A DNA stretch of 64,000 nucleotides from Sialis fuliginosa. Its lineage: Eukaryota > Arthropoda > Insecta > Megaloptera > Sialidae. The stretch is from the NCBI GenBank assembly GCA_961205875.1, contig OY540810.1:28520001-28584000 (forward strand), read 5' to 3'. A model generated the notes under the pieces. That model was not told the DNA's origin and did not search any database. It saw nothing but the letters and a program-made list of their open reading frames with translations. Shown piece by piece: positions 1 through 64,000 of this stretch; position 1 is the first letter of the stretch; each line of letters begins with the position of its first letter. A program made the position numbers and the translations under genes.

Positions 1-779
1 TACAAAATGTTCAAAATCTTTTATAGTTATTTTCTTTATTATTTCTGGATCTTTCACCACTAGAAATGGTCTTCCAAACATATATGTTCCATAATATCTG
101 AAAAAAATTATTGCAAATGAATATCAATGAATTATTTTGTGCAAAATAAAATACTGCTTGGAGCTCCCTGCAGGCGCCATTTTTGAGTTAGAAAAAAATA
201 CAGTCAAATTCTACTGATTGAGTTCTACATTTTGACACCTCACACGCCGTGGTATGCAATTTTTTGTTTTTTGAATTTGGTTTAAAGCCCCCTGCAGACG
301 CAATTTTTGATTTAGAAAAAAATTAGAAAGAGGGTCAAATTCCACTGGTTTGGTTATATATTTTGACGTACCATATGGCTTTGTTATAAAAAAATATTTA
401 TTACTTAGTTTTAGCTGTGTTACCTTATATTACGTTTGATTAGGTCATTTACCAGGGGGATGTGCGTGTAGGAGAAATAGTCAATTTGATAAAAATCACT
501 ATATTTAACTCTGGATACCAGAGAACCAGAAAAATATATGTTTGTTTTACAGTGAATTAATTTTTTAAATACATACTTTTCATTATGAAATGTATTATAC
601 ATGTCTTGAGAATCATATGCTAAAGATTTTCGATGTAAAAATACATTTATAGAATTCCCAACTATAGGCCATGGTTCTAAATGCTTTACTCCACGTTTTT
701 TCCAGTAATCGTGGTTCCTACTGAAGTACCATCGCAGCAAAAGTATAACAATCACAGAAACTAAAACGTACCACAACAT
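1..779 (-). CDS. Cytochrome P450, CYP9-like, gene A (5' part only, runs off the left edge)
   Basis: Only the first two coding exons lie in the window: 779-577 and 97-<1, together exactly 100 codons. Exon 1 starts at the ATG at 779 and encodes a hydrophobic anchor (MLWYVLVSVIVILLLRWYF) followed by the CYP9-type linker HDYWKKRGVKHLEPWP. The donor is GTATGT after the Asn-Glu-Lys codons (phase 2). Exon 2 continues YYGTYMFGRPFLVVKDPE. Both match genes B, C and D closely, so this is a group 1 member. Catalytic exons 3-7 are outside the window, so I cannot say whether the gene is intact. Intron 1 (98-576) holds two imperfect direct copies of a roughly 100-bp segment at about 159-278 and 283-378. Expected role: ER-membrane monooxygenase. 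Confidence 0.88.
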
Positions 780-2985
780 TTCAATCCAGACGCGTTTCTA
801 CAAATCGTATCTACGAGTTGTATTATTATCTAATAAGAAAGGCGTTTAACAATAATGAGTTTTCATTGCCAACAAGGTACCTAAGTACATATTATGAATA
901 ATTTATAAAAAAAATATGTTTAAGTATGTACTTTAACCTCTTAACACAATATGAAATTTCTAAGTGTTATTCTGATTTAAAAATAAAGTTGTAAGTAATT
1001 TTTTGTAATCAGTATCACTACAGATTACAAATGTTATAAATATACAGGAGTGCATTTTCATCTTTTAATTTTAAATAATCTAAAATAACCTCTTCCAATT
1101 GTAAGTGTACGTTAAAAAAGTTTTATTAATAAATTTACATACATACATATATTAACAATCTACATACTACATACATACAATATGTATTATAAAATAATGT
1201 ATATCGCGTCATCATATCAACTCTTCTATCGATTTACATCCCGCAGGAAATGTTGAAAGCTACTTCAACACTTGATTCAATATACTTGAAATTATTTTAA
1301 ATACTATACAATTAGAAAGATCTTGACTTCAAGTTGTACCAATAAGATGGTCCTGGCCCCTCCCTCTTCTGATTCAAAAGTTATCATTTTTTTTATTAAT
1401 TTTTGTGATCTTTTAGTTACTGCTGATTGTTAACAAAAACTTTTTGACTATTTCGTACTCTTTTTATTAAAATATTCCTAAATCCGCCCTTGTTTATCAT
1501 TGAGTAAATAATTTCTCATATCATATTTTTACACAAACTATTAATTATCATATCACTGTATCTGTATCATTATTTTTCTGGTTGTAGTTTGTATAAATAA
1601 TGATGTTTTATTATAATATATACGAATATATTATTTAATAATACTAGTATATTATATACAGGATGAAATAAAAGTAAGAGAAACTAGCATGTTACTTTTT
1701 TTTAAATGTTTTCTACAAACATTTATTAACAAATAAAATTTTGTAATGTGACTTCATACTTCAGATACATACATAAATAAGAGCCATCAGTTTTTCTAAT
1801 AGCGTTTTGTATATTTCTTTTTTTATATTTTCTTTACATCCATACAGGTAGAAATATCCTACATTTACCGTAAATATTTAAATTGCAACTATATGATAAT
1901 TATATATGAATGTAAAGAGAATGTAAACGCCAATTTAATGAGATGATAAAAAATATAGGGTGCTATTTAAAAAATAAATTAGCTCATATATATGACGAAC
2001 CTATGACTTTTACAAAAATTATTTTATTAATAATAAACTCTTAAACTAAATATATACACTTTAACCACACAATAAAACAATGCCCTCGATACATGTTTCG
2101 ATTTCACAAGAAGTCAATGTCAGGAGTCTAATAGTTCCAGACTTTATAATCCAGACTGTAAAATCAATGTTCATTACTTTTTTATCCATTCGATACCTAC
2201 ACGCGTTTTTATCAGTATTTCGTAACGTATTTAAGTGAGTAGAACTAAAATTAATTGAGGATAATATTTATTCACTTCAGTATGTTTATTCACTACATTT
2301 GTACAGGTGAAAATATTTTTTTTCCACAAGTAACTATTATATGGGAGAAGTGACGACTAATTTTTCATGAACCAGGGAAAAATTTAAGATCTGAAGTGAT
2401 AAAATCAGATCTTGATAGATCTGCATTTTGAGACAAAATCATACATACGATCTACAACGTTCTACAAAGATCTCTGAAGATCGTTGTAACGTTGAAAATT
2501 CATGAATCTATAACGATCTGTAGAGATAGGTATAGATCTTTGCAGGTTTCCACAGATCAAAAACCAGTGAAAAATATGATTTTATCTCAAAATGCAGATA
2601 TATTCAACACAATATACAACTCATAGTAACATACTGTAACTCAACACTAGTAAGATGGAAATTCAATAAGTATAAAGGAAAAACGTCAATCATTTTCTTT
2701 GTTCATACATTTATGTGTTTCTTTCAAATCGGTACAAAATTAACCAAAAAATTTGAAATAAGTACAACAGAACCTACAAAGTCAATATACTGTACTGAAA
2801 AAAAAAACGGTTCGTCATATTCATTTAAGAAATATTTTTAAACCCTATCATTTTAATAAATTTTTAATCCTTTAACAGCTTCTACTTAAACTAAACGTTA
2901 CATTTATTAGACATTTTAAATAAACATTTTTAATAATCACACGTTTATTAAATCTAACAAAATAAATCTTAAAAAAATATCAAAA
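780..2985. other. Intergenic region between genes A and B
   Basis: This is very AT-rich and I found no coding exon in it. A candidate core promoter for gene A lies near 1032-1060. At about 2340-2600 there is a degenerate relative of the GATCT-rich repeat seen at 29 kb. It contains several AGATCT and GATCTACAAC words and ends in an inverted copy of its own TTTTGAGA-type block. Confidence 0.6.
1032..1060 (-). promoter_or_regulatory. Candidate core promoter block of gene A
   Basis: On the minus strand a CACTCCTGTATA block is followed by an AT-rich TATATTTATA stretch and an AATCTG word, about 255 bp upstream of the gene A ATG. The same CACTCCTGTATA...AATCTG arrangement occurs 166 bp upstream of gene B. 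Conservation between paralogs in otherwise divergent upstream DNA is the main evidence. The start site itself is not visible. Confidence 0.35.
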
Positions 2986-5900
2986 TTAACGAATTCTTAA
3001 TTTGAGTCCCACCCAGCATCCTTCCTTGGCATGTGTCCTAAAAGTATCCTCAGCAAGAACAATCGGTATTGGAGTTTTTGCAGTAGTGACAATCTCAAAA
3101 TTAGCTAGGATATAAAACAAGAATACTTTTATTTCCATTAGGGCAAATCTAGAACCTAAAATAAACAATTTGTTAAAAACCATTTCATCATTTTATAAAT
3201 TACATAAACTAAAATAAATGTATAGACATTGAGACATCCATAGACATAAAGCATGACTCGAAAACAGAGCCGTGTCAAAAGATGAGATAGAAAATAATTT
3301 AATATGTACCTACTTGTTCTTTTTTAAACAGGAGTGTCTGTTTCATTCTTATAAGAAAAAGATATGGATATATCCCAAACCTACCGCATCTCTCTCACTG
3401 TTCTGGAGAAATGTTACACCATTATGTTAATACAGAATGCTCTATATCTATGGAGTCAACCTATTAAGTAATAACTTACCAATACATGCTCTAGGCCCAA
3501 TACCAAACGTCATAAAAGTTCCTTGTTTAATATTATGCTTATTTTCATCACTGAATCTTTCTGGATCAAATTGATCAGGATTGGGGTAGTATTTAGGATC
3601 TCTGTGTATAGCATAAACAGGGAAAATAACAGCGATTCCTTTCTCTAACTCCAAAACTCCATCTTCTGTTTTAATTTTGTATGGGGTTGTACACAGTCTG
3701 TCCAATATTGACCCACTTGGCCACATTCGTAATGTTTCTGCGAAAATAAAAATCAGATGAATAGGTTTCCATAATCTAAATATCATCACCTATTCTAAAA
3801 ATGAAGTAATCGGAGTTTTACCTGACACAACCATGTCCATGTACTTCATTTTTAACAACAGATCATACGTTATTTTCCCTCCGCATTCATCATAAATCTT
3901 ATCAACTTCTTCTTGGAGTTTTTTCTGTACTTTTGGGTTTATAGCTAATTCATAAGCGGCAAATGATAAAGCCGTTGATGTTGTATCGAAACCAGCGAAC
4001 AGAAATATAAATGCCTGTGCAGCTATATCTTCATCAGATAATACTAAAAAAACATATAACATGTAGCAGTATCTAGATATATAAATAGACAACAATCGAA
4101 CAATCTTTCGATTTTTTAGTTATTACAACTAACCAAACTTATTTTTCTCGTTAAGATCAATGCTCGATTCTTTTATAGTTGCAAATCCAGTTTCCACCGC
4201 AGTATTTTCGTGTTTAATTGAACCTTTCCTCGATTGAATTAAAATATTTATCATGTCTGACCTAATAATCCCTTTTTCTTCTCTCACTTTTAAAGTATTG
4301 GTCAACGTCTTTTTGAAGAAGTCGGTAGCAGATTTTGTTACTATTCCTTCTCCTAGAAACTATGAAATATACGTGTATAAATAACAGTTTTGAGTGATTT
4401 AAATAAATTTAGTTTTTACACTGATTGTGAAAATTTAATAAAGAAAACCGCAGTTTTATACATATTATATATACATATTATTATACAGACTATTGCCTTA
4501 ACTGTAAAGATTATAATATTTATAATTTCACCAAATACCTTCATTATCCGAGGTAAAACATTGATTAAAAAAACTCTCGTCGATGAAAAATACGTAGCTT
4601 TTAAAGCGTTCTTGTAGATTTCATTATCATTGTCAAGAGATTCACATTTTATACCAAGGGCACAGGTCGCCATCACGTCATTTGAAAACCTAGAGGAGAA
4701 CTCCTTCATCTCTAGACTAAGGGTGGCCGCGGGAGCTACCCCAGTACAGATTTTCTTACGTAAATGTGTAACCATTTCGTCTCCACATTCACACATTAGC
4801 TCAAACATTGTCTTCATTTTGCTGCTGGTAAATGCTGGACTTAATGTTGATCTCATGTTCTTCCATCTTTTTCCTAAATGAAAATTACTGTTATTTGTGT
4901 ATTATTATAATTTGAATTATACTGTTTATATTTCTCTAAAAATCCCGTAAACCAAAATAATTGTCATGTATTTTTATTCCATACATACCAGGTGTTTTTT
5001 TTAAGACTTTTGCAATAGATTATTTCCAAAATAACGAATTTTCAGAAAAAAATGTTTCGTACAAAAGTTTCATAATAGTTTTGAGTGTGCTAAATATTGA
5101 CATCATGGGTTGATCTTGAAAAGGCCACCTTGATGGGTTTTCAAGATCAATTGACATTTTCAGAAAAAAAAGTTATTGTGCCTGAAAACTCATCAAGATG
5201 ACCTTTTCAAGATCAACCCATAGTATACTCGAAACCATGGAACTTTTGTCTGAAACATTTTTTCTAAAAATTCGTTATTTGAGAAATAATCCGCTAGAAA
5301 GTCTTTAAAAAACACCCGGTATATTATTAATCAACAATTTAGACAAAAAAATTATGTTTTTAAATTTATGATCTATTTTCTCAAACCTGGAATAATAATT
5401 AAAGAAAGGCTTTTTTGGTGAGAAAAAAGTATTAAAATCTACTAAAAATAAATTTTTTTATATAAGTAAAGTTGATTCATTTCATATCACTATTAACATA
5501 TTCCAAGTTCAAATATCAAGGACTTGTATCAACTTTATCTATCGTGTGCATTGTTCATACCAGTTAAAAAGAACAAATTCTTCGCAAAAAATGATTCGGT
5601 GTCTTCGTTTTTAAAAAGCGCTGGGTGATCCACAAAGTGTTCAAAATCTTTTATAGAAATTTGTTTTATTATTTCTGGATCTTTCACCACTAAGAATGGT
5701 TTTCCAAACATATACATTCCATAATATCTTTAAAAAATATATTTATACTTATAACAACAATTAGTTATATGTGCATAAAGCACATTAAAGCCTTGGCACT
5801 TTACAGAAACGGTGTCAGTCAGTGCTTCGACCTTGCAAATCTATTATATGTGATTCAATAAAAAAAACGCTGCTACGTTTTGGCGTAACTAAAATGCCAC

Positions 5901-6205
5901 TTGTATTGAATTACATTTAATAGATTTGCAAGGTCGAAGCGCTGATGGACACCGTTTCTGTAAAGTGCCAGGGCTTAAATCAATGTATAAAATAATGCTT
6001 ACTTTTCATTATAAAATATATTATATTTATCTTGAGTATCATAAACCATAGATTTACGATTTAAAAACACTTCTAAAGAGTTCCCAAATAGAGGCCATGG
6101 TTTCAAATACTTCACCCCGCGTTTCTTCCAATAATCGTGGTTCCTATTAAAGTACCATCGAAGCAAAAGTATAACAATCACAGAAACTAAAATGTACCAA
6201 TACAT
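2986..6205 (-). CDS. Cytochrome P450, CYP9-like, gene B (group 1)
   Basis: Seven exons: 6205-6003, 5727-5561, 4873-4539, 4359-4134, 4043-3822, 3737-3480, 3155-2986. Joined they give 526 aa without a stop. The start is the ATG at 6205, directly before a 15-residue hydrophobic anchor; an in-frame ATG 18 nt upstream would only add a polar tail. Motifs: C-helix KRWKNMR near residue 125, I-helix AGFDTT at 327-332, ExxR (ETLR) at 385-388, PERF at 443-446, heme loop FGIGPRACIG with Cys469. The aromatic before the loop reads TFG rather than PFG, as in C and D. A minus-strand AATAAA at 2949-2944 lies 37 nt past the stop. Introns 1 and 2 each carry a small inverted-repeat element. Likely an ER-bound monooxygenase supplied by NADPH-P450 reductase; substrate unknown. 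Nearest relatives here are C and D. Confidence 0.93.
4988..5319. mobile_element. TA-flanked inverted-repeat MITE in intron 2 of gene B
   Basis: The ends are CCAGGTGTTTTTTTTAAGAC and, inverted, CCGGGTGTTTTTTAAAGAC, each flanked by TA. Most of the 332 bp folds on itself: the arms GGTTGATCTTGAAAAGG and CCTTTTCAAGATCAACCC are internal complements. The TA flanks and the lack of coding suggest a non-autonomous Tc1/mariner-type element. Confidence 0.7.
5785..5978. mobile_element. Short palindromic MITE in intron 1 of gene B
   Basis: About 190 bp with inverted ends reading TTGGCACTTTACAGAAACGG on the left and its near-complement on the right, plus an inner pair around CTTCGACCTTGCAAATCTAT. TTAA occurs at both edges, but the first bases differ by one, so the exact ends are uncertain. 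Confidence 0.6.
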
Positions 6206-6370
6206 TTTAACACATATAGTCACAATTTTATAACAAGAAATGTGTTTAATAATAATAATAAGCTATCAATCCTAACAAGTTATTTTCAGACGATTAAAAT
6301 TTTAAAAATATTTACTTAAGCTTCTTTTTGCCGGTTACAAAAACTAGATTTCATAATCATTGCCACACAG

Positions 6371-6392
6371 ATTATTTATACAGGAGTGGGTT
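6371..6392 (-). promoter_or_regulatory. Candidate TATA box and upstream block of gene B
   Basis: The minus strand reads CACTCCTG followed by TATAAATA and AATCTG, about 166 bp before the gene B ATG. The same CACTCCTGTATA start precedes gene A at a similar distance. TATAAATA fits an insect TATA box, and transcription would start roughly 30 bp downstream, near 6345. Confidence 0.45.
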
Positions 6393-6463
6393 TTCAGTTT
6401 TTATTATCAGATGAGTTTTTTACTTACTCTAACCCGATATTGTTTAAATAGGATAATCCAACA

Positions 6464-6800
6464 CAGGGATGGGGAATAGGAAACCTTTTTATCATAGAAG
6501 GCCACATTTAAATTTAAAAATAATAAGCAGGCCTCATACTTACCATCTTTCTTGAAGTAGTCTTCGTCGTAAAATATATCCCCACTAGATAGTTCATATC
6601 AAATAACTTCAGAATATACGCGCAATAGCCAATTTTAATTTATTGATTATTGTAGATTATTTGTTCAAACATTTTTATTTTTGATTCTTGGCAGAATAAA
6701 ATTAAATATAAATTGAAAAGAAAAATTATATATTATAAATAATTGAAATATTTATCGGCTGCAATAAAGTATTGAAAAGGCCGCAGGTTCCCCATCCCTG
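6464..6800. mobile_element. hAT-like MITE (337 bp)
   Basis: The ends are CAGGGATGGGGAA and TTCCCCATCCCTG, a perfect inverted pair. They are flanked by 8-bp near-duplications ATCCAACA and GTCCAACA. CAGGG ends with 8-bp target duplications are typical of hAT elements. No transposase coding is left. Confidence 0.75.
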
Positions 6801-7303
6801 GTCCAACACGTTTGATTATCCATTAGGTTTTCGAATCAGGTTCCCGGACCATACAAAGGTGTAAATTTATACATTGTTTTTGCGAATTATTATATAATAT
6901 TTATAATAATATTTTATCGTATTAGATTTTTATTTATTAATAAATTATAAATTACTGTTTATTTGCATTTATAAAATTGTGTTAAAAAAAGTTATATTTC
7001 AATATATTTTTGAATTTAGACATTTAATTGTTTTTTTGGTGTCGCCATTATTCATCCCGGATAAAATACTGATACATTGTCCATTATGTCCGATCCTCTA
7101 GCTCCAATAATAATAAAAGAGAGTGATAGTAATAGCTAATTTTCCTTTGGAAATAAATAAAACTGTACTTACGTGTGCGGAGATAATAGCAAAAGCATGT
7201 TAAGTTCGCCTTTGAGTTCCGCGATTAATTTTTTAACCGGACAGTTAAACCGATGCATTACGCCCGCGTTCATATCGTACGTACGGTTTCAAACCGAACT
7301 ATA

Positions 7304-8188
7304 CAGGATGGGGCATTTAAAGTGTTACAGTTGATTATCTCAGAACCATCGCATATTTGAAAAAAATATTTCAATCAAAAAATGTTTGGTTGTAAGGGGG
7401 TAATCGAATAGTAATATTTATTTGCTATTTTTACGTGGCCTTCAAGGATATTTGAAGATCAATATCATTTTTTTAAATAGGAACCTATAGTTTTTATTTG
7501 GTAATCTTATTTTACGTGAAAAAATACGAATCTTTCATTGAAAACTTTTTTTTGAACAACCCAAGCTTTCCAAGGTATTTAACAAAATAATTCGAGATTT
7601 TGAATTTTCAAGAATTTTTTACTCAGAAACCATAAACTTTAGAAAAAAAGTACAAAATACAAAAAATGTTTATTTTGGTCTAATGAAACTTGGAGAATTA
7701 TTCTAGATTTTTTTTAACATTTCGTACTTTTTTTTGTTGCTAAAATAAAATAAATAGAAAAAGTTTTTAAAAGTTTTAAAATTTTTTTAAATAATTCTCC
7801 ACGCTTTATTAGACCAAAATAAATATTTTGTGTATCCTGTATTTTTTTTCTAAAGTTTGTGGTTTCTGAGTAAGAAATTCTTGAAAATTCAAAATCTCGA
7901 ATTATTTTGTTAGATAACTTGGAAAGCTTGGGTTGTTCAAAAAAAAGTTTTCAATGAAAGATTCGTATTTTTTCACGTAAAATAAGATTACCAAATAAAA
8001 ACTATAGGTTCCTATTTAAAAAAATGATATTGACCTTCAAATATCCTTGAAGGCCACTTTAAAATAGCAAATAAATATTACTATTCGATTACCCCCTTAC
8101 AGCCAAACATTTTTTGGTTGAAACTTTTTTTTTCAAATATGCGATGGTTCTGAGATAATCAATTGAACACTTTAAATGCCCCATCCTG
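7304..8188. mobile_element. Long-armed foldback element, family FB-1, copy 1
   Basis: This 885-bp element is flanked by TA and ends in CAGGATGGGGCATTTAAAGT and its complement. Nearly the whole length is one inverted repeat: the left arm (GATTATCTCAGAACCATCGC ...) is mirrored on the right, with a short centre near 7740. A shorter copy lies at 29385-29871. It has no coding capacity and would form a hairpin of about 400 bp if transcribed. Confidence 0.8.
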
Positions 8189-9181
8189 TATGTGTAAGAT
8201 GTGCCATATGTTTCGATTTTCGACCCATAGGTACCCTAATCCGGTAACAGTGCTAGTGTCAGGGAATACAATAACCAAACATGTAGGGCCACCCTAAAAT
8301 ACAATGAAATAGGCTTTTTTAAATTACTTTTTATTGATTATTATGAATAATCAAATCTTATAATATTTTCTTCTTAAAAATATACTTTAATTGGCCTCGA
8401 AGCTCCCGTACAGTGAACTATGACGTAACTATAAATGTAAGGCTTATATTTTATGATTAGCCCTCTAGAATATGTAAATATAAATTAAGTTTAAAAAATC
8501 ATTATATGTACTTACTTTTTTAGCATTCCCATTACAAAACTCACCTTTTGTTTCTCTTGTTCTGTAAAATTAATAATTTGACTATAAAATATTGGAAATC
8601 ACACAATCATTTCATAATTTTTTAATAAAAAATTCTCTAGTCCGGTCCATATTTATTAATGAAACACAAATATATTTTCTCATGTATTTTTACGCAATGT
8701 AATAAATCGGATTATATCACAGTATCAATGTTTTTATAATTATCATAAATTATTATTAAAATAAATGATCTATTATAATATTATATCAAAACATATACTT
8801 TATTTCATTATACCTACATATTTTTTTACGTATAGATAGTAATTCATATATAATTACATCTTACTTAAATGAAACTTAATAATATCTATAAACACCGTTC
8901 AAGAACTGTAAAGTATAATTAATACATAAAAAAAAAATATAATATATATAATAATTACATAACATTCAATCCAAGCTACCGCGGCGATTTCAATAATGAG
9001 GGCGATGGTTGTCCACTGCAATGTACGACGAAACGTTGGTCGATAAAACGACCAAATCCAACAATTTCCATGTTAATATTATTATATTTATTTATTTATA
9101 ATTGAGATAAAAAATAAATAAAATATCGCATTGATATTTTTTTTTAATAATAATATCAATTAATCTTTATAGTTAGAGAAA

Positions 9182-11632
9182 TTAATGAACTCTTAATTTA
9201 AGTCCAATCCAGCATCCATCTTTTGCCTGCGTCCTGAAGGTACCAGTTGCTAGTATCATCGGTATAGGAGTTTTTGAGGTAGTGACAATATCAAAATTGG
9301 CTAGGATATAAAATAGAAATATTTTTATCTCCATAAGGGCAAATCTAGAACCTAAAATATATTTTGTTAAAAACTGTACTAATAAGTAAAATAAAATTTC
9401 TTAAGAACCGTCCATCAGAAATAAATAAATAAATAAATAATTCACATAAATATTTTAAAGTTGTATTGCATATTCGAGAAAAATAAGGTTATTTTACCAA
9501 TGCATCCTCTAGGACCAATACCAAATGTCAGAAATGTTCCTTGGTCAATTTTATGTTTATTTTCAACACTGAATCTTTCTGGGTCAAATTGATCAGGATT
9601 GGGATAGTATTTAGGATCTCTGTGTAAAGCATAAACAGGAAAATTAACAGTGATTCCTTTCTCTAACAGCAAAACTCCATCTTCTGTTTGAATTTTGTAT
9701 GGGGTTGTACACATTCTGTCCAAAAATGACGCGCTTGGCCACATTCGTAATGATTCTAAAAAATATATCAATTATATTAAGAAAGCTACGTTTTTATGTA
9801 GAACAGGAGGAGGTTTCGACGGTCTTAGGGTATTTGAGAGTCTTAAAGTTAATGATAGAAGTTATATTATAAAAAAAAGTTGAAGTCTGTAGGATCGCGC
9901 CAAGCTGAGATATTAACTATTCGATTTATTTGTTAATTTATTAATTTTATTTGTTAATAAGAGGAAAAGAGAGTCTCGATGGTCTTAGGGCATTTGACAA
10001 AATTTCTACCTCTTTATAATTTACTTGTATAGATTTTACCTGACACAACCATATCCATGTACTTCATTTTAAACAATAGCTCATACGTTATTTTCCCTCC
10101 GCATTCGTCATTTATCTTATCAACTTCCCCTTGGAGTTTTTTCTGTACGTCTGGGTTTCTAGCTAATTCGTAAGAGGCAAATGACAAAATAGTCGACGTT
10201 GTATCGAAACCAGCGAACAAATATATGAATGCCTGTGCAGCTATGTCTTCATCAGATAACACTGCAAATAAATATTCAGAATTTCTCACCTAGATTACTT
10301 TTTATACGACAACAACTACAAAAGTATAGTTTATTCAGTATTAAGTTATTTACTATAACATACCAAACTTATTTTTCTCGTTAAGGTCTATACTCGTTTC
10401 TTTGATAGTTGCAAAGCCAGTTTCCATTGCATTGTTTTCGTGTTTAATTGAACCTTTTCTCGATTGAATTAAAATATTTATCACATCTTGCCTGACAATA
10501 TCTTTTTCTTCTCTCACTTTCAAAGTTTTCGTCAGCATCTTTCGAAAATAATTAGTAGATGATTTTGGTACTATTCCTTCACCGAGAAACTAAAATAAAC
10601 AAATATTTATCATAAATTGAATTAAATTACTTATAAATTAAACATAATTTTGATTCTCTGTAAGTAAATGTTAAAGCTTTTCGCTGTGAATAACCCACAT
10701 ATACAAAATGTAAATTACCTTCATTATCCTAGGTACAACATTCACCAAAAAAATTCTCGTAGATGGAATATGCGTTGCGCTCAGTGCGTTCGTATAGATT
10801 TCGTTATCATTGTTAAGAGATTCACATTTTATACCAAGGGCACAGGTCGCTATCACGTCGTTTGAAAACCTAGAGGAGAACTCCTTCATGTCCAAACTAA
10901 GGGTGGCCGCGGGGGCTACCCCAGTACAGATTTTCTTACGTAAATGTGTAACCATTTCGTCTCCACATTCACACATTAGCTCAAACATTGTCTTCATCTT
11001 GCTGCTGGTAAATGCTGGACTTAAAGTTGATCTCATGTTCTTCCATCGTTTACCTAAATAAATATTGAATTTAAATTATACGTATAGTTGGGGTTAACTA
11101 ATGTAAAAATAAAGGCTGATTGTAAAAATACTTTATTTTTAATACTATACTACATACCGGTTAATGCAAACAAATTCTTTGCAAAGAATGATTGGGCATT
11201 TTCATTTCTGAGAAGTGTTGAACGATCTACAAAATTCTCGAAATCTTTTATAGCAATTCGCTTTATTAACTCTGGATCTTTCACCACTAGGAATGGTCTT
11301 CCAAACATATACGTTCCATAATATCTGAAAAATACAATACAAATAGCAAAGAGATTCCTGTAAGTGATGATCTATAAATAAGCTTTAAGAATTTTGTGTT
11401 TTTTTAATAAATAAAACATTTCTTACTTTTCATTATAAAATGTATTATATTTGTATTGAGTATCATAAGCAAGAGGTTTTCTATGTAAAAATACATCTAA
11501 AGCATTCCCAACTAATGGCCATGGTTCCAAATGCTTCACTCCACGTTTCTTCCAATAATCGTGGTTCCTATTGAAGTACCATCGCAATAAAATTATTATA
11601 ATAATCACAAAGACCAAAATGTACCACACCAT
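9182..11632 (-). CDS. Cytochrome P450, CYP9-like, gene C (group 1)
   Basis: Exons: 11632-11427, 11324-11158, 11053-10719, 10589-10364, 10261-10040, 9755-9498, 9351-9182; 527 aa in one open frame. The extra residue relative to B and D is an additional Ile in the membrane anchor (VFVIIIIILLRWYF). Motifs: KRWKNMR in exon 3, I-helix AGFDTT starting at residue 328, ESLR at 386-389, PERF, heme loop FGIGPRGCIG with Cys470. The last exon starts GSRFALME and ends LKLRVH before TAA. Introns are short (intron 6 is 146 bp) and nearly free of insertions, so this is the most compact group 1 gene. Same expected role as B, with substrate unknown. Splice sites are all GT-AG. Confidence 0.93.
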
Positions 11633-11826
11633 TTTTACACAGACCCGTTTTTACAACTATCATATAACTAGAGAGGCGTTATTGTTATATTATGTTATAT
11701 TAATTAAAAATAGAAAAAGATAATCTTTATCACTTAGGCTTACAATTTTTAAAAAATAGACTAAAAGTAATTTCGCTTTAATTTTTTTTAACATATAGAA
11801 GAATCTGAACGAATCACGTACATGCA

Positions 11827-11847
11827 TCTATAAAAATTTTTATCTAC
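11827..11847 (-). promoter_or_regulatory. Conserved upstream block of gene C
   Basis: A 21-bp block beginning TCTATAAAAA and ending TATCTAC on the plus strand matches a block of equal length upstream of gene D (20035-20055) at 18 of 21 positions. It is about 200 bp before the gene C ATG and contains a TATA-like core. Probably part of the core promoter, inferred only from conservation and position. Confidence 0.35.
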
Positions 11848-12961
11848 AATACATTTTTTGCAATAAAAAAATCTTGCTGTTCTATATGAACTTGTCATCT
11901 TTGTTTTTTATATATTGCAATCATACGCAATCAATCATAAGTCACTTCGTATTTAGGGTGTACTTATAAAATTTATTTATGAGTTATTAAAAAAATTTAA
12001 ACATATTTTATTAGCTTTTCATAAATCAGTTGGGACAAGTGCATTTGTCGAGCTAATACAATAATTGGAATTAATTTCATAAAGCTAATAAAGTACGTGC
12101 TACAATCTGCGTACAATTAATGATGCTGCAACTAAGCTCAGTCTGAATTTTCCTGTCAAAATGTGGAAGCTTTGTAGAAAACTTTCAGTAATACAACAAA
12201 TTTTAAAGATTGATGTAATGTTTTTATTATAAAGTTTTAAAAGAAAACTGTGAATTTTATTAGACACAATACACACAATAAAAATAGTCTCAAACTAAAA
12301 AAAATATTTTGCTATTTTAGGACGATACACCATTTAAAAGATATTTTTGTAATTTTCGAGTCGATAATGATATCAAATAAGATCTAATACAAACCTAAAA
12401 TATTATTGATTTATCTTAAAATATTATTAAAATAATTTAAATCGTTTTTTTGTGTAGTATGTAATATCAAAATACTAACAATAAATATTAAAAATTAAAA
12501 AATATTGATAACTTATTATTTTATTAATTTTTTAAAGTTTCCCTGAGTCTGCCCCATTTATGCATGTTTTATATTTTTCTCATATCTATCATATTTTTAC
12601 ATAAACTACTAATTAGTGATGTCAAAATACTTCTAAATTAATTGATGATTTAATATATTTAAAAAATATAATTTATTCGATAATACATAAAGATATATAC
12701 ATATGCTTATGTCACTCATTGTAAGTACATAATATATGAAAATAAAATTATTTGTATAATTTGTAATCAAATAATTGTATCGATATTTTGCAGTTTTATA
12801 ACAAATACACAAGACATTCTTTTTTTTATTAACACAAAAAAATTAAAAAATGCGGAGCCAAAAAAGCGACCTAATTGTAGTATTGATCGAGAAAGTCGAA
12901 ATCCAGTCATTGCAGAAATGCATTTAATATAATAAATAAATAAATAAAATATGCTTTCTTA

Positions 12962-13100
12962 TGCCGTGTTTAGACCGAAAAAACAAAACAGCAACAACGT
13001 GTCTTTTTGACAAAAGTGCAATAAATCCTATGCATTTTTAAATACGATGTGTTTTCAAACACCAAGTTGCTGTTTTGTTTTCTTTGGTCTAAACACGGCA
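12962..13100. mobile_element. Harbinger-like MITE, family CAGCAA, unit 1
   Basis: 139 bp with ends TGCCGTGTTTAGACC and complement, and inner inverted words AACAAAACAGCAAC. Flanked by TTA on both sides (12959-12961 and 13101-13103). The 3-bp TTA duplication suggests PIF/Harbinger. Confidence 0.7.
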
Positions 13101-13103
13101 TTA

Positions 13104-13242
13104 TGCGGTGTTCACACCAAAGAAAACAAAACAGCAACACGGTGTTTGAAAACACGTCGTATTTAAAAATGCATAGGCTTTATTGCACTTTTGTCAAAAA
13201 GACACGATGTTGCTGTTTTGTTTTTTCGGTTTGAACACGGCA
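13104..13242. mobile_element. Harbinger-like MITE, family CAGCAA, unit 2 (inverted)
   Basis: A second 139-bp copy in the opposite orientation to unit 1, with ends TGCGGTGTTCACACC and complement. It is flanked by TTA at 13101-13103 and 13243-13245, so the two copies share the middle TTA. This fits insertion of one element into the target duplication of the other. Confidence 0.7.
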
Positions 13243-13967
13243 TTAGGATTCATATACAATAGATACAAAGATACACAACCAATTAAATATTTACTCTTGG
13301 AAAAGGTCACAACGGGATATTATGAAAAAATAAATCAGCTTTACATACATATATTTTAAGATTATTTTACTTTTATCCATACATTTTTTAAAGATCTTAT
13401 TTGTTAAATTTTTTTATTATTATGTACACATATATCAACATTTCAGTTTTTTAACTACCAAACTTCCCTTTTTCATTTCTTTTATTCTACAAAATTAATC
13501 AAAATAAAAAATATTGAAAATAAAACCAACATTTTTTTAACATATTAATTTATTCATAATTTCTCTATAAAATTTCCTTGATACTTGTTATTGCATGTAT
13601 ACCTTCTCATTTATTTTTACGCAAATTTGTTTTTTATGATTATTATTTAAATAAATGATATGTTATTATATCGAAACATTTATTTTATTTCATTATGGTC
13701 GTACATATTATGTACAAATTAAGGTATATACTTTGGATATTATGTAACATACTTACAACGATATAATTTAATATAATTAAATTTAATAATATCTACAAAA
13801 TATAATTAATTAATAAATCAAACAATATAACAACAAGAACTTTCAATCAAACAATTTTCATATTTATTATAATATATTGATTTATTTATTTTACAGCTTG
13901 ATTGCGTTGCTAACAATAAGATATTTTTTTTTAATTACATTTCAATTAATCTGTATAATTACAGACA

Positions 13968-16900
13968 TTAACGAACTCTCAATTTAAGACCAACCCAACA
14001 TCCATCTTTTGCCTGAGTTCTGAAGGTATCAGCTGCTAGAAGCATCGGTATAGGAGTCTTTGAGGTAGTGACAATATCAAAATTGGCCATGATATAAAAT
14101 AGAAATACTTTTATCTCCATAAGAGCAAATCGAGAACCTAAAAAAGAGCTTGTTAAAAACTGTATTAACATGATATTAACATTATTTAGATTATTTCTTG
14201 ATTTCTTAAACAAATGCATATCAAAATTAAATAAAATATAACTATAGTCTGTTTCGTTTAAGATTGCAGCAGTAGCTAACATAGGAAGCATAATACGCGC
14301 TTCTGATTGGGTAAAAATTCAGGCAAATTCACAATAACAAAATTTGCACTGACGCAATAAAATGCAATTAAATTCAAAATGTCAGATTAGTCCTTAGACA
14401 AGGAAAAAAAGGACAAATAACACATTACCTATAGCGTTGTTATCATATCCGTCCACGAGTCATTGGCGCATCATTTAGATTTTAAAATAAATATCAATTG
14501 TTTTGAATTATAAAGTTAATAAATGTTTTATATTGTCTTTAAAAGTATTTCAGTGATAATTTGTTAATTGCATATTATAAATTTGCAACTAACGCCTCTG
14601 GGATAATACGCATTTAAATGACATGTGACATTTTAGAAAAGATGGCCGCCGTAAAATTTTGGTAACAGTTTCACTAGCATTAGTTGTTATGTAGGTATCC
14701 ATAGTCTTTCCTAATCTAAGGATTAGTCATTCTAAAAATGTGTATTACCTATATTATCGACATTAGGATATTAGAAAACTAATATTCATAATACAAAGAT
14801 GAGTTTTATTTCATAAAAATTTCATTAAAAGTTTTCATATGCATATTAAAATATTATTAATATTATTTTATGGGCTAGCCTAGTACGAGAATAGTGCCTG
14901 TGTGAATCGTATCATCTAATCCCCGTCCACCATTGCAATCTTAAATGAAACAGACTATTGGCCGTATTCATAGTTCCTCCTTGAGGAATAAGGATCCCTT
15001 GACAACCAAGGCTTCCTTATCTCAAGGTAGGTCGCTAGCTTCCTTGAGGCTCCCTCAAGTCATAGATAAAATACAATTTAACCGTAACGCTGACGACACG
15101 TACATAAACATAACCTATAAATGTAGTTGCACATTTCAATCTATAGTTTTGTGCTGTCATCAGCCTTTCAGACAACATGAATAAATATAAAAAATAAGAT
15201 AATGAACAACGAATTTAAAAAAACACTTTATTTATAAAATAAACATTATTAATAACATAAAAATAATATATAATAAGATTTCCTTGTTTTGTCTTCTACG
15301 TTTATTATGCAAAATTTGTTGATAACAGTCAAATTATCTGTTACAACCACTCTTTATAGCATTAATTTGCTCGTAATTTTCTTATAACAGCTCCATACAT
15401 TAGTTGTAACGAGGAAGGGCATTTTTAATGATTTTGACACTTAACTTTAACACACGGGAGCAGGTTCCGAAACTGTAAATTTCTTGAGCAGTTAATTTCC
15501 TACAACTCTTCATTAGTTAAGGGTTCGCCATTTAATTTTAACAAAGTATGAATATCAACAACACCTTTGATGCCTTCGGAAATGGCTATAAACTAATTTC
15601 TTCGGTGGTATTTTGAATATTATGTTCATAATTGATGTAATCTTCAACAATTTATCTGAAACTTTTTCTGAACACCCTTCATACATAAAATTTTACCATT
15701 TTGCATTCAAAATAAATGAACAGTTTTTCTTCATTTTTACTGAATTAGTTAATAATAATAATTTAAAAAGTCTAATGACAGAACAAAAATAACCAACAAA
15801 ACACATAAATACAACTAATTTTCCGTGTGAAATTAGTTGCACGCACTATAAAACGGCGCTACCATTAGTAGGTCACTAAAAATTCCTAGAATATTCGTTC
15901 CTCGATGAAGGAAGCCTTGAGATTTGACTATCAAACAAGGGAGCCTTGGATATCTGAGGAAGCCTTGATCAAGGCTTCCTTATACCTTGAGATAAGGAAC
16001 GTTTATGAATACGGCCATATAATATAGAATATAAATCTTACTTTATGCAAAATTAATCACGATTAGTTAATTATTTGTTTTAAAACCATTATTACCGTCA
16101 TTTCTAAAAAAAACAATCACAGTTATATGTTAACATATTTATAAGGTAAAATATAATCAGATTAAGTTTAGAATTAACATTAATCATGGTTTGAAAACAA
16201 CTGATTAACTAATCGTGGTTAATATTGCTTTATGCAATCCAAGGAGGATGTTTACTTTCAGTTTCATGTAAATAAAAAAATATAAAAAAATAGAACATAA
16301 TAGGTATATACTAATATCACATTGAAACAAATGATAATACATATATGTATATACTTATGGTTTACTTTTAAAACAAGCAATATCAAGAACTTCTTACCAA
16401 TACATCCTCTAGGACCAATTCCAAACGTCATGAACGTTCCATGGTTAATATTATGTTTATTTTCATCACTGAATCTTTCTGGGTCGAATTGATCAGGATT
16501 GGGATAGTATTTAGGATCTCTGTGTATAGCAAAAACAGGGAAGTTAACAGTGACTCCTTTATCTAACTGTAAAACTCCATCTTCTGTTTTAATTTTGTAC
16601 GGGGTTGTACACAATCTATCTAGTACTGAAACGCTTGGCCATATTCGTAATGTTTCTAAAATAATTAATTACGTTTAAGTTGTATGTATGTACATTTTTA
16701 TTTGTCAACTAGCTGATATTCCCCAGCGTTGTACGGATGGATATCGGAATGTCACCTAAGTTGTTGTTTAAGCCTAACGTTTTTCTTTACTTACTTCCAC
16801 CTGGACGTCGTGTCTATTATCAATGAATAATACTTGAACTTCGTCGGTGAGAGCCAATACGAAATTGGCAAATTAGAGGTCTCCAATGTTATAAATAAAA

Positions 16901-19770
16901 AAACATGTGCAGCAATTTATCTATTAAAGACCAATATATCGCAGACTTTTATGTAAAACTAATAAAGATCTATACATGATTTATATATATCTTTTATCGT
17001 TTAGTCAGGTGTACGACTTTAAAACCCCGCAGGATTTCAAATTTTATCACTTCTCAGCCCTCTGGTGAGATAGTTTGAAAATATATAGCAAATCGATCCA
17101 CTGGTTTTTGCGATAATTCAACAAAATCTCTACCACTGTTTAATGAACTAGTACTAGTATATATTTTACCTGATACAACCATATCCATGTACTTCATTTT
17201 AAACAAAAGATCATACGTTATTTTCCCTCCGCATTCATCATAAATCTCATCAACTTCTTCTTGAAGTTTTTTCTGTACGTTTGGATTTCTAGCTAATTCG
17301 TAAGAGGCAAATGCCAAAACCGTCGACGTTGTATCGAAACCAGCAAACAAAAATATGAATGCCTGTGCAGCTATATCTTCATCAGATAAAACTAGAAAGA
17401 AAACATTAGCGTTCGTTTATTTTTAATGGAGACACTTAGATTTTATCATCCAAATTATATATTTACAACTATAACTGCAAAATCAAGAAGAATAGTTTAT
17501 GTTATATTTATTATGTACTCGAGAAAAAAAATTATTTTAATATTGAAATATATCTTTATTAATCTTTAAATAGCATAGCTTAGCTTATTGTTCACCTTCA
17601 TACTTATTTATTTAAGTACATACGATTATATCTACAATAACAGTAAATTTTTGTATACCTATGTAGTAAGAAAATGAAGTGTTAGCGAAAGTTAAATTAC
17701 CGTTTAACCATAGATATTTTGTAATCGACGCAGATCGAAATTTTTAGAAGATTAGATCAAAGATAAACGTAAAGAGAAATTATTCCTCACAGGTATTGAC
17801 TATAACATACCAAACTTATTTTTCTCGTTAAGATCTATGCTCGATTCTTTGATAGTTGCAAAGCCAGTTTCCACCGCATTGTTTTCGTGTTTAATTGAAC
17901 CTTTTCTCGATTGAATTAAAATATTTATCATGTCTGGCCTGACAATGCATTTTTCTTCTCTCACTTTTAAAGTGTTCGTCAGCATCTTTCTAAAATAATC
18001 AATTGATGATTTTGGTACTATTCCTTCACCAAGAAACTAAAAAAAACATGAGTGAATAAAATTTATCATAAATTAAATCAAATATCTAAATTATAATATT
18101 ACATCAAACCACACAAATATTTTTAATGATTAAAAAAGTTTCATTCAAAATAATATACAAATATGTATAATAAAAAAATGTTATAATGTAATATAAAATG
18201 TTATTTATATAATAACTTCAACACAAAAAAATATTTAAAGAGTGAATGATAATAAAAGGAATAATATTTTTACAGATTTTATTGGAAGATGTACGTAATC
18301 AACTATTAAATTTTTCTAATAATAATACATAAGTGCATAACACAGTCCAAATTTTAGTCAAAAATCAAAAGATTAAATTATTTTCTAAATTAATGAAATA
18401 TTAAACCATTTCGCTGTAAATTAACATAAAACATAAAATGTAAAATACCTTCATTATCCTAGGTACAACATTCACCAAAAAAATTCTCGTAGATGGAATA
18501 TGCGTTGCTTTCAATGCGTTCGAATAGATTTCATTGTCATTGTCAAGAGATTCACATTTTATACCAAGGGCACAGGTCGCTATCACGTCGTTTGAAAACC
18601 TAGAAGAAAACTCCTTCATCTCTAGACTAAGGGTGGTCGCGGGGGCTACCCCAGTACAGATTTTCTTACGTAAATGTGTAACCATTTCGTCTCCACATTC
18701 ACACATTAGCTCAAACATTGTCTTCATCTTGCTGCTGGTAAAAGCTGGACTTAAAGTTGATCTCATGTTCTTCCATCTTTTACCTAAATTAATATTAATT
18801 TTATACACTTATGTGTTATAGAAAATATTGGACTAACTGGGGTTAACTAAATGTATAAAGCTGTTTCATAAACATGTGTAAATACTTAATTTTCATATCT
18901 ACATATATGTATATTCCAGTGGCGTAATAACGGAGGTGAACGACCCCCCCCCCCCCCCCGAAATATTCAGTGTTATTAAAAAAACGTATATTTTGAGAAA
19001 ACATTAGTTCAAAATACCTTCAAAAAATTTAACTCATATGTATTTATCCCCACCCCCGATTTTTTTTTACTACGCCACCGGTATATTCTATATTACATAC
19101 CGGTTAATGCAAACAAATTCTTTGCAAAAAATGATTCAGTATTTTCGTTTCTGAAAAGGGCTGAACGATCTACAAAATTCTCGAAATCTTTTATAGCAAT
19201 TTGTTTTATTAACTCTGGATCTTTCACCACTAGGAATGGTCTTCCAAACATATACGTTCCAAAATATCTACAAATATTTTTTTTAAGAAATATAATTTAT
19301 TTTCTAATTTTAAAATAATATCTTATCTGTGATTATCTAGTCAAATTTACATTTTACAATTTACACATTCTTCTTTATATATATACACTTTTCATTCGTG
19401 AGTCTTATTCAACAACAAAAAGTCAATTTTGAAATAACATTGAAAACAACAAAGATACCTAACACGTTAGTTTAAATTTATAATAGTTTTAAAAATCGGC
19501 CAAGTAACACGAACGTATGGGTTCCAAAGTACGTACTACGTGGACTCATGATTAAAACAATACTCACTTTTCATTATAAAATGTATTATACTTGTATTGA
19601 GAATCATAAGCAAGAGGTTTTCTATGTAAAAATACATCTAAGGCGTTCCCAACTATAGGCCATGGTTCCAAATGCTTCACTCCACGTTTCTTCCAATAAT
19701 CGTGGTTTCTACTAAAGTACCATCGCAGCAAAAATATAATAATCACAGAGATCGAAATATACCACAACAT
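13968..19770 (-). CDS. Cytochrome P450, CYP9-like, gene D (group 1, large last intron)
   Basis: Exons: 19770-19568, 19267-19101, 18783-18449, 18036-17811, 17391-17170, 16655-16398, 14137-13968; 526 aa, open throughout. Anchor MLWYISISVIIIFLLRWYF; C-helix KRWKNMR; I-helix AGFDTT from residue 327; ETLR at 385-388; PERF; heme loop FGIGPRGCIG with Cys469. Intron 6 (14138-16397) is 2,260 bp against 146 bp in C. It is swollen by a 1,059-bp inverted-repeat element and a palindromic MITE. Because that intron splits the last Gly codon of the heme loop, correct splicing over it is needed for a working enzyme. Exons 3-6 are close to C. Role as for the other group members. Confidence 0.92.
14959..16017. 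mobile_element. TIR element (1,059 bp) in intron 6 of gene D, probably Harbinger-type
   Basis: The ends TGGCCGTATTCATA and TATGAATACGGCCA are exact inverted repeats flanked by TAT on both sides. Subterminal zones repeat CAAGGCTTCCTTA-type words in both directions. The minus strand between about 15480 and 15760 has short open stretches broken by stops and a frameshift, for example one encoding DIHTLLKLNGEPLTNEEL. This looks like a decayed element gene, but I cannot name the protein. Confidence 0.7.
16037..16241. mobile_element. Palindromic MITE, family GCATAAAG, copy 1
   Basis: The inverted arms carry AATCACGATTAGTTAA on the left and TTAACTAATCGTGGTTAA on the right, with CTTTATGCAA words at the edges. 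It lies in intron 6 of gene D. A better preserved copy is at 50248-50439. Confidence 0.6.
18916..19081. mobile_element. Small TIR element with a poly-C tract, intron 2 of gene D
   Basis: The ends CCAGTGGCGTA and the complement of TACGCCACCGG are flanked by TATATT on both sides. A run of about 18 C follows the left end. A related copy with a poly-G run is at about 50041-50185. Possible non-autonomous DNA element; class unknown. Confidence 0.55.
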
Positions 19771-20034
19771 TATTCACAAATACGTTTTCACAACTAACAA
19801 TAAGTATAAGATAACTACATGTTTAATAGTACAATTTATTTCAATGCCATCAAATGAACAATTAATATTTAAAAAATAAAGTACATTAACCTCTTATGAT
19901 AACATGACATTACAATGTGTTATATTAGTTCATATTGAAAAATAGAAGACGATAATCTTTATCACTTAAAATTACAATTATTAAAAATGATATAGTTTTT
20001 TTACATACAGAGGAAACTAAAAGAATTAAATGTT

Positions 20035-20055
20035 TCTATAAAAAACATTATCTAC
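20035..20055 (-). promoter_or_regulatory. Conserved upstream block of gene D
   Basis: Matches the block upstream of gene C at 18 of 21 positions (TCTATAAAAA ... TTATCTAC on the plus strand), here about 265 bp before the ATG at 19770. Confidence 0.35.
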
Positions 20056-20237
20056 TATAAATAGTATGTCTATAAAAAAAACATTGATTTGTGCTGTTCT
20101 ATGTAAACTTCTAATCTTTGCTCGTAGCATTTAGGTTTTACTTTAATTTATTTATTAGTTAATAAATAAAAACTTTAATAAGTATATAATATTTTCTTAG
20201 CATAATTTCAGTAGTAAAATTTTATTACTAACACTAA

Positions 20238-20442
20238 GAGCCCGTTCACACGGCGCCGTAACGGCTTTTTCCCGAACGCCTTGCAGTAGCAATACATTTT
20301 ACATGAGAGTGTTCACACGACACACGGCCGACCGTATACGGCATTCAACCGTGTGTCGTGTGAACACTCTCGTATGAAATGCATTACCACAACTAGGCGC
20401 ACGGGAAAAAGCCGTTACGAGCGACGCCATGTGAACGGACTC
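20238..20442. mobile_element. Harbinger-like MITE, family GAGCCCGTTC (205 bp)
   Basis: The ends GAGCCCGTTCACA and the near-complement TGTGAACGGACTC are flanked by TAA on both sides (20235-20237, 20443-20445). Inner inverted words include CGTAACGGCTTTTTCCC. A half copy is at about 25520-25680. Confidence 0.75.
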
Positions 20443-21570
20443 TAACTAAAGGGATATGAGACAAATGCATTTCTCGAGCTCGTACGTTGAAATAAATAAA
20501 ACTAATTAAAATAGGTATATATGCAACAATATGTTTACAATTAGTAAAGCTGCAATCAAGCTCAGTCTGAAATTTCCCATGAAAGGATTGATTGTAATCT
20601 TACGCTTTTTTTGATAATCAATTTTTAAATACCTATATTATACATTTAATTAAGGACATATATGTATGTAATGTTTCAGAAGAGTTTTAAAAGATACAAC
20701 ACATAATAATAAAAAGCTTAAAAACTAAAAAAAAAAAACATAAGCTCATTTGCTTTATTTAGAACGATATACCATACCAAAATTCAACTTTTTCATTTTC
20801 GGGTCGTACTTGCTTCATCTTATCTTATGCTAAATTATGTATATTTTTTTAATTTTTAAAGAAGAGCTGTTAGGTAAAATATAAAATAATAATTTTGAAT
20901 AGGCCCGGATACCACCCGCGGGCATAATGAAAACATAAAATACATTTTTAAAACATTGCAAATTATATCCTAACATATTTAGGTTCGTTAAAAAAAACTG
21001 CACAATATAGATTTTTTGCTAGGCATAACGTACGAATTCATATTTACTCATGAGGACGAAATTCTCATAATCGACATTTTTTAAGGTTTTTTTTCTTTTA
21101 ATTTTCATGTGTTATACCTACATGTCTGTTATTATATAGATTTTGACACGTTAATTCCAAATATGTCAACGAAAATTAATTCCGAATAAAAAACCAAAAG
21201 TTAAATCTATTTTTTTCCAAAATTTTAAAGAAATTAATTATATTGAGAGGCTATATTTCAAGAACGGTTTGAAATACAGATCTGCGGTTTGAAATTTTCA
21301 ACTTTTTACATCATTATTTTTTTAATACACATACATTTAACTAAAATGAAAATAAAATTTTGGAGTAATATTTCATGCATCAAACCTTAATTTTTCACAA
21401 AAACTTCAACTTAAAGATAAAAAACTAAAACGGATATCATAATTTACTAAATAAACAAAAATTCCCCCCTCAACGCCTAGGGCATAACAATTAAACTTTA
21501 TAAAGACTGTTTCATTACTTTTTGCCCGGGCCGGTGTTAAAGCTCGTATTTATTTAATCTTATAGAGTTA

Positions 21571-21776
21571 GGGTCGATCCAAACTATCGTGCCAATCCCG
21601 GTCCGGTCTCGCTCCAATCAAAATACAAATAAACAATAAACAATGAAAGCATCCACACTATAGGTATCGTGCCGGTCTCGCTCTAGTCACACTTCAATAG
21701 AGTATTTACTATAGGTATTGAATATTTGACTGGAGCGACACTGGACCGGGACCGGCACAATAGTATGGATCGGCCC
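21571..21776. mobile_element. Harbinger-like MITE, family GGGTCGATCC, copy 1
   Basis: The ends GGGTCGATCCAAACTATCGT and GATAGTTTGGATCGACCC-like sequence on the right form an imperfect inverted repeat. The flanks are TTA and CTA. The interior is rich in CCGGTCTCG words. Same family as 58878-59263. Confidence 0.65.
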
Positions 21777-21918
21777 CTAGTAAGTAAAATCAATGTTACA
21801 AATAATTTGCTTTATGTTGAAATATGTATAAGTACGAAATATTAAAAATTAGACTACCCCATTATGCCAGTTATATATTTTTTCTCATGTATTTTTAAAT
21901 AACCTAAAAGGTAATTAA

Positions 21919-22905
21919 CCTTTTCGCTCCGGGACTGGTCCTTATATGGACCAACAAGAAAAGCGAACGTAATAGATGTTTATAAGGTCAATTTAATGCA
22001 CTAAATTTAGGAAAAACATTGATAAAATCCTGGTTACATCTTTGACCTTCAAAATTAACTTTGAAGGTCAAACAATGAAAATGCGTATTTGCGCTTGAAA
22101 ATTGGTATACCTACGTTTTATGAGTCGCTGAATACGATAAAATTAGTAAAAAATTCTAGTGACTTCTTTGACCCTGAACTTTGAAGGTCAAAGTAAGAAA
22201 GGGCGTATTTGCGCTAAAAAACTTGAAAATTGGTGTATCTAGATTTTATTTATCATAGTAAACGTCCACGTCGTTGATTCTGGGTAACGCTAAGAGCGAA
22301 AGCCTTTTGTAGAATTATAAAATTCCAAGGTGCCTGGAGCTAGTGAAGGAACTTACATGCACTTTCACTCACTGAGGGACTGTGAAGTCCCATTGGGCGT
22401 TCAATCCGAGGGTAGAACTTAGAACTTCTGCACTACGAACTGTCTAGAATGCCTTCTTACCAACAGAAATACTGTGAAGTGCCACTTTTGAAGCGCTAAT
22501 ACCCAATTTCATGTTTTGACCTTCAAAGTTCAAGGTCAAAGAGATAACTAGAACTTTTTTTACTATTTTTATCGTATTTAGCTGTTCATAAAACATAGGT
22601 ATATCAATTTTCAAGCTCAAATACGCATTTTCATTATTTGACCTTCAAAGTTCAAGGTCAAATATGAAACTGACATTTTTTTCACTATTTTTATTGTAAT
22701 CAGCACATCAAAAAACATTGAAAAGCGCTCTTGAACCTTCACTTATAATTTTTTACATTAGCCTTAACTTTCTCTCCGGGAGTGGTCCATATATGGACCA
22801 GCACTCCGAGTGGTGACTTGTCATAAGAAGTTCATTCATTTAAGTCATGAAATTCAGCTAAAATGCGAGGTCAATTTTAAAGGAAAAATCCCCGGCGCGA
22901 AAAGG
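21919..22905. mobile_element. piggyBac-like foldback element (987 bp)
   Basis: The ends are CCTTTTCGC and GCGAAAAGG, directly flanked by TTAA on both sides (21915-21918, 22906-22909), as expected for piggyBac insertions. Inner arms pair CTCCGGGACTGGTCC with a matching copy near 22778. The interior repeats AAGGTCAAA words, including two exact TCAAGGTCA sites at 22530 and 22652. I see no transposase coding. Confidence 0.75.
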
Positions 22906-23465
22906 TTAATAAGATATCACAATGCATTGTTTTTTATGGTTGTCTTTTAAATAAATAATTTCTTATCATATTAAAATATGTACTTTATTTTATAATACAT
23001 AGATAAATGTATGCTTATAATTATTTATAAGTACAAAACACATAAAGATAAAATTACACGTATTTGTATAGTTTATAATCAAATTATTTTATCGATATTC
23101 CCCAAAGTTTCATAATAATTACACAATGATTAGTATTTTATCATTAAATGATTTTTCTTGTGTACGTTATTTTTAATTAATATGTATATTTGGAATACTT
23201 CAACTCCATACTTCTAAAAATATTACTTCGATCTCTGTATTTATTTTATTTAATAAAATAAACACTCGTTCTGATAATAATATAATAGCTAAAATATAAC
23301 CAAATATACATAGGTACCTACAATTGTTTTTCTATTTTTCTCAGATTAATTAAATACTTTTTGTTTTCTGAAACATATTTCAGTAACCAGGTATGAAAAT
23401 TAGGAAAACGATAAAAATGTCAAAAGATTTTTTTTTAAATGTCTATATTATTATTATAGATAATT

Positions 23466-26295
23466 TTATTTTCTTGGTTTCAAACCAACCCAGAACCCAT
23501 TTTTGGCAGCAAGTCTGAAGATATGATGCTGAAGTTCTAACTTGGTATCAGTCTTCTCTGTCACGACGAAACTAAACTTGTTCAGGAGATAAAATAGAAG
23601 CACCTTTGTTTCCATCAGAGCAAAACGAGAACCTGAAAGTATCAAACAAAAAACATCATCATAATAATATGCATATAGAATTATTGATTATAAATTCTAT
23701 GCCAAAATAAAAGTAAAAAATATATTTTTTTACCAATGCAAGCGCGTGGTCCGAGTCCAAACGGAAAATACGTGAACGGTTTTATTTTATGTTTATTTTC
23801 AGGACTGAACCTTTCAGGGTCAAATTTATCTGGATCCTGATAATACTTAGGATCATGGTGAATACAGAAATTCGGAAGTACCATACTGATTCCTGGTTCT
23901 ATGGTTATAGTCTTGTTATCCAAAACTAAATCAAATTGTTTTGTACACAATCTGTCAATATTGATCGCAGGCGGCCATTTCCTTAAAGTTTCTACAAAAA
24001 AAATCATAATTGAAATCGAATTTTATTCTCTATAAGACCTTAAATTCTGTTGATTTTACCGGAAATGACCATATCTAGATATTCCATCTTAGATAAAACG
24101 TCATAGGATACTTTTTCTCCACTCTGTGATACGACATCGTCAATTTCTTGCTGAAGTTTTTGTTGGATATCTGGATTCACAGCCAATTCATGACCAGCGA
24201 ATGACATTAATACTGACACTGTATCGAAACCGGCGATGAAAAATATCAATGCTTGAGCAACAATATCTTCATCTGTTAAAACTAAAAGAAAAAAGCCGTA
24301 TCAATTAAATATAATAATAATATTGTTTAGAAACATGGAATATTCTTGCCTCTTGCTGAATTATATTTAAACTTTACATACCTAAGTTTGTATTTCTATC
24401 AAGATCTACTTCCGTTTCTTTTATAGCAGCAAATCCTGCTTCACCAGCTTTTTTTGATTCTTCTTCATGTTGAAGAGTTCCTTTTTTAGCTTGCATCAAC
24501 AAATAGATTAAATCTGGTCTTATAATTTCTTCCTTTTCTCGATATCTAACTGTCTCCATAATCAATTTTTGAAAGAAGTTTAGAATCTTTTGAGGAACTA
24601 AACCTTCTCCTAAAAGCTAATTATAGAAAATACATTTTATATTCGTTTTTGACTATCTAATAGGCAATCAAAAAACAAATTTATTATCTTGTCTTTTGAA
24701 TGGTGATAACATATTACCTTCATAACCATTGGTAGTAAAGCAACCATCATCATTCTCAAGTTTGTAAAATTCGATACATCTTTACCCATTTTATAAAATT
24801 CATTATCTCTGTCCTTCAATGAATCGCATTTGATTCCAAAAGCGCAAGTAGCAATAACATCATTAGTGAATCTAGTAGATAGATCTTTCATTTCACAGTC
24901 TAATGTTGCAGAACCTTTTGCAGCAACGTTGGTTTCGGATAGTCTCAACAATTCTGCAACCATTTGTTCTCCGCATTGAGTTACAAGCTGAAACATCATC
25001 TTCATCTTACTACTTGTAAAGGCGGGACTTAAAGTTGATCTCATGTCTTTCCATCGTTTTCCTTAATGAAAATTATCAAATCATATATCAATTTTACTTA
25101 TTTAATTACTTTTTTATTTTCATTTGGCAATATTTTATAAAAAGGATGCAGTCCCATAATTTTAATTGATAACATTTACCTGTTAAAGAAAACAGATTCT
25201 TATAAAATAATGGATCGGTATCTTCTTTAATAAATATAGGACTGTGATCCAAAAAATGATCGAAATGTTTTACAGCAATCTGTTTTATTAAATCCAAATC
25301 TTTAATCATAAGACTTTTGTTCATTATAAAGTAAATTCCAACAACTCTAGAAATAAAAAAGAAAGAAACGTTTTGAATTTTGAGACACTCTATACATAAT
25401 TTTATGTGCAATTATATTCTATAAATACTATAATTTATAGTATGTATGTATACTCGTACACAGGGGAAAAATAACTTGAAATGTTAACTGTACAATTTAT
25501 TTTACAAAAAGGAAGCGGATCCATAAGACGGTTTTTGACTCTAAAAAAAAACCGTCTCGTATCGGCTTTTTCCCGTTCGCCTAGCAGTGGCAATGCATTT
25601 CATATGAGAGAATTCACACGAAACACGGCCGACCGTATGCAGCAGTCGATCGTATGTCGTTTGAACACTCTCACTCACCTTTGCACATCACTATCCTTGG
25701 TATTTAAAAAGAAAATATTTTTTAGATTTTTTAGATAGATACTTTTTACATATTTTTTATATATTACTTCAGTTAGTTATGAGTATGAGACAAGTTTTTA
25801 TATTCTCTTTAAAAAGTAAACATGTTTATTTATTATCAAATTGAAAATAATTTATACTTAATTGAATCCACAAGGTCAAACCGGACTTAATTGAAGTTCA
25901 CTGCCAAAACATTTATGTAGTTTAAAATAAAAAAACTAATTTGATAATATTATGATCATTGCAGGTATATTGATACCTATTATCATTCACCGATTTACCT
26001 TATATTTTGTTTAATGTAGTTACTTGTTTTGACGTATTAACCAAAATAATATTAAAAATTTTAAGATACATGTACATTATAGATACACTATTCCTTACTT
26101 TTCGTTAGGGTACTTGTTATATATTTTCATCATTTCTGTAGAAGGTGCTCCTATTTGTAATATAGACATTGGTATAGACCCCAATAATGGTATAGGAGTA
26201 ATATAAGGTATTCCTTTCTTCTTCCAGTAAGAGTAAACATTGTAGAAATACCAAAAACTCGTAAATACAAAAACACTCAAAAGGACTAGCCACAT
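23466..26295 (-). CDS. Cytochrome P450, CYP9-like, gene E (group 2)
   Basis: Exons: 26295-26099, 25346-25180, 25061-24718, 24616-24382, 24281-24060, 23991-23734, 23632-23466; 529 aa, no stops. Anchor MWLVLLSVFVFTSFWYFY, then the YWKKKGIPYITPIPLLGS linker. Exon 3 is 344 bp, 9 bp longer than in group 1, and has KRWKDMR. The I-helix reads AGFDTV from residue 331: the Thr is kept, but the next hydroxyl residue is replaced by Val. ETLR at 389-392; PERF; heme loop FGLGPRACIG with Cys473. Intron 6 is only 101 bp. In its exon 3 length and its C-terminal GFWVGLKPRK ending it is nearest to F and H, though clearly diverged from them. Confidence 0.93.
25520..25680. mobile_element. Half copy of the GAGCCCGTTC MITE
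   Basis: Words such as TCGGCTTTTTCCCG, GCATTTCATATGAGAG and ACACGGCCGACCGTATGC match the 20238-20442 element. One arm and the right end are missing. Lies in intron 1 of gene E. Confidence 0.6.
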
Positions 26296-26507
26296 TTTAA
26301 ATTGATTAATTAATAATATTTATTTATTGAAAAATATGTTCACTTCACCATTATCTTTGATGGTATCTACGTATATTTCTGAACAACTATGAACACACGC
26401 GGAAAGTAAACTATCAGTTCTTGAAAGGTAGGCACGCTGTTTTATGATTTCATCAGTTTGTTGCTTTGGCAATTCTGTGTGTGTGTATGTGTGTGTGAAC
26501 GCGTGTA

Positions 26508-28288
26508 CCGGGTGGATAAAAAAACATATGATATTTATCGACATATGTAATACATACTTCCGAAATAAAAAATGTCAGTCGAGGGATTGGCGTGAATACG
26601 TATCAGTGGTGTTAAATAAAACTCAGACTGGATTGTATAATATAGTTATTTCTTATGATTTGTACCTACGACATAAAAAACAATTGAAATACGAAATTTA
26701 CTTTTTATTTTTTTATTTAATTTAAAAAAAATTATCAAAAAATTTAAAACGTTCGGTCGTAGAGAACATACCTATTCTAATGTACTGCTATTTTTTCAAT
26801 TCAATTAATTAATATTTACAAGCGCAATCGCAAAATTTGTTTTTTATAATATGACGTCGATTTTTATATTTTTACTTGCACCTCGTAAATCTAATCGATA
26901 TCTATAACTTGAGACCAAAACCAGCGTGGTAGCTGCTCTGATTATCGAACTATACTGATTGTAATTTTAAGCTAGCGCACAAGATGATCGCAGCGCGTTT
27001 AACCCTCTTTTATTCATATTTTTTTAAATCAAAAAATTAAAATTGTCATTTACGTAGAAAATATATTCTAATATCCTGTTATTTTTGTTTCAATTTAATT
27101 AATTAAAATTTACAGGCGAAATCGTGAAAGTACGAAATGTACCTACTTTTTATAATATGAAGTTTATCACTCATTAAAACTGGTTAAATGTTTTGATTTG
27201 TACTTGTGCCTTGTAGATCTAATCGAGATCTATAACTTGAAACCAAAGTCAGCGTACTATACTGATTGTAATTTACGCTAGTGCGTAAAATGATCGCTGC
27301 GCGTTTACTCCCACTCCCTTCGACTGTACCGCATTTCCACAGGAGTGGCTCTGTGTTTAATAGGTACAGACTAGTACGCCGATTAGAATGATACCAAAAT
27401 CATCCCAATCGGACTTTTAGTTTCTGAGTTATTCAATGGGTTTAGATCATCCTGAAAACATTACATTTGGCTGGCGTGATACACTATTATTCACATCAAA
27501 AACAATGGAAATTAGTATTACATATTTAAATTTTTAATCCTGTTGATGAATTGTAGTCACAGTCCTTTAATGCCGGTATCCGAAGATCAAGTTGGCTAAT
27601 TTACTATGTATGTGTATAATGTATATAGTCTATTCACATTTAGAAATGTACCAAGTGTCTACTCAAAAACATATTTCACGGTTTAAAAATTAATAAATTA
27701 ATATTTTGAATGTCAATAAAAATTCAATAACCATTTTTTTAACTACATATGTTTAATGTATGCATAATACTTTCAAAGTATTTCAAAAACGAATCGGAGG
27801 TATGTCGTTACGTTTAAAGAGAATGCGAAAACTGGTACCGTTCTAAACGTGAATTTAGTATAGATCGATTTTAATATTTCAATTGTTTTTTGGAGTGGGT
27901 TTTCATTCATATAATCCTTTTTAAAGAGCCTACTTGCTGTTCGGATGCTGGTGATATTGATGTCCTTTACTTACAGTGCTATTATTATTTTATTTTATTT
28001 TATTTAAAGAAAAAGGCCAATATTTAAAATATGTTCAAAAATTAATCTTAATTATTTGGTTGAAAAAGTAAAAATAAAAATATTTTTATTTTGAAAACTT
28101 TTTAAAACTTGAGAATTGTATCGATTTTAATAAAGTTACATTCAAAATGTATGTTCAACTTTCTTAATGTCTATATACCGCATACAAAAAAGTTAGAATA
28201 ATACTGTTTTGAACTATTACAAAAACATTTATAGATTATTCTAAAGTTTGTGTAATATATAATTGTGATACGTTTTTTATCCACCCGG
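26508..28288. mobile_element. Unclassified TIR element with internal tandem duplication
   Basis: The ends CCGGGTGGATAAAAAA and TTTTTTATCCACCCGG are perfect inverted repeats flanked by TA (26506-26507, 28289-28290). At about 26750-27000 and 27050-27310 the interior holds two diverged tandem copies of one segment, sharing words such as TCTATAACTTGA. I found no convincing coding frame. It fills most of the gap between genes E and F. The TA flanks suggest a Tc1/mariner-type non-autonomous element. Confidence 0.65.
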
Positions 28289-28724
28289 TATACATGTGTA
28301 TTGTGTATGTATGTGTTTGTGTATGTATATGGTAACTTATACAAACAATCGACTATTTGGACAGTATCAAAAAAAATAAACGAACGTATAATTTCGTCTA
28401 CCTTTTATCCTGCAAAATGTTGCATGTAGTTGTGAAATTGAATTTCTTGGAAAGAAAGCATGTTGTTATCGTTACTGTGTGTCTGCCGCTTCCAAAAAAT
28501 TGAAGATATCGAAAAATAACTTTATTTTTCATTATTGTGCAATCTTTACTATCTAGTATAAAAGAATAGGTTATTAAAAAATTTTGAAAACAAAATATAC
28601 ATTATTTTATTCAATTTAAAAAAGTATTATAACATACATCTTACATTACACATTACATTATATATTATATGTAGGCATTAGGTACCCGTATATTATTAAT
28701 AATACTGTACGTTTGATGTTTATA

Positions 28725-31700
28725 TTATTCCACAATTTTTCTTGGCTTTAAACCAATCCAAAATCCATTCTTTGCAGTTATTTTAAATACATGCTTTAGA
28801 ATTTCCAATTTGGTATCAGTTTTTTCTGTCACAATGAAGTCAAATTTGCTCAGTAAATAAAATAAAATTATTTTTATTTCCATTAATGCAAATCGGTTTC
28901 CTAAAATATATTAAAAATTATTTAATAATAGAGCATTTAAATAAAACAAAGAGGGGAAGGTATGTAAAAAATTTTAAATTGATTAAAACACAAACAATAC
29001 GTTTCAATCTTAAGATCAACAACGATCTGCAAAGATCTACAACGATCTATAAAGATCACGATCTGCAAAGATCTGCAACGATTTACAAAGATCTACAACG
29101 ATCTACAAAGATCTGCAACGACCTACAACTATCTGCAAAGATCTACAACGATCTACAAAGATTTACAGCTATCTGCAAAGACCTACAACGATCTACAACG
29201 ATCTGCAAAGATCACGATCTACAAAGATCTACAGCTATCTGCAAAGACCTACAACGATCTACAACGATCTGCAAAGATCACGATCTACAAAGATCTGATT
29301 TGTTCCAAAATGAAGATCAACCGAGACCTGATTTGATCACTACAGATCTGAAATTTTTTCCCGGGGTACTATAAAATAGATATACAGGAAGGGTATTTAA
29401 AGTGTTACAGTTGATTATCTCAGAACCATCGCATATTTGAAAAAAATGTTTCAACCAAAAAATATTTGGTTGTAAGGGGGTAATCGAATAGTAATATTTA
29501 TTTGCTATTTTAACATAGCCTTCAAGGATATTTGAAGGTCAACATCATTTTTTTAAATAGGAACCTATTTTTATTAAATCTCGAATTATTTTGTTAGATA
29601 CCTTGGAAACCTTGGGTTGTTCAAAAAAAAGTTTTCAATGAAAGATTCGTGTTTTTTCACGTAGAATAAGATTACTAAATAAAAACTATAGGTTCCTATT
29701 TAAAAAAAAAATGTTGACCTTCAAATATCCTTGAAGCCACGTTAAAATACCAAATAAATATTACTATTCGATTACCCCCTTACAACCAAACATTTTTTGG
29801 CTGAAATATTTTTTTCAAATATGCGATGGTTCTGAGATAATCAACTGTAACACTTTAAATGCCCCACCCTGTATATGTACATACTCATGGCAGAAGTTTT
29901 TATTTATGCTATTCCCCACCAGCCCCCACCCAAGAGCAAGTTTTAGTTTTATTTTATGATTAATGTAATGATTGGGGAGGTTGGGGGGCTAGGGCAATGG
30001 CATGGATAAAAACTTCTGCCATGGATAAATATCTATTTTATAATCTATAACAAAGGTATACACCGTGCGGCAGAATTTTTCATTCGGTATTTTAGATTTT
30101 ACAACATTTTCAAGATTCGGATACAATTTTGGCCATTTGTAGGCATTTAAGCACCGAAGTCCTTACATAAAAAATTCTGTCATTATTTATTTTTAATGTA
30201 AGTGTAAGTCAAAAAAAACATTTGGCACCTGGTCTGGTCCGGTTGTTCTCTGGAATTTTCTGGTCGAAATTTTGAGGTGCCCCCTTAATTAAGCATCTAA
30301 GAAAAAATTTCTGCCATATATCCAAAACATCTTTAATTTGGGTCTACTTTAAGTAACCCTCATTTCCAAGCGATTGTAATGCGAAAAATGTGTTCGTATT
30401 TTTCGGGGTACTTATTAGTGGATACTTTCAAAGTAACCACATAATTTTGTAAAACCTACACAGATGATATAGCTGGCTCCCCTACTAAATAACTCGAGAT
30501 ACTAAAATGACTTGCTTATCTCAAATCTAATAAGTACTAACCAATACAAGCTCTGGGACCAAGACCAAATGGAAAATATGTGAAAGGTTGTATCTTGTGT
30601 TTGTTTTCAGAATTGAATCTTTCGGGGTCGAATTTCTCGGGGTTTTGATAATACTTTGCATCATTGTGAATGTTATATAATGGTAACAAAATTGTTACTC
30701 CTGCTTCAATTACTACACTTCTCTTTTCAGTGATCAGTTCAAAATCCTTTCGACAAATTCTGTCTATAAAAGTGAAAGGAGGCCATTTTCGTAAACATTC
30801 TGAAAAAAAATTTATAGTATATAATTAAAGAAAGAAACTAAAAATTACAAGTCACATAATATGAATCTTCCAGCAGTAGAAACAAACAAAAGTCCACAAA
30901 TAAATAATATTTTCTTCTTTAACTCATTTTACCTGAAACTACCATGTCCATATATTCCATTTTAAATAAACTCTCGTAAGTAACTCTTTCTTCGTGTCTT
31001 ATTAACACGTCATCTATTTCTTGTTGAAGCTTTTTCTGAATATCTAGATTCATAGCTAACTCATGTGCGGTAAAAGACATTATCATAGAAGATGTTTCAA
31101 AACCGCCGATGAAAAATACCAACGCTTGACCGACAATGTCATCATCAGTTAAAACTGAAACAAATTGTATGAAAAATATGAATATCCATCAAGGACCAAC
31201 ATAAAAATATCGTACCTAAATCTGTTTTCTTTTCCAAATCAATTTCAGATTCTTGAACCGTAGCAAACCCTGTTTCGTGATCTTCTTTCTCATGCTTCAA
31301 GTTTCCTTTCTTAGCTTCCATAAGAAGGTGAATCATGTCAGGTCTTATTATCCCTTCTTTCTCTCTATAAGCAACTGTTTCCACAATTAAGTTCCGGAAA
31401 AACATCACCACTTTACCACTTAAGAAACCTTCTCCTAAAAGCTGAAGTTGAATTTTATTTTTTATTTATTATTTGGCCAACACACGACTTTCTGTATATG
31501 TATATAGGAAAAATGAAACAAAATTACATGAATTATGTCTGTTTTAAAAAAATAAAAATTTCTTCGAAAAACTCAATTTTCAACTTTTTCATTTATACTA
31601 TAACAACTACGTATATAAGAAAGTACAAAATAGATAAATAATAACCTTCATAAGTTTTGGTAATAAAGCAACCAAAAGCATCCTAACGTTATTTATTTCA

Positions 31701-32495
31701 GTAATTTTTTTACCCATTTTGAAAAATTCGTTGTCTTTATCTTTCAATGAATCACATTTGAGACCAAATGCGCAAGTAGCAATAACATCATTAGTAAATC
31801 TAGAACACAAGTCTTTCATTTCATAATCTAATGTTGCTGGACCTTTAGAGGATATATTTTCTTTCGATAGTCTCAATAACTCATCAACTGTCTGTTCTCC
31901 ACATTTAGATACAAGATGAAACATCATTTTCATTTTACTACTTGTGAATGCTGGACTTAAAATTGATCTCAAACTCTTCCACTTTTTTCCTACATTACAG
32001 AATATTTGAAAAATTAATTATAAAATAGGTATTCATACACAAAATAAATCACTTTGACTTACCATTTGAAGAAAACAAATTTTTACTCAATATAGGGTCC
32101 GTCTCTTCGTTAATAAATAAGGGTATGTGATCAATAAAATGGTCAAAATGTTTAACAGTTATTTGTTTCAATAATTCTGGGTCTTTCACCATTATAAATT
32201 TGCTAAATATCATATAACAACCAAAAAACCTATGATGTAATAAAATATTTTTAATAATATGTAGGTACAATATATATTTGAATTTAATTTTATTTTACTT
32301 TTCATCTGGAAATTGATAATATATTTTTGACATTGCTTTAATTGGAGTCGTTAGTTGCAACAACATCAAAGGAAATGATCCCAAAAAAGGAAATGATGTT
32401 ACGTAAGGTATTCCTCGTTTTCTCCAATATCCATATTCATTATACAAATACCAAGATAATGTAAAAATAAAAACACAAAATATCACAAACCACAT
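28725..32495 (-). CDS. Cytochrome P450, CYP9-like, gene F (group 2; near-identical to H)
   Basis: Exons: 32495-32299, 32229-32063, 31989-31646, 31441-31216, 31154-30933, 30799-30542, 28900-28725; 529 aa, open. Exon 3 begins KKWKSLR (Lys for the usual Arg before Trp). The I-helix is GGFETS from residue 328 (Gly for the usual Ala). ECLR at 386-389; PERF; heme loop FGLGPRACIG with Cys470. The last exon starts GNRFALME, where most paralogs have GSRF. Exon 4 differs from H by a Val/Ile change and little else. Intron 6 (28901-30541, 1,641 bp) contains a decamer repeat, a foldback and a hairpin. Gene G starts its 3' end only 415 bp upstream. Confidence 0.92.
29010..29310. repeat. Tandem 10-bp repeat GATCTRCAAM in intron 6 of gene F
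   Basis: About 300 bp built from alternating GATCTACAAC and GATCTGCAAA units, with occasional GATCAC interruptions. One frame reads through it as a DLQRST-like peptide, but this is only the repeat translated. A relative is at about 2390-2600. Confidence 0.85.
29385..29871. mobile_element. Foldback element, family FB-1, copy 2 (shortened)
   Basis: 487 bp, TA-flanked, with ends matching the 7304-8188 element (GATTATCTCAGAACCATCGC in both arms). The left arm has lost most of its inner half, so it is an internally deleted copy. Confidence 0.8.
29886..30023. repeat. Hairpin repeat in intron 6 of gene F
   Basis: CATGGCAGAAGTTTTTA at the left is mirrored exactly at 30007-30023, with GGGGGCT/AGCCCCC-type inner arms. 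Probably a small MITE; no clear target duplication. Confidence 0.55.
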
Positions 32496-32910
32496 TTTTA
32501 TTTTCTTTATTTACAAAAATAACTCAGAAAATGACATTAACTGTATATATTACTTATTTTTATATAATTATTACTACATATGTATAATATGATATGTATA
32601 CGTATTATTTGTATATATGTAAAATATTTATACAGACATTATACGCGTAAATTTAAGTTTAATTCTATGACATTGAAACCCATTTAAAAATATATGTTGA
32701 AGAGTATACATAGCTATTTTCTAGTAGAAGGACAAATATAATTCACAATCAGTCAATTAATATGTACAACACATTATTAAACCAGGGTCGAGTAAAACTT
32801 GTCGTGTAAAAAATCATCACTGATATTTTACTATTTAGTTATTGGTTTTAGGATTTCTTGTACAAAAAAGGATTTTTTTCTTCATGATATAGCACATTAA
32901 CTGCATTATT

Positions 32911-35000
32911 TTACTCCGGTTTGTTATTTCGTGGTTTAAGACCAACCCAAAATCCATTTTTCAGGGACAACCTAAACGGGTGATTAGCAAGAGTTGATTT
33001 TATATTAGTTTTTTTTGTAACTACAAAATCGAATTTTGCTAATAAGTGGAAATAAAGAATTTTTGCTTCCATCAACGCAAACCTTGACCCTAAAATAATA
33101 AATATTTGTTTACGAAAATAATTGTTTTAATTGATGTATTCAAAAGCCTAAGCTACTAATTCCTAACAATCAAACTTGTAGGTATTTTATATTTTCTTTT
33201 CGTAAGTTAGTTGCTTAAACTTTCGAATATATTATATTTATTAATAAAACTTACCAATGCAACCGCGGGGGCCTAAACCAAAAGGTAAATAAGTTGATTG
33301 ATGTATTTTATGTTTATTTTCATGACTAAAACGTTCCGGGTCAAATTTCTCTGGATTTGGGTAATATTTAGGGTCGTGGTGAATAGCATAAACAGGCAAT
33401 ACTATATTGGTTCCTTTCTCGATTAATATTTTTCTATTATCAGTCTCTAGCATATAATTCTTTGTACAAACTCTATCAGTTTGGACTACAGGAGGCCATT
33501 TTCTAAGACATTCTGAGATTGGAAGAATAATAAACATGAATCCTCAGATTATCACGATTTTTATTATATTATTTAAACTTACCAGATATAACCATATCTA
33601 AGTACTCCATCCTAAACAGATCATCATAAGATATTTTTCCTGAATTCTTCTTTAAAGATTCGTCAATTTCTTCTTGTAGTTTTCTTTGAATGTCTTCATT
33701 GATCGCTAGCTCATGGCCCATAAATGCAAGCAAGTTTGAAGAAGTGTCAAAACCAGCAACAAAGAAAATTAAAGCTTGGGCTACTACATCTTCATCCGTC
33801 AAATCTATTGAATAAAAAAAAACATTTTTAAAACGTCCTCATAATTTATTTTTTAATGAAATTTTACCTACATAGTTTGTTAGTTTTTTCCAAATCTACT
33901 TCAGATTCCTTAAAAGCAGCATATCCTGCTTCATTTGCTTTATTAGATTCATCTTCATGTACTAATGTGCCTTTTTGTGCTTTTATCAATAAATGCACTA
34001 CGTCAGGTCTTACTATTGAATGCTTTTTTCGCATATCCAGGGTTTCTAGAATTATATTTGTAAAATAACTTAGAGAGCCATTTTCAATAACACCTTGTTT
34101 AAAAATCTATAATAAAAAATATATATACATAGTTTAAAACATAAAAAAATCAAGAATACCAGTCAGATACCTTCATTATCTTTGGAAACAATCCAACTAG
34201 TGTTATTCTGACTGTGTTAAAAGCAGTTAATCGTTTTCCCATTTGATAGAACTCGTTGTCTTTGTTTTTCAGTGAGTCACACTTTATTCCGAACGCGCAA
34301 GTCGCAATTACATCGTTAGCGAACCTTGTTGATAGATCCTTTAACTCCACGTCCAACGTTGTTGTTTTACCCTCCTTGAAACATTGTTTCATTAGGAAGG
34401 CGCTGTTTTGTTCACCACATTCTGAGACTAACTCAAACATCATCTTCATTTTTCTGCTTGTAAAAGCTGGGCTTAAAGTAGATCTCATCTGTTTCCATTT
34501 TTTACCTGAAATATTCTTTCGATATAAAACATTGTACATTTGTAGTTGCAATGAACAATATTAAAATGTATATAACCATTTAACGAAAATAAATTTTTAA
34601 CAAACAACGAATCTGTGTCAGCAGTAATAAAAAGACGAGGGTGATCTAAGAAGCTTTCAAAGTCTTTAATGGTCACTTTCTTGATCAGTTCCGGTTCCTT
34701 TATCATCAAAGTTGGCGTTGACAGTAGAAACATTCCACAGACCCTAAAACCAAATTCAATAATTAGAAAGAATAATACAAAAATAATCAATATTACTTAC
34801 TGTTCGTCGGGGTGTTTGTTGTAAATTAATTGATTATCTAGAGTTGGAGTTCTTAGTTTAAGGGTCGACATGAAATTCGTTCCTAAATACGGAAAACCTA
34901 CAATATAAGGTATATCTTTTTTCTTCCAATATCCGAACGTCCATGTGGAGTATAAATAAACTAATATAAATACTATTAAAATTACAACTAGCCAAAGCAT
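32911..35000 (-). CDS. Cytochrome P450, CYP9-like, gene G (group 3)
   Basis: Exons: 35000-34801, 34743-34577, 34505-34171, 34106-33872, 33804-33583, 33512-33255, 33089-32911; 531 aa. Anchor MLWLVVILIVFILVYLY; exon 1 ends Asp-Glu-Gln instead of Asn-Glu-Lys. Exon 3 has KKWKQMR. Exon 4 starts IFKQGV, without the LGEG motif of groups 1 and 2. The exon 4 donor that keeps frame is GTAGGT after Leu plus one base. It makes the junction residue Tyr, where groups 1-3 otherwise have Val. I-helix AGFDTS from 329; ECLR at 387-390; PERF; heme loop FGLGPRGCIG with Cys471. All introns are short and this is the most compact gene in the array (2.1 kb). Confidence 0.91.
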
Positions 35001-36428
35001 TGTTGCTATAAATTAAATATTCAAACTCAATCACAAATAATAATAAATTCAAATCAACAAATAAGAAGTTAGTTTTTCATTAACAATTGAAACAACTGAA
35101 ATATTTTTCCTCACTTATCAGAGCTGCAGCAAAACTGGTCTTATAAACGTGACAAGTTGCTCATTTTATTACGAAGGTCTTGTTCATTTATCTTTAATGC
35201 AAATAGTGTTTTAAGTGGCGATATAATAGAGACGGCTTCTAATTAAATATTATGAAGATGCTTTTCAGAGCCCTTCCTACCACAAGTGCAACAAGCATTT
35301 TTTTGTTAAAAGTTTAAAAATATATATATTAAAAAATTTTAAAAATATTTTTTAACTTGAAAAATAATCGCCTCGGATTAAAAAATGTTTCCAAATAATA
35401 TTAACGTAGAACCAGAAATTTTAAAACAATAATATAGGTTCTCGTTTAAAAAATGTATATATTTTTAAGCCCCATAAAAGCTAAATAAAAAGTATCATAT
35501 TTCCCCCTGCAAACTGACAACGAATACATTTTCTAAATAAAAATTCGTAACGTTTTATATCGAACACTACTTTAGTTTCATTTAAAATATTTCTTTATAT
35601 TATGTTGCATTTGCATAAGCAGCGTGAAATTGACGCATACCTACTATAATAAATTCGACGTGCGCAGCATGCGCATCAAAGAAATTTTCTAAATAATGGG
35701 ACAAAAAAACACGACATTAGAGGTTATAACATTAGTAATATGATAACTATTTGGACAGTACCATAAAATAAAAATCTACCTATACAGATTTATTTTTATT
35801 TTATTCTATAAAATTCAATAGGTTTTCAAACATTCAGAGCTGTACCAACAGTAAAACTGATATGTGCCCCTATTCTTGTATTTTGTATTACTTCGAACCT
35901 TTTTTTGTTATAACGTTGTTTTCGGCGCCCCCTTTGAGCTGACTTCTACGACCCCCCCCCCCTATCCCTCTCACACTTTTAACTAAGGAATTTTTTATCA
36001 TGTCGTGATCGGTGCCCTCTTTATTTTTACTTATTAACCCGCTTTAGACGCTCCTTATCAGCTAAATTGACTGCCCTCTATGCTTTTTTTATTTATGTTT
36101 CCATCAAGCACCCTCCATCCCAGAGCAAGAATCACTGGCGAATAATAATTTCGCAAACCCCTAGCTACGCTACTGAAAATTTGCATGAAATTCATAAAAT
36201 GTATTAATTGCTTGGAAAGTAAACATATTATGTTGTAATCGATTACTGTGTGCAATCTTTACTATTTATCAATCACAGAAGAAAATGATATTAAAAACTA
36301 GAAAAAAAGTATGCCTGAATTTTATTCAATTTAAAAAAGTAGATATACATCTTACATAGACACATTATATTATAAGTACATTATGTAGGCACCCACATAA
36401 TAATAATACTGTTTATATTATTTTGATA
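35001..36428. other. Intergenic region between genes G and H
   Basis: I found no coding exon. Around 35930-36175 there is a poly-C run followed by CACTGGCGAA and TAGCTACGCTACTG, which resembles the poly-C element at 18916. The rest is AT-rich. Confidence 0.5.
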
Positions 36429-39400
36429 TTATTCCATAAGTTTTCTTGGCTTCAGACCTATCCAGAATCCATTCTTTGCAGTTATTTTAGATACATGCTT
36501 TAAAAGTTCCAACTTGGTATCAGTTTTTTTTGTCACAATGAAATCAAATTTTCTCAGTAGATAAAATAAAATTATTTTAATTTCCATTAGTGCAAATCGA
36601 TTTCCTAAAATTTATAAAAAATACTTTACATGTAGATCATTTAAAGGGGAGAAAGTATTAGTTGGATAGCCTATGATAATAATTTTTAAATGATCGGGAA
36701 AAGTTATCGTTATTGATAAATCTTATTGTAAGAAACAATAATAACAACTTCTGTCAGTACATCGTCATCGCAGCGTTGTCAATTGACAACACTTTAAACT
36801 TGTTAAAAAAATGTATATTATGTGTGCATATTTGCCTTTTGATTCAACGTGTTTATCTAATCATATAATCCATATAAACACTCGAAACAAAGGTGCCAAG
36901 TACTGTATTAAACAATGATTTAATTTCTTAAATTTTTGGGTTTTTTTCCAGACATGCTAACAACCTCTCTCATAGATAATGCACAGCTATAGATGTCTGC
37001 TTTGAATTATTTTGTCATATATGCAATTATGTAAACGCGATAAATCAAAAAGCAGAGATAATGATATCATAATAATATGTTGTATTTTCTTAACAAATTT
37101 GAACCACTGTCATTCGAAAACGCAACAACAAGCCAATGTTTGTTTATTATTTGATTCATATAATCCTAAACTACAGTACCTATTGTTATCAAAGATGAAC
37201 AAATAATTTACCAAAAATATATAATAACAATTAGATATTAGATTAGACATATTACATATGTGATTCGCGAATAATGTCTGGCATTATAAAGGAGCTAGCA
37301 AAATTTGCTAACTAGCAAGCATTTCCAAATGAGGTTTTAAACCAATCTGAAAGTACTATTGTTGAAGTATCATTGCTCTAATCCATAGATACTATCACAG
37401 AATTAATACCCCATTTTAAAGTGCTTGCTAGCTAGCAAATTTTCTAGCTCCTTTATAATACCGGACATAAGTTGATCTTTTTGAACGAATTGACTCAAGT
37501 CAGTATCTTGAAAAATACCCGTTCTGTTGTTTACTATATTCAATATGAATGCTGTTTATTTTTTCACCAGATAATTTGTAAACAAATATATGCAGTAAAT
37601 TCATAATAATATATTAATAAATTATTCCCCGGTATTATAAAAAAATTGTTCGAGTGCGAAAACTAATTCGCTTGTACATAATACTATCTGCTAGGCATTG
37701 AATATAAATGACACACTCACAGTTGAAGCTAATTAAATCGTATATATGACTACCTTGACGCATGTGCGTTAATTAGAAATCAGCGACTTAAAAAAGCGCT
37801 GCCAAGTTAGAACTAACTTACTAAACTGATTCAAATAACTCGAGTTACCCGAGTTTTTTTAATCAGCCAAATAGTTACAAACCTATACAGGCTCTGGGAC
37901 CAAGACCAAATGGAAAATATGTGAAAGGTTGTATCTTGTGTTTGTTTTCAGAATTGAATCTTTCGGGATCGAATTTCTCGGGGTCTTGATAATACTTTGG
38001 ATCATTGTGAATGTTATATAAAGGAAGCATCGTTGTTACTCCTGCTTCAATTACTACACTTCTCTTTTCAGTGATCAATTCAAAATCTTTTCGACATATT
38101 CGTTCAATGGCAATCAAAGGAGGCCATTTTCTTAAGCATTCTGAAAATTAAACCAGTGATTATTTTTTTGTAATTAAATACAGAAACGAAAAATAGTTAA
38201 TGGCATATGAGACATCCAGCAGTAGAAACAAAAAATAGTCCACAACTAAATTGGAGATACTAATTATTTTATCTTTTCTTCTTTAACTCATTTTACCTGA
38301 AACTACCATGTCCATATATTCCATTTTAAACAAACTCTCGTAAGTAACTTTTCCTTCGTTTGTTATTAACACGTCATCTATTTCTTGTTGAAGCTTTTTC
38401 TGAATATCAAGATTCATTGCCAACTCATGTGCGGCAAATGACATTATCATAGAAGATGTATCAAAGCCGGCGATGAAAAATATCAACGCTTGCCCGACAA
38501 TGTCATCGTCAGTTAAAACTGAAACAAAATTACATAAACAATATGAAAGGTGGAACTTAAAAAAATAAAGTACCTAAATCTGTTTTCTTTTCCAAATCAA
38601 TTTCAGATTCTTGAACCGTAGCAAACCCTGTTTCGTGATCTTCTTTCTCATGCTTCAAGTTTCCTTTCTTAGCTTCCATAAGAAGGTGAATCATGTCAGG
38701 TCTTATTATCCCTTCTTTCTCTCTATAAGCAATTGTTTCCACAATTAAGTTCCGGAAAAACTTCACTACTTTATCACTTAAGAAACCTTCCCCTAAAATC
38801 TAAAGTTGCGTTTTATTTTTAATATACCTACATATATATATTTTATGACCACCACACGACTTTCATTAAAAATAGATAAATAATAACCTTCATAAGTTTT
38901 GGTAATAAAGCAATCAAAAGCATCCTGACGTTATTTATTTCAGTAATTTTTTTACCCATTTTGAAAAATTCGTTGTCTTTATCTTTTAATGATTCACATT
39001 TAAGACCAAAGGCGCAAGTAGCAATAACATCATTAGTAAACCTAGAACACAAGTCTTTCATTTCGTAATCTAATGTTGCTGGACCTTTAGAGGATGTATT
39101 TTCTTTCGATAGTCTCAATAACTCATCAACTGTCTGTTCTCCACATTTAGATACAAGATGAAACATCATTTTCATTTTACTACTTGTGAATGCTGGACTT
39201 AAAATTGATCTCAAACTCTTCCACTTTTTTCCTACATTACAGAATATTTGTTTAAAAAATATGTGTTTATGCACATTTACTTACATTTTATACATTTACT
39301 TACCATTTGAAGAAAATAAATTTTTGCTCAATATAGGATCAGTATCTTCAGTAATAAATAAGGGTGTGTGGTCAATAAAATGGTCAAAATGTTTAACAGT

Positions 39401-39729
39401 TATTTGTTTCAATAATTCTGGATCTTTGATCAATATACCTTTGGAAAGTATCATGTAAACTCCAATAAATCTATAATGTAATACAAATGTTAAAAATATG
39501 TGTGTACTGGCTAATTTAATGTCGCATTTTACTTTTCATCCGGAAATTGATAGTATATTTTTGAAATTGCTTTAATTGGAGTTGTTAGTTGCAACAACAT
39601 CAAAGAAAGTGATCCCAAAAAAGGAAATGGTGTTGCGTAAGGTATTCCTCGTCTTCCCCAGTATCCATATACATTATACAGATACCAAGATAATGTAAAA
39701 ATTAAAACACAAAATATCACAAACCACAT
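36429..39729 (-). CDS. Cytochrome P450, CYP9-like, gene H (group 2; recent duplicate of F)
   Basis: Exons: 39729-39533, 39470-39304, 39231-38888, 38799-38574, 38518-38297, 38140-37883, 36604-36429; 529 aa, open, same exon lengths as F. I-helix AGFDTS from 328, where F has GGFETS. ECLR at 386-389; PERF; heme loop FGLGPRACIG with Cys470. Exon 6 differs from F mainly after the WPP (LIAIERIC against FTFIDRIC), a region near substrate recognition site 5. Intron 5 shares non-coding words with F (CAGTAGAAACAAA, TCTTCTTTAACTCATTTTACC), confirming recent duplication. Intron 6 (1,278 bp) holds a Harbinger-like MITE. Confidence 0.92.
37275..37467. mobile_element. Harbinger-like MITE (193 bp) in intron 6 of gene H
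   Basis: The ends TGTCTGGCATTATAAAGGAG and its near-complement at the right (CTCCTTTATAATACCGGACA) are flanked by TAA on both sides (37272-37274, 37468-37470). Confidence 0.8.
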
Positions 39730-40289
39730 TTTTGTTATTCGTATTTGTAATACATAAACAATATCTACTATACTTTTATAACTTTTAAAATTCTAAATAT
39801 TTACTTATTTTTAACAAGCTACTTTTTTATATACCAAAAAAAAACTTAATTAACTCATTTACTCTATTATTTATTTTTAAGTAATTATTATTATATGTGT
39901 GTAATATTTTTGCAAGTTATTCAAATACTATACCCGTTAATTTAAGTTTAGTGCAATGGCATTGAAACCTATTTATAAATATTCTGGTGTACAGCATGCA
40001 TAGATTATTTTCCAGTAGAGGGACAAATATAATGTAATCAATAAATATGAACAGGGCTGAGTAAAAACTGTTATACAAAAAATCATCAATGTTATTTTTC
40101 TATTAATTTGATAGAATCTATTAAATTTTTTTTACACATAATAAGGTTCACTTCCAATAAATACGTGGCTGTTCGAGTTAATCCTTAAAGTCAAGAAACT
40201 AACAATGAAAGGTTCATTCTTCTTTCATGATAACACATTGAGTAGGGGGCGAATCACCTATTATATGATTTTACACTGATTTGTTTTTT

Positions 40290-41395
40290 TCTTGGTTTAA
40301 AACCAACCTAAAATAAATTTTTAAAGGACGACCTAAACGAATGATTAGCAAGTATTTATTTTATATTGTTTTTTTGTAACTACAAAATCGAATTTTTATA
40401 ATAAATGAAAATAAAGAATTTTTGCCTCTGCCTAGTAAACATTATTTTTTTAAATCTATTTAAAAGCCCAATAACTATTAGGCTTACCAATACAGCCACG
40501 AGGTCACTAACCAAAAGATAATTTTTTTTTATTTATTTGACATCTACATATGTCGGCTGAGTCTTCTCCTCTTCCGACAGCTCTTCGTATGTTGTACTGT
40601 GTATTTGTGTGTGTGTTGTTTTGTTTTGTTTTTTGAGGGGAATTCACGGGGACACAAGATGGATATAGGATGTTGCTGACGGACCGGTCATCGCAGGATA
40701 AGACGCACAGGATGGCCATATTGACATGCAGGATTAGGGTGTTTGGTTGACTATGGAAGGGGATGACATATATTTGATTTATCTTCTTTTTTTTTGTTAT
40801 TGTTGTTATATTGTTAGTTAAGTTTTGTTGATAAATTCGAATAGTTTGTTATAATATTTTGTAATTTGTAGTACTTCTGTGATAGAGTCTGGAACTTCCC
40901 TGAGGATTGCTTCTCTTTCACTTTTCCAGATGGGACATTTTAAAATTAGGTGTTCAGCATTAGCTATGGTTGTATTGTCGCATCTGTATGTGTAATAAAT
41001 AAGTTACCGTTGATTTATATATTTTATTTATGTTTATTTTCATGGCTAAAACACTCCGGATCAATTTTCTCTGGATTTGGGTAATATTTAAGGTCGTGAT
41101 AAATAACATAAACTGGCAATACTAGACTGGTTCCTTTCTCAATTAATATTTTCCTATTATCAGTCCCTAGCATATAATTCTTCGTACAAATTCTAACATT
41201 TTTAACTACATGAGACAATTTTCTAAAGCATTCCAAAATTTTAAAATTAATTCACATGAATCTTTTTTATATAAAATTAAACTACCCAGAGATAACCATA
41301 TCTAAGTATTTTTTTTGAAACAGAACATCATAAAATATTTTTCTTAAATTCTCTTTAAAGATTCGTCAATTTTTTCATGTAGTAAATGCAATTTT
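40290..41395 (-). pseudogene. Cytochrome P450 CYP9-like pseudogene I (decayed copy of G)
   Basis: Only relics of exons 5, 6 and 7 remain. The exon 5 remnant (about 41285-41395) is truncated and out of frame. Exon 6 (about 41236-40483) is cut by a LINE insertion. Its coding part reads like G (NRKILIEKGTSLVLPVY), but PERF has become PECF and the Trp-Pro-Pro after ExxR is lost. The heme loop ends in a changed reading (CCACGAGGTCACTAA). Exon 7 (about 40440-40290) lacks the SRFALME start and carries stops and frameshifts. Exons 1-4 are absent. It sits just upstream of H, as G sits upstream of F. Confidence 0.85.
40521..40994 (-). mobile_element. 3' end of a non-LTR retrotransposon (LINE) inserted in pseudogene I
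   Basis: On the minus strand 40985-40818 encodes a protein tail with a CDN...AEHLILKCPIW arrangement (Cys-His-Cys), ending in LFEFINKT and TAA. It is followed by about 300 bp of 3' UTR and an A-rich end (AAATAAATAAAAAAAAA) near 40521. Such a zinc-knuckle-like tail after the reverse transcriptase is typical of R1/I/Jockey-type LINEs. The 5' part is missing, as in usual truncated insertions. It interrupts exon 6 of the P450 relic. Confidence 0.75.
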
Positions 41396-41817
41396 TTAAA
41401 ACACTATTTTAAATTTCATTTTGCGTTTTTTATTCTTTACATGAAAAACGGCTTTAAAATAGCAATATGTAATGCATTTTTTCAAAAATTTACCGAACCT
41501 CCGGACTCACTTGTGATGGTACACCGGTAATAATTTCGAACATTTATTATTATTATTATTAAATATTTTTATTATACAGCAAGATATAATGTAGATATAA
41601 TAATCCTCAGATTGTATTTCAGGCTTCTCAAAAATAAGTGCAGCAATGGGAATATACCTACATAGCTTTTAATTAATTTTAAATATATTTTTAACAATAT
41701 ACAATTTTTATAACGCATTAAATATCAATTAAAAATATACATATAAATAAAAATAGTCTCCCCTGAGAAAGTATCATATTTTATGCCAGTTGATAATTAA
41801 TAAGCATTTGTCATTGT

Positions 41818-44800
41818 TCACGTAACATGAATTTTTCTTGGTCTAAGTCCAACCCAAAATCCGTTTTTAAGAGACAATTTAAACGGATGATTAGCAACTG
41901 TTGATTTTACATCAGTTTTTTCTGTAACTACGATATCGAATTTTGATAGTAAGTAGAAATAAAGAAGTTTTGCTTCCATTATCGCAAATCTCGATCCTGG
42001 AAAATAACAAAAATAAAAGTTAAATAATCCATTCTTATGGTTGTTTAATAACACAGGTTTACAAAAATAAAAAAGTTTATGAATATTTGACGAGACCATT
42101 GTATCCTTATGTATTTTGACGTCCTGAATCCGAATCTGAGGTCCGTCGACCTTGGTTAGCTCAGTTTCAAGGTCATTTTAAGGTCAAATTTTTAAAAATC
42201 GCTAAATGATTCTGGTAAAAGGTGATATATAAGTCTTTCTGATCGCTGATTCTGAATTTAATATCCGTTGACCTCTACGAGGTCAGGTTCAAGGTCATTT
42301 CAGGGTCAAAGCAGGAAAAACCGCTCGAAAATTCTGACAAAACAGTACATATAGATTTTTGTGGTTGCTGAATTAAAATTTAAGGTCCGTAGACTCTTAC
42401 AATCTCAGTTTCAAGGTTATTTCAAGGACAAATTTTTATTTTTACAAATCGCTAAATGATTCAGGTAAATTGTGTATATAGGTTTCTCTGGTCGCTGATT
42501 CTGAATTTAACGTCCATTGACCTCTATGAGGTCAGGTTCAAGGTCATTTGAAGGTCAAAAGGGGAAATATCACTCGAAAATTCTGATAAAACAGTACATA
42601 TAAGTTTTTGGGGTCGCTGTATTAAAATTTGAAGTCCGTAGACCCCTTCAATGTCAGCTTCAAGGTTATTTCAAGGTCAAATTTTTAAAAATTGCTAAAT
42701 GAATCTGGTAAAAGGTTATATATAGGTTTCTCAGGTCGCTGATTCTGAATTTGACGACCGTTGACCTCTACAAGGTCAGGTTCAAACCTATATGTACTGT
42801 TTCGAGCAAGTTTTCCCACTTTTTCTTGAAATGACCTTGAACCTGACGTCTTAGAGGTCAACACACATCAAATTCAGAATCAGCGACCCGAGAAACCTAT
42901 ATATCACCTTTTACCAGATTCATTTAGCGATTTAAAAAAATTAAATTTTGATCTTAAAATGACCTTGAAAATGACATTGTAGGGGTCTACGGATTTCAAA
43001 TTTTAATTAAGCGACCCCAAAAACCTATATGTACTGTTTTGTCAGAATTTTCGAGCGATTTTTCCAACTTTGACCCTGAAATGACCTTGAACCTGACCTC
43101 ATAGAGATCAACGGATATTAAATTCAGAATCAGTGACCAGAAAGACCTATATATCACCTTTTATCAGAATCATTTAGCGATTTTTAAAAATTTGACCTTA
43201 AAATGACCTTGAAACTGAGCTAACCAAGGTCAACGGACCTCAGATTCGGATTCAGGACGTCAAAATACATAAGAATACAATGGTCTCGTCAAATATTCAT
43301 AAACTTTTGTTTTTTTGTAAACCTGTGTAATCAAAGAAATTATCACCAATTTTTAATTTCGATTTTATAATAAATTATAATATGTGAAGTACTTTTCAAA
43401 CAAAAAAAAGCAAAGTACTCGATATTGCATTTATTTATCAAGCAATTGAAAATCATATTTTCCAATTTTTATAAACGGTTTTTTTGTGGTTTTATGTTTT
43501 GTAGAATGTATTGTTTTGACTTAATGTTGATATGTAAATTAATCACACTTACCAATACAACCACGAGGTCCCAAACCAAAAGGAAAATAAGTAGATTGTT
43601 GTATTTTGTGTTTATTATCAATATTAAAGCGTTCAGGGTCAAATTTCTCAGGATCTGGGTAATATTTAGGATCATGGTGAATAGCATAAACTGGGAATCC
43701 TATACTGATTCCTCTTTCTATTAATATTTTCCTTTTCTTAGTCTCTAATACATAGTTCTTCGTGCACACTCTGTCAGTTAATACAACCGGAGGCCATTTT
43801 CTAAGAGTTTCTGAAATATTTAAACATCGATTTAATTATGTAATAGATTAAAAAAATTAAAATTTACCCGAAATAATCATATCTAAGTATTCCATTTTGA
43901 ACAAAGCATCGTAAGTTAATTTTCCTAAATTATTGTTTAAATTGACATCAATTTCTTCTTGTAGTTTCGTTTGGATATCTTCGTTAATCGCTAGTTCATG
44001 ACCCATGAATGCAAGCAGGTTTGAAGATGTTTCAAAACCAGCAAGAAAGAATACAAAAGCTTGTGCTACGATGTCTTCATCAGTCAGGACTAAGGAATAT
44101 TAAGAAATATTAATTTAAAAAACTTTATTCCTTCTAAAAATAATCTGATTAACCAAAATTATTACATAAGAATTTGTACCAAGTTTGTTAGTTTTTTCCA
44201 AATCAATTTCGGTTTCTTTGAAAGCAGCAAATCCTGATTCATTTGTTATATTAGATTCATCCTCGTGTGTCAATGTGCCCTTTTGAGCTTCTATTAATAA
44301 ATTAATGACATCTGGTCTTACAAATGAATTATTTTTACGAATATCTAGAGTTTCCATAATGATATTAGTAAAATAATTTAGAACGGCATTCTCAACAACA
44401 CCTTTTTTTAAAATCTAAAAGAAAATTTTAACAAAATATTTTTTGTAAAAAGGATATAAACAATTAAGATATATCAATAACTGCCTAAGACATAACATAC
44501 GCTTTGAAATTCTTCAGACACTTATCGAGATAGGACACAATAATAATTTTGCCAGGTGTAAAATTAACTCTAGATACGAAAACAAATATGTAATTTACCA
44601 TCAGTATCTTTGGAATGAAATTAATCAACGTTACTCTAAGCAAAGTAAAATCAGTAAACCGTTTTGCCATTTCAAAAAACTCGTTATATTTGTATTTCAG
44701 CGAATCACACTTTATTCCAAATGCACAAGTCGCGATCACATCGTTAGTGAATCTTGTTGATAGATCCTTTAACTCCACGTCCATTGTTGCGGGTTCACCC

Positions 44801-45422
44801 CCCTCGAAGCATTTTTCCATTAAGAAGGCGATGTTTTGTTTACCACATTCTGAAACTAACTCAAACATCATCTTCATTTTACTACTTGTAAAAGCTGGAC
44901 TAAGTGTAGATCTCATCTGTTTCCATTTTTTACCTGTAATATTTATTACGTACATAGGAAATTGATTAGTATTTCTTATAAATTAAACAAAACTACCATT
45001 CAACGAAAATAAATTTTTGGCAAACAGTGAATCTGTATCGTTTCTAATAAAAAATTGTGTATGATCTAAAAAGCTTTCAAAATCTTCAATGGCCATTCTC
45101 TTTATCAGTTCCGGATCTTTGATCAATAACAATGGCGTTAGCATTATAAACATTCCACAGACTCTAAATGAAAAATAAATTAAAATGAATGAATAATAAA
45201 GAAAATAATTAATACTGCTTACTGTTCATCAAGATGTTTCTTATAAATTAATTGAATATCTTTAGTTAAAGATCTTAATTTAAGAACCGACATATAATTA
45301 GATCCCAAATACGGAAATCCAGCAACATAAGGTACTCCTTTTTTCTTCCAAAATCCATAAATGCATTTCGAGCATAAATAAATAAATAAAGTTAATGTTA
45401 AAACTGTAACCACCCACGTCAT
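41818..45422 (-). CDS. Cytochrome P450, CYP9-like, gene J (group 3)
   Basis: Exons: 45422-45223, 45163-44997, 44933-44599, 44414-44180, 44089-43868, 43810-43553, 41996-41818; 531 aa, open, with the same exon lengths as G. The ATG at 45422 is chosen because the hydrophobic anchor (MTWVVTVLTLTLFIYL) starts there; an upstream in-frame ATG at 45476 would add 18 residues. Exon 3 ends ILM instead of the usual IMK before GTAAAT. I-helix AGFETS from 329, the textbook form. ETLR at 387-390; PERF; heme loop FGLGPRGCIG with Cys471. Intron 6 (41997-43552, 1,556 bp) is almost entirely a palindromic element with repeated nuclear-receptor-like sites. Confidence 0.92.
42051..43328. mobile_element. Giant palindrome with periodic TCAAGGTCA sites, intron 6 of gene J
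   Basis: The outer ends ACACAGGTTTACAAAAA and its complement (ending at 43328) enclose 1,278 bp in which the two halves are mirror copies around a centre near 42780. Each arm is itself a tandem array of about 122-bp half-units containing GGTCGCTGATTCTGAATTT and TTCAAGGTCATTT words. Exact TCAAGGTCA occurs at 42167, 42289, 42538 and 42671 on plus, and at 42832, 42960, 43082 and 43204 as TGACCTTGA. Degenerate copies lie at 42411 and 42660. I see no coding frame and no clear target duplication. Confidence 0.8.
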
Positions 45423-45972
45423 TGTAGTAATAAACAAATGGTCAACCACAAACAAATTCAAAATGACAAATGACAAGCAACGGTTTCACTGTTGAAACAA
45501 TTGAAGTATTTCTTGTTAATTCAAGCATAATAACGCTACTTGCAATGTATTGTTCTTACACACGTGTCCAGTGGATCACTAGAATACGAAGGTCTTGTTA
45601 ATTTATTTAATTTATCTTTAATGCAAACAGTGTTTTAATTGGCAGTGTACCAGTGGCGGACTATTGTTAATATTTGGTAAAATGGTGATGCAACTTATTT
45701 TTTAAAGGTATGTTTCAGCGATATTGCGTATTTATACATAGAACGCTTTGAAGCGTATCCAATGCTAATGTCATTATTTTGAACGAAGCGGAAACGTATC
45801 CTTTTGAAACACTTTATGTCAATTTTTGGCGGATAATATTTTCTTTTACGTAATTTATTTCATTAAAAAATGAGTAATTGATTGAATATACACAGAATTA
45901 ATAAAAAGAGATTTATTTTTATTATTATTATCAGTTGTATTAAAAAATCTTAATATATGTATACAAACATTG

Positions 45973-46312
45973 ATGCTCATCAGGCCTTAACCACTGGACG
46001 TATCGAAACCATATTCACACTATATGTTCGTTTGTTGCTCTGATAACTTTATAGATTTTTTGGAGCCGGTAGATGGCGCTGGCATCAAAATATTTCGAAA
46101 AATTGTATTTTTTCCATATAAAAAATACATCAAAACGTTGATTTTTTGTATGTGATCTCATCAGACCTAAACCACTGGACGTATCGAAACCATATTCACA
46201 CCATACGTTTATTTGGTGCTCCGTTAAGTTTATCTTTTTTTTGATCCGGTAGGTGGCGCTGGAGTCGAAATATTTACGAAAATGTGTATTTATGGTCTGA
46301 TTTTTAAACAAA
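45973..46312. repeat. 181-bp tandem duplication beside the mariner relic
   Basis: The block containing CCACTGGACGTATCGAAACC starts at 45991 and again at 46172, a period of 181 bp. The copies have diverged (TAGATGGCGCTGG against TAGGTGGCGCTGG). Confidence 0.75.
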
Positions 46313-46318
46313 TTATTT

Positions 46319-46800
46319 TTGGGCAGAACGTTTGCCGGGTCAGCTGAAACAACAATTCTCTACTGTGAACAACTGGATCGCTTAAATGATATCTTAATCA
46401 GAAAACGACCAGGAATTGTAAACAGAGGCAAATATATTCTTCAGCATGATAACGCCCGACCTCATGCAGCAAAAATACATGTAAAAAAAAATATTTTCTG
46501 AAGTTGATTGGGAGGTTTTACCTCAACCTTCCTATTCACCAGACGTAGCACCATCAGACTACCATTTGTTTAGATCACTAGAACATTTCTTAAGAAACAA
46601 AAACTTAGAGATATAAATAATGTAAAAATGACCCTTGACCAATTTTTTTCTTCAAAGACACCTGATTTTTATAAATCAGGAATATTTTCTCTCCCCAATA
46701 GATGGCAAAGTGTAATTAATCATGATGGAAACCATTATACTCAATAAAACATTTTTTAGTCAGATTTATTCAGTTTTATTTATCACCTAAAAAACGAAAA
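46319..46800 (+). pseudogene. Mariner transposase relic (C-terminal half) with 3' end
   Basis: The plus strand encodes mariner hallmarks: YCEQLDRLND, then QHDNARPHAAK (second catalytic Asp). After a frameshift in an A-run near 46490 it continues YSPDVAPSDYHLFRSLEHFL (third catalytic Asp) and, past a stop, LPNRWQSVINHDGNHYTQ. The N-terminal DNA-binding half is missing. A likely 3' terminal region (CTTTCCGGTATACCTAAT) ends near 46822. Inactive. Confidence 0.85.
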
Positions 46801-47416
46801 AACTTTCCGGTATACCTAATACTTTTAAATAACATAATTATTTACTTACTTTACAACCGTTACTATTTTTATATCACAAAAAAGAAAAAAATGTGTCCTT
46901 CCAATGATAACAAGTAATATATTAAAAAAGACGTCATAATTATGTAGTCATGAAAAAATTGGCTGCTATCCCATTTAGATACAGCTGTCTTTGGAGTACC
47001 TTATAAAAGGTTACATTGGAAGTTTCAATTTTTAATACAACTACGAAAATATTGTTTTTTGGTGTATCAAAATATAAACCATAAACACAATCAAATACTT
47101 TTGAATATTCTTTAAAATGTTCTCCTAAACGGTGTTGAATCGAAAAAATTAGAATGAGAGCTGATCATATGATTATTTGTACTGCCTTAAAATATCTATA
47201 CAGATCATCCCAATACAAATTCACTTGAATAGACGCGAAAATAAAAAGTAAATTTGTTAGTATTTAATAGTCTTCATGACTTGTTACGCCATTGCACAAT
47301 TAACTGATACTATTATAAAAAAAACTACATTGAATACAAAGATAAATAATTATTATTGTTTTGGTTACATTTACATTGTATCAATAATGATTTATTAAAT
47401 GCGTGAGTATATGTGT

Positions 47417-50400
47417 TCATTTATTTCTTAGTTCGAAACCTAGCCAAAAACCACCATCAATGTGTATTTTAAAAGGTGACTTAAGCAGTGTCGATGATGT
47501 ATTAGTTTTTTTAATAACCACAAAATTAAAATTTGCAAGTAAATAAAACAATGCAAGTTTTGACTCCATCAATGCGAATCTGGATCCTTAAAATTAAAAT
47601 ATAATATTATTCATTAATAAAATTAACAATATTTTTAATATTGTCAACAGTAAATTACAGCTTACCAATACACATTCTTGGACCTACACCAAAGGGTAAA
47701 AATGTATACGGCTTTATTTCCTTGTCACGACCGAACCTTTCTGGCATAAATTTATCAGGCGAAGGAAAATATTTAGGGTCTCTGTGTAATGGAAAAACTG
47801 GGAATACAACACCAGTCCCTTTTTCTATTAGCACGTCTTGATTCCCAGTTTTAAGAATGTAATCACTGGTGCAAACTCTTTCTGCACAGAAACTAGGTGG
47901 CCATTTTCTGAATGTTTCTAGTTTCAAACAAAAATTTTAAATATTTCAAACAGATAAATAACGTATATTATGTATATATTTATTTTGTTTTTACCTAATA
48001 TAACCATATCCAAATACTGCATTGCAAAAAGAACATCGTATGTAATTTTTCCGTTACATTTTTCCAACGTTTCGTCAATCTCACGCTGTAGTTTTTGTTG
48101 TATATCAACATTTAAAGTAAGCTCATGAGCAGCAAACGCTAATAAGTTCGATGTAGTGTCGAATCCAGCAAAAAAGAAAATTGCAGCTTGTGCCAATATT
48201 TCTTCATCAGTCAAATCTAAAAAAAATTAACTTATATTACTAGATAATTTTAACAGGAAACAAAAAGAAATTAAACTAAAAATCATGTGGAGTTGAAAAG
48301 GTATCCTTCATTATAAATACACACAAAGATTACATGGATTTATATAAAATTAATTGAATCCACATGAAAACAATAAATCGATTGATCGTCTAAGAATGTT
48401 TGATGTTCTGAACGTACGCGTCGCGTCGTTGTGCTTAAATTACCTGCTTTTTTATATTTGCTGCTATTGAGAGTAGAATCTTTTTCGTTAATAAGAACTT
48501 GATTCATCTCATCTTCATGTTTATCATCATCTTTCTCTAGTCTTCCTTTTCTAGCTTCCATCAGCAAATGAATCAGATCAGGTCTAATTATATTATTATC
48601 ATCTCTGTATTTAATAGCGTCCATTATTAATTTAGAAAAAAATTTGAAAACATCCTTATCTATCACTCCTTGTCCTAGATACTGAAAATCATAAATAGCA
48701 TTTAATAAAGGCTCAAAATAATACTTTACTTAATTTTAGAGAAATCAAATAAATATTTCAGGTTAAATCACACTTATCTGCATTAATTCTGCTTCAATTT
48801 TATCATCAACTTACTTTCATTAGTTTTGGCACAATATTTAACAGAAATACCCTTGTCGGTTTCAAATCTGTCATTCTCTTTCCCATTTCAAAAAACACAT
48901 TATTTGGATCCTTAAATGAGTCGCACTCAAAACCAAACGCTGTCGTTGCAATTACGTCGGTCGAAAAGCGTGTGAACGTGTCCTTCATCTCGAGTTCGAT
49001 CATGTCGTTACCTGTCTGGAGCCTCTCTCTGTAATGTGCTGCCATTTGGTAGCCGCAAGATGAAACCAGTTCGAACATCATTTTCATTTTGCTGCTCGTA
49101 AAAACGGGACTTAGGGTTGATCGCATTTCTTTCCATCTTTTACCTTAAAAAGTTTTTATTCAAATTTTTTTAATTAATTGTATTAAATGACCAATAGACA
49201 GATTTTGCTATATTCTCTTTGCAAATTTACCTATACATCTTATTTTAGTAAAAATTCTTTTTTTTTAATGTCGTATTTAGACCAAAGAGACAAAACAGCA
49301 ACACGGTGTTTTCAAAACACTTCGTATTTAAAAATGTATAGGATTTATTGCTATTTGCTATTTTGATATAAACAGAAACAACATAAGACCATCCTACACC
49401 CTGTAGGATGGTCCCAATATAGTGTCAAAGTTCAATATTTTATTTATTATAATAAATGAAAGAAAACTTTAAATACAAAAGTTGTCAGGTTATAGACAAG
49501 CCGCATATTTTAAAAATAGTTACATTTATATAGGTGTCCCATAAGTGCGTTACAAATCAAAGTTATGTTTTTTTTAAATACAATGTATATTTTTTTGATT
49601 GATAATCGAAAAGCAATTATTTTTTTGGATATTTTGATATAGGCATGTATGGAATTATACTGAGCGGTTTTGAAATATGACCATTTTTATAAGAAAATTG
49701 ACATATTTTCAACACCTTGTTATTTTCTAATTACAACAAAAAAAAATTGTTTTCTGCTAAAAATAGTTTTGGCATATATGCTCTATTATTGCGACATTAC
49801 ATCAAACATTTACAAATTTGAATTCTTTCAATTTTGTAAATTGTATCAAAACTCTGAACTTAATTTTTTTCAAAATTTTCAAATGGAAAACCCTATATAT
49901 TTTCATATTTTCAAATTACCTATTCAATTCTAAACACATAAATGTAACTACATATTATTAAAATATGCGGCTTGTCTAACCTGACAACTTTGGGACACCC
50001 TGAAGTTACTAAAATGAGCTATTAGATTACAATTTAATCTGCAATGGCGTAACTACTAGGTTTTTTGGTGGAAGGGGGGGGGGGGGGGTATAAAGTAATT
50101 AAAGTAAAAGTTTTAACATATATTAAGACCTTTTTTTACATGGCCCCTTACTGCTTACATCCCTCCATCACTTGCTACGCCACTTTACTTGCAATACTAA
50201 CAATACTTTTGGTATGTAAATAATGTTAAAAATAAAACATTATTGGTGGGTTGCATAAAGCAAAAATAATCAAGATTAGTTAAGCGTCCTGAATCTAATC
50301 ACGCTTAGTTTACATTAATTGTGGTTATTTTTTACTGTAAAAATTTCACTATAACCGTAATTAACGTTAAGAATAAATATAATTATGGTTTTAAAATAGT

Positions 50401-51743
50401 CGATTAACTAATCATGGTTAATTTTGCTTTATGCAACCCTTGGTAAATGTCATAAAAGTCCTTGTTGCATTGTATAATACTATCAAATAAGTATTAAATT
50501 TTGTATTGTATTCAAAGCTGAATTTATTATTGTAATCATAGAGGTAATAATACACACTGTATAAACTACAACACTGATTAAATAATTAGATTAACTTGAT
50601 ATCTTTCGTAACTCCTCTGAAGTAAAGTAAGGCCATAATTCAATTTACCTGTAAGAGAAAATAAGTTCTGTGACAAAATTGGATCCACTTCTTCTTGAAA
50701 CAAAAAAGGGATGTGGTCTATAAAATACTCAAAATCCTTAACAAATAATTGCTTTATAAGATCAGGATCTCTTAGTAATAAATATGGTCTAAATATTGCG
50801 TATGAACCAACGATTCTGAAATTAAATAAATGATGTATGACTGTATGAGTATACTCGTAACTAACTAAAAGATATATTTGTATTATTAAATATCTATTAT
50901 CTATGTATATAGTGAGAATAAGATAGCAATATGATATCTATTATAAAGTATGTATTTAACAAATTATAATAAAATTTAATTTCATCTTATATTAAATAAA
51001 AACTAATTTTGAGTAAAATCTTTGGAGGGCTGCAGTCCCCTCACGAAACATTTATGGACATATGTATGTTCATATAATGTTTTCTGTTTAAAATATTTTT
51101 CTCAATTTACTTTTCAAATTGGCACGACTGTATTGAAATGGATAAGCAGTCATATGAGGTAAGTAACATGGTATAATTAATTAATTGAATTAGGTCTGCC
51201 AGCTACTTAATAACGACAATCGCAAGGCAGACAAAATTTTTCTTTAATTATATATCATTTTTGATTATATTACGAAATTTGAGCGAGTAGTCATGCAGGG
51301 TACGAAACCTCATTTTTTAGTGAATTCAAAAATTAATTAAACATATTAATTAACGTAAACCTATCGGTCTGCCACCAGATTGTTATTAACGAGTATATTT
51401 GCTATAATTAAGCCGAGTTTCACAGAGTAGTCACGTGAGGTAGACTAAATGTCATGGGAGCTTGGTCTATTAATAATCAAAATTTTGTGATTATTTAATA
51501 TATTGGTTTACCCTATCCGTACTAACAATATAAAAATAATAATCACTTTTCATTTGGATAAGCGCGATAATACTTATCAAAATCATCAACTCCTGAACAC
51601 AATCCAAGAGAACTTCTTAATGAAGTTCCTAAAATAGGCACTCCTCTGACATAAGGTACGTTTTTCTTCTTCCAGTAAGTATTGTACGTCAAGGCGTACC
51701 AAACAACAAGCAGCACAAACAAAACTAGTACAACAATTAACAT
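47417..51743 (-). CDS. Cytochrome P450, CYP9-like, gene K (group 4)
   Basis: Exons: 51743-51547, 50815-50649, 49143-48815, 48681-48444, 48216-47995, 47917-47666, 47586-47417; 524 aa, open. The ATG at 51743 begins MLIVVLVLFVLLVVWYAL. Exon 3 has KRWKEMR followed by STLSPVFTSSKMKMMF. Exon 4 starts YLGQGV. I-helix AGFDTT from 327; ETFR at 385-388; PERF; heme loop FGVGPRMCIG with Cys467. Exon 6 is 252 bp, 6 bp shorter than in groups 1-3, because the ENKHK stretch after PERF is reduced to GRDKE. An AATAAA lies 21 nt past the TGA (47396-47391). Intron 2 (49144-50648) is filled with MITEs. L and M are close relatives. Confidence 0.92.
49269..49380. mobile_element. Partial CAGCAA-family MITE in intron 2 of gene K
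   Basis: TAA followed by TGTCGTATTTAGACC, AACAGCAACACGGTG and CGTATTTAAAAATG matches one arm of the 12962-13242 elements. The right end is eroded. Confidence 0.6.
49480..49998. mobile_element. TIR element in intron 2 of gene K
   Basis: Left AGTTGTCAGGTTATAGACAA and GCCGCATATTTTAA are mirrored on the right by TTAAAATATGCGGCTTGTC and AACCTGACAACTT. About 0.5 kb with no coding frame I trust; the exact ends are uncertain. Confidence 0.6.
50041..50185. mobile_element. Poly-G/C TIR element, relative of 18916-19081
   Basis: Left CAATGGCGTAACTAC and right CTTGCTACGCCACTTT are inverted. A run of about 15 G follows the left arm, as the C run does in the other copy. Confidence 0.5.
50248..50439. mobile_element. 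Palindromic MITE, family GCATAAAG, copy 2
   Basis: The ends GGGTTGCATAAAGCAAAA and its complement are flanked by TTGGT on both sides (50243-50247, 50440-50444). The inner arms carry GATTAGTTAA and TTAACTAATC. Better preserved than the copy at 16037. Confidence 0.75.
50990..51112. mobile_element. Fragment of the FB-2 foldback family in intron 1 of gene K
   Basis: The words AAAACTAATTTTGAGTAAA, CTCACGAA and AAAATATTTTTCTCAAT match the inner arm of the 55729-56911 foldback in order, but only one arm is present. Confidence 0.5.
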
Positions 51744-52085
51744 AGTCACGCCGTAATGTTCCTCGCGATACTAAAATAAGCAGGGACGGATTTTTATTTA
51801 ATAGATAAACGAAGGTGCATCAGGGATACGTCACATGAACAAATTTGTTTTCGAGTGTTTTTAGTACATTAATTTTCATTGTAAAAATTAACTTTTATAT
51901 TTATGTATTTTAATTGATGACAAGCTTCAAAAAAGGTCGTGAATGTTCAAGATTCTTAAAAATAAAACCATACCAGTCACAATATACTAGTGCCCCAGAT
52001 CATTAACAAGCTTTAAAAATGTCCAGTAAACTTTCTTCGTAAAATTTGTACGTTTCGAGATAATCGAGGTTTTATGCGTCGAAAA

Positions 52086-52434
52086 TAGGCAGAGCTTCGA
52101 ACCGGAACTGAATCGAAAACCGGAACAACCGTTATTTTTTACCGGAACGAAAACCGGAACCGAACCGAAAAAATATATCGTTTTTTTTCGATTCGGTTCA
52201 TGTTAAAATATGCGCGTTAACATTATATCACTCCCCACTCAGTTGTTCAGGACTACCTAACAAATACCATAAAATGTTCTAAATTATGGTAGAAAATAAA
52301 TTTTTAATATAAAAAAAATTAAAATTAATCACTCGGAGCTAAACCTGGAACGAAAACCGGAACCAAACAGATATATATTTTTTACTCGAATCGGAACGAA
52401 AATCGAAACGAAAAAAATAACGATTCGAAGCCCT
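52086..52434. mobile_element. Inverted-repeat element with CCGGAAC words
   Basis: Left GAGCTTCGAACCGG and right ATTCGAAGCCC are inverted. Both arms repeat GAACGAAAACCGGAAC-type words. About 350 bp, no coding; class uncertain. Confidence 0.5.
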
Positions 52435-52658
52435 AAAAATAGGTCATCAAAACGTGTTCCCTTACTTAAATTATTTTTTCTAAATGGGCGATTTAATGAT
52501 ATGAACTTACGTGGTACCATTGATAAGCTAAGATCCCGAGTGGAAATTTACGTCCGGATCGGATCCGGTTGGTTCTAATAGAAATCCGATCTGGATCAGG
52601 CCCGGATAGGTTTGGTAACGCTTGGGTATATCAGGACCGGATCCGGCAAACCTTAAAC

Positions 52659-52949
52659 CAGGGGTCACCAAATTTTTCGAGAAACGGGTTGGATCGAATT
52701 TTTTTTAAACATAGCGGGCCGGACGAACAATATTCTTGTTAGAATCCTATTAGAACATTTATTTACATGTGCAATTAGCTATGTAAATAGAGTATATATA
52801 TCGTTTATAATAAAAAATATCTATTCAAATGTAGATAAATACACATATTTACATATATTTTATAAATATTTATATATACAAATCAGGGGCCGGATAAAAA
52901 ACTTTAGAGGGCCGGATCCGGCTCGCGGGCCGTAGTTTGGTTACCACTG
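52659..52949. mobile_element. hAT-like MITE (291 bp)
   Basis: The ends CAGGGGTCACCAAA and the near-complement TTTGGTTACCACTG, with subterminal GGGCCGGA / GCGGGCCG words, are typical of a widespread hAT end type. I could not find a matching 8-bp target duplication. Confidence 0.65.
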
Positions 52950-53220
52950 CCATCCTGATGAGGATATTCATATTAAGCCTGATCACCTCTCTACTTCTAA
53001 ACATCTCCCACTTCTTTCCTTCGGCATTCCTAATTAGGCTATCCCTGATGCGGTCCTGTTAAGGATATTCATATCAACTAATCATAATTAGGGCGGAAAC
53101 GAGGCCAACAATGCCTACATCTGATCTGGTTAGCTTGCATTGCTCCTGAACTGGCTAAGCTGATCAGGACTGAACGAAATTTCAATAGGGCTGCAACATG
53201 GCTTACCTTTCTCATACTCT

Positions 53221-53405
53221 CTTAAACAGAATCAGTGAGAATTCTACTGATTCCTTCAGTGAACGTTAAAGTCACTGATCAACCAGTGATAGCCAAATTA
53301 ACAATATTTCACTGATTTGTTTATTGACTATCCTTTTTGTCAGTGATTTTTCACTGATTAGCAGTGATTTTTCATTGATTAGCAGTGATTATTCACTGAT
53401 TCAGT
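53221..53405. repeat. Short direct/inverted repeat of CACTGATT / AATCAGTG words
   Basis: Units such as AGCAGTGATTTTTCACTGATT occur in close succession at the right side, with TCAGTGA words on the left. A simple repeat of unknown origin. Confidence 0.5.
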
Positions 53406-53908
53406 TTAAGAAAGTACCTGATCCGGAGTTTCTCAACAGGTTTTCAAGTTTTAGGGCCTGATAAGGTCCACACGTGGCTGCCCTTAATAGAATACGCCAT
53501 TCTTAGCCTGATCCAGAACTGACTATGGTTGTCTGATTGGAATTTTTATTATTTCGTAATTGTTTTACATATTTGTCTCCGCATGTTTTTAGCTAAATAT
53601 TTATCTTTTATTCGAAAAGTTATTTTTTTAATACATCAACTTTAGATAAGGTCGTGAATGTTTTCCATTTTAGGTTAAAGTAAAGACACACGGTACAATT
53701 ATATACATTGCTGGTTTAAATAGTTAAACATTGTATTCCTTTGATGACTTCTTCAAAGTCCCGTGACTTATTACGCAACTGTGGAAAAACATAATTAACT
53801 GGTACAAATATAAAACAAAAGTAAATTTAATTGAAAGATAAATATTTATTATGGTTTATGTTACATTGTGTCAATAATGATTTATTAAATAAGTGTATAT
53901 ACATATAT

Positions 53909-56900
53909 TCATTTATTTCTCAATTCCAAACCTAGCCAAAAACCACCATTAATGCATATTTTCATAGCTGACTTCTGCAGTGTCGATGATAAATTAGTTT
54001 TTTTGATAACAACAAAATTGAAATTTGCAAGTAAATAAAACAAAGCAAGTTTTGACTCCATCAATGCAAATCTGGATCCTTTAAAATTAAAATAAATATC
54101 ATTCATTAATAACTATATTTATTACTTGTAAATATTATATATAGTTTGAATATTAACAACAGAAAAACATAAGAGAATATATCTTACCAATACACATTCT
54201 AGGACCTACACCAAATGGCAAAAATGTATATGATTTTATTTCCTTATCACGGCCGAACCTTTCTGGTATAAACTTATCAGGCGAAGGATAATATTTAGGG
54301 TCTCTGTGGAATGAAAAAATTGGGAACATAACAGCCATCCCTTTTTCTATAAACAAATCGTGATCCCCTGTTTTTAGAATGTAATCATTGGTGCAAATTC
54401 TTTCTGAAGCAAAAGTAGGCGGCCATTTTCTGAATGTTTCTGGAATCAAACAAATTTATACTAATCATTTCAAATAATCGTTTGTTGTATTTATTTTTTA
54501 CCTAAAATGACCATATCCAAATACTGCATTGCCAAAAGAGCATCGTATGTAATTTTTCCATTACATTTTTCCAACGTTTCGTCAATCTCACACTGTAGTT
54601 TTTGTTGCACATCAACATTTAAAGTAAGCTCGTGAGCGGCGAATGCTAATAAAGTCGATGCAGTGTCGAATCCAGCGAAAAAGAAAATTGCAGCTTGTGC
54701 TAATATTTCTTCATCAGACAAATCTTTAAAAATCATGTAACTTTATAAATCATGGCAGTAAACAAAAATTAATTAAACATAAATCATAATTACACACATA
54801 GATTACACTGATTTCTATAAAATTAATTGCTTCCATGTAAAAACGATAAATCAATTGTGGTTATCATAACTCCACGACTGTTCTATGATCAAAACGTTGC
54901 GTCGCTTAATTACCTGCTTTCTTGTGTGTACTATAACTGAAAGTAGAATCGTTTTCATTAAAAAGAAGTTTATTTGTCTCATCATGTTTTTCTTCATCCT
55001 TCTCAAGTTTTCCTTTTCTAGCTTCCATCAGTAAATGGATCAAATCAGGTCTAATTATACTGTTATCATCTCTGTATTTAATAGCATCCATTATTAATTT
55101 AGAAAAAAAATTGAACACGTCTTTATCCATCATTCCTTGCCCTATAAACTGAAAATCATGCATAGCATTTAATATAGGCTAAATAGGACTATTATATTCT
55201 AATTTTTATTTCAAAGGAATCAAATAAATGATCTGGGCAAGGTTACATTGACATACACTACCCTGCAAAAGTTTAAGACCGCCTGAAAAATTTTCCTTTT
55301 TTGAACTTTTGGGACTATTTCTCGGTTTCTGACCGCTATATTCAACATGTTTGTATTTACCGATAATGAAATATGTTCCTCGCCCAATATCTGGATGATC
55401 GGTTAGTTACTCGGCGCTCACATGTATTTCAAACAAAGTGTCAATTCAAATTGACTCAGCTTTGCCATAGTGACAATTTCTTTTTTCCTAAAATTATATA
55501 TTCTATATTTACAATACCTACATTGCAGTGTTTTCACATTTCAAATGACCTAGCGTCAATATTCTGTAATCCCCAAAAAAAACTTATTACAGAAAACACG
55601 AAAATGGGGAAAACACAGCAAATTTCGAAAGTAAAACGAGCTCAAATAGTCATTTTGAATAAATTGGGCCATTCACAGCGAAAAATTACTGAGATGAATT
55701 GAATAAACCGGTCAAATATACAGCTATACAGGGTGAGTCATATCAGGTGGAACAAACTTGAACCGTGGATTGAGAAAAATATTTTAAGCAAAAAAGTTTA
55801 TATGAACACGTGTCCGGAAATTCTTCGTGAGGGAGCTACAGACCTTCGAAGATTTAACCCAAAATTAGTTTTTATTTAATTTCTAGAGAACCCATTGTGC
55901 TACAGTTATGAAATTTGATACAGGGTATAGTATTAATAAGTGTTATCGATATCCAGTATCAAACAATAGTCATTTGGCCAGGGTTGTATGGGCCTAGGAG
56001 GCCCATCGATTATTATTCAGTATTTTTTTGTTCTTCAATTTTTCCCTGAGTTAAAAATTTGAATAAGACTGTATGACACAAAATACACAAAAATATACTT
56101 TGTTCATTTACCATAGGATAAAGTGTTTACGAGCAATATCGATGCAAAAGAAAGCATGCAAAATTTTACTTAATACGGATGCTTCAAATTACACAAAATA
56201 AATGTATATTCCTGTTCTTTGATTAAAAGTAAGGAAAAAAGTTCATGTACATATATCACCTAATACGTGTCCTCTTAGACCTATAGCCAGTTCTATTACT
56301 GTTGCAAGTATGTACCTACTTTACTAACAAAACTAAAAAACGAGACTTAAAATGGCTTTGTTGGTAAGGATGAATTTTTGGAGGTATATTTATATTATTT
56401 TTTTGTCTTATTTTTTATCATAGAACAAGAATATAAATTTATTTTTTGTAATTAGAAGCATCCGTATTAAGTAAAATTCTGCATGCTTTCTTTTGCATCG
56501 ATATTTCTCGTAAGCGGTTTATCCTATGATAAATAAGCAAAGTATATTTTTGTATATTTTGTGCCATACAATCTTATTTAAATGTCGAACTCAGGAAAAA
56601 TTAAAGACCAAAAAAATACTAGTTAAAAATCGATGGGCCCACTGGCTTCATACAGCCCTGATCTAAATTATAATTGCTTAATACTGGAAATCGATAACAC
56701 TTATTAATACTAAACCCTGTATCAAATTTCATAACTTTATCACTATGGGTTCTCCAGATATTAAATAAAAACTAATTTTGGGTTAAATCTTTGAAGGTCT
56801 GTAGCTCCCTCACGAAGAATTTCCGGACACATGTTCATATAAACTTTTTTGCTTAAAATATTTTTCTCAATCCACGGTTCAAGTTTGTTCCACCTGATAT

Positions 56901-58468
56901 GACTCACCCTGTATTAGCAAAAAGTCCAACAATCGACATTTTTTCCAGGTGGTCTTAAACTTTTGCAGGGTAGTGTACATATTTTAATATTCGATTTCTT
57001 TTACTGAAATTAATTGCACTACATTTATTATCAACATACTTTCATTAACTTCGGCACAATAACTATCAGCAATATCCTTATCAGCTTCAAATCTGTCATT
57101 CTCTTTCCCATTTCAAAAAACACATTATTTGGATCCTTAAACGAGTCACACTCAAAACCAAACGCTGTCGTTGCAATTACGTCGTTCGTAAAGCGAGTGA
57201 ACGTGTCCTTCATCTCGAGTTCGAGTACATCGTTACCTGTCTGAAGCCGCTCTCTGTAATGTGCTGCCATTTGGTAGCCGCAAGATGAAACTAGTTCGAA
57301 CATCATCTTCATTTTGCTGCTCGTAAAAACGGGACTTAGGGTTGATCGCATTTCTTTCCATCTTTTACCTTAAAAAGTTTCTGCTATTTGAAAAATTTAT
57401 TTGGATGTCGCGCTTAATAATCTAACTTCATTATAATATTTTTCAAAAGTATAATCGCATCTTTCGTAAATATATTATATAAAATAAAAACGGGCATAAA
57501 TTAAAGAAACGTTTATTCTTAAACATTCTGTATAAGCTGCAACACTGATTAACCCTTTGAAGACGATTTATTTTATTTCGAATTTTAAGATTGAAATATC
57601 GAAGTAATCACTTATACAGATTTTTTGTTCTACCAGTCTTTGAAGTTTCATTGATTTTTTCATTGTCGGCGCATCTTTTATATATAAAACTACTGGCACA
57701 TAATATCTACCGAAATACGTTACTTAATGCAACGGTACGGTCAACGCTAATGCGAATAAACAAGGTCAGTCTGTTTGGAACATTCGGTAGAACATATGTA
57801 TATGTATCGTCGAAAGGGTTAATTAAATAGATTAAACTTGGTCTCTATCGTACTAGGACAGAATTCAATTTACCTGTCAGAGCGAATAAGTTCTTTGATA
57901 AAATTGGATCCACTTCTTTTTGAAACAAAAAAGGAGTGTGGTCCATAAAATACTCAAAATCCTTAACAGTTATTTGCTTTATAACACCGGGATCTCTTAG
58001 TAATAAAAATGGTTTAAATATTGAGAATGAACCAATAATTCTAAAATAAATAAATGCTGTTAGAATATACCTGAATAAATTTAATTCTTGTTATATTGGA
58101 CACATATCTAATATCTATACAATTAAAATAACATTACAATACGATTTAAATTTATATAAAATATTTAACCAATTATAATGAAAATAACATTCATCGTACT
58201 AATCAAAATTTCGTGATTAATTACATATTGTTTTGCCCTGTCCTGACTGACAATATAAAAAATTAAATAATCACTTTTCGTTCGGATACGCGCGATAAGA
58301 CTTATCAAAATCATCAACTCCTGCAGAAAATCCAAGGAAACTTCTTGCTACAGTACCCAAAATAGGCACTCCTTTGATATAAGGTATGTTTTTCTTCTTC
58401 CAGTAAGTATTGTACGTCAAGGCGTACCAAACTACAATCACAAACAGAACTAGTACAACAATTAACAT
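53909..58468 (-). CDS. Cytochrome P450, CYP9-like, gene L (group 4, interrupted by nested transposons in intron 3)
   Basis: Exons: 58468-58275, 58040-57874, 57368-57040, 55148-54914, 54723-54502, 54439-54188, 54078-53909; 522 aa, open. Anchor MLIVVLVLFVIVVWYAL, one residue shorter than K. Exon 3 KRWKEMR; exon 4 starts FIGQGM. The I-helix reads AGFDTA from 325 (Ala after the conserved Thr). ETFR at 383-386; PERF; heme loop FGVGPRMCIG with Cys465. Intron 3 (55149-57039) is 1.9 kb because a Tc1-like element with a foldback inside it sits there; intron 2 holds a piggyBac-like MITE. All splice sites are GT-AG. AATAAA lies 23 nt past the TGA. Confidence 0.91.
55256..56975 (+). mobile_element. Tc1-like transposon remnant in intron 3 of gene L
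   Basis: The ends CACTACCCTGCAAAAGTTT and the inverted AAACTTTTGCAGGGTAGTG are flanked by TA (55254-55255, 56976-56977). The plus strand at about 55604-55699 encodes MGKTQQISKVKRAQIVIL and GHSQRKITEMN, the start of a Tc1-type transposase helix-turn-helix. It then stops, and the rest of the gene is gone. A second element (55729-56911) is inserted inside. Confidence 0.85.
55729..56911. mobile_element. Foldback element, family FB-2, nested in the Tc1-like element
   Basis: The ends CAGGGTGAGTCATATCAGG and complement are flanked by TA. Both arms are about 590 bp and mirror each other (AAATATTTTTCTCAATCCACGG against its complement on the left; ATCGATGGGC against GCCCATCGAT near the centre). No coding. 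Nested in a Tc1 remnant, so it is the younger insertion. Confidence 0.8.
57553..57818. mobile_element. piggyBac-like MITE (266 bp) in intron 2 of gene L
   Basis: The ends CCCTTTGAAGACG and CGTCGAAAGGG are inverted and directly flanked by TTAA on both sides (57549-57552, 57819-57822). TTAA duplication with CCC ends is the piggyBac signature. Confidence 0.8.
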
Positions 58469-59514
58469 GGTCAGGCCGTAATCTTCCTCGCGAAACTAAT
58501 TTAAGCGGAGACGGATTTTTTATTTAATAGATAAACGAAAGTGTATTAGGGTTACGTTACATGAACAAATTTGTTTTTGCGTGTTTTTAGATTAATATTT
58601 ATCTTTTATTGGAGTCAACTTTTTTCGTAGTATTTGTACTTTTCAAAATAACCGAGGTTCTATGTGTCGAAAATAGGTCATCAAAACGTGTTCCCTTATC
58701 GGAACTATTATTTTTTCTCAATGTGCGATTTAGTGATTTGAAAAAAAGCGAAGATGTCGTAGATTGTTTATATGTCAATAAAATTCAATTCCTTATATTA
58801 GTAATGTTAACTTTCAAAAAATCTCAATTAACTCGAAAAAAATAGAAGTTAACTGGACCTTTTTTGAAACATATTAAGGGTCGATCCAGACTATCGAGCT
58901 GGTCTCGGTACGGTGTCGGTCCAATCAAATCTTATAATATTTACATTAACGAGCCAGTCACGGGCCGGTCTCGGTCTGGTCTCGATCCGGTCTCGCTCCA
59001 ATCAAATCTGATGATATTCACATTAACAAGCCGGTCTCGGTCCGGTCTCAGTCCAATCAAATCTTATAGTATTCGAAGACGAACTGGTGCCAGATTCGAT
59101 CAGGCTCCAGTAAAATATTCTTCGATACTATACTGTATCAGAGCGTGATTGGATCGAGATCTGACCGATACCTATAGTGTGAATGATTTCATTGTTTATT
59201 GTGTATTTATATTTGATTGAAACGAAACCGGACCGAGACCGGCTCGATAGTCTGGATCGACCCTAAAAATTCGGTCGGTCTAATACACCCTGTAATCGTG
59301 AACACGCACCTAATTTAAAAAGTAAAACTTATATATTCCTTTGATAACATCTTCAAGATTCCATGCCTTAATAGGTACCTAACCGTAGCGATAATTAACC
59401 GATAGAATTATGAAACAAAACTACATTGAATACAAAGATAAAGATTTATTATTATTTATGTTACGTTTACACAATTTTATCAATATTGATTATGAATTAA
59501 GTAAGTATGTATAT
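58469..59514. other. Intergenic region between genes L and M
   Basis: Contains the GGGTCGATCC MITE (58878-59263). The first 300 bp upstream of gene L resemble the DNA upstream of K (ATAGGTCATCAAAACGTGTTC at about 58673 and again near 52439), so the promoter regions of K and L are related. No further gene seen. Confidence 0.55.
58878..59263. mobile_element. Harbinger-like MITE, family GGGTCGATCC, copy 2
   Basis: The ends GGGTCGATCCAGACTATCGA and the complementary TCGATAGTCTGGATCGACCC are a near-perfect pair flanked by TAA on both sides. The interior repeats GGTCTCGGTCCGGTCTCG words in tandem; the shorter copy is at 21571. Confidence 0.8.
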
Positions 59515-62500
59515 TCATTTATTTCTCAGTTTCAAACCTAGCCAAAAACCACCATCAATGTGTATTTTCATAGGTGACTTCAGCAGTGTCGATGATACGT
59601 TGGTTTTTTGAATAACCACGAAATTAAAATTTGCCAGTAGATAAAACAATGCAAGTTTTGACTCCATCAATGCGAATCTCGATCCTGAAAGATAGTATTC
59701 GATAATAACATTGACATTAATATTACTGTTAAATATTTATTACGTTTACAGAGTCTTAATATTACCAACAGTACCAAATATAAATAAATAAGATATATTT
59801 CTATCTTACCAATACAAATTCTAGGACCTGAACCAAATGGTAAAAAAGTGTACGGCTTTATTTCATTATCATGGTTAAACCTTTCTGGTATAAATTTATT
59901 AGGTGAAGGAAAATATTTAGGATCTCTGTGTATTGAGAAAATTGGAAACATTACACCCATCCCCTTTTCTATAAGCAAATCTTGATCTTCTGTTTTAAGA
60001 ATGTAATCACTGGTGCAAATTCTTTCTGTAGCAAAACTAGGCGGCCATTTTCTAAATGTTTCTAGAATAAAGCAAAATTAAAGTATTCCAAACAATCATC
60101 AAAAAATGAAATAACATACACATTCATTTAGATTTTACCTAATATGACCATATCCAAATATTGCATTGCAAAAAGAGCATCGTATGTAATTTTTCCATTA
60201 CACTTTTCCAAAGTTTCATCAACCTCGCACTGTAGTTTTTGTTGTACATTAACATTTAGAGCAAGCTCATGAACGGCGAATGCTAATAAAGTCGAAGCAG
60301 TATCGAACCCAGCGAAAAAGAATGCTCCAGCCTGAGCTATCATTTCTTCATCAGTTAGATCTTAAATGAGCAAATAATAACTATTACATTATATTTCTTA
60401 ATTATACTAAATTAATTGAGGCTGTTCAACTACGATACGATGGTTAAAAATTATTTGCAAGTCATACTAAAACGGTACCGACTAAACGAAATTTTGCATA
60501 AATATTGTGGAGTTAGTAAAAAAGGTATCAATTTTTAATAAATACAGATATCATGCAAACAATCCAGTGATGGTAATAGCGTCGCCTTAGTGGTATATCT
60601 GTCTAAATTACCTGCTTTTTTTTGTTTGCTGGAACTGAAAACAGAATCTTTTTCATTTAAGATAACTTTATTTATGTCATCATGTTTATCTTCATCTTTT
60701 TCTAGTCTTCCCTTTCTAGCTTCCATCAGTAAATGGACCAGATCAGGTCTGATTATATTATTATCTTCTCTATATTTAATAGAGTCTGTTATTAATTTAC
60801 TAAAAAATTGTAATACATCCTTGTCCATCATTCCTTCCCCTAGATACTGAAAAATTAATTTTATATATGCATGAAACGAAGATGAAGCAGAAGAACCATA
60901 GATCAAAATAACACGAAATCTTTTCTGAATTCTTTTCTGATATTAATTGTTATTTATATCATATTTATTACCAACTCACTATCATAATTTTCGGCACAAA
61001 ATTTACCAAAAGTATTCTTATAAGCTTTAAATCCGTCATTCTCTTTCCCATTTCAAAAAACACATTATTTGGATCCTTAAACGAGTCGCACTCAAAACCA
61101 AACGCTGTCGTTGCAATTACGTCGTTTGTGAAACGAGTGAATGTGTCTTTCATCTCGAGTTCGATCATGTCGTTACCTGTCTGGAGCCTCTCTCTGTAAT
61201 GTGCTGCCATTTGGTAGCCGCAAGATGAAACCAGTTCGAACATCATTTTCATTTTGCTGCTCGTGAAAATGGGACTTATGGTTGATCGCATTTCTTTCCA
61301 TCGTTTACCTTAAACGTTTAACTATTTGAAAAACATAATTTGCAAGTGGTGACGGATGATGTAACTTCAAAAGAGATAGCTAATATACTGAGAGTGGGTA
61401 TTTTAAAATGTAACAAACTTTATCCAAAAAAAAACAGAAGATACCTACTTGGTTCTCGAGATGACTTTATATATCACTCTCTTTTGTTTACTTCAAGATC
61501 ATTTTTGATTACGGTATCTTAACTATGAAGAAAAATAAGCAATTTTTGTCTTAAATATTTTTTTGTCTAGCTTCAATTTTTCAACACAGTTAATAAAATA
61601 TTTGAAAATTTAAAAAAAAACGTATCTCCTTTGAAGTTATTACAAAATTCAATTTACCTGTGAGAGCAAATAAGTTCTTAGACAAAATTGGATCCACTTT
61701 TTCTTTGAACAAAAAAGGAGTGTGGTCCATAAAATGCTCAAAATCTTTAACAGTTATCTGCTTTATAAGATCGGGATCTTTTATCAATAAAAATGGTTTT
61801 AATATTGTAAATAATCCAATAATTCTAAAACAAAATAACTTAGATATAACATAAAATTTGTCAGATAATTGATAGTACGCATATTACATAAATATAATTC
61901 CGTGTTTAGACTGAAAAAACAAAACAGCAACATCGTGTATTTTTGACAAAAGTGCAACAACCCAGGGCTTTTTTTGTAATATAACGCGGTGGAACGGCGT
62001 TCTGACACATTATTTTTCGTGGCATAGGAAAAACTGTTTTAAATTTAATTTAAAAGATATTTGAATATAATTTTCTTTAATAAACAGTTTGGCAAGAAAT
62101 GAGGCACCTTCTTTTTAAAAAGAAGCCCTAAACAAACTGTTTTAAAACACCGTGTTGCTGTTTTGTTTGTTTGTTTTTTTTGGTCTAAATACGACATAAT
62201 GATAACAGAAAGTACATAATAATACATAGACGAGTAATAATATTTTTATACTGTATAAGTACCTATTCTATTGCTTTAGATATAATCGTACCTACATGTA
62301 CCTACTTAATACAATATTGAAAAAATTATATTGAAAAAACGAAATAATCATGATTCATTTTTTATGTACATATTGGTTTACCCTGTCCTGACTAACAAAA
62401 TAAAACATAAATTAAATAATCACTTTTCATTCGGACACGCGCAATAATATTTATCAAAATCATCAACTCCTGCAGACAATTTCAAAAAACTTTTTGCTAC

Positions 62501-62617
62501 TGTTCCCAATAAAGGTAATCCTTTGAAATAGGTTACGTTCCTCTTCTTCCAGTAAGTATTGTACGTCAAGGCGTACCAAACAACTAACACAAACAAAACT
62601 AGTACAACAATCAACAT
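59515..62617 (-). CDS. Cytochrome P450, CYP9-like, gene M (group 4; first gene of the array by direction)
   Basis: Exons: 62617-62424, 61824-61658, 61308-60980, 60846-60612, 60360-60139, 60061-59810, 59684-59515; 522 aa, open, same exon lengths as L. Anchor MLIVVLVLFVLVVWYAL. Exon 3 ends KIMI before GTGAGT. Exon 4 starts YLGEGM. I-helix AGFDTA from 325, as in L. ETFR at 383-386; PERF; heme loop FGSGPRICIG with Cys465, where K and L have FGVGPRM. Intron 1 carries a CAGCAA MITE. No further P450 exon is seen upstream, so the array appears to end here, about 830 bp before transporter exons on the other strand. Confidence 0.92.
61898..62196. mobile_element. CAGCAA-family MITE in intron 1 of gene M (with extra insert)
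   Basis: The ends TTCCGTGTTTAGACTG and the complement of GGTCTAAATACGACA are flanked by TAA on both sides (61895-61897, 62197-62199). Both arms contain ACAAAACAGCAAC. 299 bp against 139 bp in the 13-kb copies, so the centre holds additional sequence. Confidence 0.7.
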
Positions 62618-63446
62618 GGTTACACCGTGATATTTCTCACGAAACTAAATTAAGCTGAGCGAGATATATTATTTATTAGATAAACAAAAGTACGTTAAGG
62701 GTTATACCACATGATCAAACCTGTGTACAAAATATGCATTTTCAAATAAATACGTATAATGGTGTATATATACGCATTTATTGGAAAAATATGTGCGGTT
62801 CTGTGGTTAAGATATTTCATTGGAACAGCTTATGTTATGTTTCATTTTATTTGTATGTGATGAACGGTGAATTTAGAATAGTAAATTAATTATTTAATCA
62901 ATCAAACTGCACTGTACTTAAAAATATTAATGCATAAAAATATATATAAAATATTAGTATATAATGTATTTGTTGTACATATTTTAAAATAAACTATATA
63001 AATATTTCTTATTTTTAACGAAATGTCGAAGCGAAATTTTAATTCGACTTTTAACCTGAACCAGGGCTCTTCTAAAAACACTTTTAGAAGAGCTTAACCA
63101 TATTGACGTGGCTTGCACCCAGAAGCCAAGATCCATATCAAAATCACAGCGGAAGTCTCAAAAACTTTTTTTATTTTATCATATTATGTAGGAGTCTATT
63201 TTCAAAAGATCTCTTGTTCATAAATATTCAAATCTGAGTTATTGATTCTATCATTTTCAGAATTCAATTAACTATCTAAAAATACATATAAAAATATTGT
63301 GTTTACCAAAAATTTAATATACATTTTAAACATTTTTCTTGATTTACCGAAAACTTCTTTGGAAGGAGACCTTTTGAAAATAATCTCCACATATTTATGA
63401 AATAACAATAAATGTATTAATGTTTCTTTATTTATATTTTTATTAG
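62618..63446. other. Spacer between gene M and the transporter exons
   Basis: No exon seen. A perfect 12-bp stem with a 4-nt loop (GCTCTTCTAAAA, ACAC, TTTTAGAAGAGC) lies at 63066-63093. Part of this stretch must be the upstream intron of the plus-strand transporter gene. Confidence 0.5.
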
Positions 63447-64000
63447 GTTGGGTTGGTTTACCATGGATCTTCGCCGTCATAGCGATGCAGATCTACACAG
63501 CCCACCTCCTGGGTCGGTGTTGGACCTGGGCAGAGACCAAAGACCCGACCGGGACCTCCTCCAGAGAACGATATCCTTACGCAGCCCTCGCCAGAGCCAC
63601 TCTGGGCCCTACGTTCGCCAAATTTGTCGCTGTGCTTGTAGACATAACTGTATTTGTTGCTGGTGTACCAAATATTATAGTTGGTGAGTGGAAAAATATA
63701 TGTAGCTTTTATTCAGGACCGAATTTAAAATGTGGTAACTAAAAATTTTATTTTAATTTATTTTTCATAAATTATATAAATTGAAAACATATTATATTTG
63801 TTAGTCGTGGAACTAACAGTTATTATTTTTTCAGCTTCTCAAAATCTACAGATATTTGGTCTCAAAATAACGCACTACGAGTTTAACTTTCCATTCTGTT
63901 ACTGGATGTTGATTCTTGGAGCAATACTGTGTCCTTTAATGTGGTTAGGTAGTCCAAAAGACATGAAGTAAGAAAATATTATACATATATATATTTATCG
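63447..64000 (+). CDS. Amino acid transporter, AAAP type (AVT/VGAT-like), two internal exons
   Basis: Two exons are visible: 63447-63683 and 63835-63967. The first follows a TTTTTATTAG acceptor and encodes GWVGLPWIFAVIAMQIY, then LLGRCWTWAE, a polar segment with RERYPYAALARATLG, and a hydrophobic helix FVAVLVDITVFVAGVPNIIV. It ends at GTGAGT in phase 1. The second (after TTTTTTCAG) encodes ASQNLQIFG, then a hydrophobic stretch around YWMLILGAILCPLMWLG. The pattern of a Pro-containing helix and an RYPYA.LA.A.LGP loop fits the amino acid/auxin permease superfamily (SLC32/36/38 relatives), membrane proteins moving amino acids. Both ends of the gene are missing, so the subfamily is uncertain. Opposite strand to the P450 array. 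Confidence 0.8.

Follow-up and report, generated by a model that had tools for sequence, protein, structure and literature searches.

Transposons are frequently credited with dispersing ready-made binding sites for regulators of their hosts. In Sialis fuliginosa (Megaloptera), an intron of a cytochrome P450 gene holds eight exact copies of a word of nuclear-receptor type, TCAAGGTCA, raising the question of whether these words serve the host gene or the mobile element in which they lie. The locus was analyzed within a window of 64,000 nucleotides (contig OY540810.1, positions 28,520,001 to 28,584,000; coordinates below are those of the window) and compared with the 392 Mb genome.

The host gene and its intron

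The element, here called E1, lies in a cytochrome P450 gene (PF00067) of the minus strand and makes up most of its last intron. We take this gene to belong to the CYP9 family; its exons were found open by eye from the ORF list. This intron (41997..43552, minus strand) is 1556 nt long with GT..AG borders, and 280 nt of it, including both TAA copies, lie outside E1. At the same intron position only about 166 nt are present in the closest paralogue of the window (81% over the heme exon), which therefore carries no such element.

In four of the 12 P450 copies of the window (near 14138-16399, 28901-30543, 36605-37884 and 41997-43554), more than 1 kb separates the heme exon from the last exon, compared with about 80-600 nt in the rest; insertions seem to collect in P450 last introns. 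Another P450 gene has, in its last intron (28901-30543), the element E3b described below together with about 30 tandem copies of the 10-bp unit AAGATCTACA (29012-29296). Between two fuller genes, 40287-41194 shows partial P450 matches, with a heme exon match over 56 aa and a last exon made of two overlapping weak P450 matches, and looks like a decayed P450 copy. An amino acid transporter exon (PF01490, E 2e-6) on the plus strand at 63401-63742 adjoins the P450 cluster.

Structure of E1 and its receptor-like words

E1 (42052..43327) is a full-length copy of a non-autonomous, non-coding palindromic DNA transposon family, family A, with the terminal inverted repeat CACAGGTTTAC, TWA target-site duplications and a filling of tandem modules of about 122 bp, which typically contain two TCAAGGTCA-like words at a distance of 11 bp. 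Its own duplication is TAA, at 42049..42051 on the left and 43328..43330 on the right, both read on the plus strand. The sequence-only reading had described a mirror-image element at 42051-43328, and this was borne out: the inverted ends ACACAGGTTTAC are perfect over 12 bp, and the arms are 91% complementary over 434 nt. The mobile part is slightly shorter, 42052-43327. No listed ORF of at least 80 aa lies wholly within 42051-43328. Ahead of the first word stands a 115-bp left lead (42051..42165, plus strand), which was used as a genome query and whose inner part already resembles a module end; the right lead (43214..43328, minus strand) is its inverted copy, 96.5% identical. Between the leads, the left-arm array (42166..42781, plus strand) consists of five units of about 122 bp in two alternating types, forming a 249-bp dimer, and the right-arm array (42786..43213, minus strand) of three units and one truncated unit.

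The whole window contains ten exact copies of the word TCAAGGTCA; 100 shuffles of it average 0.29 copies and never exceed 2. As had been reported, eight of these copies lie within 42051-43328, four in each orientation, and two more, at 22530 and 22652, fall in a second element at 21919-22905. Words 1 to 4 of E1 are on the plus strand (42167..42175, 42289..42297, 42538..42546 and 42671..42679) and words 5 to 8 on the minus strand (42832..42840, 42960..42968, 43082..43090 and 43204..43212). Two decayed words, both TCAAGGTTA, were found on the plus strand at 42411..42419 and 42660..42668; the latter is the first word of the unit at 42660, whose exact word, word 4 at 42671, is the second half-site of that unit. 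An even spacing of about 122 bp had also been claimed. The units do have this length; the steps between exact words are non-uniform: in the left arm they measure 122, 249 and 133, in the right arm 128, 122 and 122. A step of 249 arises because one unit is skipped, its first word having decayed to TCAAGGTTA (42411).

In E1 every unit of about 122 bp contains two half-sites separated by 11 bp, and for this reason the word with one free base, TNAAGGTCA, is found 11 times in its 1.28 kb. The 21 occurrences of TNAAGGTCA in the window are those 11, seven in the second element (E2) and three in the two copies of a third (E3), which have one and two. The remaining 60,346 bases have none against 2.0 expected, a zero also reached by 12.5% of shuffles and obtained with E3 boundaries set after the words had already been seen. 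Within E1 the words begin about 116 bp from the ends and then run through the whole element, beyond its subterminal part. The eight exact words do not represent eight independent events; their source is tandem amplification of one unit combined with inverted duplication.

The word had been presented as a known half-site of FTZ-F1- and ERR-type receptors. The ERR motif is likewise a TCAAGGTCA-type word. The FTZ-F1 part of the statement agrees with the literature, as the excerpt available of a study of Drosophila follicle cells gives TCAAGGTCA as the Ftz-f1 motif (PMC7239656). Given this motif match, a receptor may bind the E1 words.

Family A across the genome

The proposal that a mobile element multiplies FTZ-F1/ERR-type words was upheld genome-wide, where TTCAAGGTCA occurs 4556 times compared with 488 for the reversed control, some of these occurrences being outside family A. 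The word pair with at most 3 mismatches was found 3779 times in the 392 Mb genome against 19 for its reversed control, and the family A ends TWACACAGGTTTACAA 251 times exactly against 2. Copies of family A are present at well above 100 genomic sites.

Altogether 74 loci were used: three of the eight loci of the first word-pair set (four overlaps and L011, which is of another kind, having been dropped), 40 further loci, 30 from the left-lead query and the window copy. One lead per orientation was present in 64 of the 74, which entered the flank test; the ten without a single plus and a single minus lead (L016, L018, L020, L022, L023, L025, L032, L034, L051 and L065) were set aside. Identical 3-bp flanks, each TAA or TTA (TWA), were observed in 59 of the 64 rows, corresponding to 45 of the 49 distinct copies. 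At L064 a family A copy lies inside an E3 element with the TAA doubled, the empty site being given by four intact E3 ends in the window.

A genome search for further copies had been recommended, and copies lacking the words had been named as evidence against the reading. The search gave the 49 distinct family A copies, each with 4-11 exact words, and the 27 distinct full copies found via their ends, 14 of them by ends only, carry 4-10 exact words each. Pairing of the 100 ends listed of 251 joined 76 into 38 pairs and left 24 unpaired; 37 of these pairs are 690-1282 bp long and one is 2525 bp. The fetched part of the 2525-bp pair, which excludes the left ~720 bp, has no listed ORF longer than 72 aa.

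The transposase domain DDE_Tnp_4 (PF13359) has 146 matches in the genome. When 33 of the 38 matches on C1-C4 were compared with the 100 listed ends, the nearest was 15.4 kb away, four of the 33 lying beyond the end of the list at C4:33.6 Mb. No autonomous or transposase partner of family A was found among the 100 ends listed of 251. Of six patterns searched in viral contigs one matched; its five loci, in four different sequence contexts, appear to be chance matches. Two places in other genome contigs, in loci of 56-57% G+C with little module match beyond the pattern, were also taken as chance.

Fate of the words after insertion

The sequence-only reading had suggested that the element could act as a portable enhancer, for which retention of the words by selection after insertion would be expected. 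Divergence was determined in an alignment of the 31 family A copies that reach 1200 bp, without the 18 shorter ones; the consensus of the 31 contains 11 exact words. At TNAAGGTCA sites, 167 of 3809 letters were off consensus (4.38%), compared with 1565 of 35289 elsewhere (4.43%; 4.24% without CpG), and at exact-word sites alone 123 of 2995 (4.11%). A value as low or lower came from 626 of the 1277 circular shifts of the word pattern.

The 19 copies found by the lead kept 141 of 202 exact words, compared with 134.1 expected from each copy's own divergence. Among the 12 copies located through the word pair, a route that favors kept words, 97 of 129 were retained against 87.6 expected. The window copy E1 kept 8 of 11 consensus words, where neutral decay predicts 7.6, with divergence of 3.0% at word sites and 4.0% in the rest, a single copy having little power. 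Once inserted, family A words decay about like neutral sequence, with room left for a small excess of kept words in both the lead-found and the word-pair-found sets. Since the rate of divergence is about equal at word sites and in the rest, there is no sign of the host keeping the words as enhancers, and the suggested enhancer function is unsupported.

A module shared with a second transposon group

The same module was found in a second transposon group, group B, whose ends are unlike those of family A. Modules were read at five group B loci (L022, L107, L108, L128 and L129). At L022 the module without the words gave E 4e-8, and 0 of 1000 shuffles reached its score against E1; a model that was built from the units of E1 and L022 and that retained the words gave E 1e-18 at L107 and 9e-23 at L108. 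When the module was searched for by its non-word core, L106, L107 and L108 came up, with L022 as the fourth place. The L106 module (E 7e-9) has zero AAGGTCA. At L106:1349-1596 this module is accompanied by a single end resembling that of family A (ACACAGGCACACGA, with a TWA flank), which makes the locus a natural wordless contrast.

With the L107 lead as query, 40 places of 89 candidates were scored, at 95-100%. L107 and nine further copies (10/10 of subgroup B2) have AAA followed directly by GGACCCCGCAC at one end and GTGCGGGGTCC followed directly by TTT at the other, with no identical 3-bp flanks. L108, ending with GGACCCCTCAC, agrees with this pattern of GG..CC between AAA and TTT, also with no identical 3-bp flanks. 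L128 (1266 bp) and L129 (1395 bp) are full palindromes filled with modules, with nine and eight exact words, respectively. A hAT origin of group B was considered for a hint of an 8-bp duplication with one mismatch at L107 and was rejected, nine more copies having no duplication. The leads of A and B have nothing in common beyond 11 bp. The module in A is nevertheless the module in B, despite unrelated ends and the lack of a target duplication in B.

Conservation within the module was compared among units and between groups. Among the eight E1 units, the top five of 120 nine-column windows by conservation cover TTCAAGGTYATTT, and the second half-site alone ranks 30 of 120. In the consensuses of A, B1 and B2, 19 of 20 word-pair columns are identical, compared with 45 of the 101 others (Fisher 1.5e-5, with columns taken as independent, L022 having been found by words and the L107 and L108 modules cut with a word-containing model). 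Across groups A and B, no other block of the module is as well conserved as the word pair.

Other elements carrying the words

E2 (21919..22905) has inverted ends and TTAA flanks (21915-21918 and 22906-22909), and its two exact words are 122 bp apart. E3a (7301..8191), a palindromic element that is TA-flanked by eye, has one TNAAGGTCA, and E3b (29381..29872), a shorter copy of the same family, has two; the boundaries of both are approximate. In the masked window the best match of the E1 unit model was E2 (E 0.0057 with the words, 0.22 without). Per 1000 of each, the E1-E2 scores were reached by 2 shuffles and 3 genomic stretches for E2p_a, by 12 and 19 for E2p_b and by 120 and 72 for E2m_a; the L022-E2 scores were reached by 18, 529 and 355 of 1000. 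A weak homology of E1 and E2 outside the words is possible. Homology of E1 and E3 outside the words is unsupported, 424 of 1000 reaching the score (55 of 1000 for L022-E3). Beyond E1, TNAAGGTCA is present in elements of the types E2, E3 and F12, with modules that show no clear match to that of E1.

Another palindromic family was seen at L086-L089 (the L086 copy measuring ~531 bp). Its TTCAAGGTCA words are paired in inverted order at a distance of 12 bp, and its body has no clear match to the E1 module beyond the words. Five loci, L011, L023, L025, L032 and L051, carry an exact word pair outside families A and B, and at least some of them are E3-like. The GGTCTCG-rich repeats at 21603-21762 and 58899-59053 look like another repeat family; a 77-bp unit occurs twice at 58899, and similar words are found near 21603-21697.

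Whom do the words serve?

In this genome sites matching a receptor motif occur far above chance, yet they decay copy by copy without a sign of host retention. The word pair is the best conserved across groups, and yet it drifts about neutrally after landing. Inserted copies drift while the lineages that go on propagating agree, which suggests that the constraint is on the element side. The explanation that we favor, with slightly better than even confidence, is that A and B are module-filled transposons whose word pairs serve the transposon, likely as sites for a mobilising protein, and that the P450 copy is likely a passenger. Word pairs would be retained only in lineages that are still jumping, presumably for their service to the transposon. 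Given the conservation of the pair across groups, the words probably act in mobilisation, and by analogy with the subterminal repeats of Spm/En they would most likely be repeated binding sites for the mobilising protein. Several observations fit this poorly: no family A transposase was found among the ends listed, the words fill the element from about 116 bp inward instead of being just subterminal, the second half-site alone has no special conservation among E1 units, one module within unrelated ends is odd for a transposase-specific site, and L106 carries the module with no AAGGTCA.

A rival account that we regard as doubtful is inert amplification, in which the words have no function and whatever the ancestral unit contained was spread by tandem duplication, unit-to-unit gene conversion and palindrome copying. 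The tandem and inverted structure, the near-neutral drift after insertion and the wordless module of L106 are all consistent with it. It does not account for a word pair that surpasses the rest of the module across groups, as the first half-site does across units, nor for TNAAGGTCA in E2, E3 and F12 elements without a clear module match. A hormone-responsive enhancer, with FTZ-F1/ERR-type receptors binding the array and driving the P450 gene while the host keeps the array, is improbable. The exact match to the Ftz-f1 motif and the density of TNAAGGTCA in E1 argue for it, as do an excerpt reporting enrichment of transposons at xenobiotic P450 genes (PMC1852546) and the precedent of Alu elements, which, according to an excerpt, spread consensus DR2 receptor sites in primates (PMC1785376). 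Against this, neither family A nor E1 shows a clear excess of word retention, E1 sits in the last intron, and the words are a family-wide property. Because they belong to a transposon throughout the genome, the P450 setting is not special to them, and E1 is most likely a passenger in the intron. Least probable, indeed very unlikely, is that intron transcription yields a dsRNA of about 500 bp that Dicer-2 processes to siRNAs against family A. The P450 gene is on the appropriate (minus) strand, and the RNA of the E1 intron from this strand folds into one long hairpin of -824.8 kcal/mol (a value with no shuffle control above 1000 bases). Arm differences in the transcript comprise 12 G-U compared with 9 A-C, with no clear G-U preference and no strand-bias signal, and a hairpin function would leave the conservation of the words unexplained.

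Under the favored reading, service of the word pairs to the transposon, resemblance to a receptor half-site may be a coincidence or may reflect a captured host receptor, and a host factor as user of the pairs is compatible with the data. One extension, which we consider rather unlikely, is that the FTZ-F1/ERR-type module of about 122 bp moves between TWA-duplicating and duplication-free groups, possibly including the TTAA-flanked E2, and that a gonad-active host orphan receptor aids access or mobilisation. If the host receptor were the common user, the module would be a shared molecular passport among parasites. The main interest of the locus is the module common to two transposon groups: with different ends on the two, a trade of cis-acting cassettes becomes testable, as does the use of the shared module by a host receptor.

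Comparison with known systems

With terminal inverted repeats, no coding capacity and 251 exact ends, the family of E1 has the properties of a MITE. The TWA target duplication is a mark of PIF/Harbinger, which would be the superfamily of family A. Family A resembles PIF/Harbinger-type MITEs in its 3-bp TWA duplication (45/49), terminal inverted repeats, non-coding body and many dispersed copies, and differs from them in ends that start with CACAGG and in the long palindrome of tandem modules of about 122 bp.

Group B, placed between AAA and TTT without duplication, is presumably Spy-like; Spy transposases are distant kin of PIF/Harbinger. Spy transposons are said (Han et al. 2014) to insert between AAA and TTT with no target duplication. 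Group B, and not E1, shares with Spy the GGACCCCGCAC inverted repeats between AAA and TTT and the absence of a target duplication, whereas only non-coding copies of group B were seen.

A CACTA assignment of E1 was dropped, as its termini are CACAG, not CACTA, and its duplications follow the TWA pattern. CACTA elements (En/Spm) share with E1 the 3-bp duplications and repeated motifs near the ends; in Spm/En these subterminal repeats are bound by the element-encoded TNPA, according to the excerpt available (PMC2613891). Unlike them, E1 has a TWA duplication and modules of about 122 bp that fill the whole element. SmTRC1, of an animal CACTA group, is described in an excerpt as having 2-bp repeats, perhaps with a CCC core (PMC1636069), and subterminal repeats also matter for the hAT-derived Kat1, as far as the excerpt of that report goes (PMC4763223). 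Among the papers listed by literature searches that paired receptor with transposon terms, none dealt with such words in transposons of insects, which falls short of proof that none has been published. Like the Alu DR2 elements, as excerpted (PMC1785376), family A is a repeat family that disperses nuclear-receptor half-sites; unlike Alu, the carriers here are DNA transposons with extended monomer half-sites in inverted arrays, and their use by a receptor is only putative.
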